From Mytilinidion resinicola (taxonomy: Eukaryota > Ascomycota > Dothideomycetes > Mytilinidiales > Mytilinidiaceae): a stretch of 64,000 nt of DNA. Under the pieces are notes generated by a model. It did not search any database. It was not told the origin of the DNA and saw only the letters and a program-made list of their open reading frames with translations. Numbering within the stretch: the stretch's first letter is position 1; every line of letters starts with the position of its first letter. The translations under genes were made by a program, and so were the position numbers. Location: positions 696,441 through 760,440 of the forward strand of contig NW_022985439.1 of NCBI RefSeq assembly GCF_010093595.1. The letters run 5' to 3'. Below are positions 1 to 64,000 of this stretch, one piece after another.

Positions 1-2239
1 CAGCCATTTCCATGTGCAAAGCGACCTGAGATCAGATTGCCGTCCTACTTCAGCTCAAGCTGCCCTGCGCTCGCCACGCGTAATTGGCCAAGTAATGGTC
101 AGCTGTGCAGGCAATCTTTGACGGTCAAGCACTCCAGAAAAACCAAGCGTAACTACTCCGTCCTTACAGAAGAGATCAACGTCATCATTGCTCAATGCTT
201 ACCGCCAACGGCAACAGGCCTGTCGGAGTATCCGGTCGTATGGGGGTCCCATACTTGTCGTAGATCTTGTGCGCATCCATCTTCGAGATCAATCTCGATC
301 CCCCTGTACGCGAGACCACAGTAAGTTACGCGCGCTTATCCCCACTGTTTCACTGGCTATTTATCAGATTGTGGTCCTGCCACGCTCTTTTGCCTAGCCA
401 CTTCATTTAGCGATCTTGATCGGCTTCATGCATTCGACGGCATTGTAGTTAGCACGGGCTTTGTAAGCTTACGTATGCAGAAATGCTCTAGACGCGCCAT
501 CCCAGTTGCATTAGTAGCCGCAGACAGGGGCATCCTCGAGGTAGGATTCCGATACTTGACCCCCACAAGTGTATTTTCGGCTCTATTCCTTTTGCGTTCG
601 AACCGAGTCAAAAGCGTTCCAGCCGAGTCAAAAGCGTTCCAGCCGAGTCAAAAGCGCTCGAGACTAAAACAACCAATACAGTATTCAGCTTGCTGCACGA
701 GGCACATAGGGTTTCGCTTCTCTGTATCCAAGCTATTCTACCGAGGGCCGGTCAGCCCTGGGGTAAAAATTCCCAACGAACGGGACCGCATACCCTCAGA
801 ATGCTTCAGATTCTGCCCTTCCAACAAAATGTGCCGAGGCTTCACGCGTTGCCCTAAGCTTTGCTGCGCCGATCTAAGAGGCACCTTCAATTTCGACCTC
901 GTATCGGTGGATGCTGGATATGGACGAGCCCCGACAAGATCGACCACACCCTGGTCTCCGATGTCCGTCTTATCCACAAACCGTTGATCTCTGCAGCCAC
1001 ATTCGTATCGAGGCCGCGCTTCCTTCAAGTAGTAGTGACATAAGGAATCATCCAATCAGCGCTCAGGATCCTAACGTCGAGAGAATCCAGCATGTTCAAA
1101 AGTACGGACCTGGTTGGAAGAGTTCTGAGACCTATTTGACCAAGAAGCCAAGGATCCTATTTTTCGTAATACGCATTCCCGTCTTTCTGATTGGGCTGAC
1201 AGCATGCGCAACGACCAACACCAAGAAACTCACTCCTGCAAAGCCCGGATTCTGGCTAGATTATTCCACCGAAAAGCATGGACAATGACAAGCAACCAAG
1301 AAATCTATTCCTCCCCCCTACCTCCCATTCATGATCCCCCTTTTTCCAAGGTAAAAAAAGCAGAGCTAGCCTCCGATGCAATATCCCGATCTACAAACAT
1401 AACGCCTTCCAAGTAATTTTTTAAACAGTTCAGACAGCCTCCCATACAAAACACGGACAAAAACACAAGGGGAAAATCGCTATCCCTGCTAAGAGGGAAC
1501 CATGCACCAATACCACGAGGACCATGCGACTAATACGCACAGGACGTTTCTATCTTTGTGTTCAACCGACCTTCATGCGAGCGGGTGGCCAAAAAAAAAC
1601 CGGCGTGTTCTCCACCATACTCAGCCTCGCGCATCCTTCGCGCCTCCGCCTCATCAGCCGCAACACCAAAACACCGATTGTGCCAGGGAGCTGGGGGCCT
1701 GAGCATGCTTATGCGCCACTTGCTTAACGCCTATAACGACGCAGCTCGTGTCTAAAATGGCCAGAAAGTTTCGCCGCTGGCTCCAGTTCTCATCCATCGG
1801 TGGTCGGGATCGGCAGATGAGCGGTGTCCTCTTTCAGCCGTCCGAGACACTCCTGGAGGTGATGACCAAAACGTAATCGACTGTTGTTGCGGGATCCATC
1901 TGGAGCCCGCACGGTGCCACAGCTGGCAAAGGCTCGATCCTTCTACGCTCTCTCGTCCCAATTGCGGTTGCGGGGCCAGCCCTCTTGATCCTTCTGGTAG
2001 CTTTCGTTCTTGATAGCCCGTCAATCCAAGAATACAACTCTTTTCTCGCGACCATCGATGCGTCTCTTTGCTTGATAGTGCAATCCGTCCTGATCTCTCG
2101 ACCTGCCATAGCCCCAGGCGCATTTCTTCTTGCCCGACCATGCTCACTCACACCCCCCAGCCCAGATCTTTCTCCCAACTCTCTCTCTCTCTCTTTCCTC
2201 CTCCCCTAACATCCTCCCACACCACCAAGAAAATCATTG
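1..2239. other. Intergenic region, no supported gene
   Basis: No reading frame here looks like protein. The open frames are short, overlap on both strands and resemble no family I recognise. The stretch holds a 3x20 bp tandem repeat near 600 and a CT-rich tract around 2180-2210. The right end probably includes the 3' UTR of the minus-strand zinc-cluster regulator that stops at 2240. Confidence 0.5.
601..660. repeat. Tandem repeat, 3 x 20 bp
   Basis: Three consecutive 20-bp units (601-620, 621-640, 641-660) share the core CCGAGTCAAAAGCG. Units 1 and 2 differ at one base; the last differs near its end. It lies in a non-coding stretch and no function is evident. Confidence 0.9.
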
Positions 2240-4613
2240 TCATTGGCCCCCCTGAAACCCACCCCCATGATGCTGCTGCTGCTGTTGCTGCGGCGGCCGC
2301 GGCGGCTGCTGATGGCCCCTGCGCTCATCCGCGCCCTGCTGCTCCCCCTGAAACCCCATGGCCGCGCCCACTCCAAACGTCTGGAACCGCATGCTCGGGC
2401 TCAGCTCATACGGCAGCCCGCTGCCCATGTGCGGCTGCGGCTGCAGATGGTGCCCGTGGCCGCCGTGCGCCTGGTGGTGCTGCGGGTGGTGGCTGAGCGA
2501 GCTGCCCGGGCTGGAGTCGTACGCGCCTGTGCTGCCCGCACCCCCCGGGATGGGCGTGGCTTCGTGCGAGGCGGGCGCCGAGGCGGAGTGGGTGCTGTGC
2601 GGGGCGGAGGAGTCGTACAGGGACATGTCTTCGATGCGGGAGGAGGGGGGCAGGAGGGAGGAAGGGGGTTGTTGTTGGCCCAAGGGCCCGCCTTGGGCGG
2701 AGATCTGCGATTGCAGCTGGCGCATTAGGTCGCCGGAGCTGCCGGGCATGTTGAGGGCTTGCGGCGGGAGCTTGTATTCGGGGATGCTGGCGCTGGAGGA
2801 AACAGAGGAGACGGATTGCGGGTGGGGCGGGATATGGAGCGCGGGGTTGGCGTGGATGGGCGGGACGGGGATGTTGAGGTTGGGCAGGACGTCGTTGATT
2901 TTGGAGTGCAGGAGGGGCGCATAGCGGGTTTGGCCGTTGCGGAGGGTGGAGATGAGGGCGACGAAGCGGGAGAGGTAGTCGCGGGGCCCCATTGAGAAGG
3001 TTGTTGGGGAGAAGGGGATTACAGCGATTACGTCGGTGAGGCAGCAGGAGATATCGAAGAGTTTTTCGATCTGTTAGTGTCAGTCCAGATCTTAACAGGA
3101 GTCTGTCGCACTTGTGGTTGAGCTTCTGGAAGGTTGTTTTGGAGAGTCTCGAATGTGATTGGGGACATTGTGAGTGGAATGAAACAGAAACCGCAGTCAA
3201 CATACGAGTCCTACGCCATGCACCTCCATCGCCTGCTGTGAAATGTGCTGCGTCATGCTAAGCAGATCATTCGAAATCTCAATTGGATATTTGAAGGTCA
3301 TGCCGGGGTCGGTGGCCAGGCTGCTCACGAAGCCCTGACTGACGCACAGCTGCCATACCACTGCCCTCAGCCATTGCTGCGTAACGCGGAGATCTGCAGC
3401 CTGGATTTCCGTACAATCGAGGTACGCGGGAAGCATTTCTTGCAGCTGAACTTGCAGTGAGGCGAGCCATGAGGGGTTAGCGCCACCAGTGCCACTCGGC
3501 GTCGTCTTATTCCAAAGTGCGATGAAAGAATCGTCAAAGGGCTTGTAGAGGTCTATGAGCTGCAGAAAGCCGGAGAGGGCCATGCTGTCGGTGGGATCTT
3601 CGTCGAGAGAGGGCGGATGTATGGTCGCATGAAGAGTGACAGGACGGTGCTTGTGGAGTGCATATGCCCTGGAGTTTAGTTAGATAACGCGCTTCGATGG
3701 GCCACGTGGTGTCTTGATATAGCGGATAGTAAGTGAAGGGCAAGTATCTCGAACCTTTCAGTCATGATTAGAAGCCAGTACAGGCGCCGTCTGTTGGCAC
3801 ATTCGACAGTGTCTGCCGTCTTGTAGGTCCCCTCGTCATGCATACCGATGAGCTGGGCCATAGTCGTCGCCTCTCGCAAGTAGAACCACGCGCTGTTGTC
3901 CTTGTCTAGGCAGAAGTAGCTCCCGTAGAAGAAGAAAGAGGTGACGATGGATGTGGTGGAGGGGTCCTCAACGTATTCAAGCCCCTTCCGCACGCGCACA
4001 GCTTCCTCGAGCAGAGTGATGCCCAAACTAATGACTGGCATCTGGCTCATTTCCGGATGCATGTGGATGGTTGGAGGCACGCTCATGTTCGACTGGATCA
4101 TAACATAGGCGCAAAGCGCCACAATCAGACAGTAGGAGCCAGCGTTCTGGTCCATGCTCATGACGGAGTCCTGGAGGCGCTGGCGCTGCAAAATGGGCTG
4201 AGAAGGGTACAGGTTCGAGAAGAAGAAGTCGATGCAGCTCTCGACCAGGCCTGGAGGAAGCAGACCGGGGGTGCGAGCAAATGACGCCGGCAGCGGGCGG
4301 CCATCGAAGCTCAGGTCGGGGGGATAGCCGCTGGCGAGATGGGACTGCCTCTGGGTCTCTCGCAGCTCAGAGAGGACCTTTGCGCGGCTGCCCTTGGGGC
4401 CTTTCTTCTGCGGAATGGCATTGTAGGTGCACGTCAGGCCGGCCGATATGCAGTTCTTGCACGGATTAGTGCCTTCGCCAATGCATCTCACCTTTCGGCG
4501 GTGGCAGCTGTGAGCGGGTGAGCAGGGAGGGCTTGGGGGACGAGAACAAGGACAACGCACCTGTCGCAGGCTCGCTTGACGGGAGGGGTGGTGACGGACG
4601 AGGTCGACGACAT
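2240..4613 (-). CDS. Zn2Cys6 binuclear-cluster transcription factor
   Basis: Nuclear DNA-binding regulator. Proposed exons on the minus strand: 4613-4561, 4507-3755, 3668-3206, 3147-3112, 3070-2240 (711 aa). Splicing exon 1 to 2 restores the zinc cluster ACDSCHRRKVRC...CKNC...C (Cys16, 19, 26, 34, 37, 44), which the unspliced frame lacks, so the ATG at 4613 is preferred. It is followed by a basic linker (QKKGPKGSRAKVL) and a fungal-specific TF middle domain containing the typical ERAYALHKHRPVTL segment across the second splice. The C-terminus is low-complexity, rich in Pro, Ser, His and Gln. The linker and middle domain resemble sugar-responsive regulators of the MAL-activator type, but target genes cannot be inferred. 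The 36-nt fourth exon is the least certain part. Roughly 2.7 kb without a gene lies upstream, suggesting a long promoter or leader. Confidence 0.88.
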
Positions 4614-7356
4614 GGCAGCAGAGGGGGGGAGGAGTATCGGGCCCAAATCCCGTCAACAGCATGCAGCGTTGCACGGAACGCATGGCCTCTGAGGGCGCGG
4701 GTCAAATAATAGGGCTGGACAGAAGGACAGTGAATGGGGCAAAGAGCACACGAGGCATGATACTGGCCGCGATGAACGGTTTGGCGGACCCACACAACCC
4801 TGCCACTCTGCCTAGCATCGCCCTTGGTGCTAGAGGCTAGTGCCAATGCCCTGGACCAGCGTGCTATCCAAGACACGCACCGCACCGCCAGAGCCCTCGC
4901 CGCCGTGGCCACAGCGCAGCAGCGCCAGCCGGACGCGGGCCACGGCGGGAGTGAGGCGTTCGGGGGCCAGACTGCAAGCCTACAGCGTTGCGTGCACCGC
5001 GGACCGCGGGCCAATCGCAGCCTGCGGAGACCGTTCCTGGGGCCGTCGAAGAGACTGCGAGAGCCGTTGCGCGGTGGAGCGCTGGGAGCTTTGCGTTGCG
5101 CATCCCCTCACCGCCCTGGGAGCCCTCATCGATACGTATCCGCGCGCTGCTGCCAGCGGAAGACCCCTCAAAAGGCCGCCATGCGCATCGCGTCTATCAC
5201 TGTGATGCTCCATCCGCCCGTTGATCCTCGTGCGCGTCCACCGCCACGCCCTCGCCCTCGCCGTGCCTACGTCGCGCCCACGTCGCGCCGCGCCGCGCTC
5301 AACGCCTGCCACTGCCAGTGCCCGCAGTGCCCGCAGTGCCCGGCAGACCCCCGCGTCGTCATCTCGTGCTGTCATCGCTGCTGCTGCTGCTGCTGGAGCG
5401 CCCCTGGCCCTGAGACCCTGAAACCCTGAGAGCCGCCGGATATCTCCCGAACTCTCAGTCCGCTCTGCCGATCGAAGCCGCAGAGAAGGAAGGCCTGCGA
5501 ACGATGCGACGAGTATCAAGCAAGGTTCTTGCTAGCTGTGATCCGCCAGTCCCCACGCCGTACCGTGGTTCGCCCGAGAAAGCTGCTGAGATGACGCTGG
5601 GAAATGACGCTGGCCGCAGCCATATCGAGCCGTATCGCGGACATGGCGGACCGTCGCCGAGACTCGGGCCTGATGGACGCTAATTAGATCGTTTTTCTCG
5701 AGCATCCAGACCTCGACGTGTGTGGGAGACTACGACTTCGGTGCAATTTTCCCGCGTACGTGTCGATGTGATCGGTTTAGCAGATAAGGGGAAGGTGAAC
5801 CATCTAGCTTTGTGCCCCGGCACCTGCCGTCACCGCCTCTGCGACTCCATTCCAGCGGTCCGGATGGCCGTTTGTCTCTCGGGCTCTGGAGCAGCACTCT
5901 TCCGGCAGTTGGTCAAAGTCTCCGTGTGAGGCGCCTCAGGAACCCCGTCGTCGACGGCCTACATGCCATTTTCTGGTTCGGCCGGCCGTGTGAAGCTCAG
6001 AGTGTGCCTCGTCTGGGATGCGTCTGCTCCCGCAAGCGCAAACCTTGCTGCCCTCGGGTCCACTGTCCAGCTGCCAGAGCCGAGGGAGCACGGGCGGGCG
6101 AAGCGCTGCAGCTGCCCGGTCTGTCGTTTCGTTGAGCTGGTGTGCGCTCGGTGCAGACTCGGTGAAGGCGACGTTGGGATAGACATGTGCTCGCGCAGAA
6201 GTGCAGTGAAATAGTTCAGCCGCCTTCGTCATTCGGGTCGGGTGCGAGTCTCGGGTACGAGTCGACTTTGCGGGTGGCGTTAGACATGATGACACTCGCA
6301 GGACGTCCGAATAAGGTAGATTATATATACTTGGCCTCCCCTCCTCCGCTGAAGGCCCTTTGTCGGACGCTTTCATCCACCTCTCGCGAATAATGGGGCT
6401 TTTGAGTCCTAGTGATGCACTCCACACCCGCGAGAAGTGCCGCGCCGAACCCTAGATCATGCCTCCGAGCTGTCCGGCGGTTTATCCGCGAATTGGGGGT
6501 TTTTGATCGCTTCGAGCTGCTGCATTTATCCTGGCTACGAGAGGCGTCGAGACAGACTGCTGTCTTTCGGTGGAAATGGCGCCGAGTACTAGAGAAGGGA
6601 GGATAGCGACAGGTCTCGCGGAACTATTGCGGGCTTGTGGCTGTCGCGCCGCCAGGCTTGGAGAGCGCTTCATGGCCGGGACGTCTCGTGCTGGAGTCCA
6701 GGGAATAATGGCGCCATCGTGAATGCAAAGCATCTCGCTCGGGAGCGCGCGTGGATCTCCCGCCGCCTGCGCGTTAAATGCCCGATGTGCGTTCCCGGTC
6801 GTCTCGGGGGCCGATGAACCATACAATCGACGGCGGCTACGGGGAGGGTGTTCCAAGGCCCAGGGCCCGGCTGTGCGGCACCGGTCGGTTATAGTTGGAG
6901 GGTTCATACCTAGACATCATGACTTTGTGTTGGCGACGATTGGTGAAGAGGCATCGGGAAGGATCACGCCGCCTCGCCATCACCCCAGAAGCCTTGGAAG
7001 ACGCAAGAAGCCGCCAAGAGACGGCATGCAGTCCGCTGATGCGCTCGCGTATCGCCCATATCGGATGTCGAGCTTGCAAATGATTCGTCAAGATTTGTAC
7101 ATATCTACGGAGGCATGTATGTCCACCCCGGCTACAACCTTTTCTCAACCTCGGTGGGAAAAGCAAGGCTGGCCATCCAGAGAAAAGTCCAGCCATAGAC
7201 AGAGAACCCCCAAACGCCTTGCTCCCATATGCATGCCATACACCTATCGTGATCCCGGACACCTCCACAATACCTTGCGGAAAACAACTAACCCCAATCA
7301 ACAATACCCGTGGCCTTTTTTGATACAAACATAGACAGTTACAGTGAGAGCAAAGC
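4614..7356. other. Long intergenic region upstream of the zinc-cluster regulator
   Basis: About 2.7 kb without a credible gene. Open frames on both strands are GC-driven and lack family resemblance. It probably carries the promoter and 5' leader of the minus-strand regulator and the 3' UTR of the b561 gene. A TATATATA-like tract occurs near 6322. No repeat was recognised. Confidence 0.5.
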
Positions 7357-9892
7357 CTAAGAGAACTCGACACGGCTGCCGCTCCCCCTTGCCAGCTTCG
7401 CCTGTGCCCTCTCTGCCCGCCGTCTCCTACGATTGCTCTCGTAATTGCTAACGTCTGTTTCCGTCCCATACGTTTGCGTTCCTGGTGGGCTGCTCACCCC
7501 ACTCGCAGCTGCCGCCGGAATGGGAGGAGGGGGAGGCGGTATGAACATCTCCTGAGAAGCATGTGACATTTGTGGTGGAGGAGGTATCGGGGGAGGACCT
7601 GGTATTGTCGGCTCGGGCATGCGGATAGGCGCTTGCTGCTGCTGCTGTTGTTGCTGCTCTTGTCGAGCCTGTGCTGTTTCCATTGCCTCGGTGCGCCGCC
7701 ACCGCTCATCACCAGTATTACTCAACGAGCTCACGCTGCCAGCCCTATTATTCCTTCGCTTTCGCTCTCGTTCTGCCGCCGCTTCTTCTTCACCTAAGCG
7801 TCTCAAAGTCACGTGCCGTCCATCGTTGTGCATCTTGACCTTTACCGACACTGGTGGAGATGCGACGCTTCCGCTGTTGCTGCTTCGTCGTCGGCTTTCA
7901 TTACGGCCTGGACGAGACGATGATGCTACGGCCGCCCCTGCAAGTCCGGCAGCTCCAGCAGCTAGTGCGGCATCGCGGCCAGCATGGTGGCGGTGGTGAC
8001 GGCCACCACCTGCTGATGTGTAGGCCTCCGACCCTGAATCGTGAAGAATCGCCTGGGGATCATGAGGTGCTGGTGGCATGGCTAAGCCTCCTGAGGACAT
8101 TTGGGGGTTCGTGACATTGGTCCTGCTCCCCGGGAAGTTCATAGGCGGTGGTGGAAGGGTGTGTCGTGAGAGTGCTGGATTAGTCCCGGTGATGTCTGTG
8201 TAGTCACCCACCGAGGATTCTGGGGGTGGAGGCCGACTGCCTCTTCGGCTGCCTCTTCGAGCAGGGGCGCCGTCTCCGGTATAGTGTCTCCGATTACTGT
8301 TTGCTCGAGCTATGCGTTCTTTTTCAATCTCCTCTTGTCTCATAGCTTCAACTCTCTCCTCGTCTCTCTTGTTCTTCCGCTGGTTCCACTTGTGTCTAGC
8401 AAAGCCAAGCACACCGAGACCAAGGATACCGTTCCTCAAGCCATGACCGCCACTATCAGCGGCACCGCCGTCATGCCGAGCGTCTTCGCCACTGAAACTG
8501 GTCCTGCTGTCGTAGGAATCGAACGAGGCTTCGCTTCTTCGCGGCCGGTGAGTCTGTCGAAGTGGGCTTCCAGTCAACACAGCAGGCGGGATGTTGCTAT
8601 GTTCTTCGAATCTGCGTCGCCTATCGTTCGCGGGCGATTCCGGAGGTAGGCCCTCTTCGATCCTGCTCAAATCGGTTTGACTGACGGAATGGTTTCCGCC
8701 AAGTGGTCGACCGTAGCTTACGTCGCTCAAGTGGTCATCATCGCGTTTCTTGCGTCCCATAAGACCCCTCACGGCTGCAATCGCACCACCAGCTGCAGCA
8801 GCTCCCAAGATACGATCTCTCCATGTTCGTTTCCCGTTACGATGGCCGTCTTCAGCATACTTTTCCTCGTCCACGAAAGACTCGGAGTGGCGAGAACTGC
8901 GATGAGAGCCAATGACGTCCGGCCTGCTATGGCCAGGTCGAGTACGACTGCGACTGCGACTACGACTTCGAGATCTTCTCCTCAATGCTGCCAAACCAGC
9001 TCCAAGAGCACCGGCTCCAGCTAAAGCCTTGAGGCCGCGGTGCTTTCCGTGACGACTCCGCTCCGTCCGCTCCGTTCGTTCGCTGATATAGGTTCCACGG
9101 TCATTAAAGCCGATTTCGGGTTGATTTCGGTAGGTAAGAATGAAGTAGACAGCAAGTAAGACGAATCCCCAGATGGCGTAGAGAATGAACAGGGTTTTTG
9201 GCGACCCATAGAGAGTTAGCCCTAAGGCTACTTGTATGACACCGAGAATTGCAATTGCGCGACCAAACCATTGATGAAGCTGAAGAGTTAGCTTGCAGTT
9301 TATAACTGCGGGATATATTTCTTACCATTAGTTTGAGAGGTATCTTGGTACGATTTTTTCCCTTCTCACTCCTATGAATACAACCGCCTGCAAATGCCTG
9401 AATGAGAATTAAAGTGTAAATTGCAACACCAATGCCATGGTGGGGATTTGTCAAGCTCCTCTTCAGCCCAACCGCTTGAAAGCCCAATATAAATACCACA
9501 GTCGACAAAGCTACTGTAAGAATTTGTAGCCAAATATGTAGTCGTAGAGCTAAGCGTGGATTGCGATGGTAGAATCGAGCGATGAATATGGCGGCTGGTA
9601 TAACGCCTAGGAAAGTGATGGCTGCGACGATAGCGTGACCCTTGATTATGTTATGATAGCCGGGCATGTTCTTGAATCGATTCCCCATGCCTGAATCCTA
9701 GCGTTAGCTTCACAATTTCGATATATAGGCAGGGCGGGACCGACCATTGTATTGTGTTGTCGCGAGGTTCAAGCCTTGCAGATTGGGCAGCAAGAAGGTG
9801 TTTCTTGACGAATCCCAGGTTCCGTCTCCCACGTACATAGTGTCGGATGCGTAGACACTACTTCCGGGGGCTGATAGTGCTGGGTTTGCCAT
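7357..9892 (-). CDS. Cytochrome b561-type integral membrane protein with long disordered SR-rich tail
   Basis: Proposed exons on the minus strand: 9892-9745, 9690-9326, 9279-7357, giving 811 aa. Residues about 60-230 form a cytochrome b561/ferric reductase-like core of about five membrane helices. Its candidate heme-binding histidines are His68 (KGHAIV), His101 (RLHIW), His133/134 (NPHHGIG) and His173 (LHQWFGR). Such proteins move electrons across membranes. No DOMON domain is visible; the N-terminal about 50 residues are short and polar. After the last helix comes a cytoplasmic-type tail of more than 500 residues: Arg-Ser repeats, Gly/Ala-rich hydrophobic patches, Arg-rich stretches, a poly-Gln run and Pro-rich blocks. 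The tail is the unusual part. The splice from residue 171 to LHQWFGR restores the fourth histidine, which supports the model. Confidence 0.85.
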
Positions 9893-11110
9893 AGTTGCGA
9901 GTTGAGTTGATTTTATCTACAGCTGATAAACGAATGCGGCCAGTCGGATGTAGTCCTCGAGCTCGAGAAAGATGGGAAAAGAATACGCCGATTATAATGT
10001 CGGAGTCGAAAAGTATCCGCAGAGAAATAATGGTCGTAACGTCGTCTCAGTAATGTGAACCGTCCTGTCTCTGGCGCTGGTGATGTGCTGGCGGTGTTTG
10101 CAGGGCGAACGAGCTATCCACAAATGCTGTCAGCACTGGATGCAGAGCATGCCCGGCGAGGCGGACAGCTCGAATTGCGTGGTTCAGTCCTCTAGAGATG
10201 CGCGACTGCGTGGTGGCCGGGGCGAGAGATGCTCAGAGACGTAGAGGGTTGAGAGATGGTGGTGCAGGCAAGGGCAGGCTCAAAAGCTGCGTGTGGAGCC
10301 GGTGAGAGGCGACCGAAGTGGTGTGCGCTAAAATGGCTGCTTGTTTACGTCCCGCGGGGCAACGCAATCGATAACCCCCACACCAACCCGAGGCCTCGAT
10401 CTTCAGCTCGCCCTCTTCATCATGATGTTCTTCACCGTCTGAATAGTGTTACTCAGTGCTCGAGTATCAGTCGAGTCCACCTGACTCTGGACTCTCATCG
10501 AGTCTCGATGATGCACGTGGTCCTTTTCCCCTTCGGACGATATGGCTCCACAACGCCACATCATTGACTCGAAACATCAGTGACCCAGGGAGACAATGGC
10601 ATTGTCTTCTACTCGCATTAACCTATTCATCAATTTCCCCATCGTTCTGAGCATCTTCGCCTCGAAAGCCAGGCTCTGCTCCTAGATAGAACTTCTACCG
10701 TGCATGCTACAAAGGCATGCCTTCCAAGTGCATATGCATGCAGCTCGAGCAAGCTGACAGCTCATCTCTGCCATGCTATTGGTCAGCCCAGTCTTGCGTT
10801 CGCTCGTTTTCAGCTCTACATGGGTATGGCGTACGCAATCAACGTCGTTACTGCATACTTCAGATGCATCTAGTAGCCCTCTTCTTCTCTGGGGAGACTT
10901 TGTTTTCTAGGCGTCGTATGCAAATGAATTACTATTAGTTATTCCGAGGTTTCTTACTACAGGAGTGCCAATACTTTTTGTGGTCCAATTCTGGAAGCCG
11001 CATAGTAGGAAGTCGTACAAACGGTATTAATTAAAGCTCTACTCCAGTCTAATGTCTATTTCTATATGCAACCATGAGTCTATCGGGATTCCGCAATGCA
11101 ATATCAAAAT
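9893..11110. other. Intergenic region, no supported gene
   Basis: Promoter side of the b561 gene on the left and 3' side of the transporter on the right. Several overlapping short frames occur around 10250-10650, but none is protein-like. The right end, from about 10850, is more AT-rich. No repeat recognised. Confidence 0.5.
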
Positions 11111-12418
11111 CTAAGATGCGGCCTCCTCCGCCCTCAACTGCACCGCCTCTGCTGCCTTTCTCTCCTCTTCCGCCCTCACCCACCGACGGAATGCAATCGT
11201 CAACAAGCTCCCCGACGCTATCTGGAACCCCTGGAAAATGACCATGGGAATCTGTAATCTGCTCTGATGGATCTTGCTCAATCCAACATACATGACCGTG
11301 CTCAACGGAACGCCCATCGCAGGCGTCTTGGCCGGACAGCAGTAGCAACACGCTATCACATCCGCCTTCGGCAGCCAGAATATTGAAGTCGCAAGAGTGA
11401 TGCCCTGCCAGAGGAACACAAATACAATGGAGATGAAGACGATAAAGATCATGTTCGAGGGTTTGGCGCTTTCAAAGGCGCCGCTACCGAAGGCTTGGTC
11501 GAAGGTTTGCCAAATGATTATCAGTAGAGACACTGAGCTCACTTTACTCAACTTCCACGTCGTGAACACGGTCTTGCACTGCTTCGGGAAGACGTTCTGC
11601 ACCACCTGTCCGACGACCATGGGAAGGAAAAGCGAGAGACCTAGTTGTTTGAAGACGCGCCGGTAGATTTCGCTGTAGTTGTTCGCCCCGGCCGGTAGGA
11701 CGTCTGTGTACCATGCTCCGGTTGACGTATACATGGACACTAACGCTGGCGTCAGGAATGGCCCGAGGAAGTTGCCCAGCGTGGATTGCACGACCGTCAG
11801 CGCTGTGTTGCCGTGCGCTTGCCGCGTCATGACCACATTCGAGGATATTGTCGTTGGCACACAGCCCATGAAAATTAGCCCGATGAGGAACCAGGGATCC
11901 ATGAATCTGGAGTTCGTTGCGCACAAGCTCACGACTGCGAACGTGGTCGCTGAGGTCATGAGGAAGCATTGGACCTGAACGTAGATGTGCAATCGCCAGC
12001 GGGAGTAGTTGTCGATCAGGACGCGAGTAGGCAGCGTACAGCCTGTGATGAAGAAGATAATGGAGACGCACAGGTAAGTGACTATTGTTTCCTTGAGATG
12101 TTGTTGCGACTCTGGGACCTGGGCTTGGGATGAGATTGCTATGAGGCAGGCGAGAGCGACAAGAAACCATTGGTCCTTGATGAGCCATAGTAGGGAACCA
12201 AGCCATTTCTTGGGACCAGTCTGTTCGCGCTCCTTGGATGCAATCTGATTCTCGAGTTTCGAAGTTTTGGGCTCTGGCTCTGGATCCGTGTTCTGCTGCA
12301 TTCCTGCATTTTCTATATCTCCCTTCTCCATGCTTGATCGAGGGGACTTTACCGATGATAATCCGGATGTGTGGCCTTTCTCGAGGTCCTGGCCTTGGAT
12401 TTCGAGTTCGTGACTCAT
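11111..12418 (-). CDS. SBF-like CPA-family transporter (Rch1-type)
   Basis: Single exon, 435 aa, starting at the ATG at 12418 (MSHELEIQG). It has a polar N-terminal tail of about 70 residues and then about ten hydrophobic segments, with the SBF-like pattern (FITGCTLPTRVL, MGCVPTTISSNVVMTR, GNTALTVVQSTLGNFLGP). The length and layout match the fungal Rch1 family (S. cerevisiae YMR034C, about 430 aa), plasma-membrane proteins linked to cytosolic calcium homeostasis; family knowledge, not shown here. The C-terminus is a charged Glu/Arg/Ala helix. The substrate is unknown. Confidence 0.85.
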   Translation of the reverse strand: MSHELEIQGQDLEKGHTSGLSSVKSPRSSMEKGDIENAGMQQNTDPEPEPKTSKLENQIASKEREQTGPKKWLGSLLWLIKDQWFLVALACLIAISSQAQVPESQQHLKETIVTYLCVSIIFFITGCTLPTRVLIDNYSRWRLHIYVQVQCFLMTSATTFAVVSLCATNSRFMDPWFLIGLIFMGCVPTTISSNVVMTRQAHGNTALTVVQSTLGNFLGPFLTPALVSMYTSTGAWYTDVLPAGANNYSEIYRRVFKQLGLSLFLPMVVGQVVQNVFPKQCKTVFTTWKLSKVSSVSLLIIIWQTFDQAFGSGAFESAKPSNMIFIVFISIVFVFLWQGITLATSIFWLPKADVIACCYCCPAKTPAMGVPLSTVMYVGLSKIHQSRLQIPMVIFQGFQIASGSLLTIAFRRWVRAEEERKAAEAVQLRAEEAAS

Positions 12419-13216
12419 CGTCACGTCAAACGCTCCTCAATTGTCTCGGAATATTAAAGCAGTGATCATGAAGGTAAATACAGTCGAAGTATGTATAACT
12501 CGAGTGATGTGTCGCGAGTGACGTGTCGCGAGTGACAAAGGTGGTATGAGGTTAATAAGTATGTTATCTAGCAGCTTTTTTCTAGATAACGTCTAATAGA
12601 AAGAACGATCAATCTCTTATTTGACTGCGATAGGAGGCAATGCTGCGATAGACAATGTGAGAAAGCAAGAGATCGGCGCCTCTCCTGCACTTGCATGTCC
12701 GGGATGAGGGAGTTGATGAGGTGTATTAATTCTGCCTAGGGAAGTGATGAAGAGCAAAAGTCTGCCGCGACAGCGATTCATGATGCAAAGACGTAAGATG
12801 AGGCGTCAATGTCGATTCTTGCCCTGCCGAGAGCCGATCGGGTGCGCCCGATGTCGCGTGGATCGGGAATAAGAAAGTGAAGCGAAAAGGGAGTTCCGCG
12901 GCCGATACAAAACAACTATTACCTATCATACTATTGAGAATGTGTTTCAGCATCATTGAGGACAGGCAAGCCTTCGAAAATTCCCGTCCTCCAATGCCAC
13001 TGTGTTCGTCCGTTGCTAAGTTAAGGACAATTTGGGGATGCAATTACTCCTTAATGACAGAGTCTAGGAGGGTGTGTTTTGCCAAGCTCGTAATTTAAGC
13101 TATTCATTATTTTTCAGCATATATTGAACGCCCATTGCTCAGAGCGACATGATTGTTGTGAAGCGTATTTTTGTTTTACACCATCTACCACCTACACGCT
13201 TCCAAGTATAACCCAC
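12419..13216. other. Intergenic region, no supported gene
   Basis: Upstream region of the Rch1-like gene. It contains a 14-bp tandem repeat at 12501-12536 in the proximal promoter and AT-rich sequence to about 12720. Short frames at 12726-13098 show no family resemblance. Confidence 0.5.
12501..12536. repeat. 14-bp tandem repeat in proximal promoter
   Basis: Units CGAGTGATGTGTCG, CGAGTGACGTGTCG and a partial CGAGTGAC lie 83-118 bp upstream of the Rch1-like ATG. The repeated TGACGTG/GTCGCGAGTGAC core could bind a regulator such as a bZIP protein; this is inference from the motif only. Confidence 0.75.
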
Positions 13217-13817
13217 TCACTTCTTCCCCCTGAGCGGTCCCCAATACTTATCGCTCTGCGTCGCAACCTTCTCCTCCCACCCCTCAACCGGGCCTACGAC
13301 CTTGATATCCTTCTGACCGCGTGCGAACAACTCCCGACACGGCAGCGCCAGCGTCATGTTCTCCTCGTTCCCCTTGCCGGTCAGCTTCGCCAGCGTCTCC
13401 TCGCTCGCCGCATACACCAGCCGCCCAATGTTGGCCCAATACATCGTGCCCGCGCACATCGCACAAGGCTCCCACGTCGACACTAGCGTACACTGCCAAA
13501 GGTAGTCTTGGCAGAAGTGCAGTGCGGACAGGCGCGCGATGGAGGCCTCGGCGTGCTCCACGTGCGAGATGGAGAAGTGGGTGAGGAGGACGGTGGTATG
13601 GTCAGGACCAAGGAGCACTGCCCCAAATGGGCGTTTGCCTTGCGCTTGTCCGCGCTCTTGAGTTGCGAGACACGCGGAGAGGGCCTGTGGTTTATATTGC
13701 GATGAGTGGGCGAACCAGAGATATATTAGGTAAAGAGATGGAGCTTACAGTGCTGATCTGGTCTGCTGTAGGCTCGGAAGGACGGTCCGGGAAGAGAGGG
13801 TGCTTAGATGTTGCCAT
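13217..13817 (-). CDS. Nucleoside/CMP-dCMP-type deaminase
   Basis: Two exons on the minus strand, 13817-13749 and 13684-13217 (178 aa), joined across a short GTAAG...CACAG intron. Zinc-dependent hydrolytic deaminase fold: the HAE signature is at His67-Glu69 and PCAMC at Pro96-Cys100, supplying the zinc ligands His67, Cys97 and Cys100 and the proton-shuttling Glu69. The N-terminal helix (ALSACLATQERGQAQGKRPF) matches guanine deaminase/tRNA adenosine deaminase-like small enzymes. The substrate (guanine, cytosine, or another nucleoside) cannot be decided from sequence. The unspliced frame lacks the KRPFGAVLL strand, so the spliced start at 13817 is preferred. Confidence 0.87.
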
Positions 13818-15250
13818 ATTGCTCGAATATGTCGAGAAGTGAAGCAAGAAAGATACAGCTGTAAATCGTGATAGTGCGATTGGGTGGCTCTATCAATTGT
13901 TTGCCGGAAGCACGCTTCCATTGGGTCACCCCCACCTTCGTGTACTCACATTCTTTAGGAATTCAGCTAAGCTTCATCACCACCTAAAGCTGTAGTAAGT
14001 TCGACATTAACTTTCGAAGCTTAGATCAATGGAACTTTGAAAGGTTACTTGTCGTTTTTGCGTGTTCGTTCACATGGATACACGAGAGACCGGTCGCAAT
14101 GCTAGCGGACGGGACAGATGTTGGGCTTGAAGGAGTGCACTACTTACCTTCCGATAGTTGATATGTATCTCGTAACACCGTTCGCAGCTCCCGTGCGCAA
14201 ATTCAGAGTACGGCTAGAGCCGAACTCGAGTTTCGTACGGATTGTTATCCATGCTCGCCCATCCTTCCCGACCCCATTCCTCTCTGGAAGATTATTCGCA
14301 TGGATGATCGCTCGTCAACGGTTAGCCATCCTTCCCGCTCCGCCGTGTAAACCAAGGAAGAAGTTTAAACCTTAATCTATGACACGATGCCAACCTTAGA
14401 CTCAGCAGCATCGTCGTCGAATGTAGTTGAAATCCGAGATTTCCCAGCGTTACATTAACCAATCGGTCATAACACAACGAGAATACCCAGGTGGCGTTCA
14501 CGAACATCACGAAGTGGGTTTGATTACCGAAACAACGTGGAGCCAGTGAGCATGTTAAGAACTAGACTTCGGTCAGCCTGAAGTCCAAGATTCTGGCCTG
14601 CCTATTCGGGATCATCTATGTGGTGCTTTTTCACGTGAGTTCGTATCACGCTTCGCCCACCTGGACAGGGCTTTGCTTGGTCCTTCGTGCTCTCTCGGCG
14701 CAACAACGCAGTTCGCCTTGAATGCCTCAGAATAAAGCAAGTTTTCGGAGCATTGGCATTTAACCTGGCTTAGACAAGCATCTGCATGCTCGGGAGGCGC
14801 AATATCCCGTTCCTGTGGCGCCAGAACCAGGTTCTCCGAGGTAATCTCAGCGAACCACGCCCCTCGCCCTCATCAGATCGACCTCCCTATCCGAACGCGC
14901 CGAACTTCCAGAAGCTCAAATCAACATGGCTCCCATGGTCCCCATACAAACGAACCAAGCCGGGAGGGGCAGGATCTACGTGCAGATAAGCTTACCTGCC
15001 TGATTGCACGCCGTCATCAGGGAACCTCCGCGCCAAAAAGTCGTACTCACCTTCCATACCAGGCCTGCACCGCAGCGTACCCCGCTGCAGGTACTACAGC
15101 CATTGAGCTTCCAAATTTCTTGCGAAACAGCGGGACTGGAGAGCAATTAACCCATAGCTTTTATAAATATGGACTGCGTCGCCGCCCTGGTGCTGGTTCA
15201 TCCTCGCCAGCATTAGCGGAGGCCCACCAATTGCCAATCGCTGCTGCAGT
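13818..15250. other. Intergenic region, no supported gene
   Basis: Spacer between the divergent deaminase and sedolisin genes. No protein-like frame was found. The right end carries the sedolisin promoter, including a TATA-like element. Confidence 0.5.
15162..15169 (+). promoter_or_regulatory. TATA-like box of the sedolisin gene
   Basis: TATAAATA lies 89 bp upstream of the sedolisin ATG at 15251, a plausible position for a fungal core promoter with a short leader. This is a sequence match only. Confidence 0.5.
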
Positions 15251-17528
15251 ATGCTTCTCTTTACCTCCGTTCTCTCTGTGGCAATTGCTGCCCAAGCTGT
15301 CTTTTGCTCTCCCGTTCACTCTCGGTCGCCGTATGCGGTGAAAGAAACACACAATGTGCCCAGACAGTGGAAGAGGGTCGGCCGAGCATCCAGCGCGAAT
15401 ACCATTGATCTCCATATTGGAATCAAGCAAGGCCAGTTCGAGGAACTAGAACGCCAATTGTACGAAGGTAAGTGTACTACCTATGCACGCGGAGCATGGA
15501 AAAGGTGGCACTCTAATTCCAGAACACCATGTCTCCTCACCTGTCTGCCACTGCTTGGGGTGCTTCATTGCATTTTCATGGATCTGAACGAGCTAGGAGC
15601 TCTTCACCTTGGGCTATGTGGAAACTCGTTGAAGTGCCCCAAGCGGTGGCAGACAGATGGACGCACGAGACAGTGCTTAATGAGTGTGCCACTTTGCTCA
15701 CGCCCAGCGTGCTATGACCTCTGTTGAAGATGCGCCACTGACCACTATAGTCTCCGACCCGAGTCATGACCGTTACGGTAAACACTTAAGCCATGACGAG
15801 GTCAACGACCTCGTAAAGCCGTCCGTAGAAACCCTGGACCTTGTGAATGAATGGCTCCGTGACAATGGCATTGAGTCTTTGAGCTATAGCCCGTCGAAGG
15901 ACTGGATTTCTGTGTCTCTCCCAATCGAGACGGTGGAACGCCTCCTGGACACCGAGTACCACACCTTCGAGCATGAGCGAGACGGTGACCGCTTGGTTCG
16001 CACTACTAAGTGGTCTCTACCTGCCCATCTCCACGAACACATCGATGTCATCCAGCCAACTACCTCTTTCTTCCGAATGGGTGCTCAAAAGACAACTTAT
16101 ATCGATTCCGCCCCATATATCCCAGCTGGGTACACACCACCTACCGACCCTGCTATTTCCAGCGTGTGTAATGTCAGCTCTGTAACCCCGCAATGTTTCA
16201 TGGAACTGTATGGCACCAAAGGCTACAAGCCCAAGGCTGCCGGAAAGAACAAGGTCGGGTTCACCAACTACCTTGGAGAAATCCCAATTCGGCCGGACAC
16301 TGCCAAGTTCCTCCAGAAGTACCGGCCGGAGGCGGTCTCTTCGGCCTACACTTTTAAGGGGGTCTCTCTCGATGGTGGCCCCCTCCAGGATGGACCCCTG
16401 AATGCCACTCAAGCTGAAGACGGCATCTCACGCGAAGCCAATCTTGACGTTCAAGCCATCGCTGGAATTAGCTGGCCAACTCCGATCGAGACCTGGAGCA
16501 CAGGCGGTAGCCCTCCATTCATCCCGGACACCAACACCCCGACCGACACCAATGAGCCGTACCTAGTTTGGGTCCAATACATCCTCAGCCAGAAGAGTAT
16601 TCCACAAACCATCACTACCTCCTACGGCGATGACGAGCAATCGGTTCCCAAGTCGTACGCGGAGCGTGTCTGCAAGGACTTCGCTCGTATAGGTGCACGA
16701 GGCACCTCTCTGCTCTTCTCTAGCGGAGACGGCGGCGTTGGAGACCCAGGCACTTGCCTGACCAATGACGGCAAGAATACCACGCAATTCGTACCAGCTT
16801 TCCCCGCTGGATGCCCCTTCGTAACCGCTGTCGGAGCCACGATGAACTTCCAACCTGAAGAGGTGGCGTATCGGGCACCCAGTGTGAACCCTCTGCATAG
16901 CTTCTATGCTAGCGGAGCTGGCTTTAGCAACTACTTCCCCCGCCCAAAGTACCAGGATAAGGCTGTGCCCGCCTATGTGGAAGGTCTTAATGGCAAGTAC
17001 GATGGGCTATATAACAAATGTAAGCATACCGCTTCCAAGTATAATGCCGTTACCAAGCGCTCCTGGGGCTTTTACTCCTTACTCCTCACTCCTAACTTCT
17101 CACTCCTTACTCCGTACTAATCTTGTTGCCAGCTGGCCGTGGATACCCTGACATCTCGGCCCAAGGTCTCTACTTCGCCTACGTCTGGAACGGCACCGAG
17201 GGCGTTATTAGCGGGACCAGCGCCTCCTGCCCATTATCTGGCGGCATCATTTCCCTAGTTAATGACGCCCTGATCGCGTCTGGAAAGCCCTCCCTTGGGT
17301 TCTTGAATCCGTGGATTTACTCTAGTGGATACAAGGGCTTCACCGATATTACAAAGGGCTCTACACATGGCTGTGATACTGATGGTTTCCCGGCTGTAGT
17401 TGGATGGGATCCTGCCACCGGATTTGGAACACCGGTATGTTTTGCTGCACGTTTAGAAGGTGAACTTTACTGACTGAATTTTGCAGAACTTTAAGAAATT
17501 GGTGGAGATCACTGGCTGTAAGTTTTAG
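15251..17528 (+). CDS. Sedolisin family (S53) tripeptidyl-peptidase, secreted
   Basis: Secreted acid serine-carboxyl protease releasing tripeptides from N-termini. Proposed exons: 15251-15467, 15751-17019, 17133-17434, 17487-17528 (609 aa). The signal peptide is at residues 1-20 (MLLFTSVLSVAIAAQAVFCS), followed by a pro-kumamolisin activation domain (DPSHDRYGKHLSHDEV) to about residue 180. The catalytic core has Glu301 and Asp305 (REANLDVQ), Asp399 in SSGDGGVG, and nucleophile Ser525 in SGTSASCP. The calcium-site region FTDITKG...GWDPATGFGTP is present near the end. Length is normal for fungal SED proteases. Intron 1 is 283 nt because it holds a 228-bp MITE; without the insert and its 3-bp target duplication it would be about 52 nt. 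A second MITE relative lies just downstream. Confidence 0.92.
15485..15712. mobile_element. MITE family A, copy 1, inserted in an intron
   Basis: 228-bp non-coding element flanked by the 3-bp direct duplication TAT (15482-15484 and 15713-15715). The ends are imperfect inverted repeats: left GCACGCGGAGCATGG, right (reverse complement) GCACGCTGGGCGTGAG. An inner inverted repeat pair begins CTGTCTGCCACYGCTTGGGG. A second intact copy lies at 52077-52314. The 3-bp duplication and terminal repeats suggest a PIF/Harbinger-like origin; this is inference because no transposase is present in the window. Confidence 0.88.
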
Positions 17529-17659
17529 AGCTTATAAGTACATAGAGCACATTGGCGTATCTAAAAAGTCTTGCATCTATAATAAATAATATAGATATCA
17601 GTGTTGTCTCTAGATAAACGAACGTGGATCGACTTCTGGACTACCTCTTTCTGTTGACA

Positions 17660-17841
17660 ACGCTGTCTCATAGGTGCACCTGTCTACCACTGCTTGACGT
17701 GCTTCAACGAGTTTTTATATAGCCCAGAGTGAAAAGCTTCTATCCCGTTTAGATTCCTGAAAATGTATTGAAGCACCCCAAGCAATGGCATACACGCACA
17801 CATACCCTTGTAGAGTACCACCCTTTTCGTGCCCCACGTGC
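17660..17841. mobile_element. MITE family A, copy 2, degraded
   Basis: Matches the copy at 52077-52314 from the inner repeat (CACCTGTCTACCACTGCTTG at its left) through AAGCACCCCAAGCAATGG to a right end CGTGCCCCACGTGC. The left terminus is too diverged to place, so the element may begin as early as about 17615. It lies about 130 bp after the sedolisin stop codon. Confidence 0.65.
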
Positions 17842-17997
17842 CCACTCTTCCGGTTCCTTACTGACTATCACTCCACCAAAAAGCTCGCATGATCATCCAT
17901 ACCTAATCAGATTTGAGCAAGTGCTGCAGAAAAGTGGGACGAATTATCATTACTTAAGGTGCACCCTCTAAGCCTCTACTGGTAGCAGCTCTCTTCT

Positions 17998-18020
17998 TCA
18001 TCATCATCATCATCATCATC
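17998..18020. repeat. TCA trinucleotide microsatellite
   Basis: Nearly eight uninterrupted TCA units in a non-coding spacer. Confidence 0.9.
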
Positions 18021-18582
18021 CAATACATCACGCACACGGCATACAGCTCCTTGTTCCGTGATAATCACAGTGTTGGGACATTCGTTTGTGCACTCTTTCT
18101 TGCCACAGCCTTCGAACCATTTTCCAAGTCCTCAATATTGGGCTCAACCCCAAACAGTGGTAAGATAGGTGGAGCAGAAATCCTTCAATCTGGTCCCACC
18201 AATTCTATCGAGGATTTTATATCAAGTGTGGGTTTTGGTGATGCGCCAGAGCACCTCAGACAGTAGCGAGCGAGCGAGCATAGGCTTTTGTCTTCAGCTA
18301 TGTTTCAAGGGTATTGGTGAAACCAAAAGGTCCTTGCTGCAGGAAGACGGATAACGAAGAACTAGGGCGTCGGAGTATAGTTTGAGCTAGTAATATTGCA
18401 ATCTTCCATCGTTCTTCACAATCTCATTTCTACCCTAATACCCTACTCACCGAAAGATAAATTAAGAACCAGTTTCAGCAGCCTGACTAGGCCTCCTCGG
18501 AGCCGCTTTGTGGCCATTACGGTGAAGAATATCGAAATGAACTCAGACCGCCAACGCAACAATGCTGCCCGATCTACCACTC

Positions 18583-20460
18583 CTAAAGAAAGTCAGTCAT
18601 CCAAGGCCGAGACGTCCGCAACATGTTCCATTCATGGGGACTTCGCTTGTAACCCACATACGGAGTAATGAAATGCAGAGAGATCTCCCAATGATGAATT
18701 TCCCAAAAGCGGCGGAACTTCGCTCCCATCTCTCCTCCCCTATCGAGAAGCTTTTCAAGCGCATCTTTGATGTTCAAGAAGACTTCCAAAGTCTCCTCGG
18801 ATAAGCCCCGGCCACAGTCGTCCAGCGCATCTTTGTCCTCGAAGTCAGACTCGAGTTCTTGCTCAAGTTTCTGCTGGCTGTACACCATTTCGGCGTGGAT
18901 CTGGTCGTAGACTGCTTGTGCGGGGATAAGCTCCGGCTTTCCGAACTTGAGCCCCATGTCGGCGAGGAAGTTTAGGCGGAGGTAGAGCAGAGTCTTGTTT
19001 GGAGAAGAAACTTTGCTCTTGGGAGTTGCTTTACTCTTAGGAGACGGTTTTACGTTGGGAGTCACCTTTCCCTTGGGAGACACCTTTCCCTTGGGAGACG
19101 ACGGCCCCTGAAGCCCTCCGTCGGTCTGAAGCGCGACGTCCACGATGTCCTTTCCGCTATTGTCTTTCAACGTTACATCCGCTCCGGCCTCAATCAGGAT
19201 CCTCGCCCATGCAAGCTTCCGTGAACGGCGTGCCATGAGGAGATGGAGTGGGGTTTGACCTCGAGAATTGCGGACGTTGATATTCCTACAGTAGGGAAGA
19301 AGTTCCTGGAAGATCTTCGAGGAGCACTGCGTTAAGTCGATGAGCTTGTGCAACGAGTGGTCACCGTTGGGATGCAAGACGTCAGGATTCGCACCTCCAC
19401 GTAAAAGAACATCTGCGGTCTGGAAGCAGCCTCCGGAAAGAGAGGTGAAGTACGCGCAATGGAGAGGATTCCAGGTGTCGTCGGGTCCTCCAATGTCAGG
19501 ATTGACCCCTAGTCGGAGTAGTGTCTCTACGATTGGGAACTGCGAGGTCTTGGCTGCGTAGTGGAGCAAATTGCCAGTCTCTGGCGTGGACCAGTTGAGG
19601 TCCACTCCGTGTTTGGCTAGGATGTTGAGAATCCGTAGACGCTCCACTTTAAAAGTTTGAGGGGTTGGGCGTGCGGGAGCGAACCTGGATCCAATGTGGT
19701 GTTCCGTCGACAGGCTCATCGGATCCGCTCCAAGGTGGAGCAATAGTATCAACTATAGAACGTTAGTCGTAGTGCAGTGGTGAGATACCTGTATGAAACT
19801 TACAACTTTCTCCTCGCCCTTCCCGAAACCCGCTGTATTGCGATTATATGGTCCTGGAGCCTCATATCCTGGAGCCTCATATCCTGGGGCCTCATAAGGT
19901 GGCATACGAATGTCATACTGCTCGAGTTGGGCATATTGGCTCGCACCATAGCATTGATACGAAGGGGCCCGAAAGCGAAGCAGCCACTTCTGGAGGAAGC
20001 TCGTCATCTGGCAGGGGAGAGTGTTTCGATCACGGCCAAGCCTCTGCGCATGTTGGAGCATCATAATCAGAATCTTGGTTCGAAGGCAATCGTTATCCCA
20101 ACGAACCGTGCCGTCCAACGCCGGCCAAACCTGCGGCACCAGATCCAATGCAGGCCAGAACCCACTCGTAGAGATTCCGCTAGCATTGTGATTGAGAAGG
20201 TACTCGATCATTGAGTGTTTGTTGTGTTTGATGGCCCATGTCATTACAGGTAACGTCTGAATGCTCTTGGCGATCGTCGGTCCAAGTCTTCCGACATTTC
20301 TCAGGTTCTCGGGCTTGTCTGCAATGGCACGCTTGTGTAGTTTTTCTCCCAAGTACGCCCGAAGACGAGGGTGTGCTTCGATGATGTGTTTGAGATCCCT
20401 ACTCGTGAAATTTTTGACGACTTGAAGCATGAGCTCCATAGGAAGATCAAGTAGCCCCAT
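18583..20460 (-). CDS. Ankyrin-repeat protein with F-box-like N-terminus
   Basis: Two exons on the minus strand, 20460-19804 and 19752-18583 (608 aa). The start MGLLDLPMELMLQVVKNFTS resembles a fungal F-box segment, which would link the protein to ubiquitin ligase adaptors; this is weaker than the repeat call. Ankyrin units are evident in exon 2: LILLLHLGADP, GNLLHYAAKTSQFPIVETLLRLGVNP, DVLLRGGANPDVLHPNGDHSLH, GQTPLHLLMARRS...LIEAGADVTLKDNSG. A YEAPG unit is repeated three times just before the splice, and a Lys/Pro/Ser repeat (SPKGKV-type) follows the ankyrins. No specific function can be assigned. Confidence 0.82.
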
Positions 20461-21089
20461 CTTATTGCTTGTGCTGAGTTGTAGGGGTTCTGATATATGG
20501 GTTGAAGTAGGTAGCCTGAAGGAGAGAGTTTGGAGTGGTGGACTTAGAGTAGTGGTGGGGTGCTTCGGAGTGGAGTGACTATGGTGGATGGATGACTTAG
20601 AATACAGGAGTCTGGTCAAATACCTGGAGCTAATGGGGTGAATTCAAGGCTTGGAGTGGAAGTAGGGTAGCAATGGCTTGTGCTAGTGAATGATCACGTG
20701 GCTGGGGAATGGGAGGTGAATTATTAGTCTGTGGTCCGTTTGATTATGTCCAATTGCCCAACGAAATACAGCGCTGGGCCAGAAATCCGCCAGGTATATA
20801 CACACTCCAGCTGTTTCTATGCTTGTGTACGCTTGTTTAGCACCGCCTGAGGTCCTCTAGTATGCTATTGTTAATCATGAAAAACCAGCTTTGGCAAGCC
20901 TGATGGCTTTCTGGGTCACCTCAGACGGTATTGAGCCGCTGAGTGCGCCACCTTCATGCCCTGCTTGGTGGGGTTTGGAGATCGTCGCAAGGGTCAATTT
21001 CACGGGGCACCAAATGGCTCTTGCAACAGCTCCTTCACCCCTTTGACAACCGCGCTCTGTGCCTCCGAATCTTTAGTTATTACTCTCAA
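20461..21089. other. Divergent intergenic region with 88-bp inverted-repeat element
   Basis: Lies between the ankyrin gene (minus) and the LRR/F-box-like gene (plus). It contains a family-B element at 20842-20929. The frame of the right-hand gene is open back to a stop just before 20943 but has no ATG there, so 5' sequence of that gene may have been lost. Confidence 0.55.
20842..20929. mobile_element. MITE-like element family B, copy 1
   Basis: Bounded by ACCGCCTGAGGTC on the left and GACCTCAGACGGT on the right, inverted repeats matching at 12 of 13 positions. A second copy of identical length (88 bp) and about 70% similarity lies at 36510-36597, and the similarity extends a little into the left flank (GCTTGNGTACNCTTGT). 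No coding capacity. Confidence 0.72.
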
Positions 21090-22445
21090 ATGACTTTGAT
21101 CATGGCCCCACGTCTTGTGAAAATGGCGGCAGCCAGGTTTAGCACGAGAAGATTGCTCCACGCCGTCCTTGTCCCATCCAAGAAGAGCACCGGGAAATAT
21201 ATGGAGATCTTATTAGACAACCCTGCCCTCAATCCACTTGTCTCGAAAGTCATCTTCGACACGACTCTCTTCCACGAAGTCGTACTGGACAAATATCGAA
21301 CACCAGCCGACGCTGAGATGTCTAAAGAGTGTCAAGAAGCCATAGCGAAAGTCGGACAGTTCAAAAACCTCCAATCAATTGAACTAAAATATCACAGCGT
21401 GTGTGCCGCACCCGGCTCAGGCCTCGGGTGGCCAATGGACTATCACAACACTCTGGGAAAATATTCGCCTGAGACGACCGAGTTTCGCACTGAGGTATTG
21501 GGAGCGTTGATGAAAGCACTAAATGGCAAGCATCCTGCTTCTCAAGTGCGCAGCTTGACTATCGAAAACCTTCAAGATATATCCCCGAAACATATCACAC
21601 AATCCGATGATTTCAAGGCAGTTTTTAGTCGCCTTGACAGCCTCGCTCTCCGTATCGCGACAGAATGGCACGATGCCAGGCCCGAGAGCACTCTCAAACT
21701 CCCAGACGCCCATATAATCTATGGCACAGAGCTCAAAGACCAGTGGCTGCGCCCAGTTGCACATCAGCTCAAAAAACTCGCCTTATACGGCGACAATTTC
21801 TGGGGTTATTGGCCTCGGTGTGACCTACGCTCCTTGCATTTCCCGAAACTAAAGTCCCTCTTTTTGGGCAATATGACATTTACACACGACTGGCAGCTCG
21901 ACTGGATCCTTACTCACGCTGATACACTCGAAGAGCTCCGTCTCGACCATTGCCCTATCGTCCATGGCATTCGCATCGGTGGTGGGCTTGATGCAGAGAA
22001 CTACTGCCGGGATCTCGAAAGTAGGGATTACTGTGAAAATACTTGGTACTATGAGAAGAGATGGAATGAGCTACTTGCCCGAATTAAGACCGGTCTACCA
22101 AATTTGAAGCATTTTGGCATGAGCAGCGGGAACCACGAATCCCGTTTCTACAGCACCCCTTCATTTGACAAGCGACATAGTCTCAAATCTGAAATTGACA
22201 CTACTCGATACTGTATTTTTGACGGTGGGACGTTACCAAGTCCATGGATCGAAGCCGAAATTCCACCTCGATACGATGATGGGGTATATGATTGCTGCTG
22301 GCATACAGATGATGCTGACGATATCGATCCGAAAGCCACTTTTCCGGACTGCGAGGAGCAGGATAAGATGGCTTTAGAGTCCTTAATTGCGAAAATTACA
22401 CGACGACGAGACAAGTCTGAAACTCAAGCTTTACATAAGTCATGA
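21090..22445 (+). CDS. LRR/F-box-like fungal protein of unknown function
   Basis: Single open frame of 451 aa from the ATG at 21090. The layout is that of fungal F-box/LRR-like hypothetical proteins: repeated segments of the kind LRSLHFPKLKSLFLGNM and ADTLEELRLDHCPIVHGI, followed by an acidic C-terminus (DDADDIDP). No F-box is clear at the N-terminus, and the frame stays open without an ATG for 147 bp upstream (to a stop at 20940-20942). The gene may therefore be 5'-truncated, possibly connected with the family-B insertion about 160 bp upstream. Function unknown. Confidence 0.65.
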   Translation: MTLIMAPRLVKMAAARFSTRRLLHAVLVPSKKSTGKYMEILLDNPALNPLVSKVIFDTTLFHEVVLDKYRTPADAEMSKECQEAIAKVGQFKNLQSIELKYHSVCAAPGSGLGWPMDYHNTLGKYSPETTEFRTEVLGALMKALNGKHPASQVRSLTIENLQDISPKHITQSDDFKAVFSRLDSLALRIATEWHDARPESTLKLPDAHIIYGTELKDQWLRPVAHQLKKLALYGDNFWGYWPRCDLRSLHFPKLKSLFLGNMTFTHDWQLDWILTHADTLEELRLDHCPIVHGIRIGGGLDAENYCRDLESRDYCENTWYYEKRWNELLARIKTGLPNLKHFGMSSGNHESRFYSTPSFDKRHSLKSEIDTTRYCIFDGGTLPSPWIEAEIPPRYDDGVYDCCWHTDDADDIDPKATFPDCEEQDKMALESLIAKITRRRDKSETQALHKS

Positions 22446-22530
22446 ATCAGACTAAAGCTTGACTGGCTGGAACTGCTTCTAAAACGGTAATTGGAAAGAG
22501 TACGTAATAAGGTGCGCTTACACAGCCTCC

Positions 22531-23602
22531 CTACAGAAGAGCCTTGATCGAGTCCTCTAGACTCGTCCAACCAGGCTGCCCAAACCGCTTCAGAAGCTCT
22601 TCGGCGCGCTCATTCGCAACCTTACTCAAGTCCCGTCCCAGATCTGGGAAATCAGCATGAAACTTCCGCCCCGGATACAACTTCCTGAAAAATGCCAGGA
22701 TATCGTTCCAGTTGAACGGCTGCGCAAACGCAAACAACCGCTCCGCCTTCACATCCTCGTAAATCAGCGCCGCAACATGCAGCCTGGCATCATCCTGCAC
22801 ATCGACGAACCACTGCGGGTCAATCCCGACCAAGAAGCCTGCCCCCTCGCCACCAGCCCACAGCGCCTTGACCAAACTAGCTGACGTCGGATATCCCTGG
22901 TGCTCGACCGAAACAATGTTCCCAAAGTTCATATTCGGCAGAACAGCATTGAGCACGAAACTCGGCTTCGTCTCGCGCATAAACTCCCACGCCGCCTTCT
23001 CGCCCTCCATCTTACTGGCTGCGTAGACTTCAACAACCCGCTGCTGCCCTTCATATGGCGGAGGCGCCCATGCCGCTTTCAAGGCATCCTCATTCCAGGA
23101 ATTCGTGTCGACGTTGACGACCTTGTTCGGCTGCGGATTCGAGGCTGCGGTCGACGAGGACGTTAGCACTACGCGCTTGATGGACGCCTCATTGCTCGCT
23201 GCTTCAAGAGCATTGATCGTCCCGTCTACAACAGGCTGGATGCCCTCGTTGGGGTCGGCGGTCGAAAAGACGGGGGTCGCGACGTGCACGAGGCCGGCAG
23301 CGCCTTTGACGGCCTCGGTATAGGCGCTCGGCGCGGCCATGTCGAGGACTTCGATGAGAGAGAATTTGCCTTTGCCGTACTTGGCGTCGAAGTGAGAGAG
23401 CATCCACTTGGTGCGGTCGAGGCTCCGGACGGTTCCGCGGACGTGGTAGCCTGCAAGCAGGAGTTGATCAACGATATTGCTGCCGATGAGGCCGTTGGCG
23501 CCGCTGACGACCTGTGAGCATGTTAGACTCATCAATAAATTAACTTTAGGGAGTACATACGATAAGGGAACCGCGCGGGAGGGCGAGTTGATTGGACGCC
23601 AT
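22531..23602 (-). CDS. NAD(P)-dependent aldehyde/ketone reductase (extended SDR, Gre2-like)
   Basis: Two exons on the minus strand, 23602-23561 and 23511-22531 (340 aa). The first 14 residues are joined across a GTATG...CACAG intron to the Rossmann fold VVSGANGLIGSN (residues 15-26), the glycine-rich nucleotide-binding loop. The catalytic Tyr177 and Lys181 sit in YAASK, with an upstream TSSS motif (131-134). Family members (Gre2, dihydroflavonol-reductase-like) reduce aldehydes, methylglyoxal or ketones in the cytosol. The substrate is not predictable. It is convergent with the LRR-like gene, 85 bp away. Confidence 0.88.
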
Positions 23603-24338
23603 GATGGTTGGCGGGTCTTTTGATGGCGAGTGCTGGTGTTCAATGTCTTAATGTCTAGGCTCTTGGGATATGGAGATAGCAATTGTATTTCTTATAGACG
23701 AGGAAGGCGGGTCTGTGGATGGCATCATTAGTATATAAGTGTCCTCGCTTACCGGAGTTAGACCCGTTAGTAATCACCAAGCTAGATGTGGTCATTCTTA
23801 TCCTTTTTTCTAATCGCTACCTGATAAATACGACTAATCTTCGGAAACTACGAGTTTATGCAACGGTAATGCTTTCGCTCTTTACCGCTGGGGGATCGAA
23901 GAATAGGTGGTTTTGGTCAGACTATGGAGGAGAATTATGCCGACGCATCAAGGAGTCGGAAAGATCCACGTTGTAGAGCAGAGTCTGGTTGCAGTGCAAC
24001 ACCAAAAGCAGCTAGGGCCGGACTGGAATTCAACCCTTTCTCATGGGCACTGACCACTTTTGTGTTGTCTTTGAATGAATAATTAGTCATAGGTTAAGAC
24101 ATGTTGCAATAATCGAAACGAGACATATAGTAGATTTAAGTACGAGATATAGAGATCTTTGAATGGATTGAGAGAGTGATATGAGTGACCCTAGAGAAGA
24201 ATCTGGCACAGATAAAGTTGTCACAACGCCTAGACGTATGCACCTCGCTGTTCCAGCTTTTTAACACCTACACAACCAACCTATACGCCACGAGAGAAAA
24301 GCAAGGAAACACGGGGTATTGAGCACCGAAGATCATTG
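23603..24338. other. Intergenic region, no supported gene
   Basis: Promoter side of the reductase (a TATATAAG tract near 23731) and 3' side of the lysozyme-like gene. AT-rich between about 24030 and 24300. No protein-like frame. Confidence 0.5.
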
Positions 24339-25269
24339 TCAGCAATCACCCGCTTCCCTTAGCTGTCCAGGACATTGTGTGCTTGCCAAGCATCCCGCAT
24401 ACCCACCATCCCACCCCGTCAAACGACTCGAAATGTCGGAAGCATACACCTTCGATTTCTTATTACCGCCCTCAATAACTCCGAGATTGCCGCCTCCAGT
24501 TGCGCTACCCGCGTTATACAGGTGTGCAGCGAGATATGGGTTGCCGAATTCGGCGTTTTGGATCCATGAAATGCCGTTGAGATATCCAGCTAAGCCAGGT
24601 ACTTCACCCACACCTCGAACGCCATCTCGGATCATCTGCTCGATGCTGTTCTCTGGGTCCTTTGGATTGAAAGATACGCTTCCGCCAGCAGCTTGCATTA
24701 AACCGCAATTTGTCATGCTGCCCAGGGTGCAGGGGACATTAAGGTTACCAGTCGACTAGTGGGTCATTAATGGGGGATTCCTCTAAGGGTAGTAATTGCA
24801 AGCGTATTCAGAACTCGTACCTCTTCCATTATGATGGCAAGAATTAGCCGCGCATCTACTTGGGTGCTCGTGGACACCAACTCTATCTTCTCCCTAATAG
24901 TCGGTATCAAGTTGGGATGGTCGGGATTCGAGAGCTTTAGTATCGGCTCATTGATTTGCCACATGTCGTTGAAGCTGATCCACTCATCGAAGGAGGGGAA
25001 ATCGGAGATTTGAGGACCTTTACAATTGTAAAAGCTAGCAGTCTTCTCGGAAGCCGGAGCGGGACCGCCCTTATCGAAATTGCTCGAGTACCAGTTCAGG
25101 GCAACCGTGTTCGATACTACTTCTAATACTCCCCACGCCGTAGGATAGGCTAAGACGGTCGGGAGTCCTAGAAGTGTAATGCAAGGTAGAATCTAGATAG
25201 ATGTAAGCCTCTTGAAGCAGAGGAATTCCAGTCTGTATTGAAGACGGGTGGGCTTACCTTCGCCAACAT
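24339..25269 (-). CDS. Secreted lysozyme-like (transglycosylase/GH23-fold) protein
   Basis: Proposed exons on the minus strand: 25269-25258 (12 nt), 25192-24821, 24755-24339 (266 aa). The tiny first exon supplies MLAK, which completes a signal peptide (MLAKILPCITLLGLPTVLA) with exon 2. The mature protein has the lysozyme-like core: helix RLILAIIMEESTGN with Glu128 as candidate catalytic acid, then CGLMQA, a segment with spaced glycines, and the closing AHLYNAGS. Four or more cysteines are consistent with secretion. Fungal proteins with this arrangement are annotated as lysozyme-like or SLT-like; cleavage of bacterial peptidoglycan is possible but unproven. A 36-37-bp tandem repeat array lies upstream. 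Confidence 0.8.
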
Positions 25270-26803
25270 CTTGATATATATGGCCCGGCGACGAGGGACT
25301 GAAAAGTAAGGCTATGGAATACGTAGAAGGCGGAGACTAATAGTGGCTTCTCTGAAAAACGGAAGGTCCAGTGTAGGTAATTCGCAAGACACGAAGACAG
25401 ATTTTGCGAAGTGTTTATAAGGCCGATGGTCGGATCTATGATTCACGATAGAGGCAGGACCAGTGGTTAGATCTGTGGTTCGAGAGGCGGACTGGTGGTC
25501 GGATCTATGTTTCGAGATAGAGGCGAGCCAGTGGTCGGATCTGTGATTCAAGATAGAGACGAGGCCAGTGGATATAAAAATTGAAAAGACCGAAACGATC
25601 ATCGACTCAAAATGAGAGCAACGATAATGAAAGTAATAGAAGATCCCAGCTTTGAATGAAAGAAGCCTTGCGTATCTGCCCGTACCTCCTGGGAGGGTGC
25701 GACACATATAGAACACATACTCTGCTATACTCGCCCCAGATCTTTGCAAAGGCCACGATGCTAAAAATGATCCTGCTGGCACAGCTGAAAGCATTACTAT
25801 CCAGTAAGCTTCAATGTGTGCCTGACCCTGAAACAGCCTCTCTGGGTAGCCACAGTAAGCAGATCACGGCGGCCGTACCGAGTAGGCTGGCCTGGAGATG
25901 CCATTTCCCCGATCCGAGAGCTGCCACGGTGTTCACGGAGGCCCGAGGGTGTTGGTTGAGGCTGTGCGAAGGGCATAAATAGATCGTCGGTAAAGCCCGA
26001 TTGCACTAGGTCTAGGCTATATTGAGCTTAGGAGGGTGTAACTCCAACATCACGACCAGGTCGAGTCTACACAGCCATGATCCAAATACCTTCAACTCCT
26101 CCTCTTACTGTACAAGACTGACACGGGCTTGTTTCATAAAACGAGATCGCAACGTGAATGCCTCTTTTGGCGGCCCTTTTGCAAGTCTTTGGCGTATCGT
26201 TCCACGAGGCTACGTCCAATGTCAAGAGTGTAGTCCTGCATCAGTGTTCATGGTTAGACGGACGTAGTCGTAGCATTCTATACATTCTTAGTGAAGAACC
26301 TGGTACGTCGATTGTCCTTACGATACTAAACACTGGGCCTCGCGTTTTGGGTCAGATTTTTCAGTTGCTTTCCGATCAGCTTTACGTTCTTCCATCTTAA
26401 CACCTGACGGGCAAATCAAGGCATACTGTTAAGTGATCGCAACGTTCAACGACGAATAAAGTGTAAAAGAAGTATAAAATAATGTTCTTGTATACTCTAT
26501 TCGCCAAACTTACCTATGTAATTTCTTACACTACCTCAGGCTGGAGCTTACTAGTATCTGTGCATCAGAACAGGCATATATCTTGATGTACACGCATATA
26601 CCCTTTCTTGTTACAGAAAGAGCATCACACTTAGGTCACGAGTTGATACGTCCTGCTGGGCTAGCCCTCAAGTTCCGAATATCCGATCCTTGAGCATCTT
26701 ATCATTGTCAGAACCTGGGAGGGTGCAAGAACCCTTTCTTACCATCTATCTTTAAAAACGCTCATATTAGCCAGCTCGTGTAATAACAGCCATCTCATTC
26801 ATA
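25270..26803. other. Divergent intergenic region with tandem repeat array
   Basis: Lies between the lysozyme-like gene and glutathione synthetase. It carries the 25427-25571 repeat array. The minus-strand frame at 25312-25794 is open partly because the repeat keeps it open, and it is not counted as a gene. The stretch 26400-26660 is AT-rich. Confidence 0.55.
25427..25571. repeat. Degenerate tandem repeat, about 4 x 36 bp
   Basis: Units begin TGGTCGGATCTATG or a variant at about 25427, 25464, 25496 and 25532, each followed by a TTCACGATAGAGGC-like segment. Unit lengths are about 37, 32, 36 and 40 bp. It lies 160-300 bp upstream of the lysozyme-like ATG. Confidence 0.82.
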
Positions 26804-28363
26804 ATGTCGTCAGCATCAAAACCAGATTACCCTCCTTTGGCCCTCCTATCCGACGACCGTCTAGTCGCTCTCCACTCCGCAATCCGAGACTGGCAGCTAA
26901 CTCACGGATCGCTCATCAAGATCGGCAACTGGGACGATGAAGATAACATCCGAGCCCGACCGATCGGGACGAGCATATTTCCAACGCTCTTCCCACGATC
27001 TAGATTTGAAGAGGCGCGCCAACTCCAGAAGGACTACAACGAGCTCTACGCCGCAGTAGCCGAAGATGACACCTGGCTTGCTGAAGTCCTACGTGATATG
27101 CTAGTCTCGGATCCTTTCGCTAAAGCCCTATGGAGCGTGCATCTGAAGGCGAAAGAAGCTGGCTACATCCAGCCTCTTACCATGGGGATATTCCGGTCAG
27201 ACTACATGCTCCACCAACAGCCAGTCTCCGCCATAGATCCATCTCCAGGGCTAGCCATCAAACAAGTCGAATTCAACACCATGTCCTGCGCCGGCGGCAC
27301 CCACGCCAGCATCGTCAACACCATGCACCACCACCTCACCGCCACAGGCCTCTACACCACCCCTCCCACCCCCCCCAACCCAATCCACCCCTCCGCCCTC
27401 CCGACCACCTCCACCATCTCAAACCTCGTCTTCGCCCTCGCCACAGCCCACGCCGCCTACGGCCCCCCCAAAACCGCCCTCGCCACAGCCACCGCCATCC
27501 TCATGCCCGTCCAGCCCTTCAACATCAACATTTGCGACGAGCGGCCCCTCGAGTACGGCCTCTGGGCCCGCGCCCCGCCCATTCCCTGCCACCGCGTCGA
27601 CTTCCCGACCGACTTCCTCGCGCGCACGACGCGCGCCGAGACGGGGGAGCTGCTGTTCTACCCGCCGCACAGCACGCAGCCGGTGGAGGTGTCCGTTGCG
27701 TACATGCGCGCGGGGTACGACGCGGGCGAGCACGACGAGGAAGGGATGGAGGCGCGGGTGAGGATCGAGACGTCGCGGGCGATCAAGTGTCCGAGTGTGC
27801 TGGGGCAATTGGCCGGGTTTAAGAAGGTGCAGCAGGCGCTTGCGGGGGCCGGGGTGCTGGAGCGGTTTTTGCTGAGTGGGAATAAGGGGAGAGTGGAGAG
27901 GATTAGGGGGACGTTTGCGCCGATGTATCCGTTGGATGAGACGGAGGTAGGGCTCTGGGCAAGGGGACAAGCGAGGAGGATTGAGACGGCGGGGCGGTAT
28001 GTACTTAAGCCGAGTTTGGAGGGGGGAGGACATAATGTGTATAGGGGGGATATACCGGAATTTCTGGAGCGGGCGCCGGAGGCGGAGTGGCGGAATTGGG
28101 TGCTGATGGAGATGATTGAGCCGCCAAAGTTGAGGAATGTGCTACTATCGGCAGTTGGCGTGCATGAGGGGGGTGTGGTATCTGAGCTTGGCATATTCGG
28201 GACATGCATCTGGAAGAAGAGAAAGGGTGGAGGAGCAGAGATAGTGGAAAATAAGCAGGCGGGGTGGAGCTTCAAGACGAAGGCGGATAGTGTGGACGAG
28301 ATGAGTGTGGTAAAGGGGTATGGGTGTTTTGATACACCGTGCCTTGTGGAAGATCTGCTTTAG
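26804..28363 (+). CDS. GSH2: Glutathione synthetase
   Basis: Single exon, 519 aa. ATP-dependent cytosolic ligase joining gamma-glutamylcysteine and glycine, the second step of glutathione synthesis. Recognised from the eukaryotic GSH synthetase order: substrate-site region IKQVEFNTMS, VAYMRAGYD, ATP-grasp core YVLKPSLEGGGHNVY (family form KPQREGGGNN), MEMIEPP, and the C-terminal ELGIFGTCIW...GWSFKTK segment. The GGG loop is intact, though the sequence is somewhat divergent from yeast. Length is slightly above the usual 480-500 aa. Third codon positions are C-rich in the 5' half and G-rich in the 3' half. Confidence 0.92.
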   Translation: MSSASKPDYPPLALLSDDRLVALHSAIRDWQLTHGSLIKIGNWDDEDNIRARPIGTSIFPTLFPRSRFEEARQLQKDYNELYAAVAEDDTWLAEVLRDMLVSDPFAKALWSVHLKAKEAGYIQPLTMGIFRSDYMLHQQPVSAIDPSPGLAIKQVEFNTMSCAGGTHASIVNTMHHHLTATGLYTTPPTPPNPIHPSALPTTSTISNLVFALATAHAAYGPPKTALATATAILMPVQPFNINICDERPLEYGLWARAPPIPCHRVDFPTDFLARTTRAETGELLFYPPHSTQPVEVSVAYMRAGYDAGEHDEEGMEARVRIETSRAIKCPSVLGQLAGFKKVQQALAGAGVLERFLLSGNKGRVERIRGTFAPMYPLDETEVGLWARGQARRIETAGRYVLKPSLEGGGHNVYRGDIPEFLERAPEAEWRNWVLMEMIEPPKLRNVLLSAVGVHEGGVVSELGIFGTCIWKKRKGGGAEIVENKQAGWSFKTKADSVDEMSVVKGYGCFDTPCLVEDLL

Positions 28364-28535
28364 CACAACCGCACGTAGCTTGAGCATAAGCAACAATGTC
28401 GTCAATGGCCGAGACCTGAAAGGTTCTCATTGCCTTGTATTTCTCTGACTTTTGAGGTGCCCTTCATGTACTGAGCCGTTTTCATAACCCGTGTTCTCAT
28501 CGAGCCGTCTATTCAACCAACCACCCAAGAATCCT

Positions 28536-29017
28536 TCACAACTCATCCTTCACTCCGTCGATGCTCACAAGCTCCGTCTCAAAGACTGCGTAACAATTAG
28601 CCTTTGCCCTTCACTCAAAACAATATCTCCCTCCCTCCCTCAAAACAAAGAAACCAACTCACCCAACACACTCCCCGCGGGAATCGGCCCCATAGCCCTC
28701 TGCCCATACGCCCACTCCGGCTGAATCGTCAACAGCCTCTTCTCTCCAGGGCACATATCCAGCAATCCCTGATCCCAGCCTTTGATAACCTGGCCCTTGC
28801 CGACCGTAAAGCTGAGCGGCTGGCCGCGGTTGTAGCTCGCATCGAACTCCGCGCCAGTAGACTCAAGTGTGCCGCGGTAGTGCACGTTGACCTTGTCGCC
28901 GGCGACGGTCTTGCGGGTGCAGTCGGCGGGCGTCGTGACTTCGATGTTGAGGGGCTTGTCGAGGCACGCGGCTAGGGCGGGGAGGAGGGCGAGGAGGGGG
29001 AGAGTGGAGAGGCGCAT
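28536..29017 (-). CDS. FKBP-type peptidyl-prolyl isomerase, ER-resident (FKBP2-like)
   Basis: Two exons on the minus strand, 29017-28663 and 28585-28536 (134 aa). Signal peptide [21 protein letters not shown], then a single FKBP domain: [55 protein letters not shown]. The proposed 50-nt last exon completes the final strand ([15 protein letters not shown]) and ends in KDEL. That is an ER retrieval signal, so the protein should fold clients in the ER lumen. Without the intron the frame reads into an aberrant C-terminus. Convergent with glutathione synthetase, 172 bp apart. Confidence 0.92.
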
Positions 29018-29641
29018 TGTGATGTTGGTTTGGGGGGGTGTGGAATTGGAGGGTGTGGGTTGGTCGTGGAAGGTTGGAGTGAGGTGGAGGTTTGGGAGAT
29101 GTGGCGGGAGCTGTTGGTCTTTGTGGCAGCTGTTAGAGGGACAGATCGCTTTCAAGGGTCTCCCCGCGGAGGGCGGTGTGGCGGGGGATCTGATTGGTCA
29201 ATGGCCGAGCATTGGACGTTGATTTGAGAGCCTCATGGACCGGACATACAATAGTGAAAGGGAGCTAAGATTGAGTGGACTAGCTCCCGTTGTTACGCTT
29301 TGATGTGCCCTTGTTCTCTAGTCTAATTTACAGCGTCCCAATACATACATTGTAGGACGCGTGCAGAATTGGCCATTTTGATATAATTGAGTGGGGTTTG
29401 CCTGGGAAGCTGGACCGGCTCCAGTTACATCTTTAAAGTTGCCCCGATTTGATAGTCTAATTCATCGTGTCCCAGATCTCACATAGTAGAAGAAAGATAA
29501 TATTAGGAATTTAGAGGTGCCTCAATATAGCATCTTTGATGTCATTCCTTAATTAGAGCTGAATGTTCCATGGCTAGAAATAGGTTCATGTCTCGAAGTT
29601 GTAGATTTGTCTTTAGTTCTAGGAGAGTTGCGTTGTGACAC
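29018..29641. other. Intergenic region, partly AT-rich
   Basis: Contains the FKBP promoter and the 3' side of the WD40-like gene. Two diverged segments (around 29318-29342 and 29452-29476, core AGTCTAATT...GTCCCA) look like an old direct duplication. The frame of the WD40-like gene continues past its stop for about 33 codons before the next stop. Confidence 0.45.
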
Positions 29642-30716
29642 TCAAGGACTATCCTCCACCCACTGCAACCCAAAAACGCCAGCCCCAACCTTCACCTCCC
29701 TCTCCAACAACCCAATCGTATTGAAAACCAGTACCTTCCCATCCTCTCTCCCAATCGCTATGAGTACCTTCCACTCGGTGTCCGCATCGCGTCGAGGACG
29801 TCTCCGCGGCGAAGAGAGCTTCGGCACCGGGAGGACCGAAAGACTAGTCGCAGGACTACTGATATGCCACGTCCTCAGCATCACCGTCCCGCGGCCGAAG
29901 TCGACCAATCGACATTTTCCATCCCTCCCGACGCTCGCCACTCTCGCGTCGTAACCGTATATGAACTCGGCAGCGACGATGCCGCCCATGGAGGCTTTAT
30001 GCAAGCGTTCGTAGCGGCCGATCTCGAAGGGCGGGCGGAGAGCGAGCCAACCAGAAGGGGTGGGCATTCGATATGCCGCAAGCGTGCCATCCGCAAACCC
30101 AAGAATAAATGTTGTAGATCGTGAAGGGTGGAAAGAGGCGCATACAACGCGACTAAGTGAAGCTAGAGGTAGGAACTCTAGGGGTTGGTTTCGAGTGCTG
30201 AGATTCTGGATAGAGATAGTAGGTGGGCTGTCTGAAGCCACAAGGAGAAGTTCAGAGTTGCTCGAGGTAGCTACCACGGTTGGAGGAGAAGGGTGGGTCT
30301 GTGCGGACTCGAGAAAGCGTGAGTGGGCAATTGAATAGGTTTGTACTGCGTTGCTGAGGGTGGATGTAAAGAAGAGAATTTGTGAGTCGCTTGAAAACTG
30401 TAGTACGCGAAGTTCGCCCTGAAATTCCTAAAGTCAGAATGGCATTACTTTACGGAGGGCTCAGATTGATACGCACATCCTCGCCCTTGAGCTTGTATTC
30501 CCGACTCATCCCTGGCCTAACATTTTGCAAGATCACAATTTGGCTATCTGCAATCGCCAGAATCCCGCGTCCGTCCCCACTTTGCCTAGCCGCAAGGATA
30601 CCGTGAGTTGCGGACCGAAAGACTGGTACTAAGCCGTCTTGTGACCATGAAAAGACGCGTTTGTGAGTTGCTATAAGCAAATGGAATCCGTTCGGAAACG
30701 AAAAGTGATTGGCCAT
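29642..30716 (-). CDS. WD40-like repeat protein, possibly C-terminally truncated
   Basis: Two exons on the minus strand: 30716-30477 and 30427-29642 (341 aa). An alternative acceptor at 30418 would give 338 aa. The sequence shows WD-type blades without strong WD ends: LLIATHKRVFSWSQDG, ILAIADSQIVILQNV, LRVLQFSSDSQILFFTSTLSNAVQTYSI, VVCASFHPSRSTTFILGFADGTLAAYRM, DARVASVGRDGKCRLVDF. Fungal proteins with this kind of N-terminus are, from memory, often considerably longer. Here the frame stops at TGA and then continues with plausible hydrophilic sequence, so loss of a C-terminal part is suspected. Role unknown; WD40 proteins normally scaffold complexes. Confidence 0.68.
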
Positions 30717-31028
30717 TGGGAGAACTGGCCGCGCGGCTAGGAATGTTCTTAGGAGTGATGAACCGGTAAGCGATGTTGAAGGTGATCATTCGATGAAACG
30801 AGAAGGCCCGGCCTCGAGCAGGTGCTGGATCCATTAAAGGTAGGTGGGACCGCTGGACTCCATTCAGATCTATGCTACCATCGGATCGCGTCCTTCGTTA
30901 GTTTTTACAACCTTACGCGTCTTCTATGTTGTTATTAGAGTATCTAAATCGCCTTGCTGATCGGATGAGGCTTCTTCAGTCGACAACAAGCGCTAGGTCG
31001 TCAACTTCAACCAAATCCCCACTTGCGT
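30717..31028. other. Short intergenic region, no feature seen
   Basis: 312 bp between two minus-strand genes: promoter of the WD40-like gene and 3' UTR of the F-box gene. No repeat or recognised motif. Confidence 0.5.
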
Positions 31029-32531
31029 CTAAACCAAATTAGAACAGAGGTCAGAGATAACAAGAATCACCGCGCCCTCACTTCGAGCTTCAACACTGAA
31101 TCCCCCTTCATTGAAACGAATGGACAACGTGCCTCGAATACCTCGCATATCTTCACCGTTGAGACCAAATGTAATCATTTTTAGCAGTGGGCACTGCCCT
31201 AAACCTTTTAACACTAGTTCATTCACTAGGTCATCTATTTCGTCTCTGGTACTGATCTCGAATGTCGGAAGTTTCAGTATTTCCAGCGTTGGAGGCAAAA
31301 CGTCGTCCCGGTAAACTGTGAGCCACTCGTGGAGGGCGGGTCCTGGGACATGTAGATGGGTCAGCTGTTCAAAGGCTTTGAAAGACACCGCTGATGGCAC
31401 ATTTTTCTCTCGCTCTTGCAATTTGCTTTCAGTCCCTCTGACGAAATAGCGGCCAGCGCCTTCGAGTCTCGGCCCTATATCTAATCTCAATTTGCTCAGG
31501 GAGTCCTTTCGGCAAAGCAAAGCTTTCAAAGTTTCGTGGAGATTGAAATCTGTTGGGTTCTTGGGGTGAAAAGGACTCCAATAGAGTTCGAAAGACTTCA
31601 AAGCCTTGCAATAGAATAATATGTCATAGAGTGCATCTAGAATCATCTTATCGCAATGAATAACGAGGGAAGTCACCGAAGAGGTAAACGTCGCCAAATT
31701 ATTGAGAGAACGTATGGAATCGACACGCCATCGTAGGTTCTTCAAATCCTGCAACGCCGGATTACATGTGGAGGCATAGGTGCCTCTGACGTCCAGACTT
31801 TGCAGCGACGGCAGCAATAGCCAGGGTGATGCTCGGCTGAATTCATGAGGGCTAGAAAACCAGATCTTTAGTTTCTGAAGCTTGCTGAATGGCAGAGAAG
31901 AAACTGGGTAAAGAAGAGTCTTGAGTATAAGCTCCTCTAGCATGGCGTACCCAGGCCCATCCTCGTGCTCAATATTCAGTTCACGAAGATTCGGTGTATG
32001 CCAGAGCAGTAGCACAGCCAGGGTGTCCCCCATGGTACTACCCACGCGGAACAGGTCTTGAAATTGTTTGCGTGTTTTATCGCCCATGAAGCGGTGACGA
32101 TTCAAGGCGGATGTGAACAGTGGCCCATCCTCACGGGGTAGCCTCCGACCGTAGAATCTAGCTCTATCAGAGACAAGAAAATGAGCGTCGACCCTTCGAA
32201 CATGTAGAGCGAGCTTTGGTTGGCGCAGTAGGGTCCGTAGAAAAAGAGGCAGGGACCGTGGTTCTTTCACGACCTGGTCGAAGAATTCGTAGAGAGCCGG
32301 CTGAGTATTGAAATTAAGAAACCGGCATGTCAGGCAGAGATTCCTCAGATCGGCTTTCGTAGCTTTCAAAACAGTCATCGCTTTTGGTATTCTCCTTTGG
32401 AAATCCATGCCATCCCTCTCGTTCACCTCCAAAACAGCGTCGCGCTCACACGTGAGCCAGGAGAGAATCTCAAGCCACAGCTCTCGGGGGAGTTGTTCAA
32501 GGCCTCGTTGATTGGGAGAGCGTGTCGACAT
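31029..32531 (-). CDS. F-box/LRR-like protein
   Basis: Single exon, 500 aa, ATG at 32531. The N-terminal F-box-like motif (LEQLPRELWLEILSWLT) is followed after a short insertion by NLCLTCRFLNFNTQPALYEFF. The rest is leucine-rich segments typical of fungal F-box proteins (LRELNIEHEDG, LQKLKIWF, LQSLDVRGTY, LEILKLPTFEI). It probably acts as a substrate adaptor of an SCF ubiquitin ligase through Skp1; the target is unknown. Divergent from LYS12 with 204 bp between the ATGs. Confidence 0.8.
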   Translation of the reverse strand: MSTRSPNQRGLEQLPRELWLEILSWLTCERDAVLEVNERDGMDFQRRIPKAMTVLKATKADLRNLCLTCRFLNFNTQPALYEFFDQVVKEPRSLPLFLRTLLRQPKLALHVRRVDAHFLVSDRARFYGRRLPREDGPLFTSALNRHRFMGDKTRKQFQDLFRVGSTMGDTLAVLLLWHTPNLRELNIEHEDGPGYAMLEELILKTLLYPVSSLPFSKLQKLKIWFSSPHEFSRASPWLLLPSLQSLDVRGTYASTCNPALQDLKNLRWRVDSIRSLNNLATFTSSVTSLVIHCDKMILDALYDILFYCKALKSFELYWSPFHPKNPTDFNLHETLKALLCRKDSLSKLRLDIGPRLEGAGRYFVRGTESKLQEREKNVPSAVSFKAFEQLTHLHVPGPALHEWLTVYRDDVLPPTLEILKLPTFEISTRDEIDDLVNELVLKGLGQCPLLKMITFGLNGEDMRGIRGTLSIRFNEGGFSVEARSEGAVILVISDLCSNLV

Positions 32532-32735
32532 ACTGTTTTCGCCGCGTCAAGTTGAAGAGACCAAGTCTCATCTGGTGGAGGGTGTGTGGAGGATGAGAAT
32601 TATGTGGAGGTTGTTGAAGCCTGGGGAAGGGTCGGAGCCATTTATCCCTGAGCTCTTCGGCTCGAGATCGGAGCTTTCAGGTCAACTTTTCCTCACCTCA
32701 TCCCACCACCTCTTATTCACGCCGTTCACGCTTCA
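32532..32735. promoter_or_regulatory. Bidirectional promoter region (F-box / LYS12)
   Basis: The two ATGs are 204 bp apart in divergent orientation, so both promoters and leaders must fit in this stretch. It is purine-rich on the left half and pyrimidine-rich near the LYS12 start. No specific site was identified. Confidence 0.55.
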
Positions 32736-33923
<1,188 letters not shown>

Positions 33924-34385
33924 ATGAATGTCTGGAGTAGATACCCGTTTGCTCGTTGGACATTCACTGTGTAGGAAGTGAGGAGTCTACAGAGCTCGAA
34001 AAGTTACACTGCAATAACTCGTCACAGATCCGTGCAAACTTGTCTGCCGCTGCTTGAAGCTCTTCGATGCATTTTTGAAGTTCCGAACTCTCTTCATTGG
34101 AACCCTCATTAAGCTTGCCGGGCCACCTCAGGCAGTGCCCGATGGAAGTACACACTTAGCTGTGTTGCTCGTTGCTTCAGGTTTCTCTAAACATGTTGGA
34201 GCTGGTAAACTAACAGTTGAAACACGTGCCCGACGGAACCCCTATTGATTACATGCGAAACCAGCATGTAGAAATAGCAAGGAAAGCGATCGTCAATGGG
34301 GATCGGCTTTATTTGATGCTTCAATGACTGGTAGTTACCATCACCACCCAAGTCAGCCCCATACTTCTAGAAGCTCTCTACAATC
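33924..34385. other. Intergenic region with MITE traces
   Basis: Separates LYS12 from the kinase-like pseudogene (tail to tail). Contains diverged similarity to both MITE families at 34043-34140. A 63-codon minus-strand frame (33964-34155) overlaps that similarity and is not counted as a gene. Confidence 0.5.
34043..34140. mobile_element. Diverged MITE fragment(s)
   Basis: The segment starting CTTGTCTGCCGCTGCTTG matches the inner repeat of family A at about 34 of 50 positions without gaps. Just to the right, GCCACCTCAGGCAGTG resembles the right inverted repeat of family B. The match quality is modest and the ends cannot be placed. Confidence 0.35.
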
Positions 34386-35984
34386 TTACGCGCCTCTCCA
34401 GGGTTTGATCCACGTGCCGTCGAGAACAGCCTGGGGTAATGTACCGTCCGTTAAAGAGCATGCACGAAATTGCGGCAGCTTTTCATAATCAAATTCAAAA
34501 AAAGTATATGCCATCGTGTTCCAATCGTAGAGCGAACAACCTTCCGTGCCATCGCACATGGGAAGCTCAGAAGCTCTCGGCCGCTTGTTTGGGTCTCTGT
34601 CAAGGAGTGCTGCTATGAATGGCAACCAGCTTACATATTCCGTGGTATTTTGGAGGTGTATTATCCAAAGATAGACTTTGGGAAGATTGGCGGCATAGGC
34701 CTGCAGGCCGTCGGTGATTCGATATTCCTCAAAATTTTGCGAGAGAACCCCCCAAACGGACTGTGAACATCTCAAGAAATATACACCCTAGCGAAAACAT
34801 GTCTGCAAGCACGCCCTCGCCTCGCACCTTCGATGTTGGCTTCAGGTGCGCAGTACATAGGTGTTCTCTTGCTGGGGAAGCCGATAGAACCGGTTGTGGA
34901 ATCGTTGATTAGATCCTTTGATATGCCAAAGTCCGTGATGAAGATTTTGTCGCCCTGGATAAGGATGTTGGCTGGCTTGAGATCCTTATGTCGAATTTCC
35001 TCCTTGTGGAGATAGTTGACAGCGCTAGCAAGACAATACATCCACTTGTGTAAGCGTTGAACGACATTCGTAACATTAGAGAAGTGGACATCGGCTTCGG
35101 CTCGAGCAAGAAATTCACCCAGATCCATGTCAGCGACCGGACTCATGATGATTCCGAAATCGAGACCGGCTTGATATGTTTCGATTAACCTCACGATGTG
35201 GGGATGACGAAGTCTACGAATAATATTGATCTCAGACCTTATCTGTCGTTGTTGTGCAGCGGCGCGAAAGTGTCCGGTTCGAATGATTTTCCTGGCGTAG
35301 ACTCTGCCCTCCATGGAGAAATTTATGGCCTCCCTGTAATCATTCAAGTCGCGATGCCACTCCATAAGGTTAGTTGGAAGGTCAAGGGCTTGCTCAGTAG
35401 CCACGCCCTGAGCGATCTGCCGACTTTGTGAGACGAAAACCTGTGGGAGAGGAAGATGAGCCCAGTCTACGTTAGCTACAATGCCATGTTCGTAGGCTGT
35501 AGTGATGACCTGCTTCAATTTGTCCTCGGTCTCCGGACGCGAAACGTCTGCAAATTTATCCTCAGAGATGAACGCATTCAGCACATAGCCACGGATTTCT
35601 GGAGGCCAAGAAAGTTTAGTGCTCTTCGGGACAGCACCAAGTCCAACCCGTTTGATGCGAATACACTCCACCTTGTCTACGAGTGCATAGCTCCCACGGC
35701 CGAGATTATTCAAGTGCTTGTAAGGCAGCTCAGCCTTGCTCGTGTAAATGGTATGGTTGTGTTCTCCGTCCGCCACGATAGCGAGTTTGAATCGGTATCA
35801 AGGCGAAAGGTCGATGAAACTCCGATTCGGTCGTCCGCTGAATGGTAAAGACGTCCTCTAGATGTTTCAAGGGACCCAGGATCTTTCGAATGGACTGGAA
35901 AGGAGTCACGTTGGTAAAAGACATACAAAACAGGTAGCGGTCTATTTTGACCCACGCACTTACCTCGCTGGGCTCATCAAGCAC
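34386..35984 (-). pseudogene. Serine/threonine protein kinase-like gene, apparently broken
   Basis: Kinase signatures read along the minus strand: glycine loop LGRGSYALVDKV, VAIK-like VYARKII, catalytic loop HKDLKPANILI, DFG motif ITDFGISKD, and APE-type MYCAPEA. After the APE motif the frame is lost near 34805-34812. The expected ADMFSLGCIFLEMF is in another frame, which is lost again near 34731-34740 before the C-lobe (LPKVYLWIIHL...LLDRDPNKRPRASEL, stop at 34386). Each break looks like one extra T. The N-terminal part also changes frame near 35770-35800 (with a possible intron 35963-35895), and about 110 unexplained residues separate the glycine loop from the VAIK lysine. Catalytic residues survive, but no single protein can be read. 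Sequencing errors in homopolymers are an alternative. Confidence 0.65.
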
Positions 35985-36779
35985 CGGTAACGAGGACTAC
36001 TTCATCATCCAGAGTCCCTGATGTGGTTACGACAGAGAGTGAAGCAGAGGTGTCGAAGAAGCGTTGGAAAAGAGAAGGCAAGGCTGAGGCTGAAGTGGGG
36101 TGGCACCTTAGCCAATCGTAGATATTGCAGTGTTTATGTAATAATCGAGCCTCTTCCTAACTACATCAACTCCAAAGATCAGTCCAAAATGAACTACAGT
36201 CTACCTTCCCTAGGCAGGGTGAGATGCTGACGTATAAGATTGGTACTAAGATGTATCTGGCTAGCTATATCCAGCGCTGAGCGGCTGGTCTAATTAGAAG
36301 CTGAATTTAACAGGAAAGAAAATGGATGGGTCTGAAGAGCAGGAGTTTTGCAAGCTCATACTTGGTACAACACCCTCTCACGGCCGGTGGCCTAGCGTGG
36401 ATATGAAGCCGCGGGCTCAATAGGTGGAATTAAATCTCGAGATGTTGAAGGTAGCCCATTTCTGGACTGAAGATTACCGTATACCTAAGCTTGCGTACAC
36501 TTGTCTAACACCGCCTGAGGTCCCCTGGTACGTTCTGAATAATTGGAAAACGACAGTTTTGACAAGCCTAATAGCTTTCCGAGCGACCTCAGACGGTATC
36601 AGAGTAGACAGCCACTTTACGTTCAATGGAGCTAAAAGCACGGTACTTTGAGGCGTTACTTTCAAGATGCTTACCCCTTCTCTACGATGCATAATCAACT
36701 TTATGTTCTTTCCAATGCTGCTCATCTACTTTGTTTCTCGAAAGTCCCGTATTCGAACCGGATACCTATTTAGCCCAGA
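35985..36779. other. Intergenic region with family-B element
   Basis: Between the kinase-like pseudogene and the DUF1769-type gene. Holds the 88-bp element at 36510-36597. Other open frames are short and not protein-like. Confidence 0.5.
36510..36597. mobile_element. MITE-like element family B, copy 2
   Basis: Same inverted repeats as copy 1 (ACCGCCTGAGGTC left, GACCTCAGACGGT right) at exactly the same spacing (88 bp). The interior shares the CAAGCCT(G/A)AT(G/A)GCTTTC block. No open frame. Confidence 0.72.
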
Positions 36780-38023
36780 TCAATCCACGCCCTCATCCAC
36801 GTATACACTCTCTTTCTGAACTCCCTTCTCTTCTCCTTTTATGCTGCTCGCTTTCGCTTCCTTATGCACTTCTCCAAAGATCTCCTGTGCGCTCTTCACC
36901 TTGCCGTTCTCTGCCGGCAGAAGCTCGAAGACGATAACGAACAGTTCCGTACTAGTTGCGCGATTTTTAAGCACATATCTGAGGGAGTGGGTGCTGCGTT
37001 AGAAGAGTTAGGCATGGGATGGGTCGCTGAAGGGGAGAAATAGTACGAATAAAACCGGAGACTCGAACAGAAAGTAGGGAGGAGCAGAAGAAATCGCAAA
37101 CGTACCGGAGAGGCTGGCCATCCCAATGGCTGACGATAGAGATAGCAGGGAGCCCGTATCCGAGTTTCAGTGCGAACTCTGCCGACCATCAGCTTGTATA
37201 CCTTCTTCAGAGGTACACTAGGTCTTATTCATACCATTGAAATCCAAATACGGATTGAAGAAATCACACGCATACGTCCTCCCCTCTTCGAACTTGAATC
37301 CCGTCCGATTTGCCTCCTGCAACGCCCATTTCTGTCGCTGCCGCGCATCATTTGGCATCCCCGACTCTTTCCGCACCTCGTGCCCGTCCTCTTCTGCACC
37401 CTCTTCGAACACCACCTCTTCCTCGCCCTTCCCGTCTTTCGGCTTAGCTTTGGGCGCGTCCTCTTCTAGCTCCTTCCCATCCTCGCCTTTCCCGCCGACC
37501 CGAAATATGTTTATTGAGCTGAGTAGTGGGCCATAGAGGTAGGGCTCGTCTCCGAGTACGTCGCCATCGAGTCCTGGGTCTACCCAATACTTCACCAACC
37601 CGAGCGCTTTATCAAAGAGCGGCGGTAGGCGATCGCGGATCGGGTGGTCGAAGTCATTCCCAAAAACGAGGTCCTGGCCGGTGATGTGGCGTTTGGGCGT
37701 GAAAGTGAAAGCTATGCTGTACCGGTCGTAGGTATGGGAGGGGTGGGAAAAGTAGGGGGAGTTGGATGGTGAGGTTTTAGGTAGCCCTGTATAATATGAG
37801 CTTATTGTTCGAATGTATGTGCTGTTGAGGCGTTTGTTGGGATGGAGACGGAGGAGCGGAACGTACCTCTGTAGTCCTTTATCCGCACGTGGATGCGGGC
37901 GTCAATGTGTTCGGAGGATATGGAGATAGGCTTTGAGCTGTTGACATGTACATCCTCATGTGTGGTGGGGTCGTAAGAGTGTCCCGCTGTGACTTTGAGG
38001 ATGTAGTTTGAGTGATCGCCCAT
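36780..38023 (-). CDS. DUF1769-type conserved fungal protein
   Basis: Proposed exons on the minus strand: 38023-37867, 37786-37235, 37178-37106, 36978-36780 (326 aa). The sequence runs in the order I associate with the fungal DUF1769 family: HSNYILKVTAGHSYDP, VRIKDYRGLPK...SPYFSHP, DRYSIAFTFTPKR, DLVFGNDFDHPIRDRLP, DGDVLGDEPYLYGPLLSS, an acidic Lys/Glu insertion, YACDFFNPYLDFNEFALKL, and the closing SHWDGQPLRYVLKNR...LFVIVFEL. Splices 2 and 3 are supported because they restore NEFALKL and PLRYVLK. Biochemical function is not known; some family members are annotated in lipid or endosome contexts, but that cannot be inferred here. Confidence 0.85.
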
Positions 38024-38862
38024 GTTGGCGGCCGAAGAAGCGGTGCTGGCCCTGCTATATTTTTATAGAAACTCTGTTGTCGGAGTGTTTGGAATGTATC
38101 GATTCGACGATAATCGTAGGAACAGCAATTGAGATTGAAGGCGATGGTTGGAAATGGTGAATGCACTATTTTTTGTGACGGTGGATGACGTCCCATACGT
38201 CTCAAAGCTTGGCATGCAAGTCATAAAATAGTGTCACGTGACCCGTCAGCTAATCAGACTCTCATGGTACATGAGTTTGAGATGATTCCAGTGTACTAGG
38301 TAAAGCAAAGGGGGTTGCAGTATAACCGGAAACTGTGCAGCCCGGAAATGCAACTTTGACAAGACATGCTATCTGGATGAACATCAACTCCTTTGCAACA
38401 ACGATATGGACTAGATCCTACACTGAGAGCTGTACTTTTGGATTCCTACATAATATAAATGATAACCCCTGCTCGCTGTCAATGCTCGTCATGACGTTTG
38501 CTGGCCTTCGTTTGCAACCCTCTGAAAGCGATGACCTAAGTTTAAAGTGGTAGACAAACTATCAGAGAATGTGGACTTGATTGCTGGTGTTGTTTCATGG
38601 AAGAAAGATGATTACTTTTGTGTATACGTTCCCGCAACTGCGCCCGAAGGAGAAACCGAAGGGACCCTTTGATGATTAAAACCTGCGTCTGAGAAGAAGG
38701 AAACAAACAGGAACGAAATCTACTCCCCTTTTTATACGAAGCATACCTATCATGCTTCTTATTGCGAAACTGCACATCACAAATCCGCTCCACTCATCTC
38801 AATCTACGCATAAGACCATTCCCATGCAGCCACCCTATCACCCCCTCCCAAAACTCCTCTCC
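38024..38862. other. Intergenic region, no supported gene
   Basis: Promoter of the DUF1769-type gene on the left and 3' side of the MFS gene on the right. No protein-like frame or repeat. Confidence 0.5.
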
Positions 38863-40641
38863 TCACACCTCCTCAACCCCCTTCCCCTTCCTCCCCCTCC
38901 CCACACCCACCCTCACGCCCACCGTCCCCACACACCCCGCCGACACCGCAAACAACCCCGCCGCCACAAAAAACGGCAACCCCACCAACGCCCTCCTCCC
39001 GCTATCCAACCCCCACGCCAACACCTCGGGAAACGCAATACTGGCGACCAACTTTCCCCCAATACTCGCCATCGACAACGTCGCCATGACCCTTGCCACC
39101 CTTCCCTTCTCCACCAAACTGACAATATACGCCTGCGTCGCCGTCGGCAGCCCCTCGCCGAACAGATACACGACCACGCCCCCGACAAACACGGGCCCGG
39201 AGTCGCTAGCACCGATGACGACAGAGCCCAGCGCGAGGATCGCGGCGGACGCGAGCATGATGGCGAAGTGGCCCGCGGCGGTGGAGCGCAGCCAGCGGGC
39301 GGCGAGGGTGTTGAGCAATGGCAGGAGCAGGGAGAAGTGCAGGAGCATCAGGAAGCCCTGCGTGGCGACGATGTAGGAGGCTTGCGGGAAGGTCCAGGCG
39401 AATTTGATGACGGGGTATTGGATCAGGCCGAAGAAGTCGATGGATTTGATGCCCGTGGCGGCGACGAAAATGGAGGTGAAGAGGAGGATGAGGTTAGGGA
39501 GGCCGAGGCCGAAGAGGGGGGTGGAGGTTGATGGGGGGTTGAGTTTGGGGTCGTCGGGGGCGATGGTGGGAGAGGAGGAGGAGGGCGAGGTGGATTGCTG
39601 GGCGAGGGAGGCGGCGTGCTTCCTGCTCTCGCCTACTGTCTCTGGGAATAGGAAGATTGTGATCAAGGCAGTTAGGACAGCGATCGCGAAGCTGACTGCG
39701 AGGTTGACCTGCGGTGTTCCCCCCTTTCCGTCCAGGTTCATTAGGAACGCGCCGATGGAGGGGCTGAATGTTTGTGCTAGATACTGCATGCTCGTTGTTA
39801 GGAAGAATAAGGATGCTCGCTCTGTAGCCACTGGCATGACGTCTGTGTAGGAAGCAAACAGCATCGAGAGGCCAACATCGAAGTTACCCCCAATGACTCC
39901 AGGAAGACCACTCAGGTAGAGCGTCCATATTGGGACTTTTGGGAAGCCAAGATCTTAGATCAAAAGTCAGCAATCCCGTATACATCAAAGGACACAATTC
40001 AACTCAATTCTAGCCATCGTCGAGAAGAGATTAGGGTCAAGATTAGGGACAATATGACTGAGAGCGAGAAAAGCGAAGCACGCGAAAGAGATAAACCCAC
40101 AAAGACACAACCACAACCCACACGCTATAGTAACATTGACCTTATGCAGCACCAACACCACCTTCCGGCCCGCTCTATCCGCCACCCACCCCAAAGGTAT
40201 CGCGCCCAGCATCGCGCTCAGCATTCGCACAAACATAATCAGCCCTGCGCTGCGCGCCAGCTGCTTCTGCACCGTGTCGATTTTGCACAACCGCTCGGGG
40301 ATATGCTTGCCGAGCTCGACGAGAGGGGAATTGAGCTCGAGGTAGTAGTTGTAGCAGTGCATGGCCTCCAGCGCGCGCATGCTGGCCACTTGCTTGATGA
40401 AGTACTCGGCTTCATTGGTGAAGATGAGGGTGCAGCCTAGGAGGGGGACGAAGCGGTAGCGGGAATGAATGGTGGTAAAGGAGGGTAGTCTTGCGAATAG
40501 CCATCCTTTCGAAGGTTTTCTCTCTGCTGTATCCGAAGTTGCAGTTGAAGTTGCCGACTTGCTCGAGCTCGAGCCCGAAGGCGTTGGCGTACTAGAGGAA
40601 CCCCGCCTCAGCAGTGGGGATGTCTCATTTTCTTCCGGCAT
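38863..40641 (-). CDS. Major facilitator superfamily transporter
   Basis: Two proposed exons on the minus strand, 40641-40101 and 39953-38863 (543 aa). The Ser-rich cytosolic N-terminus has a di-leucine-like ENETSPLLRRG. Then come about twelve hydrophobic segments in two halves, with the MFS loop 2-3 signature GWVADRAGRKVVLVL and a second-half GLPTATQAYIVSLVEKGRVARV. A conserved block LPGVIGGNFDVGLSMLFASYTDVMP...RASLFFLTTSMQYLAQTF resembles fungal transporters related to SLC46-type carriers. The exon 1 donor is uncertain: the chosen GTGGGT gives LWLCLYLGFPKVPIW, and nearby GT sites could shift it by a few residues. Substrate unknown. Confidence 0.82.
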
Positions 40642-41311
40642 CCTTTGCTGCAGTGTTCTGTTTCCTTGTTCTTACGGGGACGAGGTACAGAATTTGCACA
40701 GATGCAAGGAGACGTCGTCCATCAGGGTTATATCCCGACGGGCGGCGGCAAAAGAAAAGACTCATCAGGACGCCTTATTGCGAAAGCCGAGCTCGGAATG
40801 CCACTCGGAGTGCACAACGGAGTGCCAAAGGGCGCGTATTGCAGATCACTCCGCCTGATCGGGAACCTTGCCGGAACCAGCTGGGTCATCGAGTGCTTGA
40901 TTGCAAATGGTGGAGTCCAATTGACACATATTGGTGAACGCCTGGTGGAGATGCTGCAGGTAAGTGGGTTGGCGATGGATGGGTTGAATCGGGTCACAAG
41001 CGCATGAACTCACAGTCAGGAATCGATCTACGTGCAGTTTTAAAGCATGCGAGATGCACCCGGAAAGCAAGGATGATAACAGGTCGAACAAACCATTACT
41101 ATTCGCACTACATGCAAAGGAGAAGCACTCGATAATTTTCCAAAACGAAAAGCTCTTCGTCCTGCCGTCTCATCGTAACACCATTACCACGAATCATTCT
41201 GTAGAGAATCCCCAAATGCTCCAGTGAAAAGAATCCAGCGCCCGCACTCCACCGGGGTATACAGTGTGGACCAGGCACTCTTCCAACGAACTAGTTCATA
41301 CGACGCTGCAC
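40642..41311. other. Intergenic region, no supported gene
   Basis: Contains the MFS promoter (left) and the PIL1-type 3' UTR (right), both genes being on the minus strand. Overlapping frames on both strands are not protein-like. Confidence 0.5.
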
Positions 41312-42717
41312 TTATGCGGCGACTCGCTCCTCTTCACGGCCTCTTGTTTCAGTGCCGACCGTGGACGGCGCGTCCTCCTCCTCGTCTTCTTCGTAGCCGT
41401 TGCCACGGTGCTCGGAGGCGGGGATCCAGAGGCCAGACTCCCTGTCGCCGAGCGACTGATCTTGGTGGGAGAGGTCGACACCTTCGCCGGGCTGGCGGCG
41501 GGCGGCACGGCGCTGGGAGAGAGTGCGGGAGCGGACGGAGAGCTTGCTGCTGACGGCGGCGTTCTGGGAGACCCAGTTGGTCAAGGCATCTTCGCAGTCT
41601 TGGATGATACTGAGAGAATTGTTAGTCAAGGACGAGGTAGATGTCTATGGTCAAACTTACGCCTTGCTAGCCTCGTATCCGTCGTACGCTTGCCTGGTCT
41701 CGCCGGGAGTAACGGGGGTATCATCAACCAACTCAAGGAGGTGCTTTCCGTAGCCAGCAATGATGGCAAGCTTCTCGCAGTGCTCACTGAGAGCATCGAA
41801 CTGGTAGGTGAAGGCAGCCTTGAGCTTCTCGCGGGTGATATTGGAGAGCTGAGCCTCGGCGACGAGCGACTCGGCCTCAGCGCGGACGAGCTCCTGTTCG
41901 AGGACGACAATTTTGGGGGAGTTCGGCTCCTTGTACTTGAGCTGTGCAATGTTGTCGGTGATCTTCTGTTTCCCTGTTTTGAAGTCAATGGTGATTCTGG
42001 AGGTAAGCTGTGGGTAGGTATGACGTACTGTCGCGGCTAGGCTGGACTGAAGCCTCAATGTTGCGGATGCTCTTGATGGTCACACGGTACTGGTCGTAGC
42101 GGTCGACAAACTGGTCTTCGAGCTCGCCAATTTCGTAGATAAGCACACCGAGCTTGTCGGTGACATCAGAGACGTCGTCGTCGCATGCCTCGCCCCAGAT
42201 GGAGAGTTGTTGCTGTGATGGTCAGAACCGCATCTCCAAATTTGCACGTAGTCTAAACTTACTGCAACCTCCATTCGCTCCCTGCTGACAAGCTCCATGC
42301 TGCGCATGACGTTCTTCTCCATCTTGACCAATTGTGAGAGCTTCTTGGCGAGGTCGGGACCAAAGGCACCCGCAGCCTTTCCGCGGAAAGTGTGACCTGC
42401 AGAGCATCATGCAATTAGCATTGCTCACTACGTAGAGACATAACATTGATCGCATGATACGCGAGTGGACTCGAGATGTCGCATTCGAGGACCAGGCGGA
42501 GTCGCTCCGTCGGCGGCGGGCGGGAGCGGGAGCGCCGGACACCCGAGGAGCAGACAGCATGAACGCATTGAAGACTCGAGTATCATGAGAGCGACATACC
42601 GATATTGCCCCTGCCGAAGAACCTGCCATGCTTCGTCGAGGATGGAGGCGGCGGCGGGCTCTGGATCTGCGACGCCGTCGGGGCGCGCGACTGGCGCATC
42701 GAGTATGTCCTGTGCAT
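41312..42717 (-). CDS. Eisosome core component (Pil1/Lsp1 family BAR-like protein)
   Basis: Five exons on the minus strand: 42717-42600, 42396-42263, 42212-42029, 41973-41661, 41609-41312 (348 aa, the usual family length). Self-assembling BAR-domain protein that forms eisosome furrows under the plasma membrane and responds to sphingolipid signalling. Diagnostic segments in order: MHRTYSMRQSRAP, GHTFRGKAAGAFGPDLAKKL, SQLVKMEKNVMRSMELVSRE, QLSIWGEACDDDVSDVTDKL, DQYRVTIKSIRNIEASVQPS, then RDRKQKITDNIAQLKYKEPN, LSNITREKLKAAF, and LVDDTPVTPGETR. The Ser/Arg- and acidic-rich tail carries candidate phosphosites. Pil1 and Lsp1 cannot be separated with confidence. All four splices restore conserved sequence in frame. 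Confidence 0.96.
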
Positions 42718-43310
42718 GGTGGCGGGCGGACGAGGGGGTGGTCGTGAGTAGGGATTTAGGAAGTGGAGTGGGTGTGATAGACAAAGAAGTGATTTGGTGT
42801 GCGTGTGTTGTGGTAGAAATGCACCCGCTTGGCTGGAGGGAGCGTCGTCGTTTTGTTTGTGCCCACTGACGCCAGGCCGTGCATGACGTCGCCATTGTGG
42901 GCAGCCAAGTAACAGCAGTTGTGGGGGGGCCCAGCCTGCGCAGCGCCTCGTTCCGTGTTCAGGCCTGGACCCTCAAGCACATCATCATCCCTTCGTGGCC
43001 GATCTTGTGCTGTACGGGCCTGGCTCCAATTAAACTAGCTTTAGGGCGACTGAAAATTAATCGAATTGGGCTACCAACGTGGCTGGAGGCCTTTAGACAG
43101 GTACACACTACGTAGGTGGTGTTTCTGTTGCTGTGGCTACGCTGCTATCAGATGCAAGCACACAAGTGCATTTCAAGGTCACGCAGTAGCTCCCGAGGCC
43201 TGTGGCTTGTGACTTCAGCAAGAAACTGTCACGATACATTATGTCATATTAGACAAGTGGGTATCAAGATCTATGGTACAGCTCTGTACTACAACGCGCC
43301 GTTGGCCACC
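42718..43310. other. Intergenic region, no supported gene
   Basis: Promoter of the PIL1-type gene and 3' side of SAM37. Nothing protein-like and no repeat recognised. Confidence 0.5.
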
Positions 43311-44936
43311 CTATCTTTCACCGACCCCTTCAACCGCGACCTCGTCAACCACGCCCATGCCCTGCTCAGCACCAAACCCTCCATCCCCGCCGCTCCCTTC
43401 TCTCTGCCACCGCTCATTCCAGTCCCGCTCAGCCCTTAGTTGATCGGTAAAGACCCCCAGGAAATCGCCCGCTTGCGCAAACGTCTGTTGAGGCCGCTGG
43501 CGGGGCAACTCAAATACCAAATCCCCTTGGCGAGGTGATCGAGCGTGATGGACGGCTATACCAGCAATAGCTGAGAGGAGGGCGCCGGAGAACGCGAAGA
43601 AGGTGTTTACAATAAACGGAGATGGCAATGCCGAGCTCGGCTTCATGGCTACATCTTCGGATTGCCGATCCTGGCGGACGGGGTCGTCGCGTATCAATGT
43701 CGATACCACGGGTAAGCTCCCGACTATATCCCTCACGACTGTGTATGTGGTTGTAGCTAGCGATGTGGCCATTGGTGGAGACCAGGGCAATGTCAGTCCA
43801 AGCCCCCGGCGAGCGGTTTTCAGCGCACCATCATCTCTGGGACACGAAGCAAGGGCAGATACGTCGGACGGGCTCACGTCCTCATCGCTGCCCAGAAGAG
43901 CCGTGCGCATGCGCCTGATATACTTCTCCAGCCGTGAATATCGTCCCTCGATAGCTTCTTTTAGCCACGTTTGTGGAACTGGGGAATAGAGCATCAGTGC
44001 TAGGTACCCAAACGCTAGGTCGTCTAAGCTTGAGGCCGCATCGTCTCTTAGTAGGTATTGCTTCTTGCCCAGAAGGTCCGAAAGCGGTGCTAGGAATTCA
44101 TTGGCAAGCGCATCCAGCTTGAATCGAGCTGCGTAGACCGGAGAGCTCAGAAGGCCTTGGAGGCCCTTTTGTCGACCGAGATTTAAAACGCTTGGGCGAT
44201 TTGCGTGACTGTCCGATGGTAGGCCCGATGCCTTTTTTGCTGCCTCAAACTCCCCGCCTAGAGTAGTCCCAAGCTCAGGGCCGTCCAGATCCAAGTCTAC
44301 ATCGAGTCCGGAGAGACCTAGATGAGCTGTTCGAGCTCTCGCTGCATCTCGGTGTCCGGGCGGTATTGTGTAATTTAGATTCCATGGTAATATAGCAGTG
44401 TACGCCGGTGCGGTTGTGGTGGAGTAGTTTTGGGAGGAAGTGTATAGAGAGAGATCAATAATAGGTCGGCCGGTAGTTTCGATGAATGTAGAAAAGCTAG
44501 AGCGCAAATTGTCAGCCGTTTGCGCCCCATGAAGATCTAATGAAACCCGACATACGCTAAGCTGTCGGCCTTCTGTTCCCTCGTGAATATTGAATCCGAG
44601 TTATGTGATCCTGAGGGATACTGGCCGAGGTATTGAACTATTTGATTGAATCCACCTATCCATGTCGTATCATCGCGGAGAGCAGGGAAATTCTCTGATG
44701 CGTATAATTAGCCTTACTCTATCCCTTAATTCCCCAGAAGGCTTAAGTGCCAAAGACGCGGTGTTGAAGGATTTGGTAGACGTACGGGTTGGACTCGGTG
44801 ATGTGTCGTGAGCAGCAATCAGCACCCATTGTGTTCGCGCAATAGTGCGGTTCAAAAACGCGATCGCGGCATTGCATTCTGCATCTATCGAAGGCAGTCC
44901 GAATGCCGGACCCCATACGTGGAGCTCAACCACCAT
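43311..44936 (-). CDS. SAM37: Mitochondrial outer membrane SAM complex subunit Sam37 (metaxin-like)
   Basis: Three exons on the minus strand: 44936-44786, 44694-44556, 44496-43311 (491 aa). Part of the sorting and assembly machinery that inserts beta-barrel proteins in the mitochondrial outer membrane. The N-terminus MVVELHVWGPAFGLPSIDAEC is the hallmark of fungal Sam37/metaxin, followed by the thioredoxin-like/GST-N region and a GST-C-like helical part (LLGKKQYLLRDDAASSLDDLAFGYLALML). Near the C-terminus a hydrophobic stretch (FIVNTFFAFSGALLSAIAGIAV) fits the tail anchor region. Both splices keep the frame. The start is 275 bp from the divergent gene at 45211. Confidence 0.88.
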
Positions 44937-45210
44937 AGGTAGGAGGTTGGTCGAGGAAGCGCAACTGCGCGGAGCCTGCGGATTGGGCACGTGGTCTTGG
45001 TACAATCAAAGTCGAATCCGAGGCACAAGATCTCTTCAAAGTAGGGGAGGAGTGTTTGGGAGAGTTTGAGCGATAATGGTTGACGTCGTGTGGAGTTGTC
45101 GTCCTAAAGTCCTTCAGATGTCAAAAGATCGACAATGTCTTGGCACGTCACTCTATTGATCATTGCTCCACCAACTCTCTCCCTCACTTCCACTCCACCA
45201 TAACTTTCCC
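44937..45210. promoter_or_regulatory. Bidirectional promoter region (SAM37 / unknown gene)
   Basis: 274 bp between the ATGs of two divergent genes, so both promoters and leaders lie here. No specific element identified. Confidence 0.55.
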
Positions 45211-46375
45211 ATGGCGCCCATCCGCCGCTACCTCCGCATAACCAAACACTCCGTCCTCGAAGTCCGTATCTACGTCGACCGGCCCTCAGACGCCGACACC
45301 TGGCTTCTCAACCGCGCCTCTCCCGCGCTTCCACGCGTCATCGAAGCCGTGCGACCCCTCGTGCTCCCAAAACTGCGCGAGGAGAACGAGCGCGCAAAAG
45401 GCAGAGGCAAGGGAAAGAAGAAGGGTATCAAAGATGTGGTTGTTTGCGGTATGTTTAGCTAAATCCAAAAAGGTCTGCCATAGTAAACATGTTTGATGTG
45501 TTCTATTATTGTTATTGCTATCGTGGCATGGAGGCAGTGCTGCATGTATTGGATCACGAGATGAGTGATCATGCTTGCATAACGCTTATGGCGGATTGGT
45601 ATATTTGCGCTAGTCTCCTAAAGCAAGAGAACCCATTCTATGTAGTAGGAGCTAATTTAAGATGCGGCATATAGATGACTTCGATGTATCGATCTTCCTA
45701 ACCGAGTTATCCGCACGGCATTCGCTCCTTACCAAGCAGAAGAGCTTCAAGGAGAAACCTGGCCTCGAGAGTAACTCAAAGAAGCTGACCGGCTGGCTGA
45801 CGGCAGGCACGCGGGAGGATCCTTCGACGGTTCCCGCGGAGGCTGGCGCGCCTATTGTGATCAGAGAGGACGACGATGCCGGGATAGTAATCAGGGCAGA
45901 AGACGACGAGGTTTCCTTGAACAATATTCCCGAAATTCCCGAAGCTAGCGAGGAGGACCAGGCTGGCGAACGCTCGATCGGTGATGGGGACGTCGTAGGG
46001 CGGAGTAAGCGCAGGCGGCAGCAGAGTGATATGACCGTGGTTGAGTCGAGTGACTCAGACGAAGGGTTTCAAGAGGACGAACGTCCGCCAATAAAACGCG
46101 CGAAGAAGGGCAAGGAGAAGAATCGGGACACGGACGCTGACGATGCAAACGAGACTGGGGAGACGGACGACAAGAAGAAGTTAGGGCTGAAGACCTCCTA
46201 CGACGGTTTCAGCATCTACGGCCGCATCCTGTGCCTGGTGGTTAAGCGCAAGGGCGGCACCCAGGCAAAGAGCGGGAGCGGTGGCATACCTGGCTCAAGT
46301 CAGCAGATGATGGAGAACTGGGTGTCGACGCAGGCTGCAGCCGAGCAGGGCGACGACGGGGATGAAGACGGATGA
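45211..46375 (+). CDS. Conserved fungal protein of unknown function, probably nuclear
   Basis: Two exons, 45211-45448 and 45675-46375 (312 aa), around a comparatively long 226-nt intron. The well-ordered N-terminus (RRYLRITKHSVLEVRIYVD, LPRVIEAVRPLVLPKLREEN) leads into a basic stretch (KGRGKGKKKG), DDFDVSIFLTELSARHSLLTKQK, acidic repeats, an Arg/Lys patch (SKRRRQQSD, PIKRAKKGKEKN) that could be a nuclear localisation signal, and a conserved-looking end (SYDGFSIYGRILCLVVKRKG). I recognise the pattern as a widespread fungal hypothetical protein but know no function. Confidence 0.8.
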
Positions 46376-47687
46376 GGTAGTGTGGTGTCCGTGTTGACAG
46401 CATCGCTTGCATACGATATCGCCAGCCGGTCCCTGGATGATGCAGAAAATAGCTTTCCCCAGCAAGGGGTCATCCGACGCCCTTCCTGGCGGACTGGGCG
46501 GGCGCCTTGCTGCCCGTGCTCTGGAAGCCCACGTGGCCGCACAGTCCGATGCCAAGGATCGGCGAGATCCTGGAGGAGCGCCGGCATAACGGAGAGATGG
46601 AGGGGGAGTGCACAGGCAAATCTGTGGAGGGTGGTCATGCTGGCACGATATGAAATTACTGTGTGAATGACACGACAGACGCCGAAGTTGCGGTGAATGA
46701 GCCGCCAACGAGAATGAATTGAAGCAGAGGGGTGATCCACGGTGCCACAGAGCCCACCTCACGCCAGAATGGTATCCGTCTCCCCAATAGAGCATATGCG
46801 GCCGCATGTCCGCACCAGAGCAGCGGTGTGGCTTTGAAACCAGACATCTCACCAGCGCGAGCATCGCGACAGTTCAGTCGTCCCGGCAGTCCGCGCCAAG
46901 GCCCTGTCAGGCAAGGCCGGAGCAGACAGCCGACGTGACGGCCCTGCAACAATTTGCAAGATGCTGGGTCGGTCTTGTGGCGGCCCTCCAGACTGGTAAC
47001 GACGGTAAGGCCGAGTAGCACGCGCCAGCCACGGGAGCTGGTGGAGAGGAGTGGAGCTCCTGCAGCAGTTAACACGCCAGACGGCGTGGGACGCAGCACC
47101 GAGGGGCGCGTACCTGCAGCAGGCCGTTGCTTTTGCAAAGGCTGGAGCAGCTGGCGGGCACGGCAGATCTGGGCTTCAGCAGCGATCGAGCCAGCTGAGG
47201 TTGGATGTCGGCACACACACGGCACGGCAACCCCGCCCTGCAGCGTGCCACGAGGACAGTGAGCAGCTGGAGAATATCGATTGGGCGCCGCAGGGGAGCA
47301 GCTCGACGCGGAGGGCTGCTGGTGCAACATGGCTTGCAGGCCGACGCGGGATGCCGAGCGTGGTGTTGCGAATGGCCTGACTGGCGATGAGCTCTGCCGG
47401 GCCGCCCTCCGAGCTCCAGTCGGCTGGAACACGGCACGAGAGCGTGACTGTCCCGACTGTACGACGCCGATGGAAGTTGTTGAGTGCTGAGGACGAGCTT
47501 CCGGGCGGTTGCGCTGATTCGCCGGAGCTCCTGTTCGAGATCAAGCTTTGCAACCCCTGGCGATCAGGGACCAGCTGTGCCTCACGTGGCAGAGCGTCAT
47601 GAAGAGATTTCCAGTGGCTGGTGCCGATCGGGGAGGTGACGCAGCTGTGGTCTGGTGCTGCTCTCGGCTCGGCACACGCCCAGCAAG

Positions 47688-47714
47688 CGAGGCGTGCGAG
47701 GCGTGCGAGGCGTC
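47688..47714. repeat. 9-bp tandem repeat
   Basis: Three consecutive CGAGGCGTG-type units inside the GC-rich gene-free block. Confidence 0.8.
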
Positions 47715-50700
47715 AGAGGGCGTGGGATCTGGGCCGACGGGGAGGGCGATTTCCGCGTCGATGCAAAAAGCACCGCAGCGCTCGTGTTCGACTCCCCGAG
47801 CTGCTGCCGTGCAGCGTTGCCCAGGTGCGTTTCATCGTGGCGTGCAACATCCTGGCCTCCACGTTTTTGGGCAGCGTCTCGCGCGTGCTGACCACTCGGC
47901 ATCCCGGCTGCCTTAGGGCTTGCCGGCGGCGACGTCCAGCTGTGCGACGGGTTTGCAGCAGCCGCATCTTCGCACATCCCGCCGATGTCGCTGGAGACGT
48001 GCAAATTTCTGTGCCGCCAGCTTCCAAGGTGTTGCCACACATCGCCATTTCCGCGCCGTCGTCAGAAGGGAACACTGATCCACGTCGTCATCATCGCATG
48101 ATGCTGTGTGGGGAGCATCCCAGTGTCTTAAGCCAGCAATCGCATCTGCGTCCTCATCCGCCACTCTAGCGACCGCGTCGGGGGACGGCACAGGGATGGC
48201 CCTCGATCGTGAAGCCTGCCGGTCCGGGGCGCACAGCTGTGGAATAAAAATACGAGCAGGGCACAAGGCGACGAGGCCACCTTGGAGTTTTCTTCTGCCC
48301 CAGAGTCAGGCTGTGCACAAGGCCGCCCCGACCACGCTCCGAGGAGCTGCCATCAATTTGGCGGAGTCATGCAGGACCGCGCAGGAGAAAGGGCGGTGGC
48401 CCAAAGGAGCAATCTCCCCTGGAACAAGCTGAGATGGAAGGCCGGGAGAAGAGCGGCAGAAGACGCCGTCACAGCCCCAGATCGTTGCTCAAATTTTCGG
48501 TGGAGCGCAGGCGCGCAACGGCTTGGCTGATGAAAATGCACAATTCCACCAATGCCGGCTGGAGTGGGGCCGTGGCGTCTTCGGGGTGATTGGGTGGATG
48601 CGCACCTGAGACAGGAACTTTGGGATAGGGGGGTGGTAAACTGTAGGCTTGGCAGCCTCGGTGAGGTGAATGTGCGGCTCGCTTAAGCAGAAGAGAGGAG
48701 AGAAACAAGAGGGGAAGGAGAAGGTGAAAACAGAAAGAGAACTCAAGCTGGGCTTTGGAATTGGAGAAAGAGCTGGTTCCTAATAGTGGTTGATCCGGTC
48801 AAGTCATGATATTCACTTCCTGATATTGCAGCGTCCACGCCTGGCTTCACGCCATCACACCATTGACACTGGGACTGCTGCTCCAACTGATCAACAAACT
48901 GACACACTCTTCCCATACTCGAGGATCCGGTGGTGCAGGCCAAGAACGGGCACTGTACCACGCCCCAAAAGGGGCCGATCCTGCCTGTTCCTGACTGCCC
49001 AACGACAGCTGCGCGCCCGTTTCGGCGCAGCAGAGACGCCGCGTGTGTGGCTCGCCCTGAGGGCGTAGCACGAGGCTGCTGCACCAGCTGCAGAGGGGCA
49101 TCCCGACAAGTCTGGCCGAACTAGTGGGTGCGTGGCCTGGTGGAGCGCTGCGGGCAGCCAGCGCCGCGTCGCCCTGCCCCACGGCTCTGCACCGGGCGAC
49201 AAGGTTGCAAATTCCAGCAGGCCGTCTAGCTTCGAACGAAATGGCCGTGATGTCACGGCGGCGAGATGCTGGAACCTGGCGACGACGCAGACACAGCTCG
49301 GCAGCCCGCGGCAGACGCGCAGGCATCAGGGCATCATGGCACCGTAGGCATCATGGTGGGCTTGGATCACCATGATCTTCACCCAGTCACGAGGCGCCTG
49401 AAACGAGGCAGGCGTGGCTCCGTGTTTGCTGGTCATGGCATTAATCCCGGGATGAGCGATGTTTTTGGCTTATGCACGGTTCAGGGAGGGCAGCTTGGCT
49501 GAAGCGCAGCCTTTCACCGAAGCATCCCTGCCCAGCGACATCTCCTTTTCCACGTCGCCCGACGCCTCAGCTCACCGCTATGGCCATGCCAGCTTATTAC
49601 ACCATCCGGCAGCGTAGGCTGACCGAATTTGACATTTCAGAAAATCCTGGCTGCCAGGCATAAATACCTCGCACTGCCGCCCCATCCACGCTCTGTTTCA
49701 TCACCCTTCTCGGACGCCTACGACCTACACCAGTGCCGCAGCTTATATCTAATACATCCTTCCACTACATCTACATACGACATACACACACCCCCGCCGC
49801 ACACAACAGTTTCATCTGCTGCCGCACTTTCCACCGCACGCGCCGCACTACCTACAGTACTTCACTGTCCTACATCAAGCTTCAATGGCCTCCCTTACCT
49901 TCACGGACTGCAATATGTCGACCTCCAACCTGCCTCCATGCCCAGGCCCGCCACCCACGAGGCCCCTCCCTCCAGTTCCATCCAAATAAACCGCCTGTCC
50001 TCCATCCATAACGTCTTGACCGCCTCATCCCTCTTCGGCGTTACATCCCGTCTCGGCCCATCTCTCGACTTGTCTCCTATTGCATCATGGATTCCAGCCG
50101 CCTCCCTCCCTCGTCACTTGATCGATCACCACACCGCCCAGTGTTTCAGTCTGAGCATCTCTCCCGCCTTTCAACCCCGGAATCACAACACCTCGAAATC
50201 AATGGCTGCCCGCATCCGCAGTTGTCTCAGGAACCCATGGCGCCTGGCGCAACCTAGCCCTGGTTGAGATGCCTCCCGCGCCTTGCTGCATGCAGCTCAC
50301 CGCGAACTACGATCGATCTGGACTCCGCCCATTGGCTGGCTGCGCGACACCCATGCCGCAGGTGTCACACGTCCACGTTGGCCTTTTTCCGGAACAGGAC
50401 TCAATGCCTCGCATGGCAGCCTTACGCATGCTCAGCACATCGCCATCCCACTTGCTGACCTGACCCAACAAGGTCCTCATGCTCGGCCCGCCAATCACCA
50501 CATCCTCTCGCTCTGCTGCCTCGCTCGCCGTCGCTCTGACTCAACTTTCGTCTGCCTTTCTCTCCTTGACACCGCCGGTTCGGATGGAAGGATATGGTGG
50601 CCCGTATTGGGGGCCATCTTTTGCTTCTCGGATCCCCACACACGTTTTGTAATACACCAGCGATTTGTGTTTGCACTGCCTCTTTTGTAACTGCATCAGC

Positions 50701-52076
50701 TGGCGCGAGGGGTGGGACTGCCTGCAGAATGGGGCTATATCGGAGTTAATGGGATATGGGAGATCTGGAAATACCCATTTGTCTATTTTTGGTCACGAAT
50801 ATATACCACGCTGCCTCTCAGATGGTAGTGCATTGCAGCTATACTGCCTACTACATCAATAATGTATCTTTTCATCGTTACGCACCAACCGCACCCCACT
50901 CTGTGACTGTCTCCTGCTTCTCCTCTTCGGCACAATTATCCGTCAGTGACGTGGGAGTGCTAACCTCGCCGTCTCTTATCCGCGCTGCCTCGTGACATCT
51001 TCGACCCCACACCCCTGCAAGGCCTACTCCAACGTCAGCGCATATCGTGAAGGCTCCGTCGATATTAAATCAGTAGTCCATCTGGCCCACAGCGCATGCA
51101 TGCACGGCTAGCCTCGCTCTTCAACGACGTGGCACAGCAAACCTGCTTCGCGATAGCCCCCAGTGTGCCTGACCACGGCACAGCTAGCGCTGGGAGAGCG
51201 ATGTTGACCGGAATTAGTGCGCACCCCCGTCTCTTTCCTGTCCGGAAACATCGGCTGCATCGAAACGGTTCACGCATTTCGTCGCGCATATTGCGTCTCA
51301 CACACCTCGGGTGCCTCCGTATCTGACCACGACCTCCATCGCCATCTCACTCGGCGCCCTGGTCGGCCTGCGTCGTCCTTACTCGACAGGTACCTGCATA
51401 CCCTGGAGATCATCTTGCAACCATGCGACAACCGCATTTACCCATCCCCAGCTGAACCCCCACGCCACCGCTTTCACGTGTGCATGAAACTATCTTCGCG
51501 TGGGATGGCTGCCCGCAACCCCGCCCTCCCCTCTCATCTGCCCGCCATCTTGGATCTCTGAACATGGTGTAGGCCCCCTGCCAGCGCTCTGACGCGCAAG
51601 GAACAAGGGCTCTGCGACGTCGTTAAGAGCCGGGTTCGCGGTAACTGTCGCGGCTGTTGCGCGCTATGCTTTATTGCTGCTTTCCCGAGCATTCCCTTCG
51701 GCGCCCACTTTTCATATGCCAAATGATACTTGTTCTGTCAGGACGGACGCAGGGCGATTTGCATTGGCAATCTGAAGGTGAGTACATACATTTGGCCGGG
51801 CGAGCCAATGCCGGCGGTTCTCCAAGCCTCGTGCTACCCACTTGCTTGCGTCGTGCGACGTCTAGATGCATAGCTTTGCTTTTTTGTAAACGTGCAGATT
51901 TCCTACCACCGTCATTGATATCGACCACTTCCTGTTATTGCCGGCATGCAGCGGCGTTGCCGAAGAGGCTGTCGACTTCTAGCTGACGAGTAACTGGCTC
52001 ATGCGAACTATGCACTAGGTTCGTGTCGTTGCTGCATGTTCGCATTAACTCTACACTAGCAGTGGTCAACACCATG

Positions 52077-52314
52077 GCACGCTGGGCGTGGAGAAAGTGG
52101 CACACTCATCCAGCACGATGGCTCGTCTGTACACCTGTCTGCCATTGCTTGAGGTGCTTTAACGAGTTTCCACATAGTCCAAGGCACAGAAGCTTCTATC
52201 TTGTTCATTTTGCTGAAAATGAATTGAAGCACCCCAAGCAATTGGTATACATGCGTACACTAACGGCGGCTTGTTCTAGGAATTAGAGTGCCACCTTTGC
52301 CGTGCCCCGCGTGC
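52077..52314. mobile_element. MITE family A, copy 3 (intact)
   Basis: 238-bp element flanked by the 3-bp direct duplication ATG (52074-52076 and 52315-52317). The left end GCACGCTGGGCGTGGAG and the reverse complement of the right end GCACGCGGGGCACGG are the two arms of the imperfect terminal repeat. Compared with copy 1 it is in the opposite orientation. The interior has the same inner repeat pair around CTGTCTGCCATTGCTTG and AAGCACCCCAAGCAATTGG. No coding capacity. Confidence 0.88.
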
Positions 52315-53770
52315 ATGGTTCCGTCCGAAGATCTTGCGCTTCCATTCACGCTCGACGGTCGTCCCCCGACCACTAACCACGGTTGACACCCAACGGTGCG
52401 TCGTAAGCAACTCAGCTCCTACCACACACAGAACTGTCTCAAACTCTAATGGTAGCGTGAATTTGCCGCCTAGACTTGCTAGCAGATCCTCACACCGATC
52501 TAATGAAACCTACCTGTCGATCCATTCACATGATTAGTGTTCATTACAATTGTACAAAGGATAGGTGCACACGAGCGCGATGGTGAACTATCCCCACCAA
52601 CTATCGAGACACAATGGCAATAGCAACAATTACAAGGCGCAATACACTCGCTCTATCAAACTTCCCCGCGATATGGAAGCTCCGACATCTCACGCTCACT
52701 ACTTCTCATCATTCTCCAATACTTCTCCAATACTCTGCATCCCACGTTCATTGCATCATTCTATCCCTGGGTGCTGCATGTCATATATCCCTCTTTCATA
52801 AGTTCTGCGTTATCGAAAATCGAATGTGCACCCAATCCATGGTTCATAATACCCTTGTATCACCGACTCCTTAAGCCTCTCCACATTTCTTGGCATTGTC
52901 CGCTTGACCAATTCTAGTCTCCTCGTATGTCCCCTACGTCCAAAATTTTTGCAGCTGTCAGATAATCGATCGTATCGCTCTTAGCACTCCCGCGTATGGT
53001 CTCCTTTTATGTAACTCATTCGTCATTGGTCAGCCTTACGCTTCGAAAATTTCACACTATCTTCAGCAATCGATCCAGATCATCAGCGCAGAATCCTCTC
53101 TACAGCTTCCCCATCGTCTAGCTATTAGCTTCCGCTCGATCGGCCGGGTTCAGGATTTTCAGCTCTCTTTGAGACGCACTATTATTGATCTCCATTTCGG
53201 TCATACAGTAGCACCGTAAAGGATCGTCAACGGAAAGTACCGTGTGTAACTTCGTAGTACGGCTGCACAAAGGCTTCAAGGAAATCGATTGTGCGCTCTG
53301 ACTTCGCTGAGACCCCTAGCGTAGTCTTCAATCTGGAACATTATTTCGTTGCTGGGGATGTCCGAGCTTCTCGTCACACCGTTCTGGAGATGGCGCTAGA
53401 ATCTCATCACAAACAGGTGGCGCAAAACACGGGTCCCCGCAATATCTCTTCTAACTGTGGTCCCACACATTCAAGGAGATCGTGTGACCAATTCACTCCT
53501 TTCGTCCCTTCAATTAAAACCAACCCTGTCGCTCTTAATGATCATCACATTATTGTCCTATTACTCGGCTTACCGTAGCAGAGACACGAATGAGCACAGA
53601 TTCTCGTTTGAAAAGCTCCAATCACACCTGTAAGTGGGAGGTACTGGAGAAGCTCCTCTGAAGCCAAAGCTTCGTCTAAAAAGTCCTGCTTCTAAAAACG
53701 CCCTCAAAAGCCAACTAACGGATAGTAAAATACTCCTCGCTGTGCACTATGCAAACGGACTCCATGGATT

Positions 53771-55600
53771 CTACCCCGTATTTTCATCCGCACTAACAAA
53801 CTTCTTTTCTACCACAAAGTTGTCTTGTAAAGCGGAAGTCCCCCGGACTCGTTTCACAACGAAATGACACTTCCTCCAAGGCCCGCTCAGAACGACCGAC
53901 AGTTTCAATTCCGCAATTGCGCCCCTCGAGTTCGTTCCTAGAAGTTGTATGAAAGGATCAATGGCGGCGTAAAGAGCTTTTTCCTCGCTAAAGGTCGTCG
54001 ATCCCGATGCGTGCTCGCAGAAGTCTCTGCAATGGTCGTTGCTATGTATATTAAGTGCCAGATACCGCATATGCTGGAATTTGACCAATTCAGCAGTAGT
54101 GCGCTCCGGTTGCAAGCATATCAGCATCTCCTCGTAGTCTCAAGAGAGCAATCAACATACCCAAACCAAACAACGCTCCTCAGTCTCCGGGTCCTGCTCC
54201 AGCGCCACATGCACCGCTAAGCTCTCCAGCCTAGGACTTTTGTCCCGTAAATCTCGAAACTGATCCGCCGTCCAAGGCTTGATTTGATCCGGCCGGTTGT
54301 AACTGTCCCTACCATAACTGACCTTCAAGTTCTGCAGCCCCTCTCCATTCTTCTCTACAAACCCCGCCCAAACCACCTGCAGCAACGCATCTCTAAACTC
54401 CTTAACCACCAGCTCCTCCAACCCCTCCAGCGCCCTCAGAAATCGCCCAACCACGCGCACATCCACCGCATCCGTCATCCACCTCATCCAATAATCCCGC
54501 TTAAACCCAAACGCCAGACTCTTCAGATTCGGCAGCGCGCCCATCAGCGCCACCAACAGATTTCACGGCCCGCGCTTCCTCAGATCTAGCTTCCGCAGCA
54601 GCGTCCAATCCATACACCTTCTCCATTGCGTGCAGTGCTCAGCGGAGAGGTAGTGTCCGTAATTCGGCAGCGTCAGCTTCTCCAACGCTGGCATCCGATC
54701 CCCCTCCCCGAACTGGAGGTTATGCGGTCCGACCCCCCAATCGCTCCAGCTCGACGCCTCGAAGGTGGAGACGCTGAGATTAAGGGCTTTCAGATTACCG
54801 CCGGCGATGAGGCACTTTTGAACGTGGAGAACTCGGAGAGCCCGCCCGTCTCGTCGGCGTTTTGGCAGAGGGCTTGGAAGGCGAGAGAGTGCAGTTGGGC
54901 GGACGCGAGTAATGCTCTATCTATTGGCTGCTCTGTGTCCTTCCGATCTGTGGCTGTGATGCGTAATCGTGCGGACGGCCAGGAGGTGTGGAAGCGATCG
55001 AGTACCTGTGTCGGCATAGGAAGTGAAGTATTCCAACTACCCCATCGCCGTTAACATCAACTCCGATCCAACTACTGCCATATACCCCCGAACAGCGTCT
55101 CAAACTCACCTGAACTCCAGCAAGTTGGCGAGGTTAGTAAACGCATTCACCAGCGCGCTCGCAGACGGTAGATTCCCTCTTCCTTTGACCGGGCCGATCA
55201 TCAGAAACCGCACGTACCGGCATAGAGCATCCTCGCGATCTTGCAGCCGCTTGAGGGAGTAGCGGCTTGTTATTCTGTGGTTTTGCGTTTTGTCATGGAG
55301 CGTTAGGGTGCGGAAGATCAGAGGTTCGGAATGCGCTCGACACGGCTTCGACACCAAAAGAAAGCTGTAGAATGAGCTCCGGTCTTCTGAATAGAGCTGC
55401 ATTTTCATAATAAGCCATGTAGTCTTCACGGTTGGGGTTAGGAGGTGGATTACGTGCTCGAGGATGGTGCGGAAGAGGGTGAGTGGTAGGCCTAAGAGGG
55501 TGGGCTTTTCTGCCACGGGGTTTGATGCTGGGTATTACGGTATATGCCTGGATGAAATGAGAAGGGCGCGAGTACTTATGTTGCGATCGTCGAGAGACAT
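53771..55600 (-). pseudogene. F-box/LRR-like gene with frameshift and premature stop
   Basis: Readable as a fungal F-box/LRR-type protein on the minus strand. A start at 55600 (MSLDDRNI) is spliced to an exon 55527-55110 (LLGLPLTLFRTILEHVIHLL, LLVSKPCRAHSEPLIFRTLTL). Intron 55109-55037 leads to SWNTSLPMPTQVLDRFHTSWPSARL at 55036. The frame then breaks near 54840-54850 (from NADETGG to RALRVLHVQKCL). It also meets a TGA at 54565-54563 inside an otherwise continuous LRR stretch (LRKLDLRKRGP, stop, NLLVALMGALPNLKSL). A last intron near 54160 leads to a final exon ending at 53771. Two independent lesions in good splice context point to decay; a sequencing error could explain one but less easily both. 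Confidence 0.72.
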
Positions 55601-56196
55601 GGGCGAGGACCCCTGGCGATGCAGTGGCTAAGGCTGAAGGGTCACTGGCCGGTATATTGGCAGCCTTGCTGCTTCAGTCACCGCTGTACGAAAAGTTATA
55701 CTTCTTCCTCTGCCCCCAGAAGCTCGGCCACCAAGTCCGGCTAGTTGGGTAGGGTCTTATCAAACGTGGAGGCTTCACGTACAAGAAAGAAGGTTGTGAT
55801 GCATCTTGTTCTCGCAGTAGTGCAGGAGTGCAATATAGTGATTACCTAAATGTAATAACTCTGAGATATTGATAACCTGATGACTTCTGAAGAATCTCTA
55901 TCATAGCTAAGGATACTATGTCCACAACTAGAATAGGTTTTCAACGTATTAGCATCAATCTCAATCCAATCAGATCGTAAAGAGGATCACGTGAAGACAT
56001 ATATTGTTGCATACAAGGTAGACAGATACAAACGTTCTCATCCATGGAGCAAATGTGTTAGAGAGATACATCTATGCTCAGATTCTAGCTAAAGAGTGAT
56101 AGATGAATCTATCTCACGTGATCGGGTCGCATTTTGAGTGTTTTCTCATTCGATCTACCACATCTTCAATTGCACTCCAAATCCCACAATGCTACC
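55601..56196. other. Intergenic region, no supported gene
   Basis: Divergent spacer between the F-box pseudogene and the IleRS gene, AT-rich from about 55800 to 56100. A short out-of-frame ATG (56188) just precedes the chosen IleRS start. Confidence 0.5.
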
Positions 56197-59100
56197 ATGC
56201 TAACTCCAACCCGAATCCTCCGCGCCCAATGGACCTCAACGTTACATCTCCCGAAATCCACCTTTCCAGCCCGTCCAAACCCTGCCTCCGCACCTCGATA
56301 CCTCGCCCGTTGCACCGACGAGCTTTACGCGTGGCAGCAATCGACGCGCTCCCTCAAACCCGATTCCAACGTCGATGCTGCTGAGCCAGAAAGCGGTACT
56401 GCGGCGCCCGAGTTCGTACTCCACGATGGCCCACCCTACGCAAACGGGCCCTTACACATCGGGCACGCCCTGAACAAAATCACAAAAGACCTGATATGCA
56501 GATTCGAGGTCGGACAAGGGAAGCGCGTGAGCTATGTGCCGGGATGGGACTGCCACGGGCTGCCAATTGAGCTGAAAGCTCTGCAAGCTGCAAAAGACCC
56601 CGGGGCGAGGATGAGTCCCGTGAGGGTGCGCAAGGCGGCGAGGGCGTTGGCGGAGCGGACAGTCAAGGAACAGATGGCGGGGTTCAAGGCGTGGGGTGTG
56701 ATGGGAGACTGGTCAAACGCTTATAGGACTATGGATAAGGCGTTTGAGATGAGGCAGTTGAAGGTGTTCCGGGAGATGGTTGTGAAGGGTGAGGTTCGTT
56801 CGACTGGTGTACATTGATGAGGAGGGTGCTGACGGATCTCTGAAGGTCTGATTTACAGGCAGTTCAAGCCTGTGTATTGGTCGCCGTCGTCTGGTACGGC
56901 GCTCGCGGAGGCGGAGCTGGAGTATGATGAGAATCATGAGTCTACGGCCGCCTTTATACGATTTCCCGTAGAAGCCTCAAAAGAGCTTCAGTCAGAATTT
57001 CCGGATATAACATGGCACGAGTTGGATGCGGTGATTTGGACGACTACGCCGTGGACTCTTCCGGCAAATACAGCAATTGCGGTGCATAATACGATGGAAT
57101 ACTCTGTTGTCCAAGGACCAAAATCGCCGAGGCGGTTTATAATAGCAAGCCCCCGTGTGAGCTATCTCGGGTCTATACTAGGAGTGGAGCTAGAGATAGT
57201 CTTCAGCGGCATTCTGGGGTCCCAAATTGCGGGCAACATGTTCTACAAGAACCCTCTCCAAGGATTCAGCTCTCAAACTCAGCCTATTATTCACGCCGAC
57301 TTCGTCTCCGATAGTTCTGGCTCCGGCTTGGTGCATATGGCCCCGGGACACGGCATGGACGACTACAATGTGTGTAGTCAGTTCGGGATCCAGGCATTCG
57401 CTCCAGTGGATGATAATGGTAGATTTACCAGTGCTGCATTTCCGGATCAACCAGAGCTTCTGCAAGGTCTGTCTGTACAAAAAGAGGGCACTAATGCGGT
57501 CTTGGAATACCTCGAGATGGAAGAGAAAGAATATGTGTTGCACACGCACGTTATCAAGCACAAATACCCTATCGATTGGCGAACAAAGCAACCCGTTATC
57601 ATTCGTGCAACAGAGCAATGGTTTGCCAATGTCGACGGTATCAAGTCAGGAGCCATGCAGGCATTGGAAGATGTTACGTTTATTCCTGCGGTCGGCAGAA
57701 CTCGACTTGAAAGTTTCGTCCAGGGCCGGAGCCAGTGGTGTATTTCGCGGCAAAGGTCTTGGGGTGTTCCGATTCCTGCACTGTACAGGATGGATACAGA
57801 GAAACCCGACGCTGTCATGGATGGTCCTACTATTGATCATATCACAAAAGTAATTGAGCAACGTGGAATCGATGCCTGGTGGACTGACCCCGAGGACGAT
57901 CCTGCCTGGATACCCGAGTCTCTCCTGGGCACATACACTCGAGGCAAGGATACTATGGATGTCTGGTTCGACAGCGGCACCAGCTGGACCCTTTTACCGC
58001 AACGAGATGATGGCCCAATCGCCGATGTGTATTTTGAAGGAACAGACCAACATCGCGGCTGGTTCCAGTCCTCACTCCTTACCCACGTGGCTCACCAAGT
58101 CACCCCCCAGGAAGTCGCTGAAGGGATAGCACATCAAGCGCAGTCCTTGCAGCATACTATCCTTCCACCCTACCGAACACTAATAACTCATGGCTTTACA
58201 CTCGATCAGGACGGCCGCAAAATGAGCAAAAGCCTCGGCAACGTCATATCTCCAGATGAGATAATGTCGGGAACCCTCCTCCCTCCAATGAAACCTAGGA
58301 AAAACAAGGACAAAAATATAAAGTTTTCTACTACAGACTTCAAACCTACTTACGATGGCATGGGCCCTGATGCCCTCCGCCTCTGGGCCGCAAGCAGCGA
58401 CTACACTAAAGACGTTGTCATCGGCCAGCCCGTCCTCCTCGGCGTCAACCTAGCCCTCCACAAGTACCGCGTCACCTTCAAATGGCTCCTTGGCGTCCTC
58501 AACCTCAACATCCCCGGGTTCTCGTCTACAAGCTTCGCAGACTTCCACGAGGGTCTCGACGACGCACCCCTCACCCTCGCGGACGAAATAGCCCTCTACC
58601 GCCTCGCGCAAGTGAGCCACGAAATCCACGCTCATTTCGCGAAGTATGAGTTCTCGAGAGGCATCGTCGCGTTGAATAAGTATATCGTGCATGACTTGTC
58701 TGCGTTTTACTTCGAGACACTTAAAGACCGTATATACGCAGGCACTATCGAGGATCGTGCGAGTGCCCAACATGTCCTTGGACTTCTCTTCCATGAACTG
58801 TGCCAGATCCTTACGCCCGTGTGTCCTATATTGGTTGAGGAGGTGTGGGACCACGTTCCTGAACGCTTGCGGAGCGATATCGAGCATCCGGCGCGGATCG
58901 TGTGGGAGCCGTTTGAGTGGGAGCTTGAAGCGGGAGAGGAGCTGCGGTTAGAGGGCCAGATGAAGGTGCTTAATGCGGCGCACGCCGCCGTCAAGGTTGC
59001 ACAGGAAAAAGCGAGGGGAGAGAAGAAGATTGGGAGTGGGTTGGAGTGCGAGGTTCTAATGGTTCTGCCTGATGTGAATATGGAAGAGTTCGAGAAGCTG

Positions 59101-59382
59101 GAGCTTTCAAACGAAGACCTAGCGGATGTGTTTGTTGTCTCAAGGGTCAGTGTTGTGGGAGAGGCCGGTGTGAAGGCAGCAATTGGAGACAGGGAGCTGC
59201 TATGGAGGTACGAGGAAGAGTTCCAGTTCGGCGAAGAGGGGCCGATGGCGAAGGTGGTGGTGCTGCCGCCTATCGAGCATAAGTGTCCCAGGTGCTGGCG
59301 CTTTGTGGCGCCCCAGCCGGAAGAACTGTGTTCAAGGTGTGAAGACGCGGTGGAGGAAGATAAAGAGGCGGAGGCCCCTTGA
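56197..59382 (+). CDS. ISM1: Isoleucyl-tRNA synthetase, mitochondrial (bacterial-type)
   Basis: Two exons, 56197-56788 and 56846-59382 (1042 aa). Charges mitochondrial tRNA-Ile with isoleucine. Class I synthetase: DGPPYANGPLHIGHALNK contains the HIGH motif, GWDCHGLPIE follows, and DGRKMSKSLGN is the KMSKS loop. The editing (CP1) region includes VIWTTTPWTLPANTAIAV. The C-terminus has the zinc-binding HKCPRCWRF...LCSRCED typical of bacterial-type IleRS, which argues for the organellar rather than the cytosolic enzyme. The Arg-rich, acid-poor N-terminus (MLTPTRILRAQWTSTL) fits a mitochondrial presequence. The start at 56197 is the ATG in frame with that leader; the splice restores VVKGLIYRQFKPVYWSP. 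Confidence 0.95.
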
Positions 59383-60060
59383 TGTTTAGACAGTCATGTT
59401 GATGTTGTACAAAAGGGTAGGAAAGTGAGTATGTTGTAATATAACATGTAGAATAGACATCAATACTCACTCTTGTATAACACGGCAGGTAAAAAACGCC
59501 GCCCTAGATCTTCTTGGACCTTTAGAGAGTCTGAACTCTGGTGATTGCCACGTGACTGGGACTAATTTGCAGTATCGGCCGGCTGTGTCGGGTATAGCAT
59601 CGAAACAAGTGTCCTAGTCATAGTTTTGACGGTCTTTAATCCTTCCTATTAAAGCTCTAATTGTTCCGCTCCCTCACGCGAGAGTACATGGAAATACAGG
59701 CATATCTGTAATAGGATCTTGAATTTCCACGTTAGGGCGCTGGACACACATTGGACACATTGGGCGTAGTTGGGATTGTGGCTAGCGGCTCGAATGAAGC
59801 TATTGAGTGGGAACTACGGGTTGCAGATACGCACTATCTGGTGGATATCTCTAAGAGGTCAGAAGGAAAATATCAACGCAGTGAATTAGACAGAAGTGGA
59901 CGACTCTAAAAACTAGGAGAAATATAGAACCCCGATGAAAGGTGAGAATCACATAGCAATCGCAGAAGAACTAGTTACGAACATTGATCTGAAATCCTCA
60001 ATTTGGCGACAGCAGTGTCGACGATTTGATATCTCGCTACTGTATGTACAGTCTGGTTAC
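59383..60060. other. Intergenic region, no supported gene
   Basis: 3' regions of the convergent IleRS and RNA-ligase-like genes. Moderately AT-rich; no repeat or protein-like frame. Confidence 0.5.
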
Positions 60061-61113
60061 TTAACTTGCATATATCCCACTCTTCCCGATATACCAAGGC
60101 TTCGCAATGTCAGCGATAGCCTTCTTCAGCAGACCGGGCTGAACTCCCAATTGCTCCATATCCCACCTCTCTTCCACCAAGATGTCCTCCACGATCCACT
60201 TCAAGAATAGCCCTAGCCCCTTGATATTCCTCTCCTTACCCGTTTCCCTCAGGTAGTCCCACGCCTGCTCCAGCCGCCCCTCGGAACACCACGCCTTGGC
60301 ACAGTCCACCGCTGTCTTTTGCTGCGCACTCTGCTCGTCCAATACCTTATCAGACGGCGGACCCTTCGTCGGCCTGGGCGCGTAATTCGGCTTAAAGGGC
60401 CCACCCTTCGTCTTAAACCACACCCTTTCCCTATGCGGAAAGCTATCAAACTTCCACACCACACCCTCCCCAGCCCCCTTCACCCCAAACGTTTTCGCGA
60501 ATGGGCACTCGGCGGCGATCTCCTCAGCGATGCCCTGCAGCCGCTGCTCCGTGGCCTCCGGGTCCGCAAGGTCGATCGCGGCGTGGTAAAAGCCCGCGCG
60601 CGAGATGTTGTAGATGCCGTCGGCTTCGCTTTCTAGGCCTGCGTAGAGCAGGTCTGGCTCCCATCCGCCGTTCAGGCTGGCGGAGACGATGACGAAGCGC
60701 TTGCTGAGGTGCACGAGCGCGACGCCCTTTTGGATGTTCTGGCCGATCCACTCGCCGGCGAGGATGAGAGGGGCGTGCTCGTCGATCACAACTTTGGGAA
60801 ATAAGCGCTTGGAGCGCTCGTAGTAGCGGTCGCGGAGGGAGAGAAGAGCGGCAGTTTTGGTGGCCATGGAAGCTGCGAATTCGTGGTTGTCGGCGGTGAT
60901 GCTGAGGTTGAGGCAGTTGCGGGACTGCAGCACGATGGTGTTGTCTGGGTAGATGAGGATGTCGGCGTGTGTGCCGTGCAGCTTGACAGTGCCAGTTACC
61001 ATGAGCTTGGTGGGCGGGGGACATTCCGAGGCGAATTCGTGGATGAGTTGAAGATCGTGGATGATCTCCTTGAGCTTCGTTCGGATCTTTGGGTAGAGGG
61101 TTGATTCCGACAT
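60061..61113 (-). CDS. RNA ligase-fold protein (nucleotidyltransferase superfamily)
   Basis: Single exon, 350 aa, ATG at 61113 (MSESTLYPKI). It shows the order of covalent nucleotidyltransferase motifs: motif I GTVKLHGTHADI with candidate lysine Lys44 (KLHG in place of the common KxDG), QSRN at 63-66, motif III LAGEWIG (118-124), motif IV EGVVWK (216-221) and motif V WFKTKGG (232-238). All nucleotide-binding motifs needed for adenylation appear present. The C-terminal about 100 residues are helical and unlike the OB fold of DNA ligases. Related fungal genes are annotated only as RNA ligase domain proteins; the substrate is unknown. It lies 607 bp downstream of, and on the same strand as, the rvt-type reverse transcriptase. 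Confidence 0.8.
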   Translation of the reverse strand: MSESTLYPKIRTKLKEIIHDLQLIHEFASECPPPTKLMVTGTVKLHGTHADILIYPDNTIVLQSRNCLNLSITADNHEFAASMATKTAALLSLRDRYYERSKRLFPKVVIDEHAPLILAGEWIGQNIQKGVALVHLSKRFVIVSASLNGGWEPDLLYAGLESEADGIYNISRAGFYHAAIDLADPEATEQRLQGIAEEIAAECPFAKTFGVKGAGEGVVWKFDSFPHRERVWFKTKGGPFKPNYAPRPTKGPPSDKVLDEQSAQQKTAVDCAKAWCSEGRLEQAWDYLRETGKERNIKGLGLFLKWIVEDILVEERWDMEQLGVQPGLLKKAIADIAKPWYIGKSGIYAS

Positions 61114-61720
61114 GGCGGTAGCTCGGTGTTTCGAGCGAATGTAACGCTTAGACTTATGAGCGAATTGATGATACAACTGACGGTTAACGATGCGAATGAC
61201 TCAACGAGGACAATGTAAGATGAAGAGGAGAAAGCAGGGAGAGAGTCTAGAGTAACGAAAGGGATATTCGGCCATGGTATTCTATACTATAGTTAGCAGG
61301 CACGATTTTGGAACGCTCTGACTCATTTGCGCATGGTCAACAGGTGGCAGTGTTTTAGAGTTTCAGCTGCGATCCTTAAAGGTTGAAGAGGGCGGAGGCG
61401 GAGTCGTAGCCTTAGTTGTCGGGACTAGATTCTCCGACTCCGGCTACTGTCACGTGACAGTAGCTTGAGTTACTTAGGGTAATATGCAAAGCGTCTAGTT
61501 CCGGTTGTCACGGCAATGTGTGCGGTTTGCTACGTCACGAGTGGGAGTTGCATTGGGATGAAGGTTCGCAGCCCATGAGTTGCCTGTCTAAAGTATTTAA
61601 GACGCCATGAAAGGGGATATCCGAGAGTGGGACACCATCCGTAACGCCAGCTCTTGAGTGAGCACACTAACTCACCTGGTTCGTCTTCTTCGAAGATTGA
61701 AGTCCACCGACTGCACAGAC
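61114..61720. other. Intergenic region between RNA-ligase-like and rvt genes
   Basis: 607 bp holding the RNA-ligase promoter and the rvt 3' UTR. A 64-codon frame overlaps the rvt stop (61530-61724). Treating it as a last exon would need an intron of only about 30 nt, so it is not used. Confidence 0.5.
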
Positions 61721-64000
61721 TCAACCCTGCCAGTTCACCCTCTTTCCACGGAACAAGCTGACCATCCCGATAGGCAAAAGGCCCGGGTCAACGACATTCA
61801 AGCCACCGAACCGCTCCATCATCTCTGGTCCATACATCTGCGTGACCCACTTCCAGTAGGGCTCCATGCTATGCCAGTTTCTTAGGTTTGCCGGTGTTCC
61901 TGTCTGTAGTGTCTGTGTACCCTCAAGCACCTGTGGCGTCGGATTAATGCTTTCCTCCTGGGGCCGCTGGAGTAATTTCTCAAAGACCTGGACAAGTCCG
62001 TTGGAGAAGTCGCTGGCATAATCCTCGCGATAGCGGATGAACTCTTCGAACGACATAAAGACGTCTTTTTCGTCGGCAGGTGGCTCCCACTCTGGGTCCC
62101 CGAGGTAGTAGGAGTTTCGGCGTGTGGCGCCGCCCTCGAAAGCGGCCTTTGCTTTGCGGTACTGATCCCGTTCTGCTTCGAAGAAGTCCTTGAGGAGGTC
62201 GGTCGGACGTTCCAGAACGGCGTCACGAATCTGGAGGAGATTGACGAATGGACTACGGAGGTCAAGACCGCCGAGTTCGACCGGGAAGAAGAGAAAGCCG
62301 TCCGGGATGTTGGCCACACCGAAGCGCTCCTGGATAGTCTTCTTGAGGTACTCCACAACGCTCTTGCTCTCGGTGTCGCCCATGGCGGCGAAGATAGCCG
62401 AGTGGATACGCTTGTGGGTGGAAAGCATGTTATCGACGTGGTCACGCCCATAGCAATTGGACGGCTTGCCGAAATTGGAGGCGAAGAATACCGTGGCATA
62501 AGTGTTCCAAGCCTGGATCCAAGAAAAGACGCTCTTTTGGCTTCGCAGCTGCGTTTGGAGCTCCTCAATATGCGACTCGATGATCTTCTGGTCAATCTCG
62601 AAACGTCCAGATTGCGGGTTGAGGTACAGGAAGCCCCATCGAATAATGCCTTTGGGGAGTCGTTCGTCAATCACAAGTTCCTGGGCGTCCCTTCCTACAC
62701 GCACTGTGCCAGACTTTGCCCTCTTCAATGAAGCCCCGATCACTTTGGTGAAGTCGCTGACTGTTTGCCATGCCTTGACGCACTTGTCATGATCAGGACT
62801 CCAAAACCAGAAATCGTCGTACATCCGATACAGCGGCGCACCTTCCACCTTCTGATTGATCGCGTAGTCGAGACAGAACAGAGTCGTCTCTCCGAAGAGA
62901 TCGCTCAATGCATGATTGCCGGGCGTGCCACGTTGGCGGATGCGAGGCGACGAAGATGGCTCGTCCATGAACTTCAGGGGAGCTTCAAGAAACTTCTTGA
63001 AGAATGCAACCCACTTCGCAGATATCCCGAAGAATCCCATCACTAGCAATATGGTGTTGTGGGAAAGTTTGGAATTCCAGTCTTCGAACGAAGATCGGAA
63101 GCAGGTAAGCTCACCGTGTATCTGGGTGTTGATGACGATTTCAGTTGATAGCAGATGCAAGAGAGTTTGTCTGTCCTCCATGGGATTCTTCGATTGAATG
63201 TCGCCGTCATCACTCTCAGCATCCGGATCCGGATGACTAGTCCGTCGTTCTCGAAAGCCCTGTGGCATCTGTCTCGCTGGGTAGACTGCACTAGCATTTT
63301 GATTACTGGCCATCTGGGAGAATTGACGCGCCGAATGACGCGCTGATTGACGCGCCATCGGCGCCTGCGGCGCCTGCATCGCCGCCAGGGCATGCATTTG
63401 GGTTGGAAATTGAGCTGCATGCGCGTCCCCGTCATCTTCGTCTTCGTCCGACTCCATGTTAAAGTTCGCAGCCTCTTCGTCTCCTTCGTCCGCCACGATA
63501 TTTTGATATACTGTGTCAGGCAGCTGTGCTAAGAAGTACTTCTGGCGATGGATACTCCGACGCTTTGTCTGTAAAGTTGGGGTTTGCTTCTGTGGGCCTA
63601 GGAAATATTCTCGGCGTTTGTGATCGAGTTTCGGGACAGTATTTCTCAGCGGATTCCACGCTCCCTTGACCTTTCGGAATCTCTTCAGCTCACGCTTGAA
63701 GAAAACGCACCATTGCATGCCAATGTACTGAAGAAATATTGCCTGCAGGAGATCTTCATGCAGGTGAATGGAGTATATGCCATTGAGCCTACGACGCTGC
63801 TCGACCGGAACATCGGGGCCCCAGGACCAGTCATCAAGGGCAGCCATCCGCATGTTCAAGACATCTGCAATTTCTCCGAGAATCGTTGGATTGCTCTTGA
63901 AGTCCTTCAAGACAGCTCGCTTCTCGTCATTGAGTAGGTCAGAGGATAGTAGGCCCTCAATGGTCCAGCCTAGGGAGCTGGTGTTGAACTGTGCTGGTCG
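61721..64000 (-). CDS. rvt: Cellular reverse transcriptase of the rvt class (3' part; 5' end outside window)
   Basis: Open on the minus strand from the window edge to the stop at 61721, at least 759 residues, with no start inside. Coordinates below count from 63910. RT motifs in order: a conserved N-terminal block (LHEDLLQAIFLQYIGMQWCVFF); an acidic, low-complexity stretch of about 135 residues (110-245); candidate motif A CFRSSFEDWN (271-280); motif B QRGTPGNHALSDLFG (326-340); catalytic YRMYDDFWFW with MYDD at 363-366; motif D SLKRAKSG; motif E RWGFLYL. There is no gag, RNase H or endonuclease domain and no flanking repeat, so it is not a retroelement. This fits the rvt genes described in fungi and other eukaryotes as single-copy domesticated RTs. 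The acidic stretch may correspond to the loop between RT motifs 2 and 3 in that class. Cellular function is not established. Confidence 0.85.
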   Translation of the reverse strand, partial: RPAQFNTSSLGWTIEGLLSSDLLNDEKRAVLKDFKSNPTILGEIADVLNMRMAALDDWSWGPDVPVEQRRRLNGIYSIHLHEDLLQAIFLQYIGMQWCVFFKRELKRFRKVKGAWNPLRNTVPKLDHKRREYFLGPQKQTPTLQTKRRSIHRQKYFLAQLPDTVYQNIVADEGDEEAANFNMESDEDEDDGDAHAAQFPTQMHALAAMQAPQAPMARQSARHSARQFSQMASNQNASAVYPARQMPQGFRERRTSHPDPDAESDDGDIQSKNPMEDRQTLLHLLSTEIVINTQIHGELTCFRSSFEDWNSKLSHNTILLVMGFFGISAKWVAFFKKFLEAPLKFMDEPSSSPRIRQRGTPGNHALSDLFGETTLFCLDYAINQKVEGAPLYRMYDDFWFWSPDHDKCVKAWQTVSDFTKVIGASLKRAKSGTVRVGRDAQELVIDERLPKGIIRWGFLYLNPQSGRFEIDQKIIESHIEELQTQLRSQKSVFSWIQAWNTYATVFFASNFGKPSNCYGRDHVDNMLSTHKRIHSAIFAAMGDTESKSVVEYLKKTIQERFGVANIPDGFLFFPVELGGLDLRSPFVNLLQIRDAVLERPTDLLKDFFEAERDQYRKAKAAFEGGATRRNSYYLGDPEWEPPADEKDVFMSFEEFIRYREDYASDFSNGLVQVFEKLLQRPQEESINPTPQVLEGTQTLQTGTPANLRNWHSMEPYWKWVTQMYGPEMMERFGGLNVVDPGLLPIGMVSLFRGKRVNWQG

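Follow-up and report, generated by a model that had tools for sequence, protein, structure and literature searches.

An RVT-type cellular gene of Mytilinidion resinicola belongs to a fungal clade that has lost the catalytic aspartate of motif A

Apart from telomerase and Prp8, few cellular genes are known to be related to reverse transcriptases (RTs); RVT genes belong to these few. The gene presented here resembles them (rvt; Gladyshev and Arkhipova 2011; Neurospora crassa RVT) in being cellular, related to RTs and located outside mobile elements. RVT genes are described as carrying a loop, 2a, which sits between motifs 2 and 3 (PMC5718144). Two meeting reports further credit the N. crassa RVT with terminal transferase activity (PMC3520738) and state that a stress effect of rvt requires intact catalytic residues (PMC10680173).

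The window, i.e., the whole stretch of 64,000 nucleotides that was analyzed, covers bases 696441-760440 of contig 3 in the 47.1 Mb genome of Mytilinidion resinicola. An earlier note on this DNA had pointed to a long minus-strand open frame that starts at 61721 and runs past the right window edge. This frame was borne out, and sequence to the right of 64000 completed its 5′ end: in the genome it is a single open frame of 1022 codons, whose ATG, 708 bases outside the window, corresponds to window position 64708, and which encodes an intronless product of 995 amino acids. The upstream scan revealed no TGASTCA sites in 638 bases and a TATAAA-type box located at -86 relative to the start codon. The features of the locus are as follows:

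61721..64000, minus strand: RVT-type coding sequence, 995 amino acids (stop codon 61721-61723; ATG outside the window; full frame L002:1722-4709)
63191..63517, minus strand: insertion loop ahead of motif A, residues ~398-506, of low complexity, acidic at both ends and mostly predicted to be disordered
63077..63100, minus strand: motif A, FRSSFEDW, with Ser540 (63089-63091) at the catalytic Asp position
62888..62932, minus strand: motif B, RGTPGNHALSDLFGE
62801..62830, minus strand: motif C, YRMYDDFWFW, both Asp present
62708..62737, minus strand: motif D, GASLKRAKSG, Lys kept
62621..62641, minus strand: motif E, RWGFLYL
60061..61113, minus strand: single-copy protein with an RNA ligase domain (PF09414; 31.1 bits, cut-off 27)

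The last of these, the RNA ligase-domain gene, lies on the same strand ~600 bases downstream of the RVT-type gene.

Motifs B, C and E, which the earlier note had proposed, were found at the above coordinates, and the predicted RT fold of the protein presents motifs A to E in order, with motif A in place but without its Asp. The motif A region reads FRSSFEDWNSKLSH; with Ser540 at the motif A position, the catalytic triad (the motif A Asp and the two motif C Asp) is incomplete, while acidic residues stand at +2 (Glu542) and +3 (Asp543) and Trp544 marks the +4 aromatic position. As in RVT genes, a large insertion is present between the early finger motifs (numbered according to the literature) and motif A. 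The insertion had been described as an acidic stretch of about 135 residues; its existence stands, but its size is ~109-118 residues, and the acidity, with 15 D+E and 7 K+R in its 87-residue core, is mainly confined to the two ends. Likewise, presenting the gene as an ordinary reverse transcriptase is unjustified, as the motif A Asp is absent here and occurs in 0/102 rows of its clade.

Several observations support the identification of the window gene as a non-mobile cellular RT relative with RVT anatomy and as one of three old paralogs. Searched against the genome, 1001 bases of the gene matched at a single place, the gene itself. A Pfam scan recovered no RNase H, protease, integrase or endonuclease domain in the protein, its best result and only match up to E 1 being a sub-threshold hit to Mad3_BUB1_I (E 0.0073), and neither the Pfam nor the NCBIfam searches named the protein. 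A self-comparison of 9961 bases around the gene at E <= 1e-3 revealed no long or terminal repeats, only a 28-base palindrome. These results agree with the claim of a domesticated, non-mobile cellular gene devoid of protease, RNase H, integrase and terminal repeats; the signs of a retroelement that would speak against it (RNase H, endonuclease, terminal repeats, many copies) were looked for in the protein, in the 9961 bases and in the genome, respectively, and none was found. Among specific candidates, a group II intron maturase was rejected (TIGR04416, 11.7 bits against a cut-off of 300), as were a LINE, LTR or other retroelement RT (no endonuclease, RNase H, integrase or terminal repeats, and one DNA copy) and, by sequence, Prp8 (none of the Pfam hits up to E 1 is to a Prp8 model). 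RT sequences matching Pfam RVT_1 are abundant in this genome (150 scored of 223 candidates, many with internal stops), and the window gene is absent from the 150 scored matches. Two RVT_1-matching loci that were examined (L011 and L018) look RIP-mutated, with a TA/AT ratio of ~1.7 and GC contents of 36 and 32%; the window gene has no RIP signature, with TA/AT at 0.54-0.57 and GC at 53-56% across all three RVT-type paralogs. Scans of genome and viral contigs and tblastn on plasmids returned no bacterial or viral relatives; since bacterial RVTs are known from the literature, these empty scans reflect a lack of sensitivity rather than absence.

By protein search, the genome contains three RVT-type loci, namely the window gene and copies on contig 4 (38% identical in the core) and contig 6 (32% in the core); over the whole proteins, identity among the three paralogs is 29-34%. 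The two further loci are:

L038:3056-5803, contig 4: second RVT-type paralog, D and DD intact, one predicted intron; the only one of the three loci with all three Asp
L039:3392-6262, contig 6: third RVT-type paralog, motif A Asp kept, motif C reading DE, motif D Lys lost

The contig 6 paralog also displays a proline-rich insertion upstream of FLSQLP, and the core of P0121 (Mytilinidion resinicola) is 100% identical to the contig 4 copy. The description of a rare single-copy gene in the earlier note did not survive: the window protein has 661 homologs at E <= 0.01 and the genome three paralogous loci, each present in one copy.

We traced the state of motif A across these homologs, 120 of which are listed, in an alignment of 293 rows comprising 290 proteins and three translations made from the Mytilinidion resinicola loci. 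Rows with <70% filled columns (26/293, including the partial contig 4 translation, for which P0121 stands in) were excluded from the counts and from the first FastTree tree; the window clade was delimited on the tree and comprises 102 rows, in which the window protein is counted twice. Motif A is anchored in the alignment by a His at +10, which is found in 102/102 window-clade rows and in 135/137 rows of other clades. At position 0, where the catalytic Asp belongs, the window clade has V in 65 rows, A in 10, I in 6, T in 6, S in 4 and other residues in 11, with D or E in 0/102. Two sister grades have E at this position in 13/13 and 15/15 rows, and D is found in 129/137 rows outside the window clade and the E grades. 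Consistently, among the 120 listed of the 661 homologs, position 0 is Asp in none and Glu in 15. The neighboring positions change too: an acid is present at +2 in 95/102 window-clade rows and at +3 in the other 7, i.e., at +2 or +3 in 102/102, versus 15/137 rows outside the window clade and the E grades. In 110/137 rows of the other clades, +2 is K, Q or R alongside D at position 0, and 24/28 E-grade rows have an acid at +2. At +5, Gly or Ala occurs in 131/137 rows outside the window clade and the E grades; this position holds an aromatic gate residue in many RTs, and Gly or Ala there would be in keeping with RVT's reported preference for NTPs.

The direction of change emerges from two trees built without the motif A and motif C columns, one of 87 rows chosen by hand and partly at random, and one of 39 of those rows chosen in the same manner, from which long rows, the contig 6 copy among them, were excluded. 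The 39-row tree unites the window clade and the E grades with support of 100/100, recovers the window clade at 100/99, places the remaining rows on one side at 100/100, and requires two changes of state at position 0. The nesting in the 87-row tree matches it, but with long-branch warnings and with four state changes (N occurs in two rows of contig 6 type); support for the node joining the window clade and the E grades was only 0.70 in the first FastTree tree. The window lineage is thus shown to have lost the catalytic Asp of motif A in two tree steps, from Asp to Glu and then to mostly uncharged residues. The coupling of this loss with the acid at +2/+3 offers one independent pair in the 39-row tree (sign test p 1).

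The clade is taxonomically broad. The nearest relative from another species, among the 120 of 661 matches listed, is in Lophium mytilinum (92% in the RT core), and besides Dothideomycetes the clade holds members of the Sordariomycetes, such as Fusarium and Verticillium, and of the Eurotiomycetes, such as Aspergillus oryzae (P0105) and Phaeomoniella. In the 15-row E grade, the rows that bear names (Botrytis, Cadophora, Coleophoma and others) are Leotiomycetes. As the window clade and the E grades span several fungal classes, the RVT duplication, as dated from the distribution of these sequences, likely predates Dothideomycetes, Sordariomycetes and Eurotiomycetes. Relatives with an intact triad include Aspergillus nidulans P0196 and, among the intact-triad rows of the 87-row tree, Thermothelomyces P0140 and Thermothielavioides P0194, which we assign to Sordariales. 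No sequence labelled N. crassa occurs among the matches listed (120 of 661, best 120 of 143 and all 52).

Outside position 0, much of the active site is retained in the window clade. The first Asp of motif C is present in 100/102 rows (E in 2), the Lys of motif D in 96/102 (Arg in 4), and the Gly, Pro and His of motif B each in 102/102. The second residue of motif C is Asp in 73 of the 102 rows, Glu in 3 and Ser in 1, with a replacement by Asn in 25, including the Fusarium-type rows P0036, P0052 and P0094. In the contig 6 clade, by contrast, the first and second Asp of motif C are kept in 37/41 and 25/41 rows and the motif D Lys in 30/41, this separate decay of motif C being another route of catalytic-site loss. 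The window gene has kept an open frame and encodes a protein with 57.5-61.7% identity to proteins of other genera, which may point to purifying selection. Between the more distant genera, the window copy is better conserved than the intact-triad paralog: compared with Lepidopterella, the Mytilinidion window copy is 61.7% identical as against 46.7 and 50.4% for the other two paralogs, the Lophium window-type copy 61.4% as against 45.5 and 50.3%, and compared with Zopfia, the window-type copy stands at 57.5% and the contig 6 type at 41.0%. In the comparison of Mytilinidion with Lophium, the differences among the three paralogs are small (87.3, 86.5 and 84.9%).

Two readings of the window protein come first: a pseudo-polymerase that has been conserved, or an enzyme whose carboxylate has shifted. 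The Asp of motif A holds both metals in right-hand polymerases; hence, Val, Ala, Ser or Lys in its place should stop the standard reaction. The RT-like core of Prp8 in the spliceosome, a non-catalytic scaffold that grips RNA, provides a model on whose analogy we favor, with a probability of roughly 50%, a pseudo-polymerase holding RNA or nucleotide. The window protein would then no longer polymerize by the standard two-metal mechanism and would still grip RNA or nucleotide in the RT cleft, a putative binding suggested by the broad retention of motif B, of the motif D Lys and of the first Asp in motif C; it would probably act as a multimer in the fashion of the Prp8 RT-like core, and its physiological setting would likely be the stress response that has been reported for rvt. 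Several findings tell against a pseudo-polymerase. In motifs C and D, the first Asp and the Lys, respectively, are conserved more tightly than expected without catalysis, and an acid is always present at motif A +2 or +3. Among the neighbors listed by Foldseek or VIA, structure does not single out Prp8, viral RdRPs having tied Z values with it (14.2-14.7) and Foldseek TM-scores over the whole query being low (0.14-0.30). The near-equal divergence of the paralogs between Mytilinidion and Lophium, the node support of 0.70 and the long-branch warnings weigh on the same side. It is possible, if somewhat unlikely, that the protein is instead still a nucleotidyl transferase, in which the acid at +2 (or +3) took over the metal-binding role; it would have arisen while Glu stood at position 0, leaving that position free to change afterwards. 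The sequence of states along the tree agrees with this, from D with K/Q/R at +2, through E with an acid, to an acid at +2 (or +3) without one at position 0, as do the largely kept first motif C Asp, motif B Gly/Pro/His and motif D Lys, and position 0 is now variable, as expected of a released site. However, the loss was a single event whose coupling is without replication, the predicted model puts the +2 residue just past the strand 556-564 that bears position 0 (563 in the numbering of P0001), and the second residue of motif C is N in a quarter of the rows (25/102). Moreover, LINE-1 ORF2p has an acid at +2 next to a normal Asp, and so a +2 acid alone need not be catalytic. In its full form, the proposal holds that a Pezizomycotina lineage shifted the carboxylate of motif A two or three residues along via Glu and, having rebuilt its metal site, is still active as a nucleotidyl transferase; in this form we find it doubtful, and we know of no moved motif A carboxylate in any reverse transcriptase or right-hand polymerase.

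That the window protein serves as a non-catalytic partner subunit, forming mixed multimers with the catalytic contig 4 paralog much as p51 supports p66 in HIV-1 RT, seems improbable to us. The genome does retain one intact copy plus two altered ones, RVT proteins reportedly form multimers according to the 2011 RVT paper, and the title of a 2018 paper on bacterial RVTs includes the word multimerization. Yet Fusarium is found only in the window-clade list (120 of 661) and is absent from the other matches listed (best 120 of 143; all 52), which suggests, not firmly, that the protein may stand without an intact paralog. Least plausible by far is a recently domesticated or decaying RT of a LINE, LTR or group II intron type. 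Among the matches listed in the structural comparison, R2 and LINE-1 RTs come nearest to the predicted fold, and RVT_1-type sequences are abundant in the genome, but the single DNA copy free of retroelement domains, of terminal repeats in 10 kb, of RIP and of any Pfam RVT_1 match, together with relatives across Pezizomycotina on one tree, refutes a recent insertion and leaves only an ancient origin shared by RVT and retroelement RTs.

Whichever reading holds, an RT-descended gene is kept as a cellular gene across several fungal classes despite the stepwise loss of a key catalytic residue, and it must accordingly work without making nucleic acid or use an unusual active site. The living intermediates with Asp, Glu or neither offer a natural series in which to address two questions: is polymerization required for RVT function, and can the two-metal site of a polymerase be rebuilt? 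The RVT family itself is known; fungal RVT copies without catalytic residues are not described in the literature searched, with subscription papers, including the 2011 RVT paper, beyond its reach, and the clade lacking the motif A Asp is new as far as could be checked, for which we make no claim of a first report. In comparison with other known systems, R2 and LINE-1 RTs differ from the window gene, which has no endonuclease domain or element ends and exists as one DNA copy. The RT-like core of Prp8 shares ~10% identity with the window protein, at a Z no higher than that of viral RdRPs. The antiviral RT DRT9 (9nlv, 9vma, 9ioa), which is described as using a noncoding RNA both as scaffold and as template, is bacterial and about half the length. 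Its catalytic site is intact. RVT genes and the window protein are alike in that a large insertion precedes motif A in their RT core, and intact-triad relatives share the tree, but the window clade differs from the known RVT in having no motif A Asp; if the requirement of catalytic residues for the rvt stress effect holds generally, this clade acts differently or does something else.
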